Assembly (NCBI RefSeq): GCF_009930815.1 | Contig: NZ_CP022222.1 | Span: forward strand, 8,784,501 to 8,848,500 | Source: Bradyrhizobium sp. CCBAU 051011 | Lineage (GTDB): Bacteria > Pseudomonadota > Alphaproteobacteria > Rhizobiales > Xanthobacteraceae | Direction of reading: 5' to 3' | DNA length: 64,000 bases | Part shown: piece after piece, positions 1 to 64,000 of the stretch | How positions within the stretch are numbered: position 1 is the first letter of the stretch | How the letters are laid out: every line of letters starts with the position of its first letter | The notes under the pieces: generated by a model | What the model saw: only the letters and a program-made list of their open reading frames with translations | Database searches by the model: none | What the model was told of the DNA's origin: nothing | Translations under genes and position numbers: made by a program

Positions 1-836
1 AGCGCCGACGCCAGCAATTCGCCGCGGTAGCGCCCCGTGGGGCAACCCGTGATGCGCTCAAAACCCTTCAGCAGCCAGGTCCATTCCGCCTGATGTCCGG
101 GCTCGACGCTGACCGGCTCGATCTTCGAAAAGTCTTCCTCGAAATACTCGCCGAGCACCTGCCGCTGCTTGTCGTAGAGGTTGGCCAGAAACACGGCGAA
201 GAAATCACCGGCCCGGTTCTGGAACACGGTGTCGTGCGTTGCGTCGAACGCCGCGATCATCGCTTCGAACAAATGCATCTGCGGGTTCTGCCGCCGCGGC
301 ATCGAAACCGGCAATCCCTCGTGAACCCCGCCATGCGGCGAGCGCAGCTGCGTATCGATGAAATGGCACAGCGCATCGATCTCGGCGCGGATCTGCGCAT
401 CGCGATCAAGCCCGTAGGCGGTTGCAAGCGCCAGCAGGATAAAGGCGTGGTCGTAGGAATCTCGCAAGGGGTCCAGCACCGTCCCGTCAGGCTTCAGCGT
501 GTGGACAAAACCGGGCTTGCCGTCGGGAGCTTTCGCCTTGGCGAGAAGGTGCTCCAGCCCCTTCAGTGCGATCGCGCGCCCTTCCGGATACCAGCCCATC
601 TGCGCCGCCTTGGCGTAGCAATAGATCTGGCGCGCCTGCACGAAAACCCGGCGCGGCGCCACGAAATCGGCACGGCCGTCCGCTCCGAGCCGGTCGATAA
701 AGCCGCCCGCCTTGTCGTCCCAGCCTTCGCTCGACCACAGCGGCAGGCAGTGCTCAATCATGCGAAGCTTCAGCCGCTTGACGATATCGGCCGGATCCAG
801 CCCATCTGCCGTCGCAGCGCTATCTCTTTCAGTCAT
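1..836 (-). CDS. AGE-family sugar epimerase/isomerase, 3' part outside window
   Basis: The reverse strand reads as one open frame from an ATG at 836 to the window edge (about 278 codons, no stop), so the C-terminal part is missing. The translation has the (alpha/alpha)6-barrel character of the N-acylglucosamine 2-epimerase / mannose-6-phosphate isomerase-like (AGE) family: repeated aromatic and His-rich helices, a central DSYDHAFILLALATAYG segment, and PGHQAEWTWLL, which matches the conserved His-containing motif near the active site. Family members isomerise or epimerise free or phosphorylated hexoses in the cytosol; the substrate cannot be told from sequence alone. It is divergent from the gene at 926, with 89 bp between the starts. 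The + strand frame over the same bases is an antisense shadow. Confidence 0.85.
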   Translation of the reverse strand, partial: MTERDSAATADGLDPADIVKRLKLRMIEHCLPLWSSEGWDDKAGGFIDRLGADGRADFVAPRRVFVQARQIYCYAKAAQMGWYPEGRAIALKGLEHLLAKAKAPDGKPGFVHTLKPDGTVLDPLRDSYDHAFILLALATAYGLDRDAQIRAEIDALCHFIDTQLRSPHGGVHEGLPVSMPRRQNPQMHLFEAMIAAFDATHDTVFQNRAGDFFAVFLANLYDKQRQVLGEYFEEDFSKIEPVSVEPGHQAEWTWLLKGFERITGCPTGRYRGELLASA

Positions 837-925
837 TGCGTTCCCTGGAACATCAACACCGGTAGAAGCCGTCTGATAGCACGTCAGAGGCGGCACGCAA
901 TCGGCCCTCACCTGCGAGATCAGCC

Positions 926-2149
926 ATGACCGATCACTATGACGCCCTTGAAACACGCGAGCCGGCCGCACGCGAGGCGGAGCTGTTTTCTCGGCTTCCA
1001 GATGTCCTGCACAAGGCGCTGGTCGCGCCGGCCTACGCCGACCGACTGAGAGGCATCGATCCCGCCGTAACCAGCCGGGCCGCGCTGGCGCGCCTGCCCG
1101 TGCTGCGCAAGTCGGAACTCCCTGCCCTGCACAAGGCCGCGCCGCCCTTCGGCGGGTTCGTTGCGGGACCTGTGGGATCGTTCGGGCGGCTGTTTGCCTC
1201 GCCGGGGCCGATATTCGAGCCCGAACCTGTTCACACTGACCCTTGGCGCGGGGCGCGGGCGCTGTTCGCGGCAGGCTTCCGGCCCGGCGACGTCGTGCTC
1301 AACACGTTCAGCTACCATCTGACGCCCGGCGGCTTCATCTTCGACGCGTCGGCGCGGGCGCTGGGCTGCGCTGTGATCCCGGCCGGCCCCGGCAATGCCG
1401 AGCAGCAGTTCGAGTTGATCGAGGCGTACCGCCCAGTCGGCTATAGCGGCACGCCCGATTTCCTCAAGATCCTGCTCGACGCCGCCGCATCCGCCGGACG
1501 CAACGTCTCTTCGATCAAGCGCGCGCTGGTCTCCGGCGCGGCGTTCCCGAGATCGCTGCAGGACGAAATCAAGTCGCGCGGCATCGATGCCTATCAGGCG
1601 TTCGGCACCGCCGACCTCGGCCTGATCGCGTTCGAGACGCCCGCGCGCGAGGGCATGGTGGTCAACGAGGACCTGATCATGGAGATCGTGCGTCCCGGCA
1701 CCGGCGATCCCGTCGCGCCCGGCGAAGTCGGCGAGATTGTCGTCACTTCACTCGATCCGCAGCATCCGTGGATCAGGCTCGCGATCGGAGACCTCACGGC
1801 AACACTGCCGGGGACGAGCCCGTGCGGGCGCACCAACATGCGCATCAAGGGCTGGATGGGCCGCGCCGACCAGACCACCAAGGTCAAAGGCATGTTCGTG
1901 CGCCCCGAGCAGATCGCCGAGATCGGCAAGCGCCACCCGGAACTCGGCCGGCTGCGCCTCGTGGTCACGCGCTCCGGCGAAAGCGACCTGATGACGCTGA
2001 AGGCGGAGACGGCCGCGGTTACCGCAGGTCTTCAGGATGAACTGGCGGCAACACTGCGCGCAGTGACGAAACTCGGCGGCAAAGTTGAACTTGTCGCTTC
2101 AGGTTCGCTGCCGAACGACGGCAAGGTGATATCAGACGAGCGGAGCTGA
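926..2149 (+). CDS. PaaK-like AMP-forming ligase (phenylacetate-CoA ligase family)
   Basis: This 407-residue protein belongs to the adenylate-forming superfamily and is closest in layout to phenylacetate-CoA ligase. Visible landmarks are YSGTPDFLKILLDAA, AFGTADLGLIAFE (the YGxTE-like motif), IRLAIGDLTAT, GRADQTTKVKG (hinge region) and a C-terminal PNDGKVISDER that carries the likely catalytic lysine. The usual Ser/Thr/Gly-rich phosphate loop is not recognisable: the corresponding place reads RLFASPGPIFEPEP. The protein is therefore a divergent subfamily member whose acid substrate is unknown. It starts with ATG and is divergent from the AGE-family gene. A CoA ligase for an aromatic or aliphatic acid is the best guess; a non-acylating adenylating enzyme is possible. 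Confidence 0.8.
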   Translation: MTDHYDALETREPAAREAELFSRLPDVLHKALVAPAYADRLRGIDPAVTSRAALARLPVLRKSELPALHKAAPPFGGFVAGPVGSFGRLFASPGPIFEPEPVHTDPWRGARALFAAGFRPGDVVLNTFSYHLTPGGFIFDASARALGCAVIPAGPGNAEQQFELIEAYRPVGYSGTPDFLKILLDAAASAGRNVSSIKRALVSGAAFPRSLQDEIKSRGIDAYQAFGTADLGLIAFETPAREGMVVNEDLIMEIVRPGTGDPVAPGEVGEIVVTSLDPQHPWIRLAIGDLTATLPGTSPCGRTNMRIKGWMGRADQTTKVKGMFVRPEQIAEIGKRHPELGRLRLVVTRSGESDLMTLKAETAAVTAGLQDELAATLRAVTKLGGKVELVASGSLPNDGKVISDERS

Positions 2150-2527
2150 GCGGCATCAAAATCCCTGCTAGCAGCGTGGCTCCACACACGTTTTCGCGCG
2201 AGCAAGTTCAATTGATCTGTGAATACATCAAGCCGGCGCTGTTTGCCGGCCCACCAGCACCAGCCATTAACGGTGGCGACTCTCGACTCTGTGTCCATGC
2301 TGCTCGGCGCCCCATTTGCCATTCGCAAAGGCGTCATCCTCATTGTCAGGAAGGACAGCCGCCAGGTCGACGCCGTGCTGCCCGCATATTAAGTCTCGAT
2401 AGGTCTCCAACGTGTTGAATTTGCAAAACAAATGGGTTCGTTCTGCCAATTTCCATTTAGGGCTTCGGCAAGCTTGCTGTGCGCTGGCGGGTTAATGGAA
2501 TATTGGCGGGAGCCATCATTTTCTACC
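2150..2527. other. Intergenic stretch without a supported gene
   Basis: About 380 bases between the ligase gene and the 3' end of the hypothetical gene on the other strand. Short frames exist on both strands but none has a convincing ribosome binding site or recognisable product. Confidence 0.5.
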
Positions 2528-3088
2528 TTAAGACGTATTTCTTTGTAAAATCAACCTTTCAGCTATTTCGCGCAAAGCTTGATTTTTCATGTTGAACGCC
2601 CGTTTCTCGTATCGTTCGAGCTTTCGCAGTTCCGGAAGTAACCGCTGCAAAGCTTCAGCCTCGAGCTCTGCCCGCGACAGCGGAGGGAGCAGCCAATCGA
2701 CGGGTTTCAGCTTTTTCATGGGCGCGTTGGACAGGGCCTTCAGCAATCGCCTCTCGACGTCACGACCGAAGCGCGCTGCCGGGCCACAAGCTTCGACACG
2801 GGCTAGGCCGTCGATAATGTCCCGCTTGACTTGGCGAATGCGGGCGAGTTCTAGGTGAGCGTGCGCTGCGCTTCGGGCGCACTGAAGAAGATGTTGGTCT
2901 TTAACGCCTTCAACAATGCGCCGTGCCAGGGATTCAATAGCCTGGGCGTTTTCTCCTTCATCGGTTTGGATGCTGAGCCCGTAACGACGGGCATTCTTGG
3001 CCGCGCGCTGCTTGCCGGCATTCGTTCTAGGTCCGGTGCTCTTGCGCGCGTTCTTGCGGTTAGCCGCGATCTGCTTTTCGCTTGCCAT
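2528..3088 (-). CDS. Conserved hypothetical protein, basic N-terminus
   Basis: The protein (186 residues from the ATG at 3088; a frame extension to 3109 exists) starts MASEKQIAANRKNARKSTG, a Lys/Arg/Asn-rich stretch typical of a conserved hypothetical family found many times in Bradyrhizobium and other Rhizobiales genomes, where it often continues with GPRT-GK and a helical C-terminal part. I know of no assigned function. The remainder is predicted helical and charged. It lies directly downstream of the gene ending at 3110, with a 21-bp gap from the chosen start, so the two are probably co-transcribed. These families are common in accessory DNA. Confidence 0.7.
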   Translation of the reverse strand: MASEKQIAANRKNARKSTGPRTNAGKQRAAKNARRYGLSIQTDEGENAQAIESLARRIVEGVKDQHLLQCARSAAHAHLELARIRQVKRDIIDGLARVEACGPAARFGRDVERRLLKALSNAPMKKLKPVDWLLPPLSRAELEAEALQRLLPELRKLERYEKRAFNMKNQALREIAERLILQRNTS

Positions 3089-3109
3089 GATTAATCCGCG
3101 CCCACCCAC

Positions 3110-3619
3110 TCATCCGGCATCCAACAAGGCCGGCTTTGCTAATCCAGCGCGGTAATCCTCAAGTTGCTGGAGAATTTTGTCACGGCGCGAACCCAGATCA
3201 ACCAAGCGTCGGTTGATTTCAGCCAAGTCTGCTATTGAGCAGCGGAAAGCTTCAGCATCGATGTTGGGTTCGCTGAGGCCAAACTTGCGCAGGAGAGCTT
3301 CGACTTTTTTCCGCTCACGCTTATTGGTAAAATAGCGTTCGGCTAGGTCCTCAATGTCTTCACTTTCGGCGCCTGACAGAAGTACGGCTAGCAGACTTTG
3401 CACCGCTAGGCGTCTGGCCGCCTTGACAATCAGGGATTTGAATTTGCCTAGTCGCAGCGTTTCCCACTCGCTCTTGACAATCTCAGCAACCCACATGTGC
3501 TCAACGAAGTCGCGGGGTCTGAGCTGTTCTAGAACAGCATGTCGTAGCGAATCATAGCCACGCCGGGATTCAGATACCAATAACTCTGTATCATAGAGAT
3601 GATCAGCTAGCTCCGGATC
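3110..3619 (-). pseudogene. Hypothetical protein, 5' end removed at the IS5 boundary
   Basis: A reading frame with no stop runs on the reverse strand from the edge of the IS5-family element (about 3619) to a TAG/TGA-type end at 3110, about 170 codons. An annotation starting at the internal TTG at 3580 would give 156 residues, but in-frame codons continue upstream (PELADHLYDTELLVSES) into the inverted repeat of the element, so the native start is missing. The product is helical and charged, with no recognisable domain; similar proteins commonly pair with the MASEKQ-type family encoded just downstream. Whether the remaining fragment is translated is unknown. Confidence 0.6.
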
Positions 3620-3642
3620 GTTAATCAGTCGTCCGTGAAGAA
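3620..3642. repeat. Probable left terminal inverted repeat of IS5 element 1
   Basis: 23 bases matching the reverse complement of 5135-5157 with two mismatches near the outer end. Read outward, both copies encode LHGRLIN, which simply reflects the shared repeat. Confidence 0.6.
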
Positions 3643-3650
3643 GATTGATT

Positions 3651-4994
3651 TCACGCTGGATTAAGCCGACCGCCGGAGAAGAGTGCGGTCAGGAAGAGGT
3701 GCAGCAAAAGCCTGAGCCAGCGGATGAGGCGGCGGAAGTTGTAGCCGGCGGCGGCGAGGACGGCGTTGGCTGCATCGCCGCGACGGAACCAGAGATAATT
3801 GCGGCCCATGCGGTGCTCGGCTTTGAGATGGCCGATGACGGGCTCGACAGCGGCCCTGCGGCGCAATTGGCGTTTGATCCTTGGTGTCACTCCTCGCTTC
3901 TGGCCGGAGATGAAGACCCTGAACTTGTAATCGGGTGGGGCGTTGTGGCCGCGATATCCCTTGTCGGCGAGGAGGCGCGCGATGATGTTGCCGATGAGCG
4001 CCTCCATGTCCGGGATCACGGTGGCCAGCGTGTGACCGTCATAGGGATTGCCGGGCAGTGCCTTCACATGGGTGACGAGTTGGCCGCCCCTGGCGTGGCC
4101 GATCGTGGTGGCGACGGAGACTTTGACGCCGAACTCGTAAGGCCGGTGGGCCTTGCCCTTGCCGATGCACTCGACCTCCGGCGCGTGCAGGGAATAAACC
4201 TTCGGCCCACGTTGACGCTGCTGCTGCTCGCGCACGCGCCGCGCCAGCGCCAGCAGCTTTGCGAACGCCGCCTCGAGCCCGCTGTTACCCTCGATCTTGC
4301 GGCCGATGTCGCGGATCACGCGGCCCAGATAGGTCCGCAGCGTCTTGAGCTTCCGGTTGGCGCGCTTGAACTGCTTGGCGTGGGCATAGCGCTGGTGCTC
4401 GATCAGGGCGAACTTGCCCACCCGCGCATAGGACTGACGCAAAATCACCCCATGGCGCTGCGCCAGCCGCACCAGCTTCTCGCGCGCCCGGTTTAGAAGC
4501 TTCGCGTCGGTGGGGAACGTCACGTTCTTGGGCTGAACCGTGGTGTCGACGATCACCCGCGACAGTTCGGACGGCTTGACTGCCTCGGTCTTGACGGCAA
4601 CCGACAGGCTTTCCTGGATCAGCGCCGCCAGCCGTTCCTCGCCCATGCGATTGCGCCAGCGCGTCAGCGACGAGCGATCGAACACCAACCGGTGCTGGAA
4701 GAATTCTTCGCCGCAGAAGTATTGGTAATAGGGGTTCTCGACCCACCGCTCGCACAGCACCTCGTCGGACAGGTCGTAGGTGTGCTTGAGGATCGAAAGC
4801 CCCGCCATCAAGCGCGTCGGCAGCGGCGGCCGGCCGGGATCATCATCGTAAACCTCGCCGAACCGCCCTTCCAGAAAGCCCCAATCCACCGTGCGGCCCA
4901 GCCTCACCAGCGGATGCTTCATGTCGATGATCTGATCGAGCCGGGAGCGGAAAAGATCCTGTTCCCCCGTCTCGCTCCGCTCTCGTGGCCGCAT
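3651..4994 (-). CDS. IS5-family DDE transposase
   Basis: This protein of about 447 residues (ATG at 4994; an in-frame TTG lies 15 bases upstream) is a complete IS5-type transposase. The N-terminal part has the helical DNA-binding region ending GEEFFQHRLVFDRSSLTRWR. The catalytic triad is seen as VIVDTTVQPKNVTFPTD (first Asp), LLADKGYRGHNAP (second Asp) and EPVIGHLKAEHRMGRNYL (Glu in the Y-(2)-R-(3)-E-(6)-K-like context). The frame is uninterrupted, so the element may still be active. It catalyses cut-and-paste movement of its own element by binding the terminal inverted repeats. Confidence 0.93.
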   Translation of the reverse strand: MRPRERSETGEQDLFRSRLDQIIDMKHPLVRLGRTVDWGFLEGRFGEVYDDDPGRPPLPTRLMAGLSILKHTYDLSDEVLCERWVENPYYQYFCGEEFFQHRLVFDRSSLTRWRNRMGEERLAALIQESLSVAVKTEAVKPSELSRVIVDTTVQPKNVTFPTDAKLLNRAREKLVRLAQRHGVILRQSYARVGKFALIEHQRYAHAKQFKRANRKLKTLRTYLGRVIRDIGRKIEGNSGLEAAFAKLLALARRVREQQQRQRGPKVYSLHAPEVECIGKGKAHRPYEFGVKVSVATTIGHARGGQLVTHVKALPGNPYDGHTLATVIPDMEALIGNIIARLLADKGYRGHNAPPDYKFRVFISGQKRGVTPRIKRQLRRRAAVEPVIGHLKAEHRMGRNYLWFRRGDAANAVLAAAGYNFRRLIRWLRLLLHLFLTALFSGGRLNPA

Positions 4995-5134
4995 CGAATC
5001 TCTCGCCAAAGCCGGTTCTGCGCGAGTGAATCACAAATCAAGTTTGCAAGGAATCCCGCTCCAAAGGCCCGCTTTCCGGCAAATTCAATTACTGCAAAAT
5101 GCCGTTTCCGGATTCCAAATCAACGGCTTGGGAA

Positions 5135-5157
5135 TTCTTCACGGACGACTAATCAAC
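5135..5157. repeat. Probable right terminal inverted repeat of IS5 element 1
   Basis: Partner of 3620-3642, in inverted orientation, 21 of 23 identical. It lies upstream of the transposase start, where the element's promoter is expected. Confidence 0.6.
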
Positions 5158-5333
5158 CCACTCATCGAGCAATCCTTTTCGTATGGTTTAAGTCGCCATT
5201 ATCGAACGTGAGCACGCCGATCGGCGGCGGTTCACCGGTTCAATGGCAAGCCTGTTACAACTTCACGAGCGGCAACAATTTATGCGCGCGCCCGGGGAAC
5301 AAAATGGGGACGCACGAAAACTAATCGCTGGGA

Positions 5334-6050
5334 TTATTGCGACGATTTGTGGGGTGCTCCGGGTTGTCCCCAATTTGCTCCGGTCACTTTGAGAGCATCG
5401 GACCAAGCAATGTCGAATTCTCGTCTGGATAAGGGAAATTTCGCCTTGGCAGCTTCATACCATCGGGCTTTGGTCATCTTCTTGTCATTCGGACTGGCAG
5501 TCATTTCGCGGATAAGCCATTGGCGAGCGAGATCCAGTCCCGATGCCTCGGGCCAGGCACTTACTTCCATGGCTAACCATTCTTCGAAGCGAGTAGTTTC
5601 GACGAGCACCGTTCTTCCGCGATGGCATTCAAGTCCCCTGCCCGCGTGCCGCGGAATCACGCCGCCACGAAGAATCTGTTCCCAGAATGGCTCGAAATGC
5701 CAGTCGCTTTGGGTCAGGCGGAATAGGCTGCCCGATTCAGGCGCGCGAACCATCGCCGAAATGGCACCTTTTTGGAGCGCTGCGCGGAGTTTGCCAACCG
5801 CGAATTCTCGCCCATTCCATTGACGCAATGCTTGCTCGGATGGGCTTCGAAAGTTCGGACTTTCTTGCTGTTGCGGCTCGTTGTTTGTGCTGGCGGTTTG
5901 CAGTTCATCGCGCCCGTTTGCGGCAACTAATCGGACGCCGCCTGGAAGATCTATGTTCGCACCCTCGAGATGAGCATCCGAGACACAAGTTGCTATTCGT
6001 TGCAGTGCCTCAGGCAGCGTGATGAATCCTGCCGGGATTGGATCATCCAT
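5334..6050 (-). CDS. Hypothetical protein of phage-like accessory region
   Basis: A 238-residue protein with an ATG start at 6050. The middle part (RQWNGREFAVGKLRAALQKG followed by a Met-Val-Arg-Ala-Pro-Glu-Ser-Gly segment and FRLTQSDW) and the C-terminal helical part (KMTKARWYEAAKAKFPLSRR) look like a family of unassigned proteins common in rhizobial prophage and island DNA; the end resembles a small helical DNA-binding or packaging-type domain but I cannot name it. It precedes the XRE regulator remnants on the same strand. No function can be assigned. Confidence 0.6.
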   Translation of the reverse strand: MDDPIPAGFITLPEALQRIATCVSDAHLEGANIDLPGGVRLVAANGRDELQTASTNNEPQQQESPNFRSPSEQALRQWNGREFAVGKLRAALQKGAISAMVRAPESGSLFRLTQSDWHFEPFWEQILRGGVIPRHAGRGLECHRGRTVLVETTRFEEWLAMEVSAWPEASGLDLARQWLIREMTASPNDKKMTKARWYEAAKAKFPLSRREFDIAWSDALKVTGANWGQPGAPHKSSQ

Positions 6051-6159
6051 TGTTATTTGTCCAGCTTAGAGGCAGCGGCCACACCGTCTTAAACTTTTCT
6101 AGACATGTCGTCCGGGCGAAAGGCGAGGTCTTTTCGGCGCAAGCCATCATTCGCGTTTT

Positions 6160-6264
6160 AAGCTTCCGTCGTTGGCGGAGCCGGGCACCTGGGCCGCCAC
6201 CGTTCTCGTCGATGAACTCGACGCCGGCGGCTTCGACTGGTTGGGCCAGCGCTGCTCTGTTTGC
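6160..6264 (-). pseudogene. Relic of a second XRE-regulator C-terminus
   Basis: The reverse strand encodes EAAGVEFIDENGGGPGARL, preceded by an in-frame TGA. It is nearly the same as EAAGIELIEPNGGGPGVRL at the C-terminus of the intact XRE regulator encoded immediately upstream on the same strand (6290-6544). It has no helix-turn-helix part and no start, so it is the tail of a duplicated or recombined regulator gene. Confidence 0.65.
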
Positions 6265-6289
6265 CCCTCACGAATGCGGGCACGACCAT

Positions 6290-6544
6290 TTATTTTTTCT
6301 GTGTCTCCCGCTTCGATTTTCCACTTAGGCGCACTCCGGGTCCACCACCGTTGGGTTCAATTAACTCGATGCCGGCGGCTTCTAGCACACGCTGCAACGC
6401 CTCGATCGTGCGCTCCTTCAATTCGGCTCCACGTTCAAAGCGAGCAACGGTGTCAATTGATACCTTGGCTGCTGCAGCAAGTTCTCGAACTCCCCAGCCA
6501 AGAGCAGCACGAGCCATTCGGCACTGCACAGGCAATAAAATCAT
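6290..6544 (-). CDS. XRE-type helix-turn-helix regulator
   Basis: An 84-residue Cro/C1-type regulator. The helix-turn-helix is visible in RAALGWGVRELAAAAKVSID followed by TVARFERG, and the protein closes with the EAAGIELIEPNGGGPGVRL tail seen in many small alphaproteobacterial XRE proteins. It is transcribed away from the recombinase genes, with about 100 bp of AT-rich DNA between the two starts. By analogy with phage and island regulators it may repress the YqaJ-ERF operon; this is inferred from position only. Confidence 0.85.
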   Translation of the reverse strand: MILLPVQCRMARAALGWGVRELAAAAKVSIDTVARFERGAELKERTIEALQRVLEAAGIELIEPNGGGPGVRLSGKSKRETQKK

Positions 6545-6586
6545 AATAAATTACCGATTTCAGTTGCAATGCCGGGTTTTTGCGTT

Positions 6587-6605
6587 ATCATGCTTTTGTT
6601 ATGAT
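6587..6605. promoter_or_regulatory. Candidate operator between XRE gene and yqaJ-like gene
   Basis: In the AT-rich divergent spacer there is a short inverted repeat, ATCAT-N9-ATGAT, lying between the two starts and about 40 bp before the exonuclease gene. Short palindromes in this place are typical of XRE operators, but the arms are only 5 bp, so this is tentative. Confidence 0.25.
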
Positions 6606-6647
6606 TTCGTATCAAAGTTAGCCTTGGCGTCTCTTGGGAGGTCGAAC

Positions 6648-7478
6648 ATGCATGTTCGGATGGTAACTGATTCAACAGGTAGGCGCAGCTTCATCGGCGG
6701 CTCGGATGCCCGCATCATCATGGGCGACGATGAGACCACCTTGATCCGGCTGTGGCGAGAGAAGCGTGGCGAGCTCGAGCCCGAGGACTTGGCGGACAAC
6801 CTGATTGTCCAGCTCGGCACCGTGACCGAGCACCTCAACCGGCACTGGTACGAGCGGAATACCGGCCAGGTCGTGACCGAGGTGCAGCGCCAGGTGTTTC
6901 ATCCGGTCAAGCGCTGGATGGCGGCCACCCTCGACGGCATAGTCGAGGGCACCGGCGCGGTATTCGAGGCCAAGTTCATGCTGCCATGGTCGTTCTCGGA
7001 AGAAGGGGCGGCCGAGAAGCATATGCCTCAGCTACAGCACAACATGTGGGTCACGGCTTCCCGAACTGCGGTGCTGTCGATCATTACCGGGGGCGGCAAA
7101 TGGATGGAGATGACCATTCCGGCTGATCCGCTCTATCAGCATCTCCTGCTCACGGCCGAGAAGAAGTTCTGGCGCTGCGTCGAGACCGGCGAGACGCCAC
7201 ACCTGTTTGGCGTCGAGCCGCCACGGCCCCGGATCGAGGCGGTCCGGACCGTCGACATGAGCGGGTCAAACGCCTGGGCCGAGTTCGCAGGCCTTTATCA
7301 GGCGACCCGACAGGCAGCGTTGGACCACGAGCGATCAAAGTCAGAGTTGAAGGCCCTGGTGCCGGAGGATGCCAAGGAGGCCTCAGGTCACGGCGTCCGG
7401 GCCAAGCGCTCGAAGTCGGGAGCCATCAGCTTTGACGTTCTCAGAGAGGAACCTGGCCATGCAGCGGTCCAGCAATAA
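6648..7478 (+). CDS. YqaJ-type viral recombinase (lambda exonuclease-like)
   Basis: The start is set at the ATG at 6648, which has a GGGAGG ribosome binding site six bases upstream, giving 276 residues; the open frame itself extends further upstream without a good start. The N-terminal GGSDARIIMGDD, the GTVTEHLNRHWYE helix and the FEAKFM motif (acidic-x-Lys) are the landmarks of the PD-(D/E)XK exonuclease fold of the YqaJ family. Such proteins degrade one strand of DNA ends to make 3' tails for a partner annealing protein. That partner, an ERF protein, is encoded by the next gene, which overlaps the last 20 bases of this one. Confidence 0.88.
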   Translation: MHVRMVTDSTGRRSFIGGSDARIIMGDDETTLIRLWREKRGELEPEDLADNLIVQLGTVTEHLNRHWYERNTGQVVTEVQRQVFHPVKRWMAATLDGIVEGTGAVFEAKFMLPWSFSEEGAAEKHMPQLQHNMWVTASRTAVLSIITGGGKWMEMTIPADPLYQHLLLTAEKKFWRCVETGETPHLFGVEPPRPRIEAVRTVDMSGSNAWAEFAGLYQATRQAALDHERSKSELKALVPEDAKEASGHGVRAKRSKSGAISFDVLREEPGHAAVQQ

Positions 7479-8586
7479 GATTGGCACGCTGGCGGCGGCG
7501 CTGGCGAAGGCCCAATCCGAGATCGCCAACCCGGAAAAGTCGCTCACCGCGACGATCGAGTCCCCGTTTCCGCGCGAGGGCCAGCGGACCTTTCGCTACG
7601 CCTCCTTGTCTGTGGGCCTCGACATCGTTCGCAAATGCCTCGGCCTGCATGAGATCGCGACCGTCCAGAGCACTGCAATCGACCGGGATAGCGGCCTGAT
7701 CAGACTGACGACCACCCTGGTCCACGCCTCCGGCGAATGGGTGTCTTCGGACTGGCCGGTCTGTCCGGCCTCGGAGACGGCAGCTCCCCATCGGATGGGC
7801 GCGGCCCTGACCTATGCCCGGCGCTATGCCCTGTTCACCCTGGTCGGCATTGCCGGAGAGGACGATCTTGATGCGCCGGAGACCTTGCCGAGTCCTCGGT
7901 CCACCGAATTTCGCACCGCCGACAGCTCCAGGAGAAAACAGGACCGAAACGTTCTGCAACGTCCCCCAACATTGAGTCGAGACCAATCCGCCCAACTGAA
8001 GGATCAGATGCTGGGCGAGATCCTTTCCGTAGCCACCGAGAACGACCTTCTGACCTGGGCCCAAAATGGGCTTCTGCGTAAGAATGCTCTGTTGGAGGAC
8101 GATGCCCGGTTGATCGAAACCGCGTATCAACAGAGGCTCGCAGAAGTCACCCTTTCCGCCGGCTTATTGGACGGCAGCATACAAGGAGAACCTTCAGCGC
8201 AGGGTATCGTGGAAGAGCCGGTGGCTCATCTGGCTTTCCCCAAGGAACCTGTCCGCAAGCGGAGCAAAGCACATCTCTCGTTCGTGCGAAGTCAGCCATG
8301 TCTAATCTGCAAACAAATGCCTTCAGACCCGCACCACCTGAAGTTCGCCCAAACAAAAGCCTTGGGGCACAAGGTCAGCGACGAGTTTACCGTGCCACTT
8401 TGCCGTACTCACCACCAAGATTTGCATCGCCACGGTAACGAGAAGGCCTGGTGGGCGAACATGCAGATCGCGCCGATGCCTATTGCCAAACGACTGTGGG
8501 ACGCGAGCCAGACCGGCGGCCAAGGCGGAGCCGCAGTATTGGCAAACGCCGCACACACAACGACGTCCCCGGGACTCGCAACATGA
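7459..8586 (+). CDS. ERF-family single-strand annealing protein fused to HNH domain
   Basis: The start is the ATG at 7459 (MQRSSNKIGTLAAALAKAQ), giving 375 residues and a 20-bp overlap with the exonuclease gene. Residues 1 to about 140 form an ERF domain: FRYASLSVGLDIVRK, a TTLVHASGEW strand and AALTYARRYALFTLVGIAGEDD. After a linker of about 100 residues the C-terminus (about 270-355) is an HNH nuclease-like zinc module: CLICKQMPSDPHHLKFA and CRTHHQDLHRHGNEKAWW. ERF proteins anneal complementary single strands in phage-type recombination; the HNH part may nick or cut DNA. The two-domain arrangement is longer than a plain ERF protein. A decayed copy of this C-terminal part lies at 12063-12325. 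Confidence 0.87.
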   Translation: MQRSSNKIGTLAAALAKAQSEIANPEKSLTATIESPFPREGQRTFRYASLSVGLDIVRKCLGLHEIATVQSTAIDRDSGLIRLTTTLVHASGEWVSSDWPVCPASETAAPHRMGAALTYARRYALFTLVGIAGEDDLDAPETLPSPRSTEFRTADSSRRKQDRNVLQRPPTLSRDQSAQLKDQMLGEILSVATENDLLTWAQNGLLRKNALLEDDARLIETAYQQRLAEVTLSAGLLDGSIQGEPSAQGIVEEPVAHLAFPKEPVRKRSKAHLSFVRSQPCLICKQMPSDPHHLKFAQTKALGHKVSDEFTVPLCRTHHQDLHRHGNEKAWWANMQIAPMPIAKRLWDASQTGGQGGAAVLANAAHTTTSPGLAT

Positions 8587-8616
8587 ACGCGCCCTTCAGT
8601 ACCGCTCAACACCTAA

Positions 8617-9927
8617 CAGGCTGCTGAAAAAGCTGATTGCAGGAGCGATTTTCTTGATCGGCGCGAGGATGCGGCGACTTCCGAGGTCTGAACGACGCCG
8701 TAGGCGGTGTCTCGGAGGCGATTTTGCTTCATTTTCGATGCTCCAGACAGACTCATGCCGTCGTTGCCAGAATTTTCGGGATGCGAACGAGGTTGTAGGC
8801 GGTCGCGGTCAATACGAAGAACCACTCGACCAATCCTCGGCCGCGATGGCGTGTCTTGCGCAGCCCGCCAACGGTCTTGATCCAGCCGAACGGCTCCTCG
8901 ATCCGCTTGCGCTTGATCGTGCTGATGCGATAGCCGGGATGACGGGTGGTGCGCGCATCGATCGCCGAGCGGCGATTGGCATTGTTCTGGGAGACATGCG
9001 GGGTGCAGCCGCGCTCACGACAGCCTGCGACGAAGTCGGCAGTGTCGTAGTTCTTGTCACCGCCCACCGTGCTGCCAGGCTTGGCATTATCCTCGATCAT
9101 GTCGAGCGCGGTGGTCCGCTCCGCGGTGCCGTTGGCCTCGGTCAGTCGCGCATCGACGATCAGCCCGTTGCGGTTCTCCGTCATCAGATGACCCATGTGA
9201 CAGAGCTTGGCCTCCTTGCCGGCGCCTTTGCGGAACAGCCTGGCATCCGGGTCAGTGTTCGAAGAATGCGTGTCATTCTTGCGCTTCTCGCCATGGAAGT
9301 CGCGCTCGGCGTTGCGCCCGCCACTGCCCTTGGCCGCCGGCGGTCTGCCATCGCCATCCTTCGGCACAAAACTCTTCATGCTGGCCCAGGCCTCGATCAA
9401 CGTGCCGTCGACGGAGAAGTGCTCGCTGGACAGCAGCTTGCTCACTTGCGGAAGGTTGAGAACGCTCGCGAAAAACTTCGCCGCGATATCACCGTCGAGC
9501 AGGCGGTCCCTGTTCTTGCAGAACACGGTCGCGTCCCACACCGTATCGTCCGCAGACAGGCCGACGAACCAGCGAAATAGCAGGTTGTAGTCGAGTTGCT
9601 CCATCAGCTGCCGTTCCGAGCGCACCGTGTAGAACGCCTGCAGCAGCAGCGCTCGCAACAGCCGCTCCGGCGGGATCGACGGCCGTCCTTCGCGCGCATA
9701 CAGTCGATCGAACGATCGCGACAAATCCTTCAGCGCCGCGTCAACAAGCTCCCGGATCGCTCGCAGCGGATGGTCCGTAGGGATCCGTGTCTCCAGCCGC
9801 ACGTAGCTGAAAAGGCGTTCCGCATGCTCATCTTCGCCGCGCATCCCGATCCTCAGTCGAAAGGAATCAACCACATGCACAGAATCACACTCCGATCGCC
9901 TCGCAAAACGACTTTTTCAGCAGCCTG
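8617..9927 (-). mobile_element. IS5-family insertion sequence (element 2), intact, TSD CTAA
   Basis: Perfect 16-bp terminal inverted repeats, CAGGCTGCTGAAAAAG at 8617-8632 and its complement at 9912-9927, enclose one transposase gene. They are flanked by the 4-bp direct repeat CTAA (8613-8616 and 9928-9931), which fits the YTAR target preference of IS5 elements. Total length is 1,311 bp. It sits 30 bp after the stop of the ERF-HNH gene and interrupts no recognisable gene. Confidence 0.93.
8753..9880 (-). CDS. IS5-family DDE transposase
   Basis: A full-length transposase of up to 375 residues; the first Met in context may be the one at MRGEDEHAERLFSYVRLE, since the frame opens about a dozen codons earlier. 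The catalytic residues are visible as FSVDGTLIEAWAS (Asp), VGGDKNYDTADFV (Asp) and RIEEPFGWIKTVGGLRKTRH (Glu). The N-terminal domain (IPPERLLRALLLQAFYTVRS) is the usual DUF772-like DNA-binding part. The frame is intact and the ends are sharp, so recent insertion is likely. It differs from IS5 element 1 in sequence and belongs to another subgroup. Confidence 0.93.
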   Translation of the reverse strand: MHVVDSFRLRIGMRGEDEHAERLFSYVRLETRIPTDHPLRAIRELVDAALKDLSRSFDRLYAREGRPSIPPERLLRALLLQAFYTVRSERQLMEQLDYNLLFRWFVGLSADDTVWDATVFCKNRDRLLDGDIAAKFFASVLNLPQVSKLLSSEHFSVDGTLIEAWASMKSFVPKDGDGRPPAAKGSGGRNAERDFHGEKRKNDTHSSNTDPDARLFRKGAGKEAKLCHMGHLMTENRNGLIVDARLTEANGTAERTTALDMIEDNAKPGSTVGGDKNYDTADFVAGCRERGCTPHVSQNNANRRSAIDARTTRHPGYRISTIKRKRIEEPFGWIKTVGGLRKTRHRGRGLVEWFFVLTATAYNLVRIPKILATTA

Positions 9928-10111
9928 CTAATACTATCCAACTTGCCGGCGGCGTCACTCTCGGTTCCGGCCCTTCTCCTGCCGGTGACTCACTCGGCTG
10001 ATGCGCCAACCAATATCCCCCGACCTCGGCTGCGGCACCGTGCGCTGTTTAGATTGACGGTGAGTGTCCTACCTCTAATTATGCACCGTGCCAATTAGCC
10101 GGGACGGTGCC

Positions 10112-10288
10112 ATGGAAAGGACCTTACTGCTAACAGTCTGTGCTGCGCTTGTTGTTTTCGGCATTTTCACGATCGCCGTTTCGTCTGGCTTTTTCATGCA
10201 ATTGCTGGGAGCTATCGTGATGGCCTTGGGTGGCTCGGCCGCCTATCTGATTTTGTCTCATAGAAGTCCAGAGGCGCCCCGCAAATGA
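10112..10288 (+). CDS. Small two-helix membrane protein
   Basis: From the ATG at 10112 the frame encodes 58 residues (MERTLLLTVCAALVVFGIF...), with two hydrophobic segments of about 20 residues joined by a short turn and a charged C-terminus. A GTG eight codons upstream is an alternative start. Proteins of this form are frequent unassigned inner-membrane peptides in Bradyrhizobium. No function is proposed. Confidence 0.45.
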   Translation: MERTLLLTVCAALVVFGIFTIAVSSGFFMQLLGAIVMALGGSAAYLILSHRSPEAPRK

Positions 10289-11382
10289 AAGACTGCGTCA
10301 GGTGGCCGGCTACTTCGATCTTGTCAGCGAACAGCTCCAGCGCCGGGAAGCTCACTACATCGTCCGACACGATGCGCGACGACCTTTCTCGCTAAGGTCT
10401 TATATGCCGCCGCCTTCTGTAGCCACTCCACCACCCTCCCGCCGATCGCTGGCCCGATGAGGTTCGGCTGTCGGACACAGGGATGTCACGGACGCCGCGT
10501 CGATCCTATTTCTTATTTTTATGGGTGGGGTTGGCACCGCCGCCTTGTGGCCGGGCCGAGCAAGATAGGCTTGGCCCACGCGTTGATGATGCCGCCTAGA
10601 TTAGCGGTCCAAATACAAGGTACACCAAAAGAACGATCGCCGACGCTGTCGCGACGGTGTCCAAAACAACCCTATGGAGCGAACGTTGCATATCGCAACG
10701 ATAGCATCTCAGGTAGAGCTGTCTGCCCGTTACATAGCACAAGTCTGGCCACTGACAAATCAATCAATCAGGCCTAACAAGGATCGCGAATCCGGCCGAG
10801 CCATCCAAGAGCTGTCTACGTCAACACAAGCAAGCAGGTCGGCGACGCCGATCATATCAAGGGCGAAAAGAAAGCCTCTTAGGCGATCGGGTACAGCGTC
10901 CAGCACAGCACATCAAAGCCCGCCCTAACCGGCGGGTTTTTTGACCCTGTTCGGGAGGCGCGCGTCATACTCATAGGCTCTCTCGGCCACCACTTTGCCT
11001 GATGTCTTGCTGCGCAAGATCAAGCGCCCTCGCAACCAAGGCGACCTCCTCCTCATGCGCAAAATGCGGCCCGTTCTTCTCCAACCGCGGACCGGCCGGC
11101 GCGAGCGGGGTGCTACCCTGCCGGGTGCCTTTGGCGCGGGGCCTGGAATCGCGAGGCCCCCACCCGATTGTGTGGGACAAGTCGGGCTACGAACATCGCG
11201 TGCGCAATCCCTTCCCTCGTGCGTCGCGAGCACGAAAACACGCTTGCGCTGATTGCGAAGACAATCGGTACGACTTTTGGTACGAGGCGCCGCCAAGTCG
11301 TTGTGATGACTCGGTCATGTACCGATTTACGAATTAGGGCGGACTGGGCTCTTCTTTCACCCATCCGCCAAGCGAGGCGACC
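10289..11382. other. Long stretch with no supported gene, holding one terminator
   Basis: About 1.1 kb with only short overlapping frames on both strands, none with recognisable domains. Frames on the reverse strand between 10925 and 11300 have many rare codons and Arg/Pro-rich translations typical of shadows. The one clear signal is the terminator-like hairpin at 10915-10942. This looks like decayed island DNA. Confidence 0.5.
10915..10942 (+). terminator. Rho-independent terminator-like hairpin
   Basis: CCCGCC and GGCGGG (10919-10924 and 10931-10936) form a 6-bp GC stem with a 6-base loop, preceded by AAA and followed by six T residues. It is oriented for + strand transcription, although no convincing + strand gene ends just before it. 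Confidence 0.6.
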
Positions 11383-11589
11383 TTACTCGTCCGCCAGCAG
11401 CATGAGACCCCAAGCCATCGCCACGGTGACCGGTACGATCAACAGAGAGGGGCGCCGACAAAGGCTCTCGGCCACTGAGCAGGCAGAGCCGCCTGACCAT
11501 CCCTCGCTGTAAGCTAATCCTATGAAAATTAACGATAGTGTGGCGAGACACGCCGCCATGACAATCGCGGAAATACCAAGGCTACGCAT
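11383..11589 (-). CDS. Small two-helix membrane protein
   Basis: A 68-residue product from the ATG at 11589 with a hydrophobic segment of about 20 residues at the start (MRSLGISAIVMAACLATLSL), a short Cys-containing loop (SACSVAESLC) and a second hydrophobic segment ending in GLMLLADE. The two Cys could form a disulfide in the loop. The open frame continues upstream without a better start. Function unknown; existence as a gene is plausible from its composition only. Confidence 0.45.
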   Translation of the reverse strand: MRSLGISAIVMAACLATLSLIFIGLAYSEGWSGGSACSVAESLCRRPSLLIVPVTVAMAWGLMLLADE

Positions 11590-12062
11590 TTTCCCAGTAC
11601 TCAAGGTGCAACTGGAAAAATGTTCCAATGGAACCCAAGCCAAATTCTGTCGGAAAAGAGGGCTTAGTTCCATCGCCTTATGGTTACATGGTGACAGGAA
11701 GACATCAATGGTTGGGCTTGCCCTAAAATCGCCACCCAACGGAAGGGGGCGCATCTACCGTGAATTGGATATTTGCTAAAATCAAACTCGGGCACTGCCC
11801 ATTCATCCGACGAATGGATTTCCTGATTGACCGGATTAGGCCAGCAAAGGACGTCGGAACTCCCACCGGAGCAGCACTGCCTGTACAGCCGCCGCTAGCT
11901 CTGTTTTCGCTAGTTGGCATTACAGAAAGGATGATCCGTGAATCGGACGCACTGCCGGATCCACTGCCCGTCGAACCCGGGCTAGGAACGGGTTCCGGAG
12001 GCAAAGAGGCTCTACGCCAATCACCGCTCATGGGTTTAATGGTACACTAAGCGAAGCCGCGG
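11590..12062. other. Intergenic stretch without a supported gene
   Basis: About 470 bases. A frame starting GTG at 11760 on the + strand and one on the - strand cover it, but neither shows a domain or a ribosome binding site, and composition does not favour either. Confidence 0.4.
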
Positions 12063-12325
12063 AAGAACCGGCGGTTCTTCTTACTTTCCCAAGAGCCTGT
12101 CGCAGGCGAAGCAAAGCGCATCTCTCCCTGCGAGGTCAGCCGTATCTGATCTGCAACAACGGCGTCAGACCCCACCCAACAGTTTGCCCAAGCGAACCTC
12201 GGGCTGCAGGGTTAGCGGCAAATTCACGGCGCCACTCTGACTTCACCACCTGCACGGCAACGAGAAGGCCTGATGGGCGAACCTGCAGATCGCACCATTA
12301 CCTAATGAGCGGTGGGAAGCGAGCC
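12063..12325 (+). pseudogene. Decayed copy of the HNH domain of the ERF-HNH gene
   Basis: These bases align along their whole length with about 8208-8512, the C-terminal HNH part of the ERF-HNH gene: shared runs include AAGCAAAGC.CATCTCTC, GTCAGCC.T.TCT.ATCTGC, CTTCA.CACC and AACGAGAAGGCCTG. Small deletions and in-frame stops (for example TGATGGGCG in place of TGGTGGGCG) destroy the frame, and several zinc ligands are lost. It is therefore an old second copy of this module, about 3.5 kb from the intact one. Confidence 0.75.
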
Positions 12326-12499
12326 CGTGCAATAGAATGCCCGCGAAAGTATCGGGCGACCTCAATCTCACTTTTGCAGTATGCCTGCGCGACAGCTCGC
12401 GTCGCTAACCTTGCTTTGCGCCGGAATCGGGATGCTGGCCACCCTTACTTTAATGTTATGAATGGAATAGTATTCTCTGGAAAGTGTCAGGATGATGAT

Positions 12500-13024
12500 A
12501 TGAGGAGACCAGCAGTTTTCTTTGATAGGGACGGAGTCCTGAATGAGGACTCGGGTTACGTGTTCGAGATCAGTAAACTGAGGTGGATAGATGGGGCACG
12601 CGAAGCGGTAAAGGCCGTCAATGATGCAGGATGCTTTGCATTCGTAGTGACAAACCAGTCGGGAGTGGCCAGGGGTCTTTATGAGGAAACTCACATTAAA
12701 GCACTGCATCAATGCATGGCCGACGACTTGGCCAAGATCGGAGCTCGCATAGACGCATTCGAATACTGCCCATTTCATCCTGAAGCATCGATTGAGCGAT
12801 ACCGTCGAGCAAGCTATCGACGCAAGCCTGCTCCGGGGATGATCAACGACCTCTTGGAACGTTTCCCTGTGGATGTCGGTCGGAGCATTCTCATAGGCGA
12901 CAAGGCGACTGATCTAGAAGCCGCGCGGGCGTCGGGCATAAAAGGATATCTGTACGTAAGCGGCCACCTCGCCCGATTCGTAAAGCCGCTGTTGCCTCAC
13001 ATTAAGGCGAGACCAACTGAGTAA
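12500..13024 (+). CDS. HAD-family phosphatase, GmhB-like (heptose bisphosphate type)
   Basis: The start is taken at the ATG at 12500 (MRRPAVFFDRDGVLNEDSG), giving 174 residues, the normal size for D,D-heptose 1,7-bisphosphate phosphatase-type HAD-IIIA enzymes. Motif I is DRDGVLNED, motif II TNQSGVARG, the motif III lysine is in RRKPAPGM, and motif IV is GDKATDLEAA. The zinc loop keeps Cys and His in YCPFHPEAS but lacks the usual CxC before RKP (here ASYRRKP), so zinc binding is probably lost. Placed before gmd and fcl it could serve a GDP-heptose or other sugar-phosphate step; no gmhA or hddC is in the window, so the exact substrate is open. Confidence 0.82.
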   Translation: MRRPAVFFDRDGVLNEDSGYVFEISKLRWIDGAREAVKAVNDAGCFAFVVTNQSGVARGLYEETHIKALHQCMADDLAKIGARIDAFEYCPFHPEASIERYRRASYRRKPAPGMINDLLERFPVDVGRSILIGDKATDLEAARASGIKGYLYVSGHLARFVKPLLPHIKARPTE

Positions 13025-13152
13025 GGCGATCACGGTTGCAATCCTGTCCGATACCAAATAGACGCGCAACTCAGATCCGCTCTAGGGGGCGATGCATACC
13101 GCGCTGCCGTAGAGCACACGAACAGCCACTTTGCTGATTTTAGGAGACGTCA

Positions 13153-14238
13153 TTGCATCCACAAGTTCCTAGCCGACGCGCGGCGCTGATCACGGGGGCG
13201 ACCGGCCAGGACGGCGCCTATCTCGCCGAATATCTGCTTGGCCTCGGCTATGAAGTCCACGGCATTAAGCGGCGGTCGTCCTCGTTCAACACCGCGCGCA
13301 TCGATCACCTCTACCAGGATCCGCATTCGCGCAACGTGCCGTTCCTGCTGCATTACGGCGACATGACCGACTCGACCAACCTGATCCGGCTGATGCAGCA
13401 GATCAGGCCGACCGAGATCTACAACCTCGCCGCCCAGAGCCATGTCGGCGTCAGCTTCGAAAGCCCGGAATACACCGCCAACGCCGACGCCATCGGCGTG
13501 CTGCGGCTGCTGGAAGCGATCCGCATTCTCGGCATGGAGAAGGAGACGCGGTTCTATCAGGCCTCAACATCGGAGCTCTACGGTCTGGTCCAGGAAGTGC
13601 CGCAGAAGGAGACCACGCCGTTCTATCCGCGCTCACCTTACGGCGTCGCCAAACTTTACGGCTACTGGATCACGGTGAACTACCGCGAGGCCTACGGCAT
13701 GTTTGCCTCGAACGGCATCCTGTTCAACCACGAGAGCCCGATCCGCGGCGAGACGTTTGTCACCCGCAAGATCACCCGCAGCGTCGCCCGCATCGAGGTT
13801 GGCCTGGAAGAGGTGCTCTATCTCGGCAACCTCGACGCCAAGCGCGACTGGGGCCATGCCCGGGATTATATCGAGGGCATGCACAAAATCCTGCAGGCGG
13901 ATGCCCCCGACGACTTCGTGCTGGCGACCGGCGAGACCCGTTCGGTGCGCGAGTTCGTCGAGGTGGCGTTTGCCGAAATCGGCCGCCGCATCGAGTGGCG
14001 CGGCCACGGCGTCGAGGAGACCGGCGTCGACGCAAAGTCCGGCAAGACCATTTTGCGCATCGACCCCGTCTACTTCCGGCCGACCGAGGTCGATCTTCTG
14101 GTCGGCGATGCCAGCAAGGCGCGGGACAAGCTCGGCTGGAAGCCCAGGACGTCGTTTGCCCAACTGGTCAGGGAAATGGTCGCGAGCGATCTCGCGGAAG
14201 CCCGGCGGGAGGTCGCCAATGGCAGGCCTGCCGTTTGA
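13153..14238 (+). CDS. gmd: GDP-mannose 4,6-dehydratase
   Basis: A 361-residue short-chain dehydrogenase that converts GDP-D-mannose to GDP-4-keto-6-deoxy-D-mannose in the cytosol. The NADP-binding loop is [16 protein letters not shown]; the catalytic region has STSELYG and [12 protein letters not shown] (Tyr-xxx-Lys); and [18 protein letters not shown] is diagnostic of Gmd. The start is a TTG at 13153, supported by AGGAGA six bases upstream; no ATG is available at the right place. The next gene, fcl, starts inside its last codons (20-bp overlap), so the two are translated together to make GDP-L-fucose. Confidence 0.95.
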
Positions 14239-15214
14239 GCTGAAGGGCAAGAGCGTCTACGTCGCCGGCCATCGCGGCATGGTCGGCGCGGCGCTGCTGC
14301 GCCGGCTGGCACAGGAAAACGCCGAACTCTTGACCGCGACGCGCAGCGAGGTCGATCTGCGCGATCAGGCCGCCGTCAATGCGTGGTTTGCCGCCCAGCG
14401 TCCGCAGGTGGTGTTTCTGGCCGCAGCCAAGGTCGGCGGCATCGTCGCCAACGACACACTGCGCGCCGAGTTCCTCTACGACAATCTGGCGATCGCTTCG
14501 AACGTGATCCACGCGGCGCATGTCCATGGTGCCGAGAAGCTGATGTTCTTCGGCTCGTCCTGCATCTATCCGAAACTGGCGTCGCAGCCGCTGCGCGAGG
14601 ATTGCATGCTGACGGGGTCGCTGGAACCGACCAACGAGCCCTATGCGATCGCCAAGATCGCCGGCATCAAGATGGTGGAGGCCTATCGCAGCCAGTACGG
14701 CGCCGACTTCATCAACGTGATGCCGACCAACCTCTATGGCAGCGGCGACAATTATCATCCCGAGTACAGCCACGTCGTCGCCGCGCTGATCCGCCGTTTT
14801 CACGAGGCAAAGCAATCCGGCGCGAGGGAAGTCGTGGTCTGGGGCACCGGCACGCCGCGGCGCGAATTCCTCTATGTTGACGACCTTGCGGATGCCTGCA
14901 TTCACTTGATGAAGACCTATTCCAGCGATGGACTGGTCAATATCGGCACCGGCGAGGACATCACGATCGCCGAATTCGCCAGCGTGGTGGCGGCGACCGT
15001 GGGTTATACTGGCGAGATCGGCTTCGACAGCTCACGTCCGGACGGCACCCCGCGCAAGCTGTTGGACGTCAGCCGGCTGGCCAAACTCGGCTGGCGCGCC
15101 TCTACTTCGCTCGAGGATGGCATCAGGCTCACCTATCAGGCGTACTTGAGCCAATCCAACCGGCAAGGTGACGGCTCGTCACTCTCCTCGCCTTTGCGAG
15201 GAGCAAAGCGATAA
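14219..15214 (+). CDS. fcl: GDP-L-fucose synthase
   Basis: A 331-residue bifunctional 3,5-epimerase/4-reductase acting on GDP-4-keto-6-deoxymannose. Landmarks are [18 protein letters not shown] (nucleotide loop), [12 protein letters not shown], and [14 protein letters not shown] with the Tyr-xxx-Lys pair; the [15 protein letters not shown] segment is typical of WcaG/Fcl. The ATG at 14219 overlaps the end of gmd by 20 bp. The last 15 or so residues ([15 protein letters not shown]) go beyond the usual end and are encoded by a palindromic hairpin at 15183-15206, suggesting that the original stop region was replaced by a repeat sequence. Confidence 0.95.
15183..15206. repeat. Palindromic hairpin at the 3' end of fcl
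   Basis: CTCCTCGC-CTTT-GCGAGGAG forms a perfect 8-bp stem with a 4-base loop, inside the last codons of fcl. There is no T tract after it, so it is more like a dispersed palindromic repeat than an intrinsic terminator. It is followed by 200 bp of lower-GC DNA. Confidence 0.5.
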
Positions 15215-15266
15215 ATCCATTAGTTGCCTTGTTATGCCGCTCTCGAGATCACCATCAGCAAAACTC

Positions 15267-15425
15267 CACAAAAGGTAACGAAACAGCATAGTGGGCCAAC
15301 CTTCATATCACGCCGATAGGAGTGGCAAACGGCTCCTCTGCTCCGACACATCGATAGGCTCGTACAGTCGCTTGCGGGGTACCATTGTATGGCAAAGCTC
15401 TTTTAGAATCTTGAAAAGCGGATGA
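15267..15425 (+). pseudogene. Possible 3' remnant of a lost upstream gene
   Basis: An open frame of about 50 codons, directly after an in-frame TAA, ends with YSRLRGTIVWQSSFRILKSG and a TGA only 7 bases before the ATG of the epimerase gene. The basic/hydrophobic end and the tight spacing suggest the C-terminus of a membrane-associated enzyme (for example a glycosyltransferase) that once formed an operon with the epimerase and was lost when gmd-fcl came to lie here. The frame alone is short, so this is tentative. Confidence 0.3.
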
Positions 15426-15432
15426 GTGAGAA

Positions 15433-16371
15433 ATGAAGGATGGCCGATTTGTTGTTTTGCTAACGGGTGCCAATGGTTTCGTCGGCCGAAACGTTGTGCC
15501 AGTACTAAAGTCAAACGGTATGATCGTCAGACAAGCCATGCGAAAGCCCTCGTCCGAGGCAAATACGGTTATCATCGATGCTGTTGGCCCTCACACCAAT
15601 TGGCAAACGGCGCTTGTCGGTGTCGATGCAGTCGTGCACTTGGCAGCTCGAGTTCATCACCCTCGCGAGGAGGATGCAGCCGAGATCTATCGTTCCATCA
15701 ACACGGAAGGAACACTGCACCTTGCCCGATCCGCCGCCAAAGCGGGGGTTAGCCAGTTCCTTTATTTGAGCACAGTCCTTGTTAATGGCAGCAGCACTGA
15801 CGGTCGCCCTCCGTTTCGAGAGGACGACCGTTTGGCGCCCCGCGGAGTCTACGGAATGTCGAAGGCTGTCGCAGAGGCCGGCCTTGAAGCAATGGTGAAA
15901 GATACCGACATGAATATCACGGTGGTTCGGCCCCCACTGATTTATGGTGCAGGGGCGCTCGGCAATTTCAGACTACTGGCAACGGCAGTCGACCGCGGCA
16001 TCCCACTGCCATTCGGCTCAATCCATAATCGGCGCGTCTTTCTAGGCGTCGCAAATCTTGCCTCATTCATCGTGCACCGACTTACCCATCAGCAGGACAA
16101 GTTCGACATCTTTTTAGTGGCCGATGAGGAGCAAGTCTCAACACCCGAATTTGTTCGGCGGATCGCAACGACTTTGGGCAAGAAGGCGCGTATTGTGCCT
16201 TTGCCATTGTTTGCGCTGAAAGCAGTGCTCAGGATCAGCGGTCGTTCTGAGACCTATGATAGCGTAGCCGGATCGCTGGAGGTCGACACGTCCAAAGCTC
16301 TGAAGACCGGCTGGCGGCCACAGGTCAGCCTTGACGAAGGTTTGCGGAGCGCTCTGATTGCGGCAACTTAA
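15433..16371 (+). CDS. NAD-dependent nucleotide-sugar epimerase (WbpV/GalE-like)
   Basis: A 312-residue extended short-chain dehydrogenase. It has the LLTGANGFVGRNVVPVL cofactor loop, VVHLAARVHHP, a FLYLSTVLVNG strand and YGMSKAVAEA (Tyr-xxx-Lys). This is the profile of the WbpV/WbpK-like group that modifies UDP-N-acetylhexosamines at C4 before transfer by a WecA/WbpL-type initiating enzyme; whether it epimerises or reduces cannot be told. No initiating transferase is next to it. It is the last gene of the + strand block and stops 40 bp before the IS66 element, which probably cut the cluster here. Confidence 0.82.
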   Translation: MKDGRFVVLLTGANGFVGRNVVPVLKSNGMIVRQAMRKPSSEANTVIIDAVGPHTNWQTALVGVDAVVHLAARVHHPREEDAAEIYRSINTEGTLHLARSAAKAGVSQFLYLSTVLVNGSSTDGRPPFREDDRLAPRGVYGMSKAVAEAGLEAMVKDTDMNITVVRPPLIYGAGALGNFRLLATAVDRGIPLPFGSIHNRRVFLGVANLASFIVHRLTHQQDKFDIFLVADEEQVSTPEFVRRIATTLGKKARIVPLPLFALKAVLRISGRSETYDSVAGSLEVDTSKALKTGWRPQVSLDEGLRSALIAAT

Positions 16372-16431
16372 TTCCGGCACAATGACCTTTTTCAGCGGGA
16401 GGCAAACGATAGTAAGCGCTTAGCCGCAACC

Positions 16432-18021
16432 CTATTGATGCTGGCTTGACGTTTTGCGGAACCGCCATGGCATGAGGTCGTCGATTTCGCTTTGGGGATG
16501 GCCGGCAATGATCGCCGTGAGCGTTTCGGCGATGTAGGCGACCGGGTTGACGTCGTTGAGCTTACAGGTCGCCACGATGGATGCGAGCAAGGCCCAATTT
16601 TTGGCTCCGACCTCATGACCGGCGAAGAGCGCGTTTTTTCTGGTCAAGCAGATTGGCCGGATCGCGTTTTCAACCGGATTGGTGTCGAGCTCGAGACGCC
16701 CGTCATCGAGGAAGCGCGTCAGCCCCTGCCAATGATTGAGCGCGTAGCGGATGTCATCAGCGAGCGTCGAGCCGCTGGAGATCATCGACAGCTGTTTCTC
16801 GAACCACGGCTTCAACGCCTCGACGAGCGGCAGCGAGTGTTCCTTGCGCGCGGCCAGCCTGATAACCGGCGATGAACCGCGTACCATGGCTTCGATGGCG
16901 TAGAGCTGTGCGATCTGCCGGACGGCGGCCTCGGCGATCGGCGATTTACTGTTGCGGGCCAATTTGACGAAGCGCCGGCGCAAATGGCTCCAGCAATGTA
17001 CGAGCGTCCACGGCCCTTGCGGTCGGGCAACTTCGATCAGCCGATCATAACCGTCATAGGCATCGCATTGCAGGAAGCGTCCGTTGAAGCTGTCCAGGAA
17101 CTGCTCAGCGAAGGCGCCGCTGCGACCGGGGGCATATCGGAACAGCACGATCGGCGGACTTGGGCCGCTATGGCCGCGGTCGTCGGAGACGATCGCCCAG
17201 AAGTAGCCCTTCTTCGTTTGACCACGCCCGGGATCGAGCACCGGCGCCGTGGTTTCATCCATGAACAGGCGATCCGCCGCTGCCAGATGGCGGCGCATGT
17301 GGTCGGCAACGGGCTGCAGATGGAAGCAGGCGCGGCCTGACCAATTGCCCAGTGTCGCTCGATCAAGCCGGATTCCCTGGCGCGCATAGATCTCGGCCTG
17401 ACGGTAAAACGGCGTATGGTCGCCAAACTTGGAGACGATCACCTGCGCAATCGCCGCTTCGGTCGGTAGTCCGCCAGGCACGACATGCTCCGGCGCGTGC
17501 GCCTGCACGACAGGGCCGGAGCAGCGGCGGCAGATGTATTTCGGGCGGCGCGTGACCAGCACGCGCCATTGTGCCGGGATCACGTCAAGGCGCTTGCTGA
17601 CGTCCTCGCCGATCTTCGTCATCGCGCCGCAGCCGCACGGACAGAACGTGCTCGCAGGCTCAAGGATCCGCTCCACCCGCGGCAAATGGGCAGGCAAGCA
17701 GCCCCGGTTGCGATGACGGTCCTGATCCGATCCAGCACGCGATCGGCCCCTGATGACCGCCGCAGCCTTCTCCTGTGCCGCGTCCAGGACGCCTTGCGCG
17801 ATCTCCACGTCTTCGAGCGGCAAATGATATTGATCTGGCCGCAGCTTCTCGGACTTCGCTCCGAACTTCTCTCGGCGTAGTTCCCCGAGAATGACCTCCA
17901 ACCGGCGCCGCGCTTCTTCCGACGTTGCCAGCGCCGCTTGATGTTCGCTCAATGCTGCCTGCGTTTGCGCTAAAAGCGCCTTCAGGCGTTCATTCTCGTC
18001 GCGAAGCGTCGCGGTGCTCAT
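16432..18021 (-). CDS. tnpC: IS66-family transposase TnpC
   Basis: From the ATG at 18021 (MSTATLRDENERLKALLAQT) the product has about 529 residues. It shows the N-terminal leucine-rich coiled coil, the basic LRREKFGAKSEKL helix, a Cys-rich zinc finger region (FCPCGCGAM and YICRRCSG), a DDE domain with DRLFMDETTAPVLDPGRGQT (Asp), QCDAYDGYDRL (Asp) and ELDTNPVENAIRP (Glu), and the IS66 C-terminal SQSEIDDLMPW-type end. The frame is intact. TnpC is the catalytic transposase of IS66; movement also needs TnpB, which is broken here. Confidence 0.94.
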   Translation of the reverse strand: MSTATLRDENERLKALLAQTQAALSEHQAALATSEEARRRLEVILGELRREKFGAKSEKLRPDQYHLPLEDVEIAQGVLDAAQEKAAAVIRGRSRAGSDQDRHRNRGCLPAHLPRVERILEPASTFCPCGCGAMTKIGEDVSKRLDVIPAQWRVLVTRRPKYICRRCSGPVVQAHAPEHVVPGGLPTEAAIAQVIVSKFGDHTPFYRQAEIYARQGIRLDRATLGNWSGRACFHLQPVADHMRRHLAAADRLFMDETTAPVLDPGRGQTKKGYFWAIVSDDRGHSGPSPPIVLFRYAPGRSGAFAEQFLDSFNGRFLQCDAYDGYDRLIEVARPQGPWTLVHCWSHLRRRFVKLARNSKSPIAEAAVRQIAQLYAIEAMVRGSSPVIRLAARKEHSLPLVEALKPWFEKQLSMISSGSTLADDIRYALNHWQGLTRFLDDGRLELDTNPVENAIRPICLTRKNALFAGHEVGAKNWALLASIVATCKLNDVNPVAYIAETLTAIIAGHPQSEIDDLMPWRFRKTSSQHQ

Positions 18022-18089
18022 GCGCCATGTCGAGCACATCTGCGCCGCCGGCGCCATGCCCAACTCGGTACAGAGTCATTCTGCCGCAC

Positions 18090-18280
18090 TTATCCAGCGA
18101 CCTGTGGACGCCGCGCTTCCTCCGGGCGGACCAACCGCCAATCCAGGCCCTCGAACAGCGCGGCGAACATCGCCGGCGATATCCGCATCACGCCGTTCGC
18201 CATCTTTGGCCACACGAACTTGCAACCCTCGAGACGTTTGTGCACCGTAAGCGGCAAGGAAACCCCGTCTGGCGGAGTGG
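18090..18280 (-). pseudogene. IS66 tnpB, 3' part
   Basis: The reverse strand encodes the last 60 or so residues of an IS66 TnpB: GVSLPLTVHKRLEGCKFVWP through FEGLDWRLVRPEE to a TAA. Upstream of position 18280 the frame runs into the terminus (GTAAGCG) of the second IS66. The matching 5' part is 4 kb away at 22219-22335. About 20 codons from the middle of tnpB cannot be found on either side. Confidence 0.85.
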
Positions 18281-18330
18281 GTAAGCGATCGGCTATCGGC
18301 TGCTGAGTTTGTGAGCCGATGTGAGCTTCT

Positions 18331-18714
18331 ATGTCTGCGCCTAGTTCTGGAACTAGAACCTTCCATATGATCGAAGCGGTCGCCGACCGTCTTGAGGGAG
18401 CGCCGCGGCAGCTTCGCCGACGCTGGTCGGACGAGTTCAAAGCGCAAGTTGTGACAGAGGCGCTGGAGCCTGGCGCGAGCGTCTCGGCGATCGCCCGCCG
18501 GATCGGCATTCACCCGTCGCAGCTGTTCGCCTGGCGCCGTGATGCTCGGGCCGAGCGGCATTATCGCTCGCGGCACTCGAGTTGCGAGGGTGTGGTGGCG
18601 TCTGTGGCAGGCACAGTGATTGAGATTGCCATTGGCGAGGTGGTCGTGCGTGCCGGCGTGGACGTCGACGAGGCGCACTTGCAGCGGGTGATCCGGGCGG
18701 TGCGTTCGGCATGA
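18331..18714 (+). CDS. tnpA: IS66 accessory protein TnpA
   Basis: Up to 127 residues; the ATG at 18367 (MIEAVADRLEGAPRQLRRRW) is the more usual start. The helix-turn-helix is seen in EPGASVSAIARRIGIHPSQL followed by FAWRRDA, and the end, LQRVIRAVRSA, is shared with other IS66 TnpA proteins. It overlaps the following tnpB fragment by the ATGA motif. TnpA helps IS66 transposition, probably by DNA binding; here its partners are truncated, so it is likely a passenger. Confidence 0.85.
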   Translation: MSAPSSGTRTFHMIEAVADRLEGAPRQLRRRWSDEFKAQVVTEALEPGASVSAIARRIGIHPSQLFAWRRDARAERHYRSRHSSCEGVVASVAGTVIEIAIGEVVVRAGVDVDEAHLQRVIRAVRSA

Positions 18715-18818
18715 TTCCCTCGGGTGTGAAGGTGTTCCTCGCCAGCCATCCAGTCGACTTCCGCAAGGGTATCGATGGCCTTGTTGCGCTTGTGCGCGAT
18801 GCGGGCTCAGATCCGTTC
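18711..18818 (+). pseudogene. IS66 tnpB, 5' fragment
   Basis: The first 36 codons encode a standard TnpB N-terminus (VFLASHPVDFRKGIDGLVAL) up to Asp-Pro-Phe, after which the frame enters the RIT inverted repeat and soon stops. The break is at the same Asp-Pro-Phe codons as in the tnpB fragment on the other side of the RIT element. Confidence 0.85.
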
Positions 18819-18901
18819 TTATGTGTCGGACGAGATTATGTGGCGGAGGCGCCCTAACGCCAGCCAGGGCCGGCCACGGCTAGATTCATCCGCCACATAA
18901 T
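18819..18901. repeat. Left RIT inverted repeat with inner recombinase arms
   Basis: The outer about 60 bases match the reverse complement of the right end. Within it ATTATGTGGCGGA (18835-18847) and its exact complement (18889-18901) face each other with 41 bases between, a likely pair of recombinase binding sites. Confidence 0.8.
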
Positions 18902-18960
18902 ATTTTGTGTCCCTCGTGCGGACGCGGGATCCCCCTGCGCCGTAACGCCGGAGGGGCACA

Positions 18961-20199
18961 ATGCTCGAGTTCTATTTTTCGTACGGCGGGGTGCTTAAAC
19001 GCCTTCGTGACGGGGCGCTCGGCGCCGAGATGGATCGCATCGCGGGGCACTTTTTCTCGCTCGGTTACAAGCAAGCATCCGCCAAGCTTTATCTGAGCCG
19101 GATCGCGCGGTTCGGCCGTTTTGCTGCAGCACATTGCGGTTCACGGCCGATCGGCGAAGCTATCGTCGATAGCTATTTATGCACATTCAGCACGGACTCA
19201 CCGCGGATTGCGGCAATGTCCGCGCTTCAACACGCGCGGCGGGTGGCGCCCGAACGATTCATTGTGTCGGCGCCCGGTGTAGTCAATGATCCGGACGCTC
19301 CGCTTCTGAGCTCCTTTTCGGATTATCTAAGCAGGGTACGAGGCCTTGAGCCAAGGTCCCGCGATGGCGTTCTCTTGGGCGCGCGGCGCTTTCTGGATTG
19401 GCTCCGCCATCGCCATCCTGGCCAAGACCTCGAGGCGTTGACGGCAGAGCATGTCCTTGCCGCTGTCGAGTATCGGCTGTCGCTCTCGGCGACCTCCGGC
19501 ACTCGCACGGCGGCGATCTCTCACATCCGAACGTTTCTCCGCTTTCTGCATTGGGGTGGCCACCACGAGCAGGATCTGGCCCCCGTCGTTCCAAGAACGC
19601 CATATTGGAGACTGGCCCATTTACCGCCCCGGCTTTCGTGGGATGATGTTCGCCGCGCCATCGATGCGATCGGCACGGCGACGCCGATCGACCTTCGCGA
19701 TCGAGCTGTCCTGCTGCTGCTCGCCACCACAGGCATTCGCAACGGCGAGTTGCGCGCTCTTCAGCTCCAGGATATCGACTGGCGAGCTGGCGAGGTTTTT
19801 GTCCGACGCACCAAGAGCAAGCGTGACCGAGTGGCCCCGCTCCTCGAGGAGGCCGGTGGCGCACTCGCCGAGTACATCCTGCGGGTTCGACCGAAGGTCG
19901 ATAGTCCGTATCTGTTCCTGTCTTTCACGCCGCCCGTGGGACCGTTCAAGTACGCGCCGTCTGTTTCGAGGATCGTGCGGAAGCGGTTGCAGCATGGCGG
20001 GATCGAGCTCGGTCGCGTCGCAGGCGCGCATCTCCTGCGCCACAGTCTAGCCACCCAGCTCGTCGGGCGACGAAGGCCGATTAATGAGGTCGCCGATCTT
20101 CTCGGGCACCGAAGCATCAACACAACGGCGCTGTACGTGAAGGTCGCGGTTTCGCAGCTCGCTGAGGTCGCGCTCCCCTTTCCGGGAGGTGCCGCATGA
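18961..20199 (+). CDS. ritA: Tyrosine recombinase RitA
   Basis: A 412-residue integrase of the phage-integrase superfamily. The N-terminal part (about 1-200) is the SAM-like core-binding domain; the catalytic domain carries LLATTGIRNGELRAL (first Arg), HLLRHSLATQL (His357, Arg360), LLGHRSINTT (His) and the nucleophile Tyr392 in TTALYVK. A GGAGGGG site precedes the ATG. It is the first of three coupled genes; its stop overlaps the start of ritB in ATGA. RIT recombinases are thought to act together at the element ends. Confidence 0.92.
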   Translation: MLEFYFSYGGVLKRLRDGALGAEMDRIAGHFFSLGYKQASAKLYLSRIARFGRFAAAHCGSRPIGEAIVDSYLCTFSTDSPRIAAMSALQHARRVAPERFIVSAPGVVNDPDAPLLSSFSDYLSRVRGLEPRSRDGVLLGARRFLDWLRHRHPGQDLEALTAEHVLAAVEYRLSLSATSGTRTAAISHIRTFLRFLHWGGHHEQDLAPVVPRTPYWRLAHLPPRLSWDDVRRAIDAIGTATPIDLRDRAVLLLLATTGIRNGELRALQLQDIDWRAGEVFVRRTKSKRDRVAPLLEEAGGALAEYILRVRPKVDSPYLFLSFTPPVGPFKYAPSVSRIVRKRLQHGGIELGRVAGAHLLRHSLATQLVGRRRPINEVADLLGHRSINTTALYVKVAVSQLAEVALPFPGGAA

Positions 20200-21128
20200 G
20201 CGCCTTCGCCGCATTCCTCGGCGAGAAGGTCGAGCGTTACATCGAGCTGCGCCGCTCCCTCGGCTACGCCTTCAACAAGCAAGCCGGCACGCTGCGGGCT
20301 TTTGTTCGCTACGTCGAGCGCTGTCAGCTGGATGCGCCCGCCAACCGGACGATGGCGCTGGACTTCGTCCTGTCGTTTAGCGGCGCCGCCGACAGTCGGG
20401 CCGTTCGTCACGGCGTGCTTCGCCGATTCTACGAGTACCTGGCCATCTACGCGCCCCGGACCGAGGCCTTGGAGCGCAGAGCCTTCCCTAGGTCCAGGGC
20501 GATTCCGCCGCCGCGCATCCTAAGCGAGGCTGAGCTGGCGTCGCTAATCGACGCATGCAGCTTCATTTCGCCAAGGATCCCTCTCAGGGGCCGCACGATG
20601 GCAACGCTGATCGGATTGTTGGCCAGCACGGGGCTACGATCCGGCGAAGTGGTCAAGCTTGATCGCGGCGACGTCGATCTGACCAACGGGGTCGTCCTCG
20701 TCCGTAAGACCAAGTTCCGTAAAGACCGCGTGGTTCCTGTTCATCCAACGACCCTGGCAGCCCTTCGTCGATATGCCCGCGAGCGCGACAACGTGTTTTC
20801 CAGTCCGAAGGACGAGGCCTTCTTCCTCAGCTCACGAGGCTGCCGTCTGTCGGCGACCGGCCTGCAAAGCAACTTCGCTAAAGCCCGCAAGCTCGCGGGT
20901 CTTGATGATGGTAAGCCCTTGCGACCGCACGATCTCCGGCACCGGTTCGCGGTGACCAGGCTCAGGCTGTGGCACCAACAGCGCGCAGACGTCCAAGCGC
21001 TGCTGCCTTTACTCGCCACCTACCTCGGCCACGCCAGCTATACCGACACGGCCTACTACCTCACCGGCTCGTCGGATCTCCTCGCCATCGCGGCTGAGCG
21101 CGCCTTCCTCGACGGGGGCGCGGCATGA
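20196..21128 (+). CDS. ritB: Tyrosine recombinase RitB
   Basis: A 310-residue tyrosine recombinase, shorter than RitA. Catalytic residues are seen in LLASTGLRSGEVVKLDRGDV (Arg), KTKFRKDRVVP (Lys strand), RPHDLRHRFAVTRL (His-xx-Arg), YLGHASYTDT (His) and the Tyr pair in TDTAYYLTG near 287-288. The N-terminal domain is about 110 residues. Translation is coupled to both neighbours through 4-bp overlaps, which suggests equal production of the three proteins. Confidence 0.92.
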   Translation: MSAFAAFLGEKVERYIELRRSLGYAFNKQAGTLRAFVRYVERCQLDAPANRTMALDFVLSFSGAADSRAVRHGVLRRFYEYLAIYAPRTEALERRAFPRSRAIPPPRILSEAELASLIDACSFISPRIPLRGRTMATLIGLLASTGLRSGEVVKLDRGDVDLTNGVVLVRKTKFRKDRVVPVHPTTLAALRRYARERDNVFSSPKDEAFFLSSRGCRLSATGLQSNFAKARKLAGLDDGKPLRPHDLRHRFAVTRLRLWHQQRADVQALLPLLATYLGHASYTDTAYYLTGSSDLLAIAAERAFLDGGAA

Positions 21129-22132
21129 GCGAGCACCTCCTACTAGCGCCGCTCCTGGAGTCGTACTTTCGTCGCCGGTTGACCAAGCAGCGCAACGCCA
21201 CCTCCGCGACCTTGGCCAGCTATCGCGACGCCTTGCGCATGCTGATCCTCTTTGCCGCCGCCCGTTTGGGGAGGAAGCCGGCGGCGCTGGCCCTTGAGGA
21301 TCTCGATCGCGACCTTGTTCTCGCCTTTCTCGACGAGCTCGAGGAGAAGCGGAACAACTCCGTCGCAACGCGCAACGCCCGACTAGCCGCGATCCGATCC
21401 TTCTTCCATCACGTCGCCGCCGCCGATCCGGCCTCGTTCGGCGTCGCCCAACGGGTTCTGACGATCCCCACCAAACGGGCCCACATCGAGGTGACGCACC
21501 ACCTCACCAACGCCGAGGTGGAGGCCATCATCGCAGCCCCTGATCAGACGACGCCCCGCGGCCGGCGCGACCGGGCCTTTCTGCTCTTCTTGGCGAGAAC
21601 CGGCGCCCGCGTGTCCGAAGCGACCGGCGTCAACGCGAACGACCTTCAATTGGAGCGAGGACGCCCGCAGGTGCTGCTTCACGGCAAGGGACGCCGAGAT
21701 CGCGTCGTTCCCATTCCTCAGGATTTGGTGCGATCGCTGACCGACCTATTGAGCGAACGCGGCCTCGCCCATCATGAACCGCGGCCAATCTTCGTCGGGG
21801 TCCACAACGAGCGCCTGACGCGTTTCGGCGCGACACATATCGTGCGGCGTGCCGCCTCCCAGGCCGGGTCCACGAGGCCAAGCTTAGAGAGCAAGCCGAT
21901 ATCGCCGCACATCTTCCGGCATTCCCTCGCCATGAAGCTTCTCCGGTCAGGCGTGGACCTCCTGACAATCCAGGCTTGGCTTGGCCATGCTCAGGTCGCC
22001 ACAACCCACCGATACGCCGCTGCGGATGTCGAGATGATGCGGCGTGGACTCGAGAAGGCGGGCGTTGCAGGCGACCGCAGCGCGCGCTTCCGGCCGAACG
22101 ACGCTGTCCTGCAACTCCTGGACAGCATCTGA
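21125..22132 (+). CDS. ritC: Tyrosine recombinase RitC
   Basis: A 335-residue tyrosine recombinase with an N-terminal core-binding domain (LESYFRRRLTKQRNATSATL) and a catalytic domain with LFLARTGARVSEATGVNAND (Arg), KGRRDRVVPIP, SPHIFRHSLAMKLL (His-xx-Arg), WLGHAQVATTHRYA (His and nucleophile Tyr297). The stop codon lies three bases before the inner arm of the right inverted repeat. All three RIT proteins keep their full catalytic set, so the element may be active. Confidence 0.92.
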   Translation: MSEHLLLAPLLESYFRRRLTKQRNATSATLASYRDALRMLILFAAARLGRKPAALALEDLDRDLVLAFLDELEEKRNNSVATRNARLAAIRSFFHHVAAADPASFGVAQRVLTIPTKRAHIEVTHHLTNAEVEAIIAAPDQTTPRGRRDRAFLLFLARTGARVSEATGVNANDLQLERGRPQVLLHGKGRRDRVVPIPQDLVRSLTDLLSERGLAHHEPRPIFVGVHNERLTRFGATHIVRRAASQAGSTRPSLESKPISPHIFRHSLAMKLLRSGVDLLTIQAWLGHAQVATTHRYAAADVEMMRRGLEKAGVAGDRSARFRPNDAVLQLLDSI

Positions 22133-22134
22133 TC

Positions 22135-22217
22135 ATTATGTGGCGGAGAAATCTGGGCGTAGCCGGTCCTGGCTGGCGTTAGGGTGCCTCCGCCACATAA
22201 TCTCGTCCGACACATAA
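22135..22217. repeat. Right RIT inverted repeat with inner recombinase arms
   Basis: Mirror image of the left end. ATTATGTGGCGGA at 22135-22147 and TCCGCCACATAAT at 22189-22201 repeat the same 41-base spacing. The inner arm overlaps the region just after the stop codon of ritC. Confidence 0.8.
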
Positions 22218-22218
22218 G

Positions 22219-22335
22219 AACGGATCGAGACCAAGCATCTCCCTGCACCTTCGCAGCAAGCCCATCGTGCCCACAGCGGAAGTCGACGGGCCGCGTCGCG
22301 ATGTAAATCTTTAGCTCGGCGCCGGGGACAATCAT
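22219..22335 (-). pseudogene. IS66 tnpB, 5' fragment of the older element
   Basis: It starts ATG in a 4-bp overlap with tnpA and encodes IYIATRPVDFRCGHDGLAAK, a TnpB N-terminus. One extra G in CAGGGAG shifts the frame: without it the sequence would read on as Val-Gln-Glu-Met-Leu-Gly-Leu-Asp-Pro-Phe. It then stops at GATCCGTTC, where the RIT repeat begins. The 3' part is at 18090-18280. Confidence 0.85.
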
Positions 22336-22796
22336 CGCGACGCCCGCACCGCGCGAATCACTCGAGATAGCTGCTCCCCATCTATCGCCGCGTCCGTCCG
22401 CACGACGACGTCGCCAATCGCAATCTCGAGCTTGACTGTCGGAACGTGACGCTCCTCAAACGGCCCCTCCACGACCAGCGGCGCGAACGGCGGCTGCGGA
22501 GCCTCGCACGACGGCAATTCGCCGCGCTGTTGGAAGCGTCGTCGCCAATCGTAAATTTGCCAGCGCGTCGCCCCGTGCTTGCGGGCCACCTCCGCTACCT
22601 GAGCGCCGGGCAGCAGACTTTCGGCGACGATCCGAGCCCGCTCGGCCTCTGAACGCACGCGACGCCCGGACGGTCCCTCAAGCACCTCAAGCCGACTGAC
22701 TGCTCCAGACCCAACTGATGAGCTGTCCAAATGGGCGCCTTTTTTGCCGTCCAATCCCATCCCAAACCTCCGTTCAAGCCGGAGGCTTCTTCGCAC
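22332..22796 (-). CDS. tnpA: IS66 accessory protein TnpA (older element)
   Basis: Up to 154 residues; a start at the Met in MGLDGKKGAHLDSS (22760) is more likely. The helix-turn-helix region is LLPGAQVAEVARKHGATRWQ followed by IYDWRRRF, and the end, EQLSRVIRAVRAS, is the usual TnpA tail. It begins about 40 bp inside the right terminus of the 6.4-kb IS66 unit and is the first gene of its tnpABC operon. Confidence 0.85.
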   Translation of the reverse strand: MRRSLRLERRFGMGLDGKKGAHLDSSSVGSGAVSRLEVLEGPSGRRVRSEAERARIVAESLLPGAQVAEVARKHGATRWQIYDWRRRFQQRGELPSCEAPQPPFAPLVVEGPFEERHVPTVKLEIAIGDVVVRTDAAIDGEQLSRVIRAVRASR

Positions 22797-22847
22797 ATCT
22801 AATCCAACCCCGAAGCCAGGGTATTGGCTGAGCGCTTACAAACGATA

Positions 22848-24050
22848 TTAAGTCGTCGGCCGATAACGCTGCGTTGCACGCTGGACTGTACCCACGAAGT
22901 GCGAGGCAAACGCAGCCACGCGAGCGCTGACATCGGGCAACAGATTTCTGATCAATGCAGGTTCAGGATTCTGAGATACCTTCGCGAGATGATTGGCGAG
23001 TGATAAAGGGTCGTCGATGCCGAAATAGCTTGCCTTCCCATCTGTCTGCTCGCGATGTACGTCAATGTTCGACAAGATCATTGGTACGCCAAACGACTTT
23101 GCCTCCTCCACTGTCGTACTCCAGCCTTCGAAGCGCGACGGATTGATCAGGGCGGTAGCAGCGCGCAGCAGAGCGTAGACATGAGGCAGCGGAACCATTC
23201 CAAGATAACGGAAGTTCTTTTCAAGCCCGCGCCCGACGACCTGGCTCATGATCATGTCAAAATACTGGGGTTCTCGAGCGTCATGCTTGCTGCCGGAGGC
23301 CGCGACGACAACATCGTCTCCGCGGTTCACCAGGATTGCCAACGCGTCGACCACGACTTGATGGTTTTTATGCCGCCAAAACTGATTAGGCAGATAGAAA
23401 AATTTTAGCGGCAATCCGTAGTGCTCGATGACGTCAGACGGATTTGCGGTCAGAAGATCGGGCGGCGGCTGCGTCGCAAACCTCACGACAGAGGTACGAT
23501 GAGCTACTCCCGGATAAAGCTTTTGGCAGTCGCGAAGCGCGCTCTTACTGCTGAGCATGATGGTGCGGCCCGATGCGATTTGCACGCGAAAACCGAACTC
23601 GCGTTGCCATCGCGCGGCTGGCGAAAAAAGCTGCGGCAGTCGTCGATGCTGAAAGTCCGGAAACCAGGCCACCGCGGGGTATGGCAGACGCCAACCAAAG
23701 AACCGGGCAGATTCGAAAACAACGTCGACCTTCCGTTCCCGGAATTCAGCTACCGCCGCATAGTCAAGCCCGAGTGAAAGGGCTGCAGCGAAACCGGCGC
23801 GGCGTCGGTCGAAAGCTGCGGATTGCGAGATCTCGACGCCTGGGATGCGCGCAAGAGCCTCGAGATCGGCGGCATCGTCCTGCTCGCCTGCGAAAACAAC
23901 CGGCGCAATCTCGCCTTGGCGGTAACGGTTCAGGGCCGCAAACAAGTTGCTTTGGTAGTTATATCCACCGGCCCAAAGCCGCCGAGGAATAATGGTGAAT
24001 GCAACGCGAAAGGGGCCGCGAGCGGTCAACGAGCCTGTTCCTTGAACCAC
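22848..24050 (-). CDS. Glycosyltransferase, GT4-like (GT-B fold)
   Basis: About 400 residues. The C-terminal nucleotide-sugar domain is clear: FFYLPNQFWRHKNHQVVVDA, FRYLGMVPLPHVYALLRAAT, and ALINPSRFEGWSTTVEEAKS with the EX7E-type pair, then GVPMILSNIDVHRE. The start is a GTG at 24050 that overlaps the end of the upstream epimerase gene by 25 bp. It is the last gene of the large - strand operon, and IS66 inserted directly after its stop codon (TAA at 22848-22850), leaving the protein complete. It probably adds one sugar of the repeat unit on the cytosolic membrane face. Confidence 0.85.
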   Translation of the reverse strand: MVQGTGSLTARGPFRVAFTIIPRRLWAGGYNYQSNLFAALNRYRQGEIAPVVFAGEQDDAADLEALARIPGVEISQSAAFDRRRAGFAAALSLGLDYAAVAEFRERKVDVVFESARFFGWRLPYPAVAWFPDFQHRRLPQLFSPAARWQREFGFRVQIASGRTIMLSSKSALRDCQKLYPGVAHRTSVVRFATQPPPDLLTANPSDVIEHYGLPLKFFYLPNQFWRHKNHQVVVDALAILVNRGDDVVVAASGSKHDAREPQYFDMIMSQVVGRGLEKNFRYLGMVPLPHVYALLRAATALINPSRFEGWSTTVEEAKSFGVPMILSNIDVHREQTDGKASYFGIDDPLSLANHLAKVSQNPEPALIRNLLPDVSARVAAFASHFVGTVQRATQRYRPTT

Positions 24051-24955
24051 GGCACGTACTCGGCAAGCCCCCGGTCGAGCGGAATTTGGCAGGCAAAGGG
24101 TAGCTCGCGCAGCTTGGCGTCGTCCGCAAGCAAACTAAACGGGTCTCCGGGTCGAACTATACCGGAAAAACGCACTGCGATATCGCCACCCCAGTTCTTC
24201 ACGAGCATGCCAATAATATCGGCGACGGTCGTTCCGAGACCGGAGCCGCCGTTGACTATCTGATAGCTTTCTCGCTGCGGCACCTCGGCGATCTTTGCAA
24301 ACAGCCGCGCCGCATCGCGGACATCTATCCAGTCACGCACTTCGGCTCCGGTTCCGCCCAGAACAAGGGTCTGTTCGCCCCTCTGCAACCGGGAACACAT
24401 GTCCCACAGCAATTGCTTGCGCAAATGGGGGCCGTAGACCGAGAACAATCGCGCAACCGTACTGCGTAATCCGAAAGTGATGGCGTAACTTCTGCACAAC
24501 TGTTCCATCATTAGCTTGTGCTGCCCGTAGGGGGACATCGGAATCGGCTCGGCATCCTCGGAGATAGGTCCGTTGTACCGGGCGCCATAGACCGCCGCGC
24601 TGGACGCAACAATCAGGCGGCAATCCGATGCGGAGCCGCGGAGCCATTCCAACAATCGGGCCGTACTGGAAACGGTACGCGAAAAATCTTCATATGGCTG
24701 GGCGATCGACAATCCGACCGACGATCCGCCGGCCAGATGAAAGATCGTCGATGGCGTTCCCGACCGGCTTGCGAGCGCGTTGAGGTTGGCCGCGTCAATC
24801 TCGCCGTTTAGCCACTCCCTCAAGCCGATGCGTTCCCGGTCAGCATTTTCGATCGCGCCATGGCCAATGCCATGGACGGCATGACCTTGATCCGCCAGCA
24901 CCCGAACGAGGTGCCGACCGATGAAACCATTGGCCCCGGTGACCCACATGGTCAT
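24026..24955 (-). CDS. NAD(P)-dependent nucleotide-sugar reductase/epimerase
   Basis: A 309-residue extended short-chain dehydrogenase with MWVTGANGFIGRHLVRVL, TIFHLAGGSSVG, VASSAAVYGARYNGP and SPYGQHKLMMEQL (Tyr-xxx-Lys). RLFSVYGPHLRKQLLWD and GTGAEVRDWIDVRDAARL resemble GDP-6-deoxy-4-keto-mannose reductase (RMD) and related 4-reductases, which would fit the gmd product made from block A, but a 4-epimerase role is also possible. Its start overlaps the stop of the methyltransferase gene by 4 bp. Confidence 0.8.
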   Translation of the reverse strand: MTMWVTGANGFIGRHLVRVLADQGHAVHGIGHGAIENADRERIGLREWLNGEIDAANLNALASRSGTPSTIFHLAGGSSVGLSIAQPYEDFSRTVSSTARLLEWLRGSASDCRLIVASSAAVYGARYNGPISEDAEPIPMSPYGQHKLMMEQLCRSYAITFGLRSTVARLFSVYGPHLRKQLLWDMCSRLQRGEQTLVLGGTGAEVRDWIDVRDAARLFAKIAEVPQRESYQIVNGGSGLGTTVADIIGMLVKNWGGDIAVRFSGIVRPGDPFSLLADDAKLRELPFACQIPLDRGLAEYVPWFKEQAR

Positions 24956-25809
24956 GGTCGCGCCTTGCGGCAGACAAACGAATAGAGCCGCCCCGGCCGA
25001 TTATCGAAATGCTCGGCCAACCAGAGCAGCGATGTGAAGACGCGTTTGCGACCGAGTGCGACGCGCCACAGGGGCCCTGCCGGAATTTTTTGAGAGAGTT
25101 TTTCCACGACGGCGGTGCGCAGACTATCGGTCGTGTACGGGAACAGATTGATCGGACTTTTTAGCGGACGAAGAACGTCGACAGTATCAAAACCCGCATC
25201 ATTGAGCGCGCTTGTATACTGGTCGAGAAGAAATGCATGCTCGCCGCCATAGAGATGGTGCAGCGGATGCTGATCGAGGAACTGCCCGAGATCAGCTTCC
25301 TTGCTGATCACATGTTCGCGCGCGGCGATGAAAATTCCATTCGGGCGCAGCACACGAAACATTTCGCGGCATGCACTATCCAGATCTCGGGTATGGTGCA
25401 GCACGGCCCGCGCAAACACGATATCGAACGTATCATCGGCAAATGGCAAGCGTTCGGAAAATTCCTCGACAACCTTGATCGGCAGTCTGGCCTCGGCTGC
25501 GAGTGCCCGAATCGCCGAAGCTCCAACGATGGCGCTGGGATCAGGTTCGAGCGCAGTAACCGCAAATCCTTCGCGTGCGAGCGCATAGCTTGCAATGCCG
25601 CGTCCGGCACCCACGTCGAGTGCCGTGCCGGTCCGTCCCTGCAGAAGCTGTGAAACCGCCTGCCATTCGTCGCTGCAGAAATAACGTTCCGCAGCGGCGA
25701 TCAGAGGGTCATCGTAAAAAGCGTCGAGCACAAGCTGCCGCTGGCTCGGCTGGTTGCGAAGCCAGATCACAGCGTTTTCCCAGGACAGTGTTTTTGGATC
25801 CATCTCCAT
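24952..25809 (-). CDS. SAM-dependent methyltransferase
   Basis: From the ATG at 25809 (MEMDPKTLSWENAVIWLRNQ) the product has 285 residues; the open frame goes further up but would overlap the preceding gene. Class I methyltransferase motifs are present: ALDVGAGRGIASYALAREG (motif I), VTALEPDPSA (motif II), LPFADDTFDIVFARAVLHH (motif IV) and EMFRVLRPNGIFIAAREH. The acceptor is unknown, probably a sugar hydroxyl or acid of the glycan given its operon. It follows another methyltransferase gene, after a gap of about 60 bp. Confidence 0.85.
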   Translation of the reverse strand: MEMDPKTLSWENAVIWLRNQPSQRQLVLDAFYDDPLIAAAERYFCSDEWQAVSQLLQGRTGTALDVGAGRGIASYALAREGFAVTALEPDPSAIVGASAIRALAAEARLPIKVVEEFSERLPFADDTFDIVFARAVLHHTRDLDSACREMFRVLRPNGIFIAAREHVISKEADLGQFLDQHPLHHLYGGEHAFLLDQYTSALNDAGFDTVDVLRPLKSPINLFPYTTDSLRTAVVEKLSQKIPAGPLWRVALGRKRVFTSLLWLAEHFDNRPGRLYSFVCRKARP

Positions 25810-25871
25810 CCCAACGCCTTGACCGCAATTTTGGTGGCTCGCGCAAGAAAGTTTAAACGGGGAACTATTCG

Positions 25872-26726
25872 CTAAGCAACGAGACGCAAACAAGCAATGG
25901 CTCTCGACGACGCCGCGCGATCATTGCCCCTACCTTGTCCACTGTGTACGTCAAAAACAACGGCGTCCTTGACACCCTCTGCGTCTGAACGTTGCCAACC
26001 GTCCTGCGAATAGCGAAAATATTCGATTTCATAGGAGGTCGGCCCGAATGCGTCTACCAGTTGCTTCACCATTGAGTCATCGAATACCTGATACCAACCT
26101 AGGTTTTGACGCGAGCCAAACGGAAAGGAGACGTAACACGTTCCCCCAGGCTTTAGTATCCGCCGGAATTCTCGGGCGGCAGCGAGAAAACCTGTTTCGT
26201 CGCGCTCGGCGCATTGCTGATCTGATGTATAGAGCAGCGTATTATCGAGCCCGATATGTTCGATCGTTGAAATGCAAATTACGATATCAAACGTTTGGTT
26301 GTTGAAAAACGTTTCCCTCAAATCTCCATACACATAAGAAACACCATCGTACCATTGGCAGTATTTCTCCGGCGCCAAGGTCATAATGGTGAGATCGCAG
26401 CCTTTCAATGGCGCCCTGTTAAGAATAAAATCGTGATTCAGGATCGATCCGGCGTCGAGCACCCGAGGCCTTCCTTTTCCTATCTCGGACAGATGACCAA
26501 AAAGCCACGGGTATTCGACAACCCGTTCATCAATTGCAACCCCGAACCCTGCCGCCAGGTTCGTTCCCCTTGTAACGGCGCGCTGATCTATCGCCGCCTC
26601 AATAGCCCGTCTTTTGCTTGTGTGATAACCGGCACTCCAGGGAAGCCGGCCGCGCAGCCAATACAATGGCAACGCCGCCGCGTCGATAGCGGATTTGATC
26701 TTGAACGCGATCGCGCCGGTATGCAT
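25872..26726 (-). CDS. SAM-dependent methyltransferase (DUF268-like group)
   Basis: A 284-residue protein with a hydrophobic N-terminal stretch and a methyltransferase core: RPRVLDAGSILNHDFIL in place of the usual Gly-rich motif I, then TFDIVICISTIEHIGLDNTL (motif IV) and EFRRILKPGGTCYVSFPFGS. The N-terminal hydrophobic helix (AIDAAALPLYWLRG) could bind the membrane. This profile is seen in methyltransferases of surface polysaccharide clusters. It may modify a lipid-linked intermediate; that is inference from context. Confidence 0.8.
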   Translation of the reverse strand: MHTGAIAFKIKSAIDAAALPLYWLRGRLPWSAGYHTSKRRAIEAAIDQRAVTRGTNLAAGFGVAIDERVVEYPWLFGHLSEIGKGRPRVLDAGSILNHDFILNRAPLKGCDLTIMTLAPEKYCQWYDGVSYVYGDLRETFFNNQTFDIVICISTIEHIGLDNTLLYTSDQQCAERDETGFLAAAREFRRILKPGGTCYVSFPFGSRQNLGWYQVFDDSMVKQLVDAFGPTSYEIEYFRYSQDGWQRSDAEGVKDAVVFDVHSGQGRGNDRAASSRAIACLRLVA

Positions 26727-26736
26727 GCCGTTCTTT

Positions 26737-27825
26737 CTAGATCAGAGAAACAATTTCAACGAAACGCTGCCACTGCAAAGTCTTGTTATAGAGATCACCC
26801 ACCATTTTCCTTCCTCGCGCGGCAACAAGATTTGCATCTTCTTTGTTTGATAAGATGTGACGAGCCAGATTGACTGCTTCATCCGGACTTTTGTAGGTGA
26901 ACATCGTCTCGCCATCCTTCATCCCTTCAGGATAAATCCCATGGTCAGAGAGCAGCAAAGAACCACAGCCCATAGCTTCGAAGCATCGCATATTGCCCTT
27001 GTCATCGCCCGCCATGTCTATCGCGCCATTGAGCACAATCTGCGCGCTGCCGATTAATTGATACAAATCTCGACCAAACACCGGAGCCCTGGCAATTTCT
27101 TTAATGGCTTTCGGACGGCGCAGGTCTCGAAGCTGCGGAAAAAGCAGCCCAGGAATGCTTTCCGCAAGTCGTGTCATCCGGGAGGCATCCAAACAGTACA
27201 CCACGTTCCAGTCCGGGCTTAGACCTGCGATAGACTGCAGAACCTTGACGCGGGTTGAGTGGTGCCGCGAGTAGCCGCCAACGAACAGAATATCTATCGT
27301 TTTTTCAGCATCTCCGTATCCCTCCATCTCAGGGTCCACGGCCGGATAGAAATATCCAACTTTACAGCCTTTGCGCCGCCAGTCCTCCAGAATTGAAGGA
27401 AAGTTACAGACAACCATACCGTAAGCTGAGAGGTCTGCGCCGCCTGACGGAGCTGCACGCCAACAGATTGTTTTCTTTACACAGCCCGGAAGCCGTCGGA
27501 CGAATGAACTGTCATATCGCGTTGGATCGGTGTTGTAGAAAATTTCTGTGCGATGGTCTTCGATCTGCGCAAGCAAGATATCGGCAAGACTCTTCCGGCG
27601 CAAGTTGTGCTCTCGCGCCCACGCCAGCTGTAATATTCTGTCATCACCGTTCGTGAAGAATGTTTCACTGTCGCCATCCAATACGGGTTTTAGACAGTGC
27701 AGAGCCCCAAATCGATCATTTATGAGCTGTCGTCTCCGTCCCCCAAAGCTGCCGTCGTTTGCCGACAACTCGTTCAGCCGATGGAGGTATGAACTGTGAA
27801 TCCCGCTGTTTTGGAATAAACGCAT
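26737..27825 (-). CDS. Glycosyltransferase, CgeB-like
   Basis: A 362-residue GT-B protein. The C-terminal part shows DILFVGGYSRHHSTRVKVLQ, the acceptor/donor switch region, and GNMRCFEAMGCGSLLLSDHG, the hallmark of CgeB-type and related GT1/GT4 enzymes, then GETMFTYKSPDEAVNLARHI. The N-terminal domain (FYNTDPTRYDSSFVRRLPGC) is the acceptor half. It is four bases from the stop of the amidotransferase gene upstream, so the operon is tight here. Donor and acceptor unknown. Confidence 0.82.
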   Translation of the reverse strand: MRLFQNSGIHSSYLHRLNELSANDGSFGGRRRQLINDRFGALHCLKPVLDGDSETFFTNGDDRILQLAWAREHNLRRKSLADILLAQIEDHRTEIFYNTDPTRYDSSFVRRLPGCVKKTICWRAAPSGGADLSAYGMVVCNFPSILEDWRRKGCKVGYFYPAVDPEMEGYGDAEKTIDILFVGGYSRHHSTRVKVLQSIAGLSPDWNVVYCLDASRMTRLAESIPGLLFPQLRDLRRPKAIKEIARAPVFGRDLYQLIGSAQIVLNGAIDMAGDDKGNMRCFEAMGCGSLLLSDHGIYPEGMKDGETMFTYKSPDEAVNLARHILSNKEDANLVAARGRKMVGDLYNKTLQWQRFVEIVSLI

Positions 27826-27828
27826 AGC

Positions 27829-29667
27829 TTACGCGTACCTTGCCAGCATCCATTTCATATTTAAATACGGCCAAATCCGCCCGACCAATTCCCAGTCCCA
27901 TGTCTTCGAGAACGTCAGGCGGCTGACCGTCTGGCGCAGGCGGGGCTCATCCACCAATTCGGAAAACACTGGAACCTGTTGGTCGAGCAAATCGGCCGTC
28001 CAGCCAGAAAGAGGGCCGTTCAGCCACTCCGGCATCGGCGAGTTGAAGCCCACCTTCCGGCGTCCCATACGGATGGACTCCGGCATCTGATTTTCCATTG
28101 CCCGCCGCGCAATGACCTTGGTGTAGCCATCGGACGTTTTGCTCGTCTCCGGCAAGGCCATCGTGTAGGCAACTAAGCGCCAGTCCATGAACGGCATCCG
28201 GACTTCGATGCCGTGGGCCATCGAGAGGCGATCGAAGTTTCGCAGGATTGTCGGCAATACAGTGCCGTGAAACATTCGATAAAGGCGCCGGTTCAACGAA
28301 CCCCAATCGCGCGGCAGCATGTCGTCATCGCCCACAAGACTGAACTGGCCGGGAACCTGGCGCAGACCGCCGCGCAAAAAATAATGCCCTTGGCGTTTGA
28401 TCATCAGCGCCCGCAACAGATCCACACCGCGCCTGGCCAGCGCTGAATTCGAGGAAATTCCCGCGAGGGCATTTCTCATCCGAAAAGCTCCGGATTGGCC
28501 ATCCTGGAGATAGGCCCCCATCAACTCATCCGCCCCGTGGCCATCGAGCGACACCGGCACGTTCTTGCGGCTGAGCTCTCGATAGATCAACCAGACTGCG
28601 CTTGGAAGCCCGATATAGACGTCATCATTGTCGTCGAGGATCTGGTCGAGCTCGGTCAGCGCGTCGGCCCGGCCGATTTCGAGGAATGTCGGATTGACCT
28701 CCGCCCATGCGGCCGCCTCCTCGGCCATGGGCCGCTCGTCGTTCAATGCGCCCGGAAATGTCGCAACAAAAGCATGGCGCCACGAGGTACTGTCGCGCGG
28801 TCCCATCCCGGCTTTTTCGTGCGCAGCCATGGAGCAGATCACGGCTGACGAGTCGAATCCTCCCGACAAACAAGTCCCGATTGGCACGTCGCTGCGCATT
28901 CTCAGCGCGACGGCATCCTGGAACAATTCGCGAAACCGTTCGACGCGCTCAGGTTCGGTCTTCGGCAGCTCCGGCAAATGATCGACCGTGCGCCACCAGC
29001 GCCGGATCTCCAGCCGCCCCGGACGCAGCCACAGGCAATGGCCGCTCTGCAACCGACGCACCTCCTGGCAGAGGGTCCGCTCGCTACCTTCTACACTAAA
29101 GGCATCCAGCAAAAGTCGCCGAGCGACGTCGACATCCAACGACGTCCTGATCAGACCGCTTCGCACGAGCGCGCGCTGCTCCGATGCGAAGACAAAGCGC
29201 TCCGGCGACATCGCATAGAGAAGCGGCTTGATGCCGAAGCGGTCGCGCGCGAGGAACAGTTCCTTTGACTGGGTGTCATAGATGGTCAGGGCCCACATGC
29301 CGTTGAAGCGCGACAACATCCCTTCCTGCCACGCTCGCCACGCCGCAAGAATGACCTCAGTATCCGACTGGGTGCGGAAGATCGCGCCCTGCGCCTCGAG
29401 TTCGCGCCGAAGCTCAAGGAAATTGTAGATTTCGCCATTGAAGACGATCACATGGCGACCATCGTCAGACAACATGGGTTGGTAGCCGCCCGCTCCTGGA
29501 TCGATAATCGCCAGCCGCCGGTGACCAAAGGCGACATCTCGATCGACGCTGAACCAGGTGCCCTCGCCGTTCGGGCCGCGATGAGCCAACAGATTCGTCA
29601 GGCGCGAAATCTCCGCCGGCTCAACAGGGTTGCCGCGGAAATCGATGATGCCTGCAATCCCGCACAT
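27829..29667 (-). CDS. Asparagine-synthase-like amidotransferase (WbpS/AsnB family)
   Basis: The start at 29667 gives MCGIAGIIDFRG, with the catalytic Cys2 of the class II glutaminase domain exposed after Met removal; the open frame extends upstream by 51 codons but only this start makes biological sense. Product: 612 residues. The glutaminase half has LAHRGPNGEGTWF and FNGEIYNFLELRREL; the synthetase half has SDVPIGTCLSGGFDSSAVIC (ATP-pyrophosphate loop) and SLDGHGADELMGAY. In O-antigen clusters such enzymes amidate uronic acids rather than aspartate. Here it lies with genes for a diamino uronic acid, so a uronamide product is likely. Confidence 0.88.
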   Translation of the reverse strand: MCGIAGIIDFRGNPVEPAEISRLTNLLAHRGPNGEGTWFSVDRDVAFGHRRLAIIDPGAGGYQPMLSDDGRHVIVFNGEIYNFLELRRELEAQGAIFRTQSDTEVILAAWRAWQEGMLSRFNGMWALTIYDTQSKELFLARDRFGIKPLLYAMSPERFVFASEQRALVRSGLIRTSLDVDVARRLLLDAFSVEGSERTLCQEVRRLQSGHCLWLRPGRLEIRRWWRTVDHLPELPKTEPERVERFRELFQDAVALRMRSDVPIGTCLSGGFDSSAVICSMAAHEKAGMGPRDSTSWRHAFVATFPGALNDERPMAEEAAAWAEVNPTFLEIGRADALTELDQILDDNDDVYIGLPSAVWLIYRELSRKNVPVSLDGHGADELMGAYLQDGQSGAFRMRNALAGISSNSALARRGVDLLRALMIKRQGHYFLRGGLRQVPGQFSLVGDDDMLPRDWGSLNRRLYRMFHGTVLPTILRNFDRLSMAHGIEVRMPFMDWRLVAYTMALPETSKTSDGYTKVIARRAMENQMPESIRMGRRKVGFNSPMPEWLNGPLSGWTADLLDQQVPVFSELVDEPRLRQTVSRLTFSKTWDWELVGRIWPYLNMKWMLARYA

Positions 29668-29669
29668 GG

Positions 29670-31223
29670 TTACGCCGCCTTTACAGGTAAAAAGCGACTT
29701 GCAATGACGCGCAGATCCCGCCAGCAAGCCGCGCCGTGCGGACCGGCTCGCGAGGCGGCGACAACGACAACAAAGATAATACCGGCCGCCAGGCAATATA
29801 GCCCCCCAACATACCACCAATGTGGGGCCTGGTTGGACAACGTGTCGTTAACGGAATGTCGCAGCACGAGTGCCGTGACGATGCCCGTTCCCAATGGCAG
29901 CAATACAAAGTGAGCCATCCGCGACCACATGCCAACGAGGCTGAAACTTTGCCGCAGCAAGATGATGATCGTGACGATCTGGGCCATCATGCCGATGCAG
30001 GCACTCCAGCCCGCCGCCTGCCATCCGAAATAGGGCAAAGCCACCGCGCTGGTGGCCAGCGTAAATACGGCTGTAACAAAAGAGATCAACGCGTTGGAAC
30101 GGGATCGGCCGCTGGCCAGCAGATAGAATGCAAACACGTTCGCGCTGCATCCCAGCATTCCTGCGATCGAGAGCACCACCAGCACCCGCTGGGCTTCGGC
30201 GGCCACTTCCGCGCCGGTCCAGAGATGAAGCAGCGGGCCGGCGACGGGAATTAGCGCACCCAGCGCGCTCGCGGCGAGCACGTTGAGGACCCACGAAGAC
30301 CGAAACAGCAGATCGGCCTTCCGATCGCTGGATTCTCTTTGCAGTGTGCTAAAGAACGGGAACAGGATTTCGCCCACTTTCAAGATGCCAATATACATAG
30401 CTTCTTCGAGCCTCTGGGCAATGGTGTAAAAGCCGACAAATTGGGGCTGAAGCAACGCACCGAGCAGGTACCGATCCGCTTGCCCCGCAATGATGCCGCC
30501 AGCCTGGGCAGCTAATTGCCAAACTCCCAAATTGACGAGATCGCCGAGCGGGCCGCGATGAAGCGCGGGACGCGCCAGCCATCCACCGATAACCCTGCGC
30601 GAAAGCGCAAGCGCTGCAAGCAGGCTCGTCGCAAAACCCAACGCCTGACAGCCAAGATACGTTGAGGCCTGCGGCCAGCGCGGGATCAATACCACCATCG
30701 ATGCCGTCGCGATAATTGCGCTGATAATGTTGATCGAAGCGATCCGTGGATAATCCTGGCGCGCGGTAAACAGGGCCAGAAACACCGCTGCAACGCACTG
30801 GCATAACCATCCGCCGGCGCCGAAAACAAAGGCCAGTCCGAGATCGTCGGCGGCTTTGCCGCTCAGGTTGAACGCAAGGCGGGCGAGCGGCGGGCCCGCC
30901 AAACACAGGATCATCACGATCAATCCGCCCATCGCGGCTGCCAGGAGCAATGCCGTGGCGAAGAAACGGCGCGCATCGTCGCGCTCATCCGGCGCCAACC
31001 GCTGGGCAAGTTCTCGCGCCGTCGATAGCGCGAGGGAGTTGCTGAATGCCAGTGCGGGCGCGACGCAGGCTGTCACAAGACCTGCGACGCCAAATGCAGC
31101 GAGGCCCAGACGGAAAACGACGAACGGCAGGATCAACAGATTCAATCCCACGCCGATCAAAAAGGCCGCCGCATTCCACGCGGAATTTCCCAACAGACGA
31201 AAACTGCTGTCTGGCTCTGCCAT
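29670..31223 (-). CDS. wzx: Oligosaccharide flippase (Wzx-type)
   Basis: A 517-residue integral membrane protein with about 12-14 predicted hydrophobic segments and the profile of the polysaccharide transporter (PST/MOP) superfamily, including a charged N-terminal helix (GNSAWNAAAFLIGVGLNLLI) and a mid-protein loop around GQADRYLLGALLQPQFVGFY that is typical for Wzx/MATE-like exporters. It would move the undecaprenyl-linked repeat unit to the periplasm for the polymerase encoded upstream in the same region. Its stop is 2 bp from the amidotransferase start. The product is complete. Confidence 0.88.
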   Translation of the reverse strand: MAEPDSSFRLLGNSAWNAAAFLIGVGLNLLILPFVVFRLGLAAFGVAGLVTACVAPALAFSNSLALSTARELAQRLAPDERDDARRFFATALLLAAAMGGLIVMILCLAGPPLARLAFNLSGKAADDLGLAFVFGAGGWLCQCVAAVFLALFTARQDYPRIASINIISAIIATASMVVLIPRWPQASTYLGCQALGFATSLLAALALSRRVIGGWLARPALHRGPLGDLVNLGVWQLAAQAGGIIAGQADRYLLGALLQPQFVGFYTIAQRLEEAMYIGILKVGEILFPFFSTLQRESSDRKADLLFRSSWVLNVLAASALGALIPVAGPLLHLWTGAEVAAEAQRVLVVLSIAGMLGCSANVFAFYLLASGRSRSNALISFVTAVFTLATSAVALPYFGWQAAGWSACIGMMAQIVTIIILLRQSFSLVGMWSRMAHFVLLPLGTGIVTALVLRHSVNDTLSNQAPHWWYVGGLYCLAAGIIFVVVVAASRAGPHGAACWRDLRVIASRFLPVKAA

Positions 31224-31265
31224 ATCAGCGATCAGGCCTTTATCTGCTTCGGATGCGTCTGCATC

Positions 31266-32366
31266 TTAGAACGTTCGAATCAGATCGATGACTTCGATCT
31301 GTTGATCACTCGTGATTTCGCCAAACATCGGCAGCGACAAGATCCGGCTTTGATCGCGATACGCATTAGGAAACTGCTCGGGACGATGACGGAACCGGAT
31401 GTACGCTGCGAGAAACGGCAGCGCAGTCGGATAGTTGATCGCTGTCTGTACACCGTTGGCGTTCAAATGCACCGCTAACGCGTCGCGGCGCGGATGCTGA
31501 ATCGTATAGAGATGATAGACGTGGGTGCGGCCCGCCGCGATTGATGGTACTACGACATCTTCAATCTGGTTGAGGCCGGCGTCGTAAATCTTGGCGGCAT
31601 CCTGGCGCGCCTTGGTCCATTCAGTCAGGTGAGGCAATTTGGCCGATAGGATCGCCGCCTGCATGCCGTCGAGCCGGCTGTTGATGCCTTCGATGTGGTG
31701 CTGATGCTTGATGAGGCCGCCGTGGCGCGCGAGCATGGTCATATGCTCCGCCAGCGCGCCGTCGTTGGTGACAACGGCGCCCGCGTCGCCCATCGCGCCC
31801 AAATTCTTGCCGGGATAGAACGAATAGGTTGCGGCCGTGCCAAATGTGCCGATCTGCTGGCCCTTGTAGCGCGCTAGGTGCGCCTGCGCGCAATCTTCGA
31901 TCACCCAGAGCTTGTGCTTGCGCGCGATCGCCATAATCGCGTCCATATCCGCCGGCTGCCCGTACAGATGCACCGGGATAATGCCGACCGTGCGCGGCGT
32001 GATCGCGGCCTCAACCGCAGCGGGGTCGATAGTGAATGTCGTTCCATCGGTATCCGCGAACACCACAGTGCCGCCGGCATGCGTGATCATCGCCGACGTG
32101 CTGATCCACGAATGAGCCGTCGTGATGACTTCATCGCCGGGCTTGACCTTCAGCGCGGCCATGGCGAGATACAGCGCGTCGGTGCCATTGGCGCATGACA
32201 CGCAGTGCTTGATATCCACCGCGCTTGCGAATTCCCGCTCGAATGCATCGACATAGGGTCCGCGAATGAACGCATTGTCGCGAATGACCGCGGCGATCGC
32301 GCCGTCGATCTGGGCTTTGATGTTTTGATACTGAAGCTGCAGATCCGCAAAGGGTACGGGCATCAT
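31266..32366 (-). CDS. DegT/DnrJ/EryC1-type sugar aminotransferase (WbpE-like)
   Basis: A 366-residue PLP enzyme. It has CVSCANGTDALYLAMAALKV, the Asp of VIEDCAQAHLARYKG and SFYPGKNLGAMGDAGA with the PLP lysine. The combination with the Gfo/Idh/MocA oxidoreductase and the hexapeptide acetyltransferase just upstream is the WbpB-WbpE-WbpD set, which makes UDP-2,3-diacetamido-2,3-dideoxy-glucuronic acid. WbpE transfers the amino group from glutamate to C3 of the 3-keto uronic acid. Its ATG overlaps the upstream stop by 4 bp. Confidence 0.9.
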   Translation of the reverse strand: MMPVPFADLQLQYQNIKAQIDGAIAAVIRDNAFIRGPYVDAFEREFASAVDIKHCVSCANGTDALYLAMAALKVKPGDEVITTAHSWISTSAMITHAGGTVVFADTDGTTFTIDPAAVEAAITPRTVGIIPVHLYGQPADMDAIMAIARKHKLWVIEDCAQAHLARYKGQQIGTFGTAATYSFYPGKNLGAMGDAGAVVTNDGALAEHMTMLARHGGLIKHQHHIEGINSRLDGMQAAILSAKLPHLTEWTKARQDAAKIYDAGLNQIEDVVVPSIAAGRTHVYHLYTIQHPRRDALAVHLNANGVQTAINYPTALPFLAAYIRFRHRPEQFPNAYRDQSRILSLPMFGEITSDQQIEVIDLIRTF

Positions 32367-32842
32367 TTGTGATCCTTATTCCGCTGACAAAGCCGGCGCG
32401 CCGGATTGCCGGCATACGTACCGGCCGTCGTGATGTCCCTGGTCACCACCGAACCCGCCCCGATCACGACATCGTCGACGATCCGAACCGGCATGATCGT
32501 GGCGTTCGACCCGATCGAAACCCGATTGCCGACCACGGTTTCGCGCCACAGTTCCTTGCGCCCGCCCGCCGGGCCGCCGGTCGAAAACGTGTCATTGATG
32601 AACATCACGCCGTGACCGACAAAGCAGTCATCGCCGATCGTCACCAGCTCGCAGATGAAGGCATGCGACTGCACGCGCGTGCGGGCGCCAATGCGCGCGC
32701 CCTTCTGAATCTCCGTAAAAGGCCCGACAAAACAATCGTCCTCGATTTTGCAGCCATACAGATTGCAGGGCTCGATGACGCTAACCCGCGCGCCAAATTC
32801 AACGTCGCGCACGCCAACATGGCGCAGGTCCGGTTGGTTCAC
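32363..32842 (-). CDS. Hexapeptide-repeat N-acetyltransferase (WbpD-like)
   Basis: A 159-residue left-handed beta-helix protein: repeated hexapeptides such as IEDDCFVGPFTEIQKGARIG, VTIGDDCFVGHGVMFINDT, and the C-terminal VIGAGSVVTRDI with AGNPARRL. This is the size and motif set of WbpD/WlbB enzymes that acetylate the C3 amino group of UDP-GlcNAc(3NH2)A using acetyl-CoA. The start is a GTG in a GTGA overlap with the oxidoreductase gene, so translation is coupled along the whole WbpB-D-E set. Confidence 0.9.
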   Translation of the reverse strand: MNQPDLRHVGVRDVEFGARVSVIEPCNLYGCKIEDDCFVGPFTEIQKGARIGARTRVQSHAFICELVTIGDDCFVGHGVMFINDTFSTGGPAGGRKELWRETVVGNRVSIGSNATIMPVRIVDDVVIGAGSVVTRDITTAGTYAGNPARRLCQRNKDHK

Positions 32843-33900
32843 GACGCCACCCCTAATCGGCTCAACCGGGGCGTGAAGCGCAATGCGACTTCCTGCCCGG
32901 TTTCGATCGATTCATAAAGCGCGGAAATCAGTTCGAGGCTCTTGCGCCCCTCAAGACCGTCCACTAGTGCGGCACGTTGATTGATCAGACAATCGATCAC
33001 ATGCTGATAATAGGCCTGATGGCCGAAGCCGTAGACGTTCGACGGATTCACGGAAAACTTTTCCACCACGTCCTTGTCTGAGGGCAGTTCGTCGACAAAC
33101 CGCCAGTGCCTGATCTGATTGACGGCGAAGCCCGCGATTTCGACCGTACCCTTCTCTCCCAGGATCGAGAGCGAGCCTTCGAGATCTGTTGGGCGTACGG
33201 CAGTCGTCGCTTCAATGATGCCCAATGCTCCGTTGCGGAATTTCAGCGTTGCGACAGCGGTGTCTTCAGTCTCGATTTTTACAAGCGCCGTGATCGCGCG
33301 CGCATGAACGCTCACGACATCGCCAAAAAACCACTCCAGCATATCGATATGATGACTGGCCTGATTGGTGAGCACACCGCCATCATAGGCCCAAGTGCCG
33401 CGCCAATCGTCCTGATCGTAGTAGGCTTGATCCCGGCACCAGCGCACGCGCACTGTCCCAAGAACGAGACGGCCGAATCGACCGGCCTCCAGCGCCTCGC
33501 GTGCCTTAACCACGGGAACGTTGAAGCGATTTTGCTTGACGACAAAAAGCTTGACGCCGGCTTCGTCACAGGCGCGGATCATGTCGTCCGCATCCTGCAG
33601 CCGCAGCGCCATCGGCTTTTCAACAACTACATGCTTTCCTGCCCTTGCGCAGGCGATGACATGCGGAGGGTGCATTCCGCTTGGCGTCAAGACCGTTACC
33701 GCGTCGATCTCTTTTCGCGCCAGAAAGTCATCGATGTTATAGTATGCCGGCACGCCGAACTTCGACGCAATCGCGTCAGCACGCGGGCGAATCGGATCGC
33801 AGACGCCCGCGAGGCTAGCGCCATCGACGTGACCGCCCCCCAGCAGATCAGAGTGGCGTGTCGCAATGCGTCCGCAGCCGAGCAGGCCAAATTTTATCAT
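32839..33900 (-). CDS. Gfo/Idh/MocA oxidoreductase (WbpB-like)
   Basis: From the ATG at 33900 (MIKFGLLGCGRIATRHSDLL) the product has 353 residues. It has the Rossmann GLLGCGRIATRH loop, the catalytic EKP triplet in KHVVVEKPMALRL, the GGVLTNQASHHIDMLEW segment and a C-terminal sheet domain. WbpB oxidises UDP-GlcNAcA at C3, giving the substrate for the aminotransferase. The needed UDP-GlcNAc 6-dehydrogenase (WbpA) is not in the window. A GGAAAG-type site precedes the ATG. It is the first gene of the tightly packed - strand operon. Confidence 0.9.
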   Translation of the reverse strand: MIKFGLLGCGRIATRHSDLLGGGHVDGASLAGVCDPIRPRADAIASKFGVPAYYNIDDFLARKEIDAVTVLTPSGMHPPHVIACARAGKHVVVEKPMALRLQDADDMIRACDEAGVKLFVVKQNRFNVPVVKAREALEAGRFGRLVLGTVRVRWCRDQAYYDQDDWRGTWAYDGGVLTNQASHHIDMLEWFFGDVVSVHARAITALVKIETEDTAVATLKFRNGALGIIEATTAVRPTDLEGSLSILGEKGTVEIAGFAVNQIRHWRFVDELPSDKDVVEKFSVNPSNVYGFGHQAYYQHVIDCLINQRAALVDGLEGRKSLELISALYESIETGQEVALRFTPRLSRLGVAS

Positions 33901-34353
33901 GAAAGCTTTCCTATGAGCCGACGTCGGGCTGGCGCGAAAATAAGCACAGGGTTCCTGCCGGACTACCACGGTCCGCAGAGTTCGGGGAGTCCATTACTGG
34001 CGAAAGTCCAAACTAATCAAGAGGCTTGGGTGTTCGCTGGCTCACAAAAAAAGCGATCGACTTAAACCTGGCTAGCTTTTCCCATTTCTCGTGTTGGTCC
34101 GGCCACGAAAGCCGGAAAAGGGCCTGTTCACTCCGATGGTCGCTCCCTTAGCTGTTCCCAACAGTGCCGAACACAATCCCGCTCGGGAACCCGCTTCCGG
34201 ACCATCGATGCTCAGGTGGTTCAGTGATGACGCATCCGGCATGGAACCGAATGCGCCTAGACTTGCGTGTGGATCATGTTGTGAAACCACGCCCGACGAA
34301 CACGCCGACCGCCACGAAGTGAAGGCCATGCTGAACCTGATTGAGAGCGGGCC
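33901..34353. other. Intergenic stretch, probable promoter region
   Basis: About 450 bases between the polymerase gene and the wbpB-like gene, both on the - strand. A + strand frame covers 34091-34375 but has only a TTG start and no recognisable product. Lower-GC tracts near 33990-34090 would suit a promoter for the wbpB-D-E operon; no specific site is claimed. Confidence 0.4.
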
Positions 34354-35712
34354 CTACCCCGGCGAACAACCATAGCGAACAAATTTCGGGCGCTTGACCT
34401 GAAATCTTCTGCATTGGAAATAATCTCGTGGCGTCAGATACCAAAGAAGCATCAACAACCCAAGCCCATTCGAAAGCAAGGTCGTCGATAACGGCACATT
34501 GAGCAAAATGTGTGGGATTGTGGCGCCAGAAACGAGAACGAATTCCTTGGGCAATCCTGATGACGCCTTGTTGGCAACCGCAATAACTACGCCGCAGACA
34601 AGGGTTGCGAGTGGAGCCAAGATAGGGCCGACCGATGCAACCCCTTCGGTGGCGAAAAGCGAAGCGTTCAAATTGCCAAGGCCAAACCAGTTAGCCATTA
34701 CCGTTCCAAGTTGATCATTGTACGGGCAGTCCATAAATCCCTTGAGCCACGAAATCTGACAGTAATAGGTCAATGGGTGATCCGAGAAAAATTCATAGTA
34801 GTGTTCTAGCGAGATGGACGGTATCGCCAACATCCGAAAGTTAATAGTACCGAAAACCGTGTCGCTAAAATCCGAACTGAACGCGCGGGCTATTAAACCG
34901 ATAGTGAGCGGAATGAGTAGAGACAGGATAACGACCACTTTCGCCTCTTTGACAAACGTCGCCATGATCGCAACGAAAATCAAAAAACCCGAAAGGAACA
35001 GCGTCACCTTAGTCAAGGTGACAGGATAGTACATCAACGAGATTGCGATGAGCAGGGCCAACAATATCCAACGCCTGCGCGTTAGAAGACAAGCAAACGC
35101 GAAGGGAATTAGAGCGCCATTGATGTTGCCTATGGCATACTCAACAATCCGCGAGTGCACTAAATCATTTCGATATCGGTACATCTCGCTAAGTCCAACG
35201 AAGCGAGATCCGCTGAGGTAGCAGACTATCAGAATACAAGCAGAAAAGACCAGAATAGACATAGGAACAAGATCGAACGTTTTGGACGACAGAGCAAAAA
35301 ACGGTTTCGCTGGTGCGGGGGCAAAAAGTGCTGGTATCAAAAATGTGACTAAGGACGCGGTCGCAGAGATTAGCGCAGTGGAGCGATCGTAACCAAAAAG
35401 ACTAAAAGCATTGATCCAAAAATATCCGGCAATCATTGCGAACATGTAGAAACCGGCAAAGTAGCCAAAACTGAATCTCGCAAACACAAACGCGGGAGAA
35501 ATCAGGCTTGTCAGGGCTAGCGCCAGATACATGCCTGCCTGGGGAGGGGCGACAGTGTATCGAACGTGGAAACTTAGTGAGTAGTCGGACACGATTGCCA
35601 ACGAAAAAAAGAATAACGCAAAGAATGCGACCAAAAGAACAGCGCAAGATATGAAGCTGTATTTCTTGGTTTTGGTTTCTGGCTCCGCAGAAGTCGCCGT
35701 CTCACGATCCAT
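34354..35712 (-). CDS. Wzy-like O-antigen polymerase, paralogue 1
   Basis: A 452-residue protein with at least ten hydrophobic segments and periplasmic loops. It shares long blocks with the protein encoded at 37379-38677: INFRMLAIPSISLEHYYEFF, SDHPLTYYCQISW, NLNASLFATEGVASVGP and NKASSGL against the matching NFRMIAIP, SNHPLTHFCQIQ and SLFASEGIASVGP. This pattern is that of the oligosaccharide repeat unit polymerase family, although Wzy proteins are poorly conserved. The base composition is markedly lower in GC than the flanking genes, as usual for Wzy genes, suggesting transfer. It would join repeat units in the periplasm. Confidence 0.72.
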   Translation of the reverse strand: MDRETATSAEPETKTKKYSFISCAVLLVAFFALFFFSLAIVSDYSLSFHVRYTVAPPQAGMYLALALTSLISPAFVFARFSFGYFAGFYMFAMIAGYFWINAFSLFGYDRSTALISATASLVTFLIPALFAPAPAKPFFALSSKTFDLVPMSILVFSACILIVCYLSGSRFVGLSEMYRYRNDLVHSRIVEYAIGNINGALIPFAFACLLTRRRWILLALLIAISLMYYPVTLTKVTLFLSGFLIFVAIMATFVKEAKVVVILSLLIPLTIGLIARAFSSDFSDTVFGTINFRMLAIPSISLEHYYEFFSDHPLTYYCQISWLKGFMDCPYNDQLGTVMANWFGLGNLNASLFATEGVASVGPILAPLATLVCGVVIAVANKASSGLPKEFVLVSGATIPHILLNVPLSTTLLSNGLGLLMLLWYLTPRDYFQCRRFQVKRPKFVRYGCSPG

Positions 35713-35783
35713 GATCAGGATCCTTGGTCGGATATACTACTCAAGTGGCGCCACCATTTGCTTTGGGGATCAGTGACCGTTCT

Positions 35784-35905
35784 AAAATAATTCCGTGACG
35801 TCAGATACTAAAGCAACAGCCCAAGGCAGCCTGAAAGCAACGATGTTGATAGTGTCACATTAAGAAAACGCGCGGGATGATTGCACCGGAAAACCAGGAT
35901 AAGCG
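35784..35905 (-). pseudogene. Relic of a third Wzy-like polymerase gene (3' end)
   Basis: These bases align with 34413-34540, the 3' end of the first polymerase gene, and translate on the reverse strand to GAIIPRVFL, TLSTSLLSGCLGLLL and YLTSRNYF, matching GATIPHILL, PLSTTLLSNGLGLLM and YLTPRDYF. A one-base shift and a TAG stop break the frame. It lies between the intact paralogue and the ligase-like gene, so the region once held three related genes or part of one was copied. Confidence 0.75.
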
Positions 35906-36038
35906 GTCGGGCATCGTCGGGCGAGGCGGCGGTGGTTCAAGTTCTACTTCCGGGCGAACAGGGTGCTGCCACATCGAAATACCTCTTTCTGAATGGGTTT
36001 ACAGCGTCGCCGTGGCTGCATGGCTTGAGCACCGCCTA

Positions 36039-37382
36039 TTAACTGGAAACTAATGCCGCAGGCTGCTTTTGTGTATCCCGTTCGTAAATTCCTACACCGA
36101 GCCCAATCAATGCGAAAAGCAACAGATCGTGGCTAACACGTCCGTGGGCCATGCTTACGATGGTGACGTAGGCCAGTGAGCAAAAAACAAATCTAGCGCC
36201 GTCGTCTTTCTTTGAGAGCGGCAGCAGTCTGTATCCTGCGACGCCAATCAACATCAGTAGAGACAGAGCGCCAAGCCAGCCGAACTCGATTGCGGATTGC
36301 AATATCGTGTTGTGGACCTCAGTTCCCTTAATGCACGAAAGGGTGAGGAAGCTATCGAGGCCGAGTCCGAACAGTCCGGCACTAGGAATAATATAAAACG
36401 CATCGCGCAATAACGCCTTACGGATCGCGACCGAGTTGTTCAGGTCTAAGTCCAGGTTGCAACTTGGGAGAACGATCTTTTCGACCATCTCAGTTTGATT
36501 GTGTTTCTGTTGGGTGGAAGCCACTGTTTTCTGGATGGTTGAAATCTCTGTCTCCTGGGTTGCGTAGGTCATCAAGACCTTCGCCGTGTCGAATCGAGCT
36601 AATAAACCTACCGTTGAGCCAGCGAGCACAGTGGCAATAATGATGGCGATGTAAACCCGTTGCCGACCAGAACTTAGGACGGCCGCCAGAAGGAGCGCGA
36701 CAACTATCGCGACAAAATAAAATCTCACCATCGCTGCTGCGAAAATGGCGACAGGAAGGAACAGTAACGCGGTCAGGACTACTCTGCGCCGCGGCGTCAA
36801 TGGTGTCGTTACCAAGGCTATTAAGAGAAACCCGAATGCACCGAGAAAGTTGGTGGCCGCATCAAATCCGAACACGAGTGGCTTGCCGTGCGGATCGTTC
36901 CACTGCAAGATGAGGAAATAGGCCGTTATGACTGTGCCGATGGCGACAATTGGTGACGCAATCCAGAGATAGGTCGTCTTTAGGCATGCGAGATGTTCTG
37001 AGCGGACGAAGCGACAGCAAACATACGATGCAAGCGACACCGCCAAAATCACCCAATTTTTGGTCGGGGCTGTATCACCGTTTATGATGAGCGATCCGAT
37101 TATCGACACGAGAAACGCAGCGAAGAACCAATCCGCTGAACTCATTTCGATGTCGCGCCGATAGGCAATAGACAAAAGACAGACTTCGCAGACCACAAAA
37201 AAGCCGCCCGTTAAGATGGAATTTCCCGTCACTCCAGCTGCGCTATAGATCAAAACAAAGATGGCATTGGCGGAGAGCAATGAGGCGAGGACGACGCCGT
37301 ACATAGCTGTCCGCGTATCTCCTCCTGATATTTTTGGACGGCTAGGAACCCTCTCCGAAATCGTCATTTCAAATTCGGTCAT
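36039..37382 (-). CDS. O-antigen ligase/polymerase-type membrane protein (WaaL-like)
   Basis: The ATG at 37382 (MTEFEMTISERVPSRPK) has a strong GGAGGG site and overlaps the stop of the upstream polymerase gene in TTATGA, giving 447 residues. It has about ten hydrophobic segments and a large loop with LLRDAFYIIPSAGLFGLGLD followed by VHNTILQSAIEFGWLGALSL, the classic Wzy_C/O-antigen ligase motif (G-G-D-F and H-N-x-x-L). Such proteins either ligate the polymer to lipid A-core or polymerise repeat units. With two Wzy-like neighbours a ligase role is favoured; a third member is at the window end. Confidence 0.8.
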   Translation of the reverse strand: MTEFEMTISERVPSRPKISGGDTRTAMYGVVLASLLSANAIFVLIYSAAGVTGNSILTGGFFVVCEVCLLSIAYRRDIEMSSADWFFAAFLVSIIGSLIINGDTAPTKNWVILAVSLASYVCCRFVRSEHLACLKTTYLWIASPIVAIGTVITAYFLILQWNDPHGKPLVFGFDAATNFLGAFGFLLIALVTTPLTPRRRVVLTALLFLPVAIFAAAMVRFYFVAIVVALLLAAVLSSGRQRVYIAIIIATVLAGSTVGLLARFDTAKVLMTYATQETEISTIQKTVASTQQKHNQTEMVEKIVLPSCNLDLDLNNSVAIRKALLRDAFYIIPSAGLFGLGLDSFLTLSCIKGTEVHNTILQSAIEFGWLGALSLLMLIGVAGYRLLPLSKKDDGARFVFCSLAYVTIVSMAHGRVSHDLLLFALIGLGVGIYERDTQKQPAALVSS

Positions 37383-38677
37383 AAGCCCTCCTCTCGTGGA
37401 GTCGCGAACCAAAGAGCAAATAGAATTACTGCACCGTGCGAGAGCATGGCGGTAGATAAAGGAACATTCATTAAGACGAGGGCTAGTATTGATCCGGAAA
37501 GGAAAACGAATTGATGGTTTAATCCGGCGGATGCTTTATTCCCAACCGCGATCACGAGCCCGCACAAAAGAGCAGCGATTGGCGCGAAGTATGGGCCTAC
37601 GGAAGCGATGCCTTCGGAAGCAAAGAGGGAGGCGTTGTAATTACCGGTCGCATATTGGGCGGCTAAGGAGACGCCAAGTTGTGATGGCAGCGAACAATCA
37701 AACAGCCTTCCAATGACCTGGATCTGACAGAAATGCGTCAGTGGGTGATTTGAAAAAAAATGATTGTAATGATCGAGCCCGCTTGCTGGGATCGCGATCA
37801 TTCTGAAGTTGACCAGTCTAAACGGCAAGCTGACTTCAGAAGCGTCGAAAGTCTTTATGATAAGCCCAAGAGCGAGCGGAATGAAAAGAGAAAGTATGAC
37901 GCACAGTCTGACACTGAAGAACTTCAACAGCACCGTGAGTCCGATGAGCCACAATGGTGCAAACAAGGTCAACTTGTTCAGCGTGACGGGATAGAATGAA
38001 GCTCCGATGGCGAGCGCAATAGCGGCCAGACCGTATCGCCGTCGATGAACGGCCCACGCGTAAGAGAACGGCAAGGCCGCCGATACAGAAGCGCCAATTG
38101 GATAATTTAGCCATGCCGGATACTGAAATTGAGACCGGAGCGCTTCACCTTCGATAAATCCGATCAGATGGAAATCGAAGGATGATGCATATGCCACCGT
38201 AAGAGCGGCAACGATCAGAACGCCATAGACGACTTGATCGACTCGGCGCACTGTCAGCTTGAAGCGTGGTGTAAATGCTTTCGTCACAAACATTGCGGGG
38301 ATTAAAAAGGCGATCAGCGACAGCGCGGCAGACCATCTCGCGATTGTTAGATCGTATCGAAGCGGCGTGAAGAAGCTCAGCCAGAGATAGCCGGCTACGA
38401 TGCTCAGCATGTAAAAGCTGACCAGATATCCGAAGCTAAAGCGCGCGATCGAGAAAAGCTGGAAGCAGCAGCCTAAGGCCGCCACGGAAATAGACGCCGC
38501 TGTCAAGAATTGACGATTGTATCCGATGTGGAATGCCGGGTTTACGTCTTCGGAAACAACGACAAGCGAGACGCAAAGCAGCGCGAGATATATCAGCACT
38601 AAAGCCGATATCTGTACTGGCTCTTGCGGGAATAAGCGCGCGCGCGCATGCGAGTTGTCTAATGCCGTCACCCTCAA
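37379..38677 (-). CDS. Wzy-like O-antigen polymerase, paralogue 2
   Basis: About 430 residues, many hydrophobic segments, related along its length to the 34354-35712 product (VNFRMIAIPASGLDHYNHFF, SNHPLTHFCQIQ, NYNASLFASEGIASVGPYF, NKASAGLNHQFVF). The start is unclear: TTG at 38677 or GTG at 38671. Just upstream lies a tandem repeat of 17 bases. Its last codons overlap the ligase gene start, so the two are coupled. Two intact paralogues could polymerise different linkages or one may be a spare copy. Confidence 0.72.
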   Translation of the reverse strand: MRVTALDNSHARARLFPQEPVQISALVLIYLALLCVSLVVVSEDVNPAFHIGYNRQFLTAASISVAALGCCFQLFSIARFSFGYLVSFYMLSIVAGYLWLSFFTPLRYDLTIARWSAALSLIAFLIPAMFVTKAFTPRFKLTVRRVDQVVYGVLIVAALTVAYASSFDFHLIGFIEGEALRSQFQYPAWLNYPIGASVSAALPFSYAWAVHRRRYGLAAIALAIGASFYPVTLNKLTLFAPLWLIGLTVLLKFFSVRLCVILSLFIPLALGLIIKTFDASEVSLPFRLVNFRMIAIPASGLDHYNHFFSNHPLTHFCQIQVIGRLFDCSLPSQLGVSLAAQYATGNYNASLFASEGIASVGPYFAPIAALLCGLVIAVGNKASAGLNHQFVFLSGSILALVLMNVPLSTAMLSHGAVILFALWFATPREEGL

Positions 38678-38678
38678 T

Positions 38679-38715
38679 CCCCATAGGCCATACTACATCC
38701 CCATAGGCCATACTG
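38679..38715. repeat. Tandem direct repeat upstream of polymerase paralogue 2
   Basis: The 17-mer TCCCCATAGGCCATACT occurs twice, about 20 bases apart (period 20), directly upstream of the translation start, and is followed by a C-rich tract. It overlaps the place where the promoter or leader would lie. Confidence 0.6.
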
Positions 38716-38862
38716 CGCCTGATCTATGGCGCCCACCCCTACCACACACACCCCCCACTTAGGATAGATTGTCCAATACCGCACGGCAAATTTTGGGCGC
38801 AAGCCCCTACAGCGAACGAGAATATCCACCATGCCTCATTCGTCTTTTGGCGAGGGATTGCT

Positions 38863-39258
38863 GTGAGCCAGGTTCCGGTGGCGCAAATCAAGGCTATTGC
38901 CGGTTCCCGAGCTCGGTCCGGCCTCGTCGCCGCGATCGTCAGGGGATGGCCGGCTACGGAGCGCAAGGCGAAGCTGACGACGAAAACCCGTGCCGCGCAA
39001 TTCCTTGCCCAGATCATGACGGAGACCGGCGGGCTCACGATCCTCACCCGAAAGCGGCGCCTATCGTTGCGAGGGCATGCTCAAGCAGCCAGGCCGTTGT
39101 CGCCGCCAGACCTTGCGCTTTTCGATCGCGCGCGATATCGCCGCGCCTCTCCTCCGCGATGCCGGAGATCGCCCGGTCGTGACCGCTGCGAAAGTGCCGC
39201 TGGAAGCGGCCTGGGCCGCGGCCGCCCGAGATCGATGCAACTCCCGTTCGTAAGATAG
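38863..39258 (+). pseudogene. Frameshifted GH19-type endolysin/chitinase fragment
   Basis: The frame opens with GTG at 38863 and encodes IVRGWPATERKAKLTTKTRA followed by AQFLAQIMTETGGL, the N-terminus of the glycoside hydrolase family 19 lysozyme-like proteins common in rhizobial genomes. After GGLTIL the matching residues continue in another frame: ESGAYRCEGMLKQ is encoded by the next bases. The rest of the domain is not recognisable. It is a broken relic of a phage-type lysin, lying between two polysaccharide operons. Confidence 0.65.
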
Positions 39259-39450
39259 TAGCGCTGCCGAAAAGGTGCGGCGCCAAGGATCGCGTCAGGT
39301 CGCTTCTCGCTGCCGCCGGCGGCGGTCCCGGTGGTAGGCTACTGCATCGTCTTTGACATCGTCTCGAAGACTTGTCAGGATTAAAACAGCATCCGGTCTT
39401 TACCCCTGAATCAACCCGGCTCGTCCAATCGTAGAACCATAAGATTATCA

Positions 39451-40521
39451 ATGAGAGTTCTGGTCACTGGCGGCTGCGGCTTTGTCGGCTCCGCAGCGGT
39501 GAGAATCTTGGTGGAGGCCGGTCACCAGGTCCTCAATATCGATAAGTTGACTTATGCCGGTGATCTTCGGACGGTCGCAGCCGTCGCCGACTCGCCCAAT
39601 TACCGCTTCGAGAAAATGGATATCCTCGATCAAAGTGGAATCGTCGCCTCATTCAGAGACTTCGCGCCCCAAGCGGTCTTTCATCTTGCCGCAGAGACGC
39701 ATGTGGATCGCTCAATCGATGACCCCGGCAAATTCATAGATACCAACATTCACGGCACATTCGTGATGCTGCAGACCGCGCTTGGCTATTGGAACCATCT
39801 GGATACGGAAGAGCGGGCGCACTTCCGGTTTATTCAAGTGTCGACCGATGAAGTTTACGGCAGTCTGGGCGACCAAGGGCATTTCACGGAGGCCACAGCA
39901 TATCAGCCAAACTCACCTTATTCGGCGAGCAAGGCAGGGGGTGATCACCTGGCGCGAGCATGGTACGCGACCTTCGGACTTCCAGCGATTATTTCCAATT
40001 GTGCGAACAATTACGGCCCCTTTCAGAATCGTGAGAAACTGATTCCGACGATCATTCGCAAGGCCCTGTCGAGCCAGCCGATTCCGATTTATGGCCAGGG
40101 CCGGAACGTCCGTGACTGGCTTTACGTTAATGACCATATAGCTGCGCTTCTCGCTGTTTGCGCGAATGGTCGGACCGGCGGCAATTACAACGTTGGCGGA
40201 CAGAACGAGATCAGCAACATAGACCTTGCGATAGCAATTTGTGCGCTTCTCGACGAACGTCGACCGCGTTCCGACGGTCGACCTCATGCCGAACGCATTC
40301 AGTTCGTTGCCGATCGGCCGGGCCACGATTATCGCTACGCGATCGATTCTACCAAAGCTAAGCGAGAGCTTGGCTGGCAACCACAGGAGAGTCTTCAAAG
40401 CGGGTTGTCAAAGACCATCGATTGGTATCTGGATCATCCGGACTGGACGATGGGCGATGTGTGCTCTGAGGACCGCCTCGGTTTAGGATCATCACCCGGG
40501 TCGCTTCGCGAGAATAGATGA
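39451..40521 (+). CDS. rfbB: dTDP-glucose 4,6-dehydratase
   Basis: A 356-residue extended short-chain dehydrogenase: MRVLVTGGCGFVGSAAVRIL, VFHLAAETHVDRSID, QVSTDEVYGSLGDQGHF (the Thr/Asp/Glu triad) and YSASKAGGDHLARAW (Tyr-xxx-Lys), then NCANNYGPFQNREKLIP, all standard for RmlB/RfbB. It turns dTDP-glucose into dTDP-4-keto-6-deoxyglucose. The next gene, rfbA, overlaps it by 4 bp. No rfbC or rfbD follows, so the intermediate is not going to rhamnose here; the aminotransferase after rfbA is the expected user. Confidence 0.96.
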   Translation: MRVLVTGGCGFVGSAAVRILVEAGHQVLNIDKLTYAGDLRTVAAVADSPNYRFEKMDILDQSGIVASFRDFAPQAVFHLAAETHVDRSIDDPGKFIDTNIHGTFVMLQTALGYWNHLDTEERAHFRFIQVSTDEVYGSLGDQGHFTEATAYQPNSPYSASKAGGDHLARAWYATFGLPAIISNCANNYGPFQNREKLIPTIIRKALSSQPIPIYGQGRNVRDWLYVNDHIAALLAVCANGRTGGNYNVGGQNEISNIDLAIAICALLDERRPRSDGRPHAERIQFVADRPGHDYRYAIDSTKAKRELGWQPQESLQSGLSKTIDWYLDHPDWTMGDVCSEDRLGLGSSPGSLRENR

Positions 40522-41414
40522 TGAAGAAGTGGAAGGGCATCATCCTTGCGGGCGGCAACGGGAGCCGTTTGTTTCCGCTTACCCATGTCGTCAACAAGCA
40601 TTTGTTGCCGATCTTTGACAAGCCACTGATCTACTATCCTCTGACTACCCTCATGTTGGGGGGCTTGCGAGATTTCATCATCATTTCCAGCCCGGACGCG
40701 CTCAATCAGATCAGCACCTTGCTGGGCGACGGCACCCGCTGGGGCATTGCAATCACATATCGCACGCAGGAACGCGCCGGCGGTATCGCGGAATGTTTCC
40801 GGATAGCGGCCAACGATATCTCCGGCTGCAATGTGGCGCTGGCTCTGGGCGATAACATTTTCTATGGGGCCGGCCTGCCTCGTTTACTGTCGCAGGCGAT
40901 GAGCCATGAAAGCGGTGCGACCATATTCGGATACGAAGTGGCGGATCCATCAGGCTTTGGCGTGGTCGTGCTCGACGAGACGGGACGCCCGGTTGACCTG
41001 GAAGAAAAGCCCAAGACGATGCGATCGCGCCTCGCGATTCCCGGTCTTTACTTCTACGACGAGCGCGTAGTCGCCATTTCGAATGAGGTTAGGCCGTCTG
41101 CGCGCGGTGAACTCGAAATCACCGATGTTAATCGTCACTACCTCGCGGCAGGTGATTTGCGGGTGACGCTTTTCGGCCGCGGCGTTGCCTGGCTCGACGG
41201 CGGCACACATCGGGATCTTTTTGAAGCGTCCCAATTCGTCAAAGTGATCGAAGAGCGTACAGGGCTAAAAATCGCCTGCCCCGAAGAAGTCGCATGGCGC
41301 ATGAAATTCATTGACCAGGCAGCATTCGAGGGCCTGATCGATCCCGAGCCCAAGACCGAATATCAACGCTATCTGCGTTCTCTCGTCGATACTTCTTCGC
41401 TGATCGCCCGATGA
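40518..41414 (+). CDS. rfbA: Glucose-1-phosphate thymidylyltransferase
   Basis: A 298-residue nucleotidyltransferase with ILAGGNGSRLFPLTHVVNKH (signature loop), PLIYYPLTTLMLGGL, ALGDNIFYGAGL and VVLDETGRPVDLEEKP. It makes dTDP-glucose from glucose-1-phosphate and dTTP. The length is normal. Start ATGATG at 40518/40521, overlapping the stop of rfbB. It supplies the pathway started by its neighbours. Confidence 0.96.
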   Translation: MMKKWKGIILAGGNGSRLFPLTHVVNKHLLPIFDKPLIYYPLTTLMLGGLRDFIIISSPDALNQISTLLGDGTRWGIAITYRTQERAGGIAECFRIAANDISGCNVALALGDNIFYGAGLPRLLSQAMSHESGATIFGYEVADPSGFGVVVLDETGRPVDLEEKPKTMRSRLAIPGLYFYDERVVAISNEVRPSARGELEITDVNRHYLAAGDLRVTLFGRGVAWLDGGTHRDLFEASQFVKVIEERTGLKIACPEEVAWRMKFIDQAAFEGLIDPEPKTEYQRYLRSLVDTSSLIAR

Positions 41415-41457
41415 TGGCGTTGCTCCGTTGTGAATGAGTGGATAGCGCGCAAAAGTG

Positions 41458-42591
41458 ATGATTGAACCAATACCCTTCAACCGACCTTTCACGACGGGCA
41501 CAGAGCTTGGCTATGTCGCGGAGGCCCAACGCAATCATCATTTCTCCGGCGATGGACCATTCACGAAGCGCTGTCACCAATGGATCGAACAACAGACCGG
41601 TTGTGCCAGGGCGCTGCTGACGCACTCCTGCACTTCTGCGCTGGACCTCGCTGCGCTGTTGCTGGACCTCAAAAGCGGCGACGAAGTTATCTTGCCCTCC
41701 TACACATTCGTGTCGACGGCGAATGCCTTCGTGTTGCGCGGCGCGGTGCCGGTCTTTGTCGACATCCGGGAAGATACGCTCAATCTGGATGAACAGCTGA
41801 TCGAGGCCGCCATTACTCCTCGAACGCGCGCGATCGCACCTGTTCACTATGCCGGTGTTGCTTGCGAAATGGACACGATCCTCGCGATCGCCAACCGCTA
41901 CGATCTCAAAGTCGTTGAAGACGCCGCACAGGGCGTCATGGCAACCTATAAAGGTCGCGCTCTAGGGGCGATCGGCGATCTCGGTAGTTTCAGCTTTCAT
42001 GAAACCAAGAATATCAGTTCGGGCGAAGGCGGCAGCCTCCTGGTGAATGATCCCGAATTGGTGAATCGTGCCGAGGTCATGCGTGAGAAAGGCACCGATC
42101 GCGGCAGGTTCTTTCGCGGCGAGGTCGACAAGTATACCTGGCAGGATGTCGGCTCCTCCTTTTTGCCGAGCGAAATCACGGCCGCCTTCCTTTGGGCTCA
42201 GCTCGAGCATGCGGAGCGCATCACCGCAGGGCGGCTTGCGAACTGGAACCGCTACCATGAAATGTTAGCCCCGCTCGAGCAACGCGGGGTTCTGCGCCGG
42301 CCGATCGTCCCGCCCGATTGCCAACATAACGGTCACCTTTATTACGTGCTCCTGCAGTCAGACGCGGACCGTCCGCGGGTTCTCGGCGAGCTCAAGCAGC
42401 ACGGAATTGCCGCCATGTTTCACTACGTTCCGCTGCATTCATCGCCGGCCGGCTCGCGGTTCGGACGCGCCCATGGCGACCTTTCAATGACAACGTCACT
42501 CTCGGAGCGGCTAGTCCGGCTGCCGATGTGGTTCGGTTTGAGCGAAACACAGCAGCAGCGGGTCTACGACACGCTGCGTGCATTCTTCTGA
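41458..42591 (+). CDS. dTDP-4-amino-4,6-dideoxyhexose aminotransferase (WecE/RffA-like)
   Basis: A 377-residue PLP aminotransferase of the DegT family (ATG at 41458; a GTG lies one codon earlier). IPFNRPFTTGTELGYVAEA at the start and SFHETKNISSGEGGSLLVND with the PLP lysine match WecE, which makes dTDP-4-amino-4,6-dideoxygalactose from the RfbB product. VVEDAAQGVMATYKGRALG carries the PLP-binding Asp. With rfbA and rfbB it forms a complete route to a dTDP-amino sugar. The N-acyl group would be added by another protein, possibly the NeuD-like enzyme at 48196. Confidence 0.9.
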   Translation: MIEPIPFNRPFTTGTELGYVAEAQRNHHFSGDGPFTKRCHQWIEQQTGCARALLTHSCTSALDLAALLLDLKSGDEVILPSYTFVSTANAFVLRGAVPVFVDIREDTLNLDEQLIEAAITPRTRAIAPVHYAGVACEMDTILAIANRYDLKVVEDAAQGVMATYKGRALGAIGDLGSFSFHETKNISSGEGGSLLVNDPELVNRAEVMREKGTDRGRFFRGEVDKYTWQDVGSSFLPSEITAAFLWAQLEHAERITAGRLANWNRYHEMLAPLEQRGVLRRPIVPPDCQHNGHLYYVLLQSDADRPRVLGELKQHGIAAMFHYVPLHSSPAGSRFGRAHGDLSMTTSLSERLVRLPMWFGLSETQQQRVYDTLRAFF

Positions 42592-42659
42592 ATTAGCTCG
42601 ACATTTTGCCGGCGGCCTGGATGAGGGACGGCCAATATGCATCGTACCGCGATAATTGG

Positions 42660-44573
42660 CTATCGACCGATCAGTCGAGCGCGTTCACAAGCCTGACGTG
42701 CAACATCGTGATTGCGAGACGGCTTCAGTAGAAACTGTTCAAATTCAGTCCGCGAGGCACCTCGCACGGACCGGACCGATCCAGCTTCCTGGTAATCTCG
42801 TGAAATGTCGATCCCATATGGCTGAAGCAAACTCGCTGAAAACGACGCAGGTGGCTCCGTGAGTATCCACATAGCACCAAGGACATCGCAACTTTCGCTC
42901 GCGAGAGCAGCACTGAAGAACTCATAGCTCCCGGTATATCCTGCAAGTATCCAGCTGGCTCCGGGTGGGCGTCCGCCCAATGCATAGACCAATCCAGGAT
43001 TTCGGCCGCTGAGATCGAGCAAGGGATCTCCCGTCTTGAACCCGTTATCTGTGGCGATTCTCCTGAACTTCCGGATATAAATGGCCGCATTATCGGTCAG
43101 GAAAAGAGTGGCATTGTCTGGCCCGATTTCAGCCGGGCTCGTCTGTAGCCGCAAGGGTTGTGTTTGTCGGTAAGGATTTTGCGTCGCGGCCAAGACGACG
43201 CCGGCCGTGACCAGGAGGGCAGCAGCAGCAATGGGAGTAAGGTTACGCCATGCCGCATTTTTTGCCGTTAGCTCGCTCCCGATGACAACGCCGCCCAACA
43301 ACCAGAAAAGCCCCGCGCGCGCGCCCTGTTCCCAGTAGTTATTACCAGTCCCAAATGCATAGACATACGGCAAAGTGATAAAGAAGACCGCGAGTGCAAC
43401 CGCGTTGCGCGAAGGGCCTCGATATTCCCGCCGCGAAGCGAAGAAGAGAGATAATGCGACTGCGAAGGTGATCGCAAAAAATTGCATAGGCTGAAAGGGA
43501 TGGTAGGGAACGTTCGGCAATAGCGCGCCCGTGCTGACCGCCATGCTCAATCCCGTCAGAAAGATCGCTATCGCGGCGACGCCGATTCTTGCGGCAGCAC
43601 CTGCCCGCGTGCCAAGGAACATCGCAGTGAAGGTTATCGCTAGCAGCAAAGCAAAATTGGCTCGCTGTGCTCCGCCAAAATGGAAGGAATCTACACGAAA
43701 CATTCGCGCGAAAGGTTGATCCGGCGTGAGTAGGCTGCCAAGTCGCACCCCATCTAGGACGCGATTGACGAACTTGGCGAGCGATCCGTCGATCATCATC
43801 GCCGAAGCGATCAAGAGCACTGCGGCTATGAGCACACAGACCAGCAGACCACGCAGCCAAAACCTGCCCGCAACAACTAGGTAGATGAGCACGGCACATC
43901 CGAGCAGCGCGGCCGAGGTGGGCTTGGCCAGAAACGAGAGCGCGCCACCTGCCCCGATCAGGATCCAGCCGATGAGAACGGACTTCGATCGTTTGCGGCC
44001 AGTCAACAGTACGCCAATGGCTACTCCCATTAAGGATGTAAAACTCAGCGAATTGTAACTCGGTGTCGGCAACCACAGGCCGAAAAACGTCAATGAGCCC
44101 GCCGCCATGACGAGTGCCAATGCGGCGCCCCAGATAGGCAGCGATGACCTAACGTCGATGCGCACTACGGCCACAGATCGAAGTATGGTCGCACAGAGTG
44201 CGAAGGCAAGCGCGAAGATGACAAGGACATTGGCCTGCCTTAGCAAGACGATGTCGCCGCCGACGAGTCGATAGAGGGGATGATAGACAAATCCGAATTG
44301 GCTCACCGAGGAAGGGTAGTTCCAAGGATTTGAAATCCAGTTCAGGTAATAGCCTTCGTCGCTGAAGTCGAAACCGGATCGGCAAAGCAGCATGACCCAG
44401 CCGAGCAAAGCCAAGCTTGCGGCGACAGACATTATCAATGCGGCCCATTGCATTGCTGAGGCGGAAAATGAACTCTCCTCCTTGCTGTCGTCATCTATCG
44501 CGGTCGTGTTAAATCCCACCGAACGCTTTATCCTCTCTACAGGTCCTAGCCGACGTAGCCTGTTGGAAGCCAT
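42660..44573 (-). CDS. Multi-pass membrane protein, GT-C (GT39-like) type
   Basis: A 637-residue protein with a short charged N-terminus, about 11-12 hydrophobic segments and a soluble C-terminal part of about 150 residues. The first outer loop has SGFDFSDEGYYLNWISNPWN, in which the Asp-Glu pair resembles the catalytic acidic residues of GT-C enzymes (PMT/ArnT/GT39-like). Such enzymes use polyprenyl-phosphate sugars in the periplasm. A GT2 enzyme that could make such a donor is encoded at 51943-52971. Convergent to the aminotransferase gene, with about 70 bp between. Confidence 0.65.
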   Translation of the reverse strand: MASNRLRRLGPVERIKRSVGFNTTAIDDDSKEESSFSASAMQWAALIMSVAASLALLGWVMLLCRSGFDFSDEGYYLNWISNPWNYPSSVSQFGFVYHPLYRLVGGDIVLLRQANVLVIFALAFALCATILRSVAVVRIDVRSSLPIWGAALALVMAAGSLTFFGLWLPTPSYNSLSFTSLMGVAIGVLLTGRKRSKSVLIGWILIGAGGALSFLAKPTSAALLGCAVLIYLVVAGRFWLRGLLVCVLIAAVLLIASAMMIDGSLAKFVNRVLDGVRLGSLLTPDQPFARMFRVDSFHFGGAQRANFALLLAITFTAMFLGTRAGAAARIGVAAIAIFLTGLSMAVSTGALLPNVPYHPFQPMQFFAITFAVALSLFFASRREYRGPSRNAVALAVFFITLPYVYAFGTGNNYWEQGARAGLFWLLGGVVIGSELTAKNAAWRNLTPIAAAALLVTAGVVLAATQNPYRQTQPLRLQTSPAEIGPDNATLFLTDNAAIYIRKFRRIATDNGFKTGDPLLDLSGRNPGLVYALGGRPPGASWILAGYTGSYEFFSAALASESCDVLGAMWILTEPPASFSASLLQPYGIDISRDYQEAGSVRSVRGASRTEFEQFLLKPSRNHDVARQACERARLIGR

Positions 44574-44646
44574 GCGCGAACGTCGGCTGTCCGTTGTGAT
44601 GGATTGTCATTGTTAAATTCAACTCGGCCGCGCCATTGAATGCATG

Positions 44647-45348
44647 TTATAGACCGCCCGCCTCGCCGCTCTTTGGTGTCGTGCGGCGAACCGAACGGCG
44701 CAGAGGACGCGTCGAAACCGCCCGAGGCAAGCGGCGGCACCGCGCCGATGCAGGCTTGGGGCTGCTTGCGCCAGCCGCTGGAGCTTTCCGGCGCTGGACA
44801 GCGAGCGTTTCGACCTGATCGGCCTTCTTGAGCGTGAATGCGCGGCCGACCACTGAATTCAGCACCCAACCCGCATGGGCGTCGTCCTGCCGCAAGCGGA
44901 CGATCCGCTGGTTGGTCCGGTCGAGAAAAACGGCAATCGCATCGCTGTCTCCAACGACGGCTCCGATTAGTGCTAGCGTCAGGTGTTCTGGTCCGGCCGT
45001 TGGAGGTGGCGGAGCCGCCACCTGCTCCACCGACCGAGCAACCACGGCCCGCTGCGGCGGCCGTCTGGAGGCTGAGAAATTCAGTCGCTCCTGCGTGCCT
45101 GACAGCGCGGAGAGCGGAACCGACCTCAGCAGGTTTCCGCCCTGCGCCGGTTTGACAGTTTTCCGGTTCGGCCGCGCGATCGGTTTGACGGCTCCGATAT
45201 CGACAATCTCTGCGGCATCCCTTGGCCGGTCATTCGACAAGATATCCGATGCGGACGAGGTCGCGGCCATCAGTTCAGACGACATGCCGAGCGCAACCGC
45301 TCCGTCGGACAGCAGAACCAGAACGAGAATATGGGACCACTTGATCAT
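44647..45348 (-). CDS. Secreted PilP/GspC-like protein (type II secretion related)
   Basis: From the ATG at 45348 the product has 233 residues: a signal-like hydrophobic start (MIKWSHILVLVLLSDGAVAL), a Pro/Arg-rich linker, and a small domain LTLALIGAVVGDSDAIAVFL with DAHAGWVLNSVVGRAFTLKK. This last domain resembles the PilP/GspC homology region in which a short beta domain reports on an outer-membrane secretin. The C-terminus is Arg/Ser/Pro-rich. The frame extends upstream but those codons lack a start context. No other secretion genes are near, so it is an orphan here. Function tentative. Confidence 0.55.
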   Translation of the reverse strand: MIKWSHILVLVLLSDGAVALGMSSELMAATSSASDILSNDRPRDAAEIVDIGAVKPIARPNRKTVKPAQGGNLLRSVPLSALSGTQERLNFSASRRPPQRAVVARSVEQVAAPPPPTAGPEHLTLALIGAVVGDSDAIAVFLDRTNQRIVRLRQDDAHAGWVLNSVVGRAFTLKKADQVETLAVQRRKAPAAGASSPKPASARCRRLPRAVSTRPLRRSVRRTTPKSGEAGGL

Positions 45349-46295
45349 GCTTATTCCGCCACCGGCCGTCTGCAGCGCGCTCGGATCTGCGGTCACCCTA
45401 GCGGCAACAACGGGCGCCATCAACAGCGGGGCAAATCGGGAAGTCACCATCGTATTGCGCGCACAGAACGTTGGCCAAGGGAACCATGCGCGCGCACGGC
45501 GACCAAAATGTTGCCGATCGGTCATGCCAGCCGAAATAGAAATACAAGGCAACTTGTCGAGAGGCAAACCCAACATGCTTCGTTGCGCGTACTGCGCAAC
45601 GCCATGAAAATATGAAGTGCGGGATCGCTGACGCCAACGATCTCGTAGCGGCGCGTCAAGAGCTCGATCGCGGTCTTTAGCGGCTAGACCGTGCTGTTAG
45701 CCGGCCTGATCATCGAGACGGCAACAAGCAGCGGCCGGGAATTCCGATTCTCGATTCGATTCCCGGCGTAGGTGATGCGTTCTCGCGTCAGACCAACTCG
45801 CGCGCTCGGAATTGATCCTACTCATCCGCCGACCTGGTCAAAGCTTCCGTCGAAGCGAGCGTCATGCACAAGGAAATGCGGAGCGAGACGAACAGTCGCC
45901 TGGTGGGGAAAATCCGCGACGCCTGCATGTAGTCCTGCCGATTGACGGCCGATACCCTTGGCGGAACATTGGGTGTGGGCGGATTCCTGGAAGGCTTGGG
46001 GCGGCTACGGCAAGCGACGAAAAAAGTCCGCCTGCCGGGCGATTGGAACGTGAACGACGACTTCGGCCACCTTGCGATTTCCGTCAAGCCGCAAGCGTTG
46101 CTCGTCTCGTCAAGTGCCGGCGACTTTAGTCGCGCAAAGCTCGAAATCCTGACCGCGCCAAAGGAGACCGTGAGGACACGTGCGGTTCCCCGGGTTCGGG
46201 AGCATGGCGGTTGTTTACTGTAGCAGTGTGGTGATACACCACTGGTCCACCACTTATCAGCGCATCAGAAAGCGCACAGCCCGGAGGCTCTAAAA
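45349..46295. other. Long stretch without a supported gene
   Basis: About 950 bases between the PilP/GspC-like gene and the methyltransferase. On the reverse strand between 45560 and 45830 a frame reads quite naturally (for example PLLVAVSMIRPANSTV and IELLTRRYEIVGVSDPA) but has a TAG inside and no recognised family. A + strand frame at 45942-46223 has only a TTG start. Likely remnants of lost genes. Confidence 0.4.
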
Positions 46296-46936
46296 TTGGC
46301 GCAGCGAATTTCTGGCGCTTATCGGCTGATTACGATCCCATCGATCTACAAAGGGCTGATGTTTTCGCTGGGTGCGGATCGGGCTATGTCGCGATACGTC
46401 AACGACGTCTTGCAGCCAAAGGCCGGCATGAAGATGCTGGACGTCGGCTGTGGCCCGGCAAATGTTCTCGCCTATCTCCCCCCGATCGACTACACCGGCA
46501 TCGATCTGAACGAAAAGCACATCGCCTACGCGCGGGAAGTGTACGGCGACCGTGGCCGCTTCATCGTCGGAAATGTCGCCCATGGTCTGAAGCAGGAGGA
46601 ACGAGCGTTCCACTTGATAAATGTCTCGGGAGTTCTTCACCACCTTGGCGATGACGAAGCCGCCGCTCTCTTCAGATCGCTGAAGCCTCTCTTGAAGGAC
46701 GACGGGAAGCTCATCACGCTGGACCCCGTTTGGCTTTCTGGACAGCACACGATAGCGAAGCTCTTCAATTGGCTGGATTCGGGCATGAATATCCGAACTC
46801 AAGAGGGTACCTTGGATTGCTGAACGGACTGGACTTTAATGTTCAAACCCGCGTTTTTCGCGATTTGCTCCGAGTTCCATATGACCACGCCGTCATGATT
46901 GCCCGAAACGGCTGCCAGACTGGAGTTGCAGATTGA
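46296..46936 (+). pseudogene. SAM-dependent methyltransferase, frameshifted near the 3' end
   Basis: The frame starts at TTG 46296 with GGAGG eight bases upstream and encodes a class I methyltransferase (MKMLDVGCGPANVLAYLPP, YTGIDLNEKHIAYAREV, HLINVSGVLHHLGDDEAAAL). After NIRTQEG it ends early (TLDC, stop at 46823), while another frame continues YLGLLNGLDFNVQTRVFRDL to LRVPYDHAVMIAR and a stop at 46936. Insertion of one base near GAGGGTACC would restore a 213-residue protein. The SAM-binding core is whole, so the truncated form may fold; a sequencing error is also possible. Confidence 0.75.
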
Positions 46937-47027
46937 CCGACCAGAGGACCAGTGAGAATTTTGCGATCAGGCATGACGGCCGAAATCTTTTCCGAACAAT
47001 CCAACACCCGTCTCGCTGAGCTGTCAT

Positions 47028-47747
47028 TTGCGCATTTGCATCATACAGTCCTGCTACATCCCGTGGAAGGGTTTTTTCGACCTGATCGGCCGCTGCGAGG
47101 AGTATGTCATTTACGACAGTGCGCAATACGTGAAGCGGCACTGGCACAACCGCAACCGCATCAAGACCGCCAACGGCGTGCAGTGGCTCACCATTCCGGT
47201 GATCGCGAAGGGGCGGTTCGAACAGCCGATCGATCAGGTCGAAATCGAAAAGCCGTGGGCCGACAAGCATTGGCGAGCGCTCGAACTCGCCTACAAGCGT
47301 GCCCCCTTTTTCGAGCAACTCGCGCCCACAGTAAAGGGCTGGTATGAGCGCGCAGACAAGCTGGCGCGTTTGAGCGACGTCAACACGTTGTTCGTGGCCG
47401 GTATCGCCGAGCTGCTCGGGCTTACGACCAGGATCGTCAGCGACTCAGCCTATCCCGCGCAAGGCGAGAAAACAGAACGTCTTCTGGCGATCTGCCAGGC
47501 CGCCGGAGCCGATCGATACGTCAGCGGCCCCTCGGCCAAAAGTTATTTCGACGAATCGCTGTTCACGTCAGCCGGCATCACACCGGAATGGATGAGCTAT
47601 GACGGGTATCCGGAGTATCCGCAGCTTCATGGCGCTTTTGAACATGCGGTCACCATACTAGATCTGCTTTTCCATACCGGACAGCAGGCTCCGCGCTACC
47701 TCTCCGGCGGATCGAGCGGGCTGACCGCAGGCGGCATTCCAGGCTAA
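47028..47747 (+). CDS. WbqC-like family protein
   Basis: A 239-residue soluble protein that starts M/L-RICIIQSCYIPWKGFFDLI, the signature of the WbqC family (an alpha/beta protein with conserved early His or Tyr and Gln), followed by YDSAQYVKRHWHNRNRIKTA and WLTIPV. The start is a TTG at 47028. WbqC proteins occur in O-antigen clusters that contain acylated 4-amino-4,6-dideoxy sugars; their precise reaction is not settled. Here the rfbB-rfbA-WecE set is 5 kb away on the same strand, in line with that association. Confidence 0.85.
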   Translation: MRICIIQSCYIPWKGFFDLIGRCEEYVIYDSAQYVKRHWHNRNRIKTANGVQWLTIPVIAKGRFEQPIDQVEIEKPWADKHWRALELAYKRAPFFEQLAPTVKGWYERADKLARLSDVNTLFVAGIAELLGLTTRIVSDSAYPAQGEKTERLLAICQAAGADRYVSGPSAKSYFDESLFTSAGITPEWMSYDGYPEYPQLHGAFEHAVTILDLLFHTGQQAPRYLSGGSSGLTAGGIPG

Positions 47748-48195
47748 AGCTCCAGCTGGTAGTATCGTCCGGAGCTTTTCCCATTCCTGTCCGAACGTTC
47801 ACGACTTTGCTCGGAAATAGTCGCGTCACTTTACAGCTAACAAGAAAGTTCCGTCTGCGACTTTGCGCGCCTGCCGTTCTGCAATTACGGGGTAACGCCA
47901 CTGGCGCAAGCGATACCGTTGCCCCGTATGTATCAATCAGTCGACGGCAACACGACCGACGGCACAGGCGCGTCCGCGGAAATCGATGGACGTTGCCGAA
48001 TTTTTAAAAATAGCGATTGTATCGTGTTGCTGACACAACCTTAGAGATAGGACATTTAAAGGTCCGATTTTGTTTTGCGTGCGGGCGCAAGCTGCATGTA
48101 GGCTGGGAATCCATTCTGCGTTGCCGGCTGCGCGATTGACAGCTTCTCCGCAGCTACTAGTTCTCGTATCACTATTGGCTTGAGGATTCATCGCG
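47748..48195. other. Intergenic stretch, promoter region candidate
   Basis: About 450 bases between the WbqC-like and NeuD-like genes. No frame with a domain. The part from 47990 to 48070 is less GC-rich and could hold a promoter for the two following genes. Confidence 0.4.
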
Positions 48196-48858
48196 ATGCG
48201 GCAAATCGTCTTGTTTGGCAACGGAGAGATCGCTGAACTCGCCGATTTCTATTTTACCCACGACAGCGAATATGACGTGGTCGGCTTCACGGTCGACGAG
48301 GCCTATATCAAGGATACTCAATTTCGTGGACGCCCGCTGGTACCGTTTGAGCGGTTGACGGAGACATTCCCGCCGCTGAATTTTGGTTTGTTCGTCGCTG
48401 TAAGCTATTCGGGGATCAACGATTTGCGTGCCGCCAAGGTGGCCGCCGCCCGGAACGCGGGGTACCAGTTGGTGTCTTACGTGAGCAGCCGGGCCACCCT
48501 GTTCGCCGGACTGCAGATCCGGGAGAACTGCTTTATCCTTGAGGACAATACCATTCAGCCCTTTGCACAAATCGGCGCCAACGTCACGCTGTGGAGCGGC
48601 AACCATATTGGTCACCACTCGGTCATTGAAGACGATGTCTTTATGGCCTCTCATATTGTGATCTCCGGCGGCGTCAGGGTGGGCCAGGGCAGCTTCGTCG
48701 GCGTCAACGCCACCTTCCGCGATCACGTCACGGTCGGAAAGAAGTGCGTGATCGGCGCCGGAGCACTGATACTCGAAGATCAGCCCGACTTTTCTGTCAT
48801 CGCGCCGCGTGGCACCGAACGCTCGCCGGTGCCGAGCACGCGGCTGCGGCGTATCTGA
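48196..48858 (+). CDS. Sugar O/N-acyltransferase, NeuD-like
   Basis: A 220-residue protein with an N-terminal Rossmann-like sub-domain (MRQIVLFGNGEIAELADFYF) and a C-terminal left-handed beta-helix of hexapeptide repeats (FILEDNTIQPFAQIGANVTL, GHHSVIEDDVFMASHIVISG, VGKKCVIGAGALILED). The central His-Ser pair (NHIGHHSVI) holds the likely catalytic His. This is the NeuD/PglD architecture, used to acetylate sialic acids or UDP-4-amino sugars. It could acylate the dTDP-4-amino sugar predicted from rfbA-rfbB-wecE. It is 12 bp from the next gene, so both are in one operon. Confidence 0.87.
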   Translation: MRQIVLFGNGEIAELADFYFTHDSEYDVVGFTVDEAYIKDTQFRGRPLVPFERLTETFPPLNFGLFVAVSYSGINDLRAAKVAAARNAGYQLVSYVSSRATLFAGLQIRENCFILEDNTIQPFAQIGANVTLWSGNHIGHHSVIEDDVFMASHIVISGGVRVGQGSFVGVNATFRDHVTVGKKCVIGAGALILEDQPDFSVIAPRGTERSPVPSTRLRRI

Positions 48859-48870
48859 AAGATCCCGGAA

Positions 48871-49797
48871 ATGCGATGGAAGAAACTAGGACGGATTTTC
48901 GTAGCCAATGCGCATTCGGAATGGCTGCATAGCCACGGCATCGTCCCGATCGCCCGGACACTGGGCGACTATAGCTACCGGATCTATTTCAGTCCGCGCG
49001 ACCGAGAGAACCGATCCAACGTCAGTTGGCTCGATATTGATATTCGCGATCCAACCAGGATCTTGCGATGCTCGGATCAGCCTCTGCTGACGCCGGGGCC
49101 GCTCGGCTGTTTCGACGACAGCGGCGCCATGGGGTGCTGGATCGTGGAAAATGATGGCGTGGAGCGGCTTTACTATCAGGGATGGAATCTTGGCGCCACC
49201 GTCAGCTTCCATGTCGCCGTCGGCATTGCCGAACGTCCTAGCGGGGATCCGGATCGCCCGTTCGAGCGGATCAGCGCCGGGCCCGTGCTCGATCGCTGCA
49301 TGCAGGAGCCGGTATTCATCGCCGATCCCGCCGTCCTGATTGAAAACGGACGGTGGCGAATGTGGTACCAGTCCGGTCGACCGTGGAGGCAGACTGCCAC
49401 AAACCCACTGCCCTCCTATGACATCCGCTACGCCGAATCGCCGGACGGCGTTCGCTGGGACCTTGCCGGCGTACAGTCGCTTACCTTCGAGCACCCCGGC
49501 GAGGTCGCGATCGCGCGCTTCTGTCCGTTGCGGGAGAACGACGGGAGCTACAAGGCCTGGTATTCGTATCGCGCCGACGATTGGGGATATCGCATCGGCA
49601 TGGCGATCTCCAAGGACGGCATCAAGTGGGCACGCCGGGACGATGAGGCTGGAATCGAGCGCGATCCGGAGGGCTGGGAAGGATCTATGATCTGCTACCC
49701 CTTCGTGTTCGACACCGAGATCGGACGGATGATGCTGTATAATGGCGGCCGTTATGGCGACGCCGGCTTCGGCATTGCCGCGCTGGAGCGCGACTAG
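48871..49797 (+). CDS. Five-bladed beta-propeller glycosidase-like protein (GH43/GH130-like)
   Basis: A 308-residue protein without signal peptide. It is rich in Trp and Tyr, with repeated DGVRWDL, SKDGIKWAR and MWYQSGRPW segments typical of the beta-propeller glycoside hydrolase/phosphorylase clans (GH32/43/62/68/130). Homologues of this kind occur in polysaccharide clusters with no proven role. Acidic residues in each blade are present (SGAMGCW, PAVLIENGRWRMW) but I cannot name the catalytic ones. It could act in the cytosol on a nucleotide-linked or lipid-linked sugar. Confidence 0.7.
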   Translation: MRWKKLGRIFVANAHSEWLHSHGIVPIARTLGDYSYRIYFSPRDRENRSNVSWLDIDIRDPTRILRCSDQPLLTPGPLGCFDDSGAMGCWIVENDGVERLYYQGWNLGATVSFHVAVGIAERPSGDPDRPFERISAGPVLDRCMQEPVFIADPAVLIENGRWRMWYQSGRPWRQTATNPLPSYDIRYAESPDGVRWDLAGVQSLTFEHPGEVAIARFCPLRENDGSYKAWYSYRADDWGYRIGMAISKDGIKWARRDDEAGIERDPEGWEGSMICYPFVFDTEIGRMMLYNGGRYGDAGFGIAALERD

Positions 49798-50423
49798 ACC
49801 GTTCGCACGATCACCGTGAATTCGTAAAGACCATAGTCCTGCAGCAACGCCACTGACCGGCCGTAGCGGCGCATGCAGTAGGTCAGCATCTCGCCCGGGT
49901 CTGCGTAGTATAGATCGTCGCGCCGCCGATCCGGATCGCTCGACAGACTGAGGACATTGAAGGCAAAGCCACGGCGACCGACGCGCGCGAGGATGTCTAT
50001 GGTGTCATGGACGTAGCGAGCCCAAGTCTCGGTCGGCACGTCGCCTTTGACATTGAGAATGCCGCTTGCGATCGCGAAGTCCATTGTCTCTGCCGGCTCG
50101 GCTCCGACCTGCCATTGGCAATTCGAGGTATTGCCATGCAGTCGCATTGCCTCGGCGATCATGTCAGCCGCCACGTCATAGCCAATGAACGGGCCCTGAT
50201 GGCCTTCCGCCCGGAGAAAGCGGAGGAAGTCGCCGAAACCGCAGCCGAGGTCAAGGACGGAGGCTTCCCTGTCGCCGGCGATCAGGCGAAGAAATTGCCG
50301 ATGTCGCAACTCATGCGAACCAGCGCCGTTCCAGTCGACTCCCTGCGGGGTCGGGCCGAACGTCGCAAGCTTGGACGCATAATATGCCGCAACCGTGCTG
50401 CGGATCGAAGTGGCTTCGTTCAT
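49794..50423 (-). CDS. SAM-dependent methyltransferase
   Basis: The start is the ATG at 50423 (MNEATSIRSTVAAYYASKLA), giving 209 residues; the longer frame upstream overlaps the FkbM gene. Motif I is VLDLGCGFGDFLRFLRAEG, then FIGYDVAADMIAEA, FAIASGILNVKGDVPTE (motif IV) and a C-terminal sheet. It is the last gene of the four-gene operon starting at 52971, 13 bp after the FkbM gene. The 3' end overlaps that of the convergent propeller gene by 4 bp. Acceptor unknown. Confidence 0.85.
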   Translation of the reverse strand: MNEATSIRSTVAAYYASKLATFGPTPQGVDWNGAGSHELRHRQFLRLIAGDREASVLDLGCGFGDFLRFLRAEGHQGPFIGYDVAADMIAEAMRLHGNTSNCQWQVGAEPAETMDFAIASGILNVKGDVPTETWARYVHDTIDILARVGRRGFAFNVLSLSSDPDRRRDDLYYADPGEMLTYCMRRYGRSVALLQDYGLYEFTVIVRTV

Positions 50424-50436
50424 CACTGGTCGGCTG

Positions 50437-51150
50437 TCATTTTGGTCGCTTGACGAACAGCCCCTCTCCCCACGCCGGAAAGGTCGAGTTCTCGTCGTAC
50501 AGGGTGTGGTAGACCGCGTGCTTCTTATCAAATCCCTGGCTGTCCAGAAACTTGACCAGATCTGCCTCGAGCGCGCCATCCTCATACATTTCCACGACAT
50601 TAACTTCCGAGACGACGACATCGACAGAAGAAAGCAGCTTCTTCGCACCGCGGAACGCGAGAAGTTCGGCGCCCTGAATATCGATGTTGAGGAAGTTGTA
50701 GGCGCCAAAAGCCATGTGGTTTTCCTCGAACAGCGCATCGAGCGTGATGGCCGGAACCTGAATCGTCATTGCGGTGTGGAGCGTCTTTACGATTTCATTG
50801 AACCGCTTCATCGGGAGAATGCTTGCAGGCTCGGTGCTTCCGGAGCGGCTCGTATGGATATGAAAGTCGATCGCGCCCAACCTGTCGCACACCGCATAAT
50901 TGAAAATTTTGACTCTGGGATCGTCGCCGAATTTCGAAATCAGAACCTTGCAGCATTCGGGATTCGCCTCAATCAGCATGATGTTTTGAAATCCATAGCT
51001 GAAATACTGCGCGACCTCCTGGCCGACGTCGGCGCCTACATGCACGATGCCGGTCTTGGCGAAGCGGCGAAGCTCCTCGTGCTCGAAGATATTCTTGAGA
51101 TCTTCAAAATGGTCTTGCGCGGTGACGATCGGCATGCTCGGCGATTTCAC
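50437..51150 (-). CDS. FkbM-family methyltransferase
   Basis: A 237-residue class I methyltransferase of the FkbM group, which O-methylates sugars or acids. Landmarks are GIVHVGADVGQEVAQYFSYG (motif I), IMLIEANPECCKVLI, ITLDALFEENHMAFGAYNFL and NIDIQGAELLAFRGA, typical of the group, with the C-terminal aromatic end. The start is a GTG overlapping the oxygenase stop in GTGA (an ATG is available 15 bases later). Coupled translation with the oxygenase suggests joint action on the same residue. Confidence 0.87.
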   Translation of the reverse strand: MKSPSMPIVTAQDHFEDLKNIFEHEELRRFAKTGIVHVGADVGQEVAQYFSYGFQNIMLIEANPECCKVLISKFGDDPRVKIFNYAVCDRLGAIDFHIHTSRSGSTEPASILPMKRFNEIVKTLHTAMTIQVPAITLDALFEENHMAFGAYNFLNIDIQGAELLAFRGAKKLLSSVDVVVSEVNVVEMYEDGALEADLVKFLDSQGFDKKHAVYHTLYDENSTFPAWGEGLFVKRPK

Positions 51151-51929
51151 GTTGCTGCAGTCCCGACCTGCACGGGCTTCGTGGCTTCCGGATTGGGATA
51201 ATCCGAGCTCACGATGATGGGCAGGATCATCCAGCGCCCGTCATTGCTCTGCCATTCGTAAGCCGCGTCCGGATCAACCGGGTCGACGCCATGATGGATT
51301 CCAGGCGACATCACCAGCAGGTCGCCGGGCTTCATGTAGGGATCGACATACTCCTTTTCCGCTCCCGCCGCCGACCGCGCGAAGACGCCGCCCGCTGAAT
51401 AATCGCGGCCGAATTCGGATGCGGCAACGAGAGTCTGGATCTGGGCATGCTTGCCTACTGGGTCGATGTGTTCGGCCTGATATCCCCCGCCCCTCGGATA
51501 GTGGTGAATATTGACGCGCGCGATAAAGCGATCGGACGGGATATTGCCGAGAAACTCTGTTTCCGGGTAGCCCGCCAGAAAATTCTTCATCGCGAAAATG
51601 TCCGAGAAGAAGTCGAACTTGTCTTTATTGTGCGGATACCAGCCGTGATAGTAAAAGGCATGCATCTTCTGCTTGACGTGAGCCTTCGGATAGTTGTCGT
51701 GCAGCCGATGATAATCCGGACAGTCATCGTGCAGTGGATGCCAGCTTGCGTCTGACGTCATGCCGGTTTGAAACGCGGCATTCCGAAGCTCACGAATGCG
51801 GTCGGAATCATAGAAGGCCGTGACCACGAACGCTTCCGGCGCGTTGACGCGTTCCATGAACTCGCCCGCTCGCGAATAAACCAGCTCGTTGAAATCCTGT
51901 CGGGATATCTCTGTAACGCGTAGTGGCAT
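51147..51929 (-). CDS. 2-oxoglutarate/Fe(II) dioxygenase-like protein
   Basis: From the ATG at 51929, with AGGAAAG just before it, the product has 260 residues. It has a double-stranded beta-helix pattern with YQAEHIDPVGKHAQIQTLVA (the His-x-Asp iron ligands) and, near the C-terminus, LLVMSPGIHHGVDPV (the distal His) followed by an Arg/Trp-rich strand. This matches the 2OG-Fe(II) superfamily, which hydroxylates or oxidises sugars, amino acids and lipids. An oxygenase beside a GT2 and an FkbM enzyme in a glycan cluster suggests hydroxylation followed by methylation; this order is inference. Confidence 0.75.
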   Translation of the reverse strand: MPLRVTEISRQDFNELVYSRAGEFMERVNAPEAFVVTAFYDSDRIRELRNAAFQTGMTSDASWHPLHDDCPDYHRLHDNYPKAHVKQKMHAFYYHGWYPHNKDKFDFFSDIFAMKNFLAGYPETEFLGNIPSDRFIARVNIHHYPRGGGYQAEHIDPVGKHAQIQTLVAASEFGRDYSAGGVFARSAAGAEKEYVDPYMKPGDLLVMSPGIHHGVDPVDPDAAYEWQSNDGRWMILPIIVSSDYPNPEATKPVQVGTAAT

Positions 51930-51942
51930 TCTTTCCTGGTCC

Positions 51943-52971
51943 TCAACTGCGCTCTTGGCCGGCAACAAACCTTGAATGATGATGGGCGTCAACCGCGCCG
52001 GCTACGGAATGGGCTTGATCCAGCTTGCGGACCTTCGGCTCGGATTGGGCCGCCGGGGTCCGATGGACGCGACGGACCACCGCATAGGGACGACGCTTCG
52101 TCTCAGCCAATATGTTGGCAATGTAAATGCCGAAAATTCCGAGAATCAACGTGATCAGACCGCCAAGGAACCAAATGGAAACAATCTGCGAGGTGAAGCC
52201 GTCAACGCCGACCCCGGAGGCGAAATACCGGCCGACAAAGTAGACGATGACGAAGAGGGACAGGGCGAAGATCGAGATTCCGAGATACAGGATCAGGTAA
52301 AGCAACCTCGTCGAAGTGGTCGTCAGGAACTTGATCGCCATCTCTGTTCGCATGCGGAAGGAGTATGTGGACGGCGAATGATCATGCTTGCGGATCACCA
52401 CAGGCACCTGCCGGTAGCCGGCCAGCTGCATCAGATGGATCATCATGAATTCACGGTCGAGATGACGAACGAGCGCCCGAACATAGTCGCGCGTCATCAG
52501 GCGAGCCACCACGTTGTTCCGCGGAATCTTCTGATCGCTCAGTGCGTCGATCAGGGAAAAGAACAGTTCTCCCGCCACTCGATCGAACCAACCGCCTCGC
52601 CGGCTCTCCTGAACACCAAACACGACATCGCAATCGCCCTGCATCAAGCGTTCGTGAAATGGCGTCAGAAGCTCCGGCTCCTCCTCGAGATCGCTGTCGA
52701 TCAAAAACACGAGATCGCCAGTCGCATGAGCGAGACCAGTCATTAGCGCCTTGTGATGCCCAAAATTGCGCGCAAGATCAATCACCACCACCCGAGGATC
52801 CGCCTCATGCAGCGCAAGCGCACGAGCGAGACTGTCGTCCGGCGAACCGTCATTGACCATAACGAGTTCGATGTCGTCGGTAATGAACTCGGCCGCAGCC
52901 AACACACGACGGCAAAATTCGTCGATCGTCGATGCCGACTGGTACAGGGTCGTCACGATTGACAGTCTCAC
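51943..52971 (-). CDS. GT2 glycosyltransferase with C-terminal membrane helices (ArnC/DPM1-like)
   Basis: A 342-residue protein. The GT-A domain has MRLSIVTTLYQSASTIDEFC, ELVMVNDGSPDDSL, ARNFGHHKALMTGLAHATGD and VFLIDSDLEEEPELL (Asp-x-Asp), all typical of ArnC/GtrB/DPM1-type enzymes that load a sugar onto undecaprenyl phosphate. Two hydrophobic hairpin segments near the C-terminus (LILYLGISIFALSLFVIVYF and IWFLGGLITLILGIFGIYIA) anchor it. The start is GTG. The first gene of the four-gene operon; the loaded lipid could serve the GT-C-like protein at 42660. Confidence 0.9.
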   Translation of the reverse strand: MRLSIVTTLYQSASTIDEFCRRVLAAAEFITDDIELVMVNDGSPDDSLARALALHEADPRVVVIDLARNFGHHKALMTGLAHATGDLVFLIDSDLEEEPELLTPFHERLMQGDCDVVFGVQESRRGGWFDRVAGELFFSLIDALSDQKIPRNNVVARLMTRDYVRALVRHLDREFMMIHLMQLAGYRQVPVVIRKHDHSPSTYSFRMRTEMAIKFLTTTSTRLLYLILYLGISIFALSLFVIVYFVGRYFASGVGVDGFTSQIVSIWFLGGLITLILGIFGIYIANILAETKRRPYAVVRRVHRTPAAQSEPKVRKLDQAHSVAGAVDAHHHSRFVAGQERS

Positions 52972-53291
52972 GCAGCGTCCTCGTCAGATATCGCGAGCGG
53001 TGGGATTTCGTCGCAACTCACGGACCACGTGATGAAAAGCCGGTCTTTTGCGCGTCCGCCTTGCCATGGATTGGGAAGCAGGCGGCCGCGCAAACAAACG
53101 GATGCCTGATGCGTCTGTCCCACAATCAGTTTAGGCGACTTGGGTTAGTTGAATCAAGCGTCGTCAGCAATCGGCCTTGGGCGTCCAAGCCCGCGCACGC
53201 ACGTGCAAAGGAGTGTTCCGAGATAGTTGTCGACAGGCAACAGCAACGCACGGAACTGATCCGGATCGGGAACCGTCCCTCACTATACTGG
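52972..53291. other. Intergenic stretch, divergence-free spacer
   Basis: About 320 bases between the start of the GT2 gene and the 3' end of the protease gene, both on the - strand. It must hold the promoter of the four-gene operon. No clear motif was seen. Confidence 0.4.
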
Positions 53292-56200
53292 CTAGTGAAA
53301 GATGAAGCCGTTGGCATGTATAGCGACTATTTCGGCTTTCGCCGGCAGTGCATCGGGACCGCTCAATACGTCGATCTGGCTAATCCAATGAACCGCGCCT
53401 TGCTCGCTTTGGGTGTCTTGAAACAGCTTAATCAGTTCGCTGTCAAGCGCCGGAAACTCGTTGAGCAACATCGTGCCCCGGTCAGCCGCAATCAACCCGG
53501 CGCTCAAGTTTGACCCAAATAGGAAGGTATCGTTTCCTACAACAGTGCCCGCATTTTCTTGCAACGCAAAGGCTAAATTCAGAGCGCTTGTACCGGTCGC
53601 AACAAGTGGCGCGGAATGAACGCCAACAACACTGTCGCCATTCAAGTCTTGCTGGAAGTTGGTCTCGGCCGATTGCAGCACCGAGCTCGATCCCGACATC
53701 GCGGGAATGTATGAAACGAACTTGCCGCTGCTGTCGGTGGTCCAGAGCGTGTATTGATCAGCACCATTCGCCTTCCAAACGACCTGATAGCCGCCCGAGA
53801 TTTGTTCTGCCGCTATCGGTGCCCAGCCCGAGATCTGTCCCGCAACAACCGCCGCGCCTAAATACTGCAACTGCGGACCTACGCCGGAATTGTAGAGATA
53901 ATAGTTGCTTCCAACCTGGGTCAGGCTGGTCGAACCGGACGACTCGATCACGACGGTGGGGATTCCGATCAGGCCATCGCCATTCAGATCTTGCTGGAAG
54001 GTGGTCTCCGCGGATTCCAACACCAAACTGGATCCCGGCATCGCGGGAATGTATGAAACGAACTTGCCGCTGCTGTCGGTGGTCCAGAGCGTGTACTGAT
54101 CGGCACCATTCGCCTTCCAAACGACCTGATAGCCGCCCGAGATTTGTTCTGCCGCTATCGGTGCCCAGCCCGAGATCTGTCCCGCAACAACCGCCGCGCC
54201 TAAATACTGCAACTGCGGACCTACGCCGGAATTGTAGAGATAATAGTTGCTTCCAACCTGGGTCAGGCTGGTCGAACCGGATGACTCGATCACGACGGTG
54301 GGGATTCCGATCAGGCCGTCGCCATTCAGATCTTGCTGGAAGGTGGTCTCGGCCGATTCCAGCACCGAGCTCGATCCCGACATCGCGGGAATGTATGAAA
54401 CGAACTTGCCGCTGCTGTCGGTGGTCCAGAGCGTGTATTGATCGGCACCATTCGCCTTCCAAACGACCTGATAGCCGCCCGAGATTTGTTCTGCCGCTAT
54501 CGGTGCCCAGCCCGAGATCTGTCCCGCAACAACCGGCGCGCCCAAATACTGCAACTGCGGGCCTACGCCCGAATTGTAGAGATAGTAATTGTTCGCAACC
54601 TGGGTCAGGCTGGTCGAGCCGAACGACTCAATCACGGCGGTGCGAATTCCGAGCAGGCCATCACCGTTCAGATCTTGCTGGAAGGTGGTCTCGGCGCTTT
54701 CCAACACCAAACTGGATCCCGGCATCGCCGGAATGTAGGACACGAACTTGCCGCTGCTGTCGGTGGTCCAGAGCGTGTATTGATCGGCGCCATTGGCCTT
54801 CCAGACGACTTGGTAGCCGCCCGAGATTTGTTCCGCCGCGATCGGTGACCAGCCCGAGATCTGCCCCGTCACAACCGGCGCGCCCAAATACTGCAACTGC
54901 GGACCTACGCCCGAATTGTAGAGATAGTAGTTGCTGCCGACCTGGGTCAGGTTGGTCGACCCGAACGACTCGATCACCACCGGCGTCGAATAGACGCCTA
55001 TCAGTTCGGAAAGGGTGATCGCGATATTCCCTGTTAGGTCGATCGCGAAGTCAGCGGCGCCGTCCCCGTTGGTATCGCCTTGCAACGTGGTGATGCCGGT
55101 GGCGCTGTTGTAGAAGTAATTGAGTTCGCCGGCCGCGCCGTCGAAAGCCGCGGTCCCGAGGAACTTGAATTGATCGTAGCTGCCGGTGCTGCTGATCGCA
55201 TCGTATCCACTGAGGTCGATGTGGTCCGCTCCGGATTCGAAATCGGTGATGCGGTCGTGCAGCCCGCTGGTGGCCAAGCTTTCGCCGAGCAGGAATACGA
55301 ACGTGTCGCCGCTCGCGCCGCCGGTCATCGTGTCGACGCCGATGCCGCCGATCAGCTTGTCGTTACCGGCGCCGCCAATCAGCGTATCGCTGCCGCCTCC
55401 GCCCGACAGCGTGCAGCCGGTGTCGCTCGCGGTCAGCTTGTCGTTGCCGCTGCCGCCAATCGCCTTCTCGATGGTCGCGTTGAGCGCGATCCCGATGTTG
55501 TTGACGAGGCCGCCGACCGAGGAAAAGGCGCCCGAATGCAGGTCGATGGTCTGCGCCGCCGAATAGCCGGAGCAATCGAGCGTGTCGTTGCCGCCGCTGT
55601 CGTAGATCGTCAGCGCCGGCGCCGAGCTGTAGGCAGAGAAGTTGAACACCGCGCCAGCGTTGCTGTTGAAGCCATAGACGGTATCGCCGGTCCTGGTGGT
55701 GGTCGCCGCCCCGTAGATCGAAGCCATCGCGTAGATGTCGGCCATTTGCGGCGTGACGACGTAGCGGTACGAACTCCCGGAATAATTCGGCTCCGAGAAA
55801 TACGACATGATCGAATATTGCCAGGTGTCGTTGGCGTAGGTCGCGTTGGTCGCATACGACGCGCTGCCATTGTACGGCCCCTGATGGCCAAGCCCGAGCG
55901 CGTGCCCGACTTCGTGGATGTATGTCTGATAGGCATAGCTGTCGATGCCGGTCTTGCCGTCGTTGGCGCCGCCGTCGGTGGTGACCCAGTCGGAGCTGAT
56001 CACGATATTCATGGAGGTGATCGCGCCCGAGCCATTCCAGGTCCCGCTCGCATAAGCCTGCATCGTACCGGAATTGCTGAACGTGATGTTCGCCGCGCCG
56101 GTCGTCTGGACGAACGTGACGTTGGCGACCTCGGACCACGCCTGCAGCGCCGACTGGGCCAGAAACTTCTCGGCCGAGTTCAGTGCACTGAAATTGTAGG

Positions 56201-56474
56201 TGATGGTGCTGGAGGCCCAGTGATGAGCGATCGTGCTGTTGTATTGCCAGAAGCCGTTGACGAGGTAGTCGGCCAGCGTCGCGATTGAGGCCACCGGTTT
56301 CGCTGCGCTCGTTACGACCGTGGTTACGGTTTCGGCCGCGACGGGGAACTGGTCGCCGTCATCGATCACGAGCGTGTCGTGTACCGGCTCGTGCGGCGGG
56401 ATGGACGCGTCGCTGCCGGCGTCCGGCGCCGCAAAGGTCCAGACGTCATCGAACGGAGAAAGGTTCTTCTTCAT
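53292..56474 (-). CDS. Serralysin-type (M10) secreted metalloprotease with RTX and four 114-residue repeats
   Basis: From the ATG at 56474 (MKKNLSPFDDVWTFAAPDAG) the product has about 1,060 residues; a Met seven codons upstream is an alternative. The protease domain has YIHEVGHALGLGHQGP (zinc motif, first His at about 187) and the Met-turn in QYSIMSYFSEPN. It is followed by RTX-like calcium motifs (GGSGNDKLTASDTG, GGGGSDTLIGGAGNDKLIGG) and then four 114-residue repeats rich in Trp/Tyr that end DLNGDGLIG (calcium loop), of the type seen in tryptophan-rich secreted domains. No N-terminal signal peptide; the RTX part predicts export by a type I system, not present in the window. Confidence 0.9.
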   Translation of the reverse strand: MKKNLSPFDDVWTFAAPDAGSDASIPPHEPVHDTLVIDDGDQFPVAAETVTTVVTSAAKPVASIATLADYLVNGFWQYNSTIAHHWASSTITYNFSALNSAEKFLAQSALQAWSEVANVTFVQTTGAANITFSNSGTMQAYASGTWNGSGAITSMNIVISSDWVTTDGGANDGKTGIDSYAYQTYIHEVGHALGLGHQGPYNGSASYATNATYANDTWQYSIMSYFSEPNYSGSSYRYVVTPQMADIYAMASIYGAATTTRTGDTVYGFNSNAGAVFNFSAYSSAPALTIYDSGGNDTLDCSGYSAAQTIDLHSGAFSSVGGLVNNIGIALNATIEKAIGGSGNDKLTASDTGCTLSGGGGSDTLIGGAGNDKLIGGIGVDTMTGGASGDTFVFLLGESLATSGLHDRITDFESGADHIDLSGYDAISSTGSYDQFKFLGTAAFDGAAGELNYFYNSATGITTLQGDTNGDGAADFAIDLTGNIAITLSELIGVYSTPVVIESFGSTNLTQVGSNYYLYNSGVGPQLQYLGAPVVTGQISGWSPIAAEQISGGYQVVWKANGADQYTLWTTDSSGKFVSYIPAMPGSSLVLESAETTFQQDLNGDGLLGIRTAVIESFGSTSLTQVANNYYLYNSGVGPQLQYLGAPVVAGQISGWAPIAAEQISGGYQVVWKANGADQYTLWTTDSSGKFVSYIPAMSGSSSVLESAETTFQQDLNGDGLIGIPTVVIESSGSTSLTQVGSNYYLYNSGVGPQLQYLGAAVVAGQISGWAPIAAEQISGGYQVVWKANGADQYTLWTTDSSGKFVSYIPAMPGSSLVLESAETTFQQDLNGDGLIGIPTVVIESSGSTSLTQVGSNYYLYNSGVGPQLQYLGAAVVAGQISGWAPIAAEQISGGYQVVWKANGADQYTLWTTDSSGKFVSYIPAMSGSSSVLQSAETNFQQDLNGDSVVGVHSAPLVATGTSALNLAFALQENAGTVVGNDTFLFGSNLSAGLIAADRGTMLLNEFPALDSELIKLFQDTQSEQGAVHWISQIDVLSGPDALPAKAEIVAIHANGFIFH
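53613..54980 (-). repeat. Four tandem 342-bp repeats in the protease gene
   Basis: Units at 54980-54639, 54638-54297, 54296-53955 and 53954-53613, each exactly 342 bp (114 codons). They are near-identical in DNA, including third positions, over most of their length; differences cluster in a few places, such as PMPGSSLVLES against MSGSSSVLES. The last copy has a changed end (DLNGDSVVG). The identity suggests recent duplication or ongoing gene conversion. Confidence 0.92.
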
Positions 56475-56802
56475 CGAAAAGCCCGTCGGCAGCATGAAAA
56501 TTGCAAAAGCACACGGGACGCTAGAATCGCTTCGTTAATGCTTGTTTACCAGCAGCCTGTCGCACGCGCTTCAATTTCAACGCATTGCAGCGAAAAGCAA
56601 AAAATCTTCGGTATTACCCCGTAGTTTTGCGGAGGTAGGATTCGCTTCGCCGCGCAGGCGGGCTTCCGGCCTGGACCTGCCGCCACACCGTCCCTCAGGC
56701 CCGGCCTCCAACAAGCTGTTGGAAATCATCGCCAGATTTGTTTAAGTCAGGCCGGGCTGCCTCCTTCCCATCCGCGAAAATCCAAAAAAATAAGGTTTCT
56801 CA
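56475..56802. other. Intergenic divergent promoter region
   Basis: About 330 bases between the divergent protease and CoA-transferase genes; it should hold both promoters. The part from 56500 to 56640 is less GC-rich. No known binding site was recognised. Confidence 0.4.
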
Positions 56803-57993
56803 ATGCCTTTCCCACGCGCTTCGCAGGCCCTTTCCCGCTTCACCGTGCTCGACCTCACCCGCGTTCGCTCTGGGCCCACTTGCGTGCGGCAGCTGGCGGA
56901 CTGGGGCGCCAATGTCATCAAGATCGACGCGCTGCTGGAAGATGGCGGCGAGCAGCCGGGCGGCCCGCGCCAAGGCTCGGATTTCCAGAATTTGCACCGC
57001 AACAAGCGGGCCATGACGCTGAATTTGAAGGACCCCAAGGGCCTGGACGTGTTCAAGCGCCTCGCGGAGCAGGCCGACGTGGTGGTCGAGAACTTCCGTC
57101 CCGACGTGAAGGCCAAGCTCGGCATCGACTATGAGAGCCTACGCCGGATCAATCCGCGCCTCGTCTATGGCAGCATCTCCGGCTTCGGCCAGGACGGCCC
57201 CTACCACAAGCGACCGGGCTTCGATCAGATCGCGCAGGGCATGGGCGGGCTGATGTCGATCACCGGCGCGCCCGGCGAAGGCCCGATGCGGGTCGGCATC
57301 CCCGTCGCCGACCTCACCGCCGGGCTGTTCTGCGCGCTTGGCATCCTGACCGCGCTGCTGGAGCGCGACGTCTCCGGCGAGGGCCAGTGGGTGCAGACCT
57401 CGCTGCTGCAGGCGCAGATCTTCATGCTGGATTTCCAGGCCTCGCGCTGGCTGATGGAAAAGGACGTCGCCAGGCAGGCCGGCAACAACCACCCGACCTC
57501 GATCCCGACTGGCGTCTTCAAGACCTCCGACGGCTATATCAATATCGCCACCACAGGCGGGCGGATCTGGGAACGCTGCGCGCAGGCGATCGGCGCGCCC
57601 GAATTGATCACCAATCCCCATTACGCCACCGCGCCGGCGCGCTCGAAGAACCGCGATGCGCTCAATGCCGCGATCGGCAAGCTCACCGAAAAGAAGTCGA
57701 CGGAAACCTGGGTCAAGGAATTGAACGAGGCCGGCGTGCCCTGCGGCCCGATCTATTCGATTGACCAGATGTTCGAGGACGCGCAGGTCAAGCACCTCGG
57801 CATCGCCCAGCACGTGCCGAACGACGAGAACCGCCACATCCAGCTCGTCGGCCAGCCGGTGTCGCTGTCGCGCACGCCAAGCAGCATGGCCGCGCGGCCG
57901 CCGGAATTCGGCGAACAGACCGAAGAGGTGCTGGCCGAGTTCGGCTTCGGCAAGGAAGAGATTTCGGAATTGCGCCAGCGCAGGGTGGTGTGA
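56803..57993 (+). CDS. Class III CoA-transferase (CaiB/BaiF family)
   Basis: A 396-residue protein of the family III CoA-transferases: VLDLTRVRSGPTCVRQLADW with the Arg near the start, the NLHRNKRAMTLNLKDPKGLD block, VVVENFRPDVKAKLGIDYES, ISGFGQDGPYHKRPGFDQIA, and the conserved Asp in VGIPVADLTAGLFCALGILT. They move CoA between carboxylic acids through an aspartyl-CoA intermediate, in the cytosol. The donor and acceptor are unknown. The length is normal, ATG start. It is not part of the polysaccharide pathway and marks a return to core-like DNA of normal high GC. Confidence 0.92.
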   Translation: MPFPRASQALSRFTVLDLTRVRSGPTCVRQLADWGANVIKIDALLEDGGEQPGGPRQGSDFQNLHRNKRAMTLNLKDPKGLDVFKRLAEQADVVVENFRPDVKAKLGIDYESLRRINPRLVYGSISGFGQDGPYHKRPGFDQIAQGMGGLMSITGAPGEGPMRVGIPVADLTAGLFCALGILTALLERDVSGEGQWVQTSLLQAQIFMLDFQASRWLMEKDVARQAGNNHPTSIPTGVFKTSDGYINIATTGGRIWERCAQAIGAPELITNPHYATAPARSKNRDALNAAIGKLTEKKSTETWVKELNEAGVPCGPIYSIDQMFEDAQVKHLGIAQHVPNDENRHIQLVGQPVSLSRTPSSMAARPPEFGEQTEEVLAEFGFGKEEISELRQRRVV

Positions 57994-58670
57994 GAAACGC
58001 ACCCGTCTTTAGGCGGCGACGCGGCAGGTTCGCGAACAAAAGCCCGGAAACAATGCCGGGCTCTGGCCGCAAGCGTCGTCCCCGCCGATTTGTAATTGAC
58101 TGACCGTCTGGATGTTGTCGGCGATATGCGAGCCGCAAAGTCGATGATCGAGTTGGCGAGCTGGTTAGGTCGCGGGGGCGTTTGGGTGAATCGTCATCGT
58201 TTCTTCCTTCTCATCGCACGTAATCAACCCTGACGCTGTCATCATACGTCAAAACGCCAAGGGCCACCCATCCGGCAAAAATACCGAAAATGATAAGAGC
58301 TACTTTGATCCAGTATGCCATTGCCGCAATATGCGCCCCGAATCCCCTGTTTTCCAGTGTGGAAGCCACAATCAAACTGACGCAGTAGCCGCGGGTACCA
58401 CAGCCGACAAATCGACGAGTGCCGGACGCTGGTCAAAGCGGACGACGCAATAAGCCATCGAATGGAAGCTAGTATTACCAATCCGGCGGATCTACCGCAG
58501 GGTATTGCGAGCGCGTGCTCCACGCAATTGCTCACATGAGCGCGCAGCGTCCGGCCGCGGTCTCGGCGTCGCGCTTCAGCGCGCTGTCCGTGCCGGCGAA
58601 ATGGTTCGGCGGCTGACATGTCGCCGCGATTGGCTACACTGCCCCATCATTTTCCCGTGAAAGGCATTCC
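57994..58670. other. Intergenic stretch with a possible tiny membrane ORF
   Basis: About 680 bases. The only candidate is a small - strand frame at 58211-58321 described separately. The last 60 bases before the dehydroquinase gene carry a GAAAGG site for it. Confidence 0.45.
58211..58321 (-). CDS. Possible 36-residue single-helix membrane peptide
   Basis: From the ATG at 58321 the reverse strand encodes MAYWIKVALIIFGIFAGWVA plus a polar tail DDSVRVDYVR and TGA; a GTG 16 codons further up would add a charged start. One clear transmembrane helix with a charged C-terminus is the usual form of bacterial small membrane proteins, but there is no strong ribosome binding site. Very tentative. Confidence 0.25.
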   Translation of the reverse strand: MAYWIKVALIIFGIFAGWVALGVLTYDDSVRVDYVR

Positions 58671-59147
58671 ATGCGCATCATGATCCTCAATGGCCCGAAC
58701 CTCAACATGCTCGGCATCCGCGAGCCGCACATCTACGGCTCGACCACGCTTCCCGCCATCAAGGCCTCCTGCGAGGAGTTCGCCGCCTTTGCCGGCGCGG
58801 AGCTGGCGTTTCACCAGTCCAACCACGAGGGCGTGCTGGTCGACCTGATCCAATCGGCGCGGACCTCGGCGGATGCCCTCATCATCAACCCCGCCGCCTA
58901 CTCCTTCACCTCGATTGCGATGTTCGATGCCATGAAGATCTTCGAGGGGCCGATCTACGAGGTGCACATCTCCAATATCCACGCCCGCGACGAGCTGCAC
59001 CGCCACTCCAAGCTCTCTGCCGCGGTCAAGGGCGTGATCGCCGGCCTCGGCCCCTACGGCTATATCGTGGCCATGCAGGCCGCGCTGCAGGGCGCCGGCA
59101 GGCTGCCCGCGGCGCTCCCGGCTGCCCTGCGCGTCGGCCCGAAGTAA
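58671..59147 (+). CDS. aroQ: Type II 3-dehydroquinate dehydratase (AroQ family), divergent
   Basis: A 158-residue flavodoxin-like enzyme that dehydrates 3-dehydroquinate. It has MILNGPNLNMLGIREPHIYG (with Arg and Tyr of the active-site lid), FHQSNHEGVLVDLIQ, EVHISNIHARDELHRHSKLS (catalytic His and Arg) and GVIAGLGPYGYIVAMQA. The motif normally NPGAYTHTS is NPAAYSFTS here, so the usual His is Phe. This fits a second, diverged copy rather than the main shikimate enzyme, perhaps in quinate use. It starts with ATG after a GAAAGG site and is 11 bp from the next gene. Confidence 0.85.
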   Translation: MRIMILNGPNLNMLGIREPHIYGSTTLPAIKASCEEFAAFAGAELAFHQSNHEGVLVDLIQSARTSADALIINPAAYSFTSIAMFDAMKIFEGPIYEVHISNIHARDELHRHSKLSAAVKGVIAGLGPYGYIVAMQAALQGAGRLPAALPAALRVGPK

Positions 59148-59158
59148 GGAATTCCGCC

Positions 59159-59818
59159 ATGCAGGGAGCCGGCTATCTCGCCATCTGGAGCGATCTGACG
59201 CCGCAGGACGAAACCGACTGGGCGCACTGGATCACGCGCGAACATGCCGCCGAGCGCGTCGGCATCAACGGTTTTCTGGCCTGCCGCATCTTTCGCGCGC
59301 TGGGCGTCGCGGTGAACCGCTACTTCATCCTTTACGAGCTCGAGGATGAGCGCGTCGTCGGCGGGCCGGATTATCTGGCCCGGCTGAACGCACCGACACC
59401 ATGGTCGCAAGCCATCATGCCCCGGCTCGGCAATTTCGCGCGCGGCGGCGGCCGCGTTGCGGCCTCGGCCGGCATCGGCCAGGGCGGCATCGTCGCTCCG
59501 CTGCGCCTAGATGGGGCGCCATCCTGGGATGCTGCTCCGCTTGTCGCCGAGATCGCGCGTCTCGACCGCATTGTCGCCGCGCGCTTGCTGCTCACCGACA
59601 TCGCACAGACATCGATCAAGACTCGCGAAAAGGGCATGCGGGCCAATGACAGCTCCTTTGCTGCCTTGCTGCTGATTGAGGGACTGGACGAAGCCGCAGT
59701 CCGCGATGCCCTCGCTCACCTGCGCAAGACGCTTCCCGCTGAGGATCACGGAGCGATCGACGACCTGCCGCTTTACCGGATCGCCTTCAGCCTGCCGAAG
59801 CGGCTCCTGCCGGGCTGA
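59159..59818 (+). CDS. Hypothetical protein, probable tandem ferredoxin-like (dimeric alpha-beta barrel) fold
   Basis: A 219-residue protein in one operon with the AroQ-like gene. The two halves look alike in outline: a strand, an HWITREHAAERVGINGFLAC-type helix-strand, and FILYELED in the first half, with a matching FAALLLIEGLDEAAVRDALA near the C-terminus. This suggests two ferredoxin-like (EthD/NIPSNAP-like) domains in one chain. Such proteins bind small aromatic or hydroxylated molecules. Function unknown; a role beside a dehydroquinase and a CoA-transferase in acid catabolism is only a guess. Confidence 0.6.
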   Translation: MQGAGYLAIWSDLTPQDETDWAHWITREHAAERVGINGFLACRIFRALGVAVNRYFILYELEDERVVGGPDYLARLNAPTPWSQAIMPRLGNFARGGGRVAASAGIGQGGIVAPLRLDGAPSWDAAPLVAEIARLDRIVAARLLLTDIAQTSIKTREKGMRANDSSFAALLLIEGLDEAAVRDALAHLRKTLPAEDHGAIDDLPLYRIAFSLPKRLLPG

Positions 59819-60012
59819 GGCAACTGATGTACATCGACACATAGCAGGTAGCTCTGTCATTCTAGAGCGCGACGACGTCGCGAACCCAGAACTATCTTAC
59901 CTCCTACGCCGCGTGATCTTTCTCATAGTAGTTGTAAATAGCTAGATCTACTTCGTGTTCGGACATGCGCGCCGCTATTGTCTTGCCCTCATTCACTAGC
60001 GAAAATACGGAT

Positions 60013-61239
60013 CTAGCCATGCATTTTCCGCGCCTCGATAGACTCTTTCTGCGCGAGCTCGCGGATCAGCTCGCAATAACCTGCCATGGCTGCGGCAAAA
60101 TCGAAGCGTTTGGAGACCTCGGTCGCGCGTTCGGCCCGCTGAGGATCCACTGAATTGGCCGCACCACTGATCGCTTTCGCCAGTTCGTCGGCGTTGCCGG
60201 GCTCGACGACCCAGCCGACATCATGCTCGGTCACTGTCAGCGCGGCCTCGGCGTCGGGTTCGGAAACCAGGATCACGGGACGGCCGATCGCCAGCAAATT
60301 GTAGAACCGGCTGGGCACTGATACGCCGGCGACGTTCCTGCGGTAGGGGATGATCCAGGCGTCCGCGGCCGAAAGAAACGTCTCCAGTTGATCGTCCTCG
60401 ACGCGATCGACCAGGGTGACGTTCACAAGCCCCGCCTCGGCTTGCATGGCCTTCAACTGGTCAAAACCCACTCCCCAGCCCGACAGCAGGAAGTGAATAT
60501 CCTTGTCGCCCTGCAACCGGCGCGCCGCCTCGAAGACGATGACAGGATCGTGGGTAAAGCCGAGATTGCCTGACAGCCCGACGACGAAGCGGCCGGAAAG
60601 CGAACGACGGTACGGATTATCAGGATCGATCGCGCGAACGCCGCGCGCGAGCGTCGTCCAGTTCGGAATGAAGCGAATCCTGTCACGGCTCACTCCGCCA
60701 TAGCGCAGCAGCAGCTTTTCGGTGTCGCGGCCGATGATGACGATGGCATCGAGCGCGCGAAACATCGGCGCGTTCAGCGCATGTATTGCCTTCGCCAGCA
60801 ACGAATGCGGCTTCAGGAGACCTGCCATGATGAGAACGTCGGGATAGAGGTCGTGCATGATCAGCACTGACTTGGCACCTTTTAGTTTGGCGGCCGCGGC
60901 GAAGGCATAGGGCAGCATGAACGGTGCAGGCACGGTGAGCGTGACGTCGCCGCGCCGCAGCTTCATTAACAGCGCAATGAAGGTCCTCGCCGTAAACAGC
61001 AGTTCAGCCAGGGCGCGCTTGAGCAGCGCGGCCTTGCCTGGCATCCAGTTCCTGACCTCAACGACATCAGGCTTGTCGGCGGACGCGGCGGCGGCGGAGC
61101 CCGCCGTTCCCGACAGCACCAAGACGTCGGCCTCCTGCGCCACGCGCCGGGAAATCGACGCCATGATCGCCGCCGTTGTGCTCGGATCCGGCGGATAGTG
61201 CTGGCTGACGACGACGACTTTAGCGGACTTTTGTGTCAT
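60013..61239 (-). CDS. Glycosyltransferase, GT4 (WbuB/WcaI-like)
   Basis: From the ATG at 61239 the product has 408 residues. N-terminal VVVVSQHYPPDPSTTAAIMA and C-terminal VVGLSGNLGFTHDPVIVFEA, FLLSGWGVGFDQL, and ADAWIIPYRRNVAGVSVPSR (with SRFYNLLAIGRPVI) are typical of the WbuB/WcaI-like group, which adds sugars such as fucose or fucosamine to lipid-linked acceptors. The last part, RFDFAAAMAGYCELIRELAQ, is the usual helix. It lies downstream of the WbpM-like gene on the same strand; the two are probably one operon. Confidence 0.88.
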   Translation of the reverse strand: MTQKSAKVVVVSQHYPPDPSTTAAIMASISRRVAQEADVLVLSGTAGSAAAASADKPDVVEVRNWMPGKAALLKRALAELLFTARTFIALLMKLRRGDVTLTVPAPFMLPYAFAAAAKLKGAKSVLIMHDLYPDVLIMAGLLKPHSLLAKAIHALNAPMFRALDAIVIIGRDTEKLLLRYGGVSRDRIRFIPNWTTLARGVRAIDPDNPYRRSLSGRFVVGLSGNLGFTHDPVIVFEAARRLQGDKDIHFLLSGWGVGFDQLKAMQAEAGLVNVTLVDRVEDDQLETFLSAADAWIIPYRRNVAGVSVPSRFYNLLAIGRPVILVSEPDAEAALTVTEHDVGWVVEPGNADELAKAISGAANSVDPQRAERATEVSKRFDFAAAMAGYCELIRELAQKESIEARKMHG

Positions 61240-61298
61240 GGCTTTCGAAACGGTTTGCAAGGCCCGAAGGTCGACCGGCTCCTTCGAGCAAAAAAAGA

Positions 61299-63215
61299 TC
61301 AGGCGGCGTTCGAGCCGAACTCGGGCACGGCGTCCTTGAGCACCGCGCGGATGGTGGAGCGGTCATCCCGCGCAATCGCATCCTCCAGCGCCGCGATCCA
61401 TTTGCGCAGGGTCTGCATCGGCGGCTCGTTGGGCTTGGCGGCCATGATGCCGGCGACTCCGATCTCCACCGTCGGCTCCTCGCTGGCGAACAGGATCTCG
61501 TTCAGCCGCTCGCCCGGCCGCATGCCGGTGAACACCACCTCGACATCGATGCCGGGTTCGAGGCCGGACAGGCGGATCATCCGCTCGGCAAGCTCCACGA
61601 TTTTGACCGGCTGGCCCATGTTGAGGACGTAGACCGAGACGTCGGGCCGTGCCGGTGTCAGCGCATGCGTTGCCGCGGTTAGCACGAGATCGCAGGCTTC
61701 GCGGATGGTCATGAAGTAGCGGACCATGTCCGGATGCGTCACGGTGACCGGGCCGCCGGCCTCGATCTGCGCCTTGAATTTCGGCACCACCGATCCGTTC
61801 GAAGCCAGCACGTTGCCGAACCGCACCGAGATCAGGCGCATGTGCGGCTTGCCCGCCGATTGCGTCATCAGGTCATGGTCGAGCGCCTGGCAATACATTT
61901 CGGCAAAACGCTTGGTCAGGCCGAGCATGGAGACCGGCTCGATCGCCTTGTCGGTCGAGATCATCACCATCGCGGTCGCGCCCGCCGCCTTCGCCGCGTC
62001 GGCGACGTTGACCGATCCGAAAATGTTGGTCTTGACGCCCTCGCTCCAGTCGCGCTCCAGAATTGGCACATGCTTCAGCGCGGCGGCATGGAACACGATG
62101 TCGGGCTTGAATTCCCGCATCAGGCTCATGATCCGGTCGCGATCGCGGATATCGGCGATCCGGCCTTCGACCACGGCACTGGCCGCGCGCGCCGTCAGCG
62201 CCTCCGTCACCGCATAAAGCGCCGGTTCCGAATGTTCGATCACCAACAGCCGCGCGGCGCCGAAGGTCGCGACGCGGTCGCATATCTCCGAACCGATCGA
62301 GCCGCCGCCGCCGGTGACGATCACCGCCTTGCCCTTCACCAGCGTTTCAAGCCGCGCGTAATCGATCTTCTCGCTCGGCCGCAGCAGGAGGTCTTCGACG
62401 GCGACGTTGGTCAGCCTCGGCACGTCGCCGCTTTCGAGCGACGGCAGCCGGCTGACGAACAGGCCGAGCCGCTTGGCGCGCATCAGCACCGCTTCGGGAT
62501 GCGCCTCGGGCTCGAACGCCGACGGCGTCATGACGAGCCGCGCAATCGGCTTTCCGCGGCCGGCATAGTCGCGGATCACGTCCTCGACGTCATCGATGCC
62601 GCCGAGCACCGGCACGTTGCGGATCGACTGCCCGCGGTCTGCGGCCGACGGCGACAGCACGCCGACCGGCCAGAGTTGCTTGACGGCGCCGCTCTCGATC
62701 GCGCGCAGCAGCACCTCCGCGTCGGCGGCGCGGCCGATCAAAAGGGTCACTGAGGCGCCTTCGGTCCGGGCATGGCGGCGAACGCGTGTGTAGCGGAAAT
62801 AGCGGTAGCCGAAACGGAGGGCGCTCAGCGCGAATATCTGGAGAAACCAGTAGAGAACGATGGTGATGCGGCCGAACAGCACCGGCGCCTTGCTGCTCGA
62901 TGCCCCGAAGATGAACGCATAGTCCAGCACGATCAGCGCGACCGCCAGAACGCTCGCCACGCGCAGGATGTTCAGCGCGTCGGGAAGCGAAATGAAACGC
63001 CATTTCGTCGTCGTCAGGTTGAAGACGTAACAGATCACCACGCTGAAGATGACGAACAGCGGCAGGATGCGCAGCAACAGCGGCAAGCGGGCGTAGAAGG
63101 CCTCGCCGCCCTCGAAGCGCAGGTAGAAGCTTGCCAGCAGCGCAAGCGCCGTCGCCAGCGCATCATGCGCTGCGATCAGGAAATTGCGGCGGGTTAGTTG
63201 CGAAAGAGGCGTCAT
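61299..63215 (-). CDS. WbpM/CapD-like UDP-sugar 4,6-dehydratase, membrane-anchored
   Basis: A 638-residue protein. The N-terminus has four hydrophobic segments, followed by a first nucleotide-binding domain and a catalytic short-chain dehydrogenase domain with KAVIVTGGGGSIGSEICDRV, VFHAAALKHVPILERDW and MISTDKAIEPVSMLGLTKRF. In WbpM-type enzymes the usual Tyr is Met, as here (SMLGLTK), with the role taken over by nearby Asp and Lys. They convert UDP-GlcNAc to UDP-4-keto-6-deoxy sugars (for FucNAc, QuiNAc, bacillosamine). Members are large and in the cell membrane. It supplies the sugar for the adjacent GT4. Confidence 0.93.
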   Translation of the reverse strand: MTPLSQLTRRNFLIAAHDALATALALLASFYLRFEGGEAFYARLPLLLRILPLFVIFSVVICYVFNLTTTKWRFISLPDALNILRVASVLAVALIVLDYAFIFGASSSKAPVLFGRITIVLYWFLQIFALSALRFGYRYFRYTRVRRHARTEGASVTLLIGRAADAEVLLRAIESGAVKQLWPVGVLSPSAADRGQSIRNVPVLGGIDDVEDVIRDYAGRGKPIARLVMTPSAFEPEAHPEAVLMRAKRLGLFVSRLPSLESGDVPRLTNVAVEDLLLRPSEKIDYARLETLVKGKAVIVTGGGGSIGSEICDRVATFGAARLLVIEHSEPALYAVTEALTARAASAVVEGRIADIRDRDRIMSLMREFKPDIVFHAAALKHVPILERDWSEGVKTNIFGSVNVADAAKAAGATAMVMISTDKAIEPVSMLGLTKRFAEMYCQALDHDLMTQSAGKPHMRLISVRFGNVLASNGSVVPKFKAQIEAGGPVTVTHPDMVRYFMTIREACDLVLTAATHALTPARPDVSVYVLNMGQPVKIVELAERMIRLSGLEPGIDVEVVFTGMRPGERLNEILFASEEPTVEIGVAGIMAAKPNEPPMQTLRKWIAALEDAIARDDRSTIRAVLKDAVPEFGSNAA

Positions 63216-63303
63216 TCCAATGGCCGGCTGCGGGAACGATCGGGATTCGCGAGGTGCGTCCCCTCGCCCGCTGATATCTTATCTCCGGCGCGCATGCCAG
63301 CGA

Positions 63304-64000
63304 TCACAGCCGGACAATTTCGGAAGGTTCCCCCGCCTCGCCACGGGATCTGGCTTGGAGCACCATACCGCCGGCCACTCCAACGCCGAGCACATACATC
63401 CAACCTTCGTGGAAATCGAAGATGTGTGAATTGAATATCGAGGTGAAGATGTTTTGCACCACGACCAACAGTCCGACCCAGGCCACGAGACCCTCGCCGC
63501 GGAACAGTCGCAGATGCGCAAACCACATCGCATACAGCACGATTATCCCGGCGGCACCCCACTGAACCGCAACGGCTAGCGTCTGGTTATGAGGATTGCC
63601 AATGACCTGGGCCGTGGCGCGATCCGCCCCGCCGCTGGCGGCCCTCTGGAATAGCCCGAGCGTGGCGCCCGTCCCGTTACCGACGACCGGCGAGGCAGCA
63701 AAGAACTGCAGAGACTTCCGCCAATATTCCAGCCTCAGCCCGACCGATGTAACCAGATTGTCTTGCTTGTACAGTTGGTAGTCGCTGACGATAGCCGCCG
63801 CCTTCCGCTGCAGGAGTGGCGACACGGCAAAAGCCAGTCCCGTCAGGACGACTAATCCGCAGAAGATCATCAGGCTAGCTCGCCATTTTAGGTGAAGCAG
63901 TGCGAATACTGCGATCATGACCGGGATCGTGACCATCGCCGTGCGCGAAACGATCACAAAAGACATGTTGACGAGGAAGCCGAACGAGATCACAGCCAGC
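63304..64000 (-). CDS. O-antigen ligase family protein, 5' part outside window
   Basis: The reverse-strand frame is open to the window edge, so only the C-terminal 230 or so residues are seen. It has several hydrophobic segments, the VVGNGTGATLGLFQR loop and GNPHNQTLAVAVQWGAAGII, the His-containing motif of the Wzy_C/WaaL superfamily, and the FNSHIFDFHEGWMYVLGVGV end. It would attach or polymerise glycans in the periplasm. It lies 90 bp upstream of the WbpM-like gene in the same direction. Confidence 0.85.
   Translation of the reverse strand, partial: LAVISFGFLVNMSFVIVSRTAMVTIPVMIAVFALLHLKWRASLMIFCGLVVLTGLAFAVSPLLQRKAAAIVSDYQLYKQDNLVTSVGLRLEYWRKSLQFFAASPVVGNGTGATLGLFQRAASGGADRATAQVIGNPHNQTLAVAVQWGAAGIIVLYAMWFAHLRLFRGEGLVAWVGLLVVVQNIFTSIFNSHIFDFHEGWMYVLGVGVAGGMVLQARSRGEAGEPSEIVRL

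Follow-up and report, generated by a model that had tools for sequence, protein, structure and literature searches.

How three mobile elements came to occupy a single target site, and how the innermost of them came to be bordered on both sides by N-terminal halves of two different tnpB genes, is the question raised by a locus of Bradyrhizobium sp. CCBAU 051011. It lies within the window, by which we mean the whole stretch of 64,000 nucleotides that was analyzed, and comprises an outer IS66 element, a truncated inner IS66 element and a RIT (recombinase in trio) element.

Architecture of the nested locus

16404-16411 and 22840-22847: left and right copies of AAACGATA, the 8-bp target duplication that immediately flanks the outer IS66
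16412-22839: outer IS66, with the order tnpA, tnpB, tnpC read on the - strand; hosts the truncated inner IS66 and the RIT
16412-16433, + strand: left inverted end of the outer IS66, GTAAGCGCTTAGCC..., the same end as in the intact copies L100, L101 and L103
16432-18063, - strand: outer tnpC, DDE transposase, 543 aa (PF03050, 1.1e-95)
18090-18246, - strand: C-terminal part of outer tnpB, of which the final 8 bases (18239-18246, TGTGCACC) presumably represent the left-hand duplication of the inner IS66
18247-18818, + strand: first 572 bp of the inner IS66, with tnpA (18331-18714) and the N-terminal part of tnpB (18711-18818)
18813-18818, + strand: putative left crossover core CCGTTC, in the Asp-Pro-Phe codons of inner tnpB
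18819-22217, + strand: RIT, with inverted ends at 18819-18901 and 22135-22217 and a flanking palindrome on neither side
18961-20199, + strand: ritA, tyrosine recombinase, 412 aa (PF00589, 3.6e-31)
20196-21128, + strand: ritB, tyrosine recombinase, 310 aa (PF00589, 6.3e-25)
21125-22132, + strand: ritC, tyrosine recombinase, 335 aa (PF00589, 1.8e-36)
22218-22223, - strand: putative right crossover core CCGTTC, in the Asp-Pro-Phe codons of outer tnpB
22218-22335, - strand: N-terminal part of outer tnpB, with one extra G causing a frameshift (PF05717, 22.5 bits, under the cut-off of 26.6)
22332-22796, - strand: outer tnpA, 154 aa (PF01527, 7.6e-10)
22818-22839, - strand: right inverted end of the outer IS66, ...GGCTGAGCGCTTAC

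The outer IS66 displays the tnpA/tnpB/tnpC genes, GTAAGCG ends and 8-bp target duplication of the IS66 family, and the same features are seen in intact genomic copies of the inner type, of which the window copy retains 572 bp and one presumed duplication only; both hosts in the window differ from the family in being broken in tnpB. The 8-mer AAACGATA occurs four times in the window (mean of 1 in shuffled sequences), and just two of these occurrences abut the IS66 ends, the right one touching the stop codon of a glycosyltransferase gene at 22848. A sequence-only reading of this DNA had placed the whole unit in one target site beside that stop codon and bounded by this repeat, with a RIT and, on the other strand, a truncated second IS66 inside the outer tnpB, all of which is borne out by the coordinates above. 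Its concern that the flanking repeats might be coincidental did not materialize: intact relatives of the outer IS66 in other genomes (L100, L101 and L103), which are about 98% identical and free of the RIT, carry 8-bp repeats of their own (GAACAAGC, GAAGGGGG and ACAGGTTC, respectively). Nor do the halves of the outer tnpB stem from unrelated IS66 elements, as both match the same intact element, the left part of the outer IS66 being 98.5% and the right part 98.2% identical to L100. The left flanking gene was found in 5 of 146 genus genomes searched, its own included, and in the other four it adjoins the glycosyltransferase gene with no insertion, thereby supplying the empty site that the same reading had suggested looking for in related strains.

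The RIT assignment is supported by inverted ends and by three tyrosine recombinase genes that overlap and have the sizes expected. The element spans 3399 bp between the cores, its arms are 92% alike (a repeat finder reported 92 nt at 92%, counting shared tnpB bases), and ritA/ritB and ritB/ritC each overlap by 4 bases. The HxxRH, LGH and subsequent Y motifs could be read by eye in all three translations; an NCBIfam search of the Rit proteins returned no model at cut-off, and gene order and sizes agree with the accessible portions of two published accounts (PMC3414803, PMC10214605).

The junctions of this element are what set the locus apart. Both RIT edges adjoin N-terminal halves, belonging to two different tnpB genes, and both genes are cut at the identical Asp-Pro-Phe codons. 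Compared with intact copies, the outer tnpB is split into two parts, carries the +1 G frameshift and lacks 80 bp; this gap begins after GATCCGTTC and stops exactly at the insertion point of the inner IS66. In the inner IS66, the sequence likewise stops within tnpB at the same six bases. Its 572 bp are identical throughout to L164 and L165 and match at 571 positions in L173-L176, and intact copies of this type elsewhere in the home genome measure 2497 bp, with matching 8-bp duplications in three of six. Three elements do share one target site, as had been read, but the RIT is not simply nested: it is joined to two tnpB N-terminal halves, which would explain the truncation of the inner IS66. The arrangement, abbreviated here as N-RIT-N, looks like the product of a site-specific deletion.

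Target site and junctions of related RIT elements

We then compared these junctions with those of related RITs. The tnpB site was found, in both orientations, at 86 of the 95 RIT ends with flank, or 67 of 73 after merging near-identical flanks, some of the TnpB matches being short; the cut lies mostly at residue 37-40 of TnpB. The nine exceptions show neither tnpB half, and four of them represent one common flank. Left out of the 95 ends were duplicate stretches, judged by identical flanks or coordinates (L030, L031, L032, L034-L037, L064, L098, L099 and L119), as well as L001-L003 and loci from L164 onwards. A 20-bp palindrome accompanies the C side of TnpB in 23 of 24 unique flanks (the C flank of L047 is without it) and the N side in 0 of 43. 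Based on the recurrent tnpB site and the confinement of the palindrome to the C side, this clade appears to target IS66 tnpB, via what would be a symmetric site of attachment bearing a pair of inverted cores. Pattern scans for the palindrome miss known variants, such as that of L006, and so give lower bounds; two hits with one mismatch in other genera of the family (L061 and L062) lack a TnpB match and seem to be unrelated.

The rit genes point one way in 9 and the other way in 12 of the 21 copies lying between an N and a C side. Strict identity of the six-base core is not seen, those of the N and C sides agreeing in just 10 of these 21 copies by hand tally; hence, either identity across the overlap is not strict, or the cores have mutated or been exchanged. 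Such a six-base, mismatch-tolerant overlap would act like the coupling sequences of Tn916-type elements, from which the present RITs differ in having two cores and, as target, a single conserved gene site.

Within the genus, RITs reside in both the inner (L044, L055-L057) and the outer IS66 type (L024, L054). Among more distant RITs, that of Methylovirgula (tested on one side) and that of Microvirga ossetica fit the tnpB rule, which is not clearly shown in a third, from Microvirga (L184). At still greater distance (RitB 33-39% identical; 7 of 337 genomes matched, our own included), nine loci from six genomes gave no TnpB match at their ends, the flanks being short, and tnpB as the target of all RITs is accordingly rejected.

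The N-RIT-N geometry of the window is one of several. It is seen at eight loci (four contexts by our grouping) and recurs in Mesorhizobium and Sinorhizobium, while L013 shows the converse C-RIT-C and two other genomes (L060 and L199) show C-palindrome-C without a RIT, a junction that in both cases brings together different IS66 types. In Sinorhizobium meliloti ml28, the RITs of pSymA and pSymB differ at one of 3397 bases and are oppositely oriented within separate IS66 copies that are 92-97% alike, a comparison that may point to RIT mobility. The asymmetric palindromes of this pair read alike from ritC to ritA; as palindrome direction is constant relative to the rit genes, flipping in place as the sole source of both orientations is disfavored, an argument drawn from this one pair and a two-base asymmetry.

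A candidate recombination scheme and its alternatives

In light of these observations we propose, with a probability of roughly 0.7, that the window RIT belongs to a clade using the Asp-Pro-Phe codons of IS66 tnpB as its target and a symmetric two-core attachment site, and that the window holds a deletion product. We posit that the RIT passes through a circular form, whose dyad-symmetric attachment site would carry inverted cores (CACATAA - 6 bp - TTATGTG) on both sides of the 20-bp palindrome. Either core could cross over with the tnpB site, presumably through catalysis by the Rit proteins, so that the rit genes would come to lie in either orientation and the palindrome and unused core on the TnpB C-terminal side. 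A crossover of the leftover core with a second tnpB may follow. For the window, we envisage that an active inner IS66 inserted in reverse orientation into the outer tnpB, with the RIT residing in one of the two tnpB genes; a crossover of the leftover core with the other tnpB site in direct orientation would then have deleted everything between them (80 bp of outer tnpB, one copy of the duplication, the palindrome and the 1925 bp now missing from the inner IS66) and left N-RIT-N. With inverted cores and no palindrome, the window RIT is predicted to be capable of flipping but not of excision.

Alternatively, a RIT might have been present at this tnpB position in both IS66 elements, with homologous recombination between the direct 3.4-kb copies deleting the intervening stretch. 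This would yield exactly the same N-RIT-N, and RITs are indeed known in both IS66 types of the genus. However, it needs a second RIT, whereas the home genome has one and the six-base site is intact and RIT-free in all six other inner IS66 copies inspected, and it offers no direct route to C-palindrome-C junctions lacking a RIT; we regard it as unlikely. A mosaic RIT as a sign of such recombination was not apparent, a comparison in 200-bp windows against eight relatives, which is a weak test, giving no clear break. This alternative retains the target rule and differs in the last step only.

A ready-made composite of IS66, truncated IS66 and RIT, formed elsewhere and transposed in as one 6.4-kb unit, would agree with the intact outer ends and 8-bp duplication, but appears quite improbable given that the outer IS66, like the RIT, is single-copy in the home genome, that tnpB is broken and assembly in place takes fewer steps, that genus searches yielded no second copy of the composite, and that no plasmid record covering 80% of it was seen. 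Such a history is compatible with the RIT mechanism itself. Such regions often contain nested and decayed IS elements, and the outer tnpB has an unrelated frameshift, yet a single RIT insertion followed by random deletions and decay is very hard to credit when two different tnpB genes are both cut at the same six bases and the N-N geometry recurs in other genera.

Returning to the site-specific deletion, we also think it probable, if with more reserve, that RITs of this Hyphomicrobiales clade are dedicated IS66 parasites, using one tnpB codon triplet as attachment site, entering in either orientation by virtue of the two-core site, and splicing IS66 copies via the leftover core with deletion or inversion of the DNA between; N-RIT-N loci would be trapped end products and C-palindrome-C loci their partners or excision traces. 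As a parasite of a parasite, harbored in a conserved gene of another mobile element, the RIT may reshuffle its hosts. Because the tnpB pattern specifies the target, the attachment site and four types of product, RIT recombination can be put to a direct test in laboratory strains.

Relationship to known elements

Known RITs, such as ritA1B1C1 of Cupriavidus metallidurans CH34, comprise three overlapping tyrosine recombinase genes in about 3.5 kb with inverted ends, and have been reported in an IS66-family tnpA gene in CH34 (PMC2864759) and in the transposase of a Tn6049-like element (PMC3414803). The window RIT is like those described in the accessible portions of these accounts in its three overlapping genes, length, inverted ends and insertion in a transposase gene. 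A 2012 survey noted that ritA and ritC are flanked by a 28-9 bp inverted repeat and a palindromic sequence overlapping it, considered mobility still to be demonstrated, and saw no convincing binding sites beyond that repeat and palindrome (PMC3414803). The accessible parts of the RIT literature contain no fixed tnpB codon target, two-core site with one-sided palindrome, or N-N, C-C and C-palindrome-C products, with the proviso that Ricker et al. 2013 and Van Houdt et al. 2009 may cover part of the target preference. As far as that literature extends, RITs and their residence within transposase genes are known, and the tnpB target and rearrangement rule appear to be new.

GInt islands and SE elements, as far as the available descriptions go, share with the RIT several adjacent tyrosine recombinases and site-specific integration, but have a fourth gene, for a small protein, and cargo. 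In the window element three recombinase genes fill the space between the inverted ends, with no fourth gin-type gene identified among them, in place of the four genes ginABCD of GInts. GInts are described as making 6-nt staggered cuts at which the letters can change (PMC5385486).

The IS66 unit and the RIT junctions in the window

The sequence-only reading recognised an IS66 unit with an 8-bp repeat, AAACGATA, as its boundary, and this is confirmed at 16412-22839, where the elements follow one another along the forward strand as listed.

Order of features within the outer IS66 unit
16412-22839, outer IS66 unit, bounded on both sides by AAACGATA
minus strand, outer tnpC
minus strand, C-terminal part of the outer tnpB
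18247-18818, plus strand, start of a second (inner) IS66
18819-22217, plus strand, RIT element (ritA, ritB, ritC)
minus strand, N-terminal part of the outer tnpB
minus strand, outer tnpA

The common origin of the two outer parts likewise stands: the left and right parts of the outer IS66 share 98.5% and 98.2% identity with L100, an intact 2536-bp IS66 of another genome flanked by an 8-bp duplication of its own, and so belong to a single type. Related copies are common across the genus, with matches at E <= 1e-100 in 59 of 257 genomes, many of them partial; the home genome, a single contig of 9.1 Mb, holds one full-length match only. An empty site, which that reading suggested seeking in related strains, is present in four: the left flanking gene is matched in 5 of 146 genus genomes, the home genome included, and in the other four the two flanking genes are adjacent and the IS is absent. 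The closest named relatives of the RIT are from Bradyrhizobium, with RitA identities of 91-94%, in keeping with a Bradyrhizobium host.

Comparison with L100 shows that 80 bp are missing from the outer tnpB in the window, a gap that starts right after GAT-CCGTTC (Asp-Pro-Phe codons) and closes exactly at the insertion point of the inner IS66. In its own tnpB the inner IS66 breaks off at these same six bases, a stretch that continues unbroken in all six other copies inspected. Because both genes are cut there, each RIT edge is a tnpB N-terminal half, one from each of two different genes, and the halves point towards one another; the outer half carries a one-base insertion besides. The 572-bp inner stretch is identical to two other home-genome copies and one base off four more. 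In three of these six copies an 8-bp duplication brackets 2497 bp, and in the remaining three the flanks do not match. The arrival of the inner element was therefore probably recent. Two of the six, L164 (from 751) and L165 (from 769), are identical over 1933 bp and diverge thereafter; both lack matching 8-bp flanks and are possibly recombinants between IS66 copies.

A tnpB target among RIT ends

RIT ends were gathered by their end motif, without regard to flanks, at loci from a species-genome scan (26 loci), a genus search and 25 plasmid records out of the 61 that matched at the DNA level. This yielded 97 ends from 57 loci, and two of these ends run off contigs; the 95 with a flank adjoin a tnpB N half in 60 cases, a C half in 26 and neither in 9 (43, 24 and 6 once near-identical flanks are merged). 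The cut lies mostly at TnpB residue 37-40; weak or short matches at six loci (L028, L145, L146, L147, L152, L153) extend only to residue 25, and on the C side of L156 the match begins at residue 47. Of the 24 unique C flanks, 23 have the palindrome TTATGTGGCGCGCCACATAA or a variant between RIT and tnpB, as do none of the 43 N flanks. Where a copy adjoins both an N half and a C half (21 cases), ritA is beside N in 9 and beside C in 12. Among three further, more distant plasmid RITs, that of Microvirga ossetica obeys the tnpB rule on both sides and that of Methylovirgula on the one side tested, while in a second Microvirga plasmid it is not clearly seen. TnpB is required for IS66 transposition; on that premise, the RIT would kill the IS that hosts it.

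Among the nine ends that adjoin neither half, four have one common flank, adjoining an IS91-type gene pair. At L140, L152, L154, L157 and L161 the same foreign sequence (GGACTAACCCGCTCC...) starts at one RIT end and adjoins a tyrosine recombinase gene and, where annotation reaches, an IS91 family transposase gene; it is perhaps an IS91-type element with the RIT end as its target. In Methylovirgula sp. HY1 (L182, 5194-7588) a complete-looking IS66 lies within ritC of a RIT adjoining a tnpB half.

A proposed two-core attachment site and its products

The C side is laid out as CACATAA-GAACGG-TTATGTGGCGCGCCACATAA-CCGTTC-tnpB, with inverted CATAA/TTATG arms flanking each six-base core and the two cores mutually inverted. 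We posit that a circle bearing this two-core site could cross over at either core, in each case leaving the palindrome and the second core on the C side; the leftover core would then recombine with another tnpB to give N-RIT-N and C-palindrome-C. By hand tally, only 10 of the 21 N-C copies have the same core at both ends, so a six-base overlap tolerating mismatch must be assumed, for which GInts offer a precedent (PMC5385486). The ends of the window RIT (18819-18901 and 22135-22217) each hold a further inverted pair (ATTATGTGGCGGAG ... CTCCGCCACATAAT), which resembles the half-palindrome TTATGTGGCG and might provide extra recombinase binding sites.

N-RIT-N occurs at eight loci, which we group into four contexts (the window, L017, S. 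medicae with four records and S. kummerowiae with two), and C-RIT-C once (L013). C-palindrome-C without a RIT is found at L060 and L199, each a junction of different IS66 types; a relaxed palindrome pattern matches in 5 of 257 genus genomes, two with these relics and three with RIT copies. The arrangement in the window would also result from homologous recombination between two RITs, but that route requires a further copy of the RIT and offers no direct explanation of the C-palindrome-C junctions, although these could also remain after excision from a C-RIT-C copy. Under crossover at the cores, the orientation of the two tnpB sites in the window would have made the product a deletion, and a RIT starting in either the inner or the outer IS66 would reach the identical end product, so that either order fits. 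Since its cores are inverted and the palindrome is absent, an N-RIT-N copy should by this model be able to flip and unable to leave.

RIT elements themselves are already known. A RIT is reported to interrupt an IS66-family tnpA gene in C. metallidurans (PMC2864759); insertion of RITs into the transposase gene of a Tn6049-like element is also on record, as is a palindromic sequence near RIT ends (PMC3414803). The literature searched, which does not take in the key 2013 RIT paper, describes neither the tnpB codon target nor the two-core site nor the product classes, so their novelty is provisional.

Probable movement of the RIT independently of IS66

S. meliloti ml28 carries one RIT on pSymA (L139, 2191-5587) and one on pSymB (L148, 2008-5404); the two differ at one of 3397 bases, and lie oppositely oriented in separate IS66 copies 92-97% alike, a comparison which indicates that the RIT probably moved independently of IS66. 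The palindromes of the two copies are slightly asymmetric and read the same from ritC to ritA, as predicted for one circle opened at either core. This strain would thus be a good one for a test of RIT mobility. A Bradyrhizobium nanningense contig (L004, 1-3405) consists of a RIT with a few extra bases per end, which suggests a repeat present in several contexts, or a circle.
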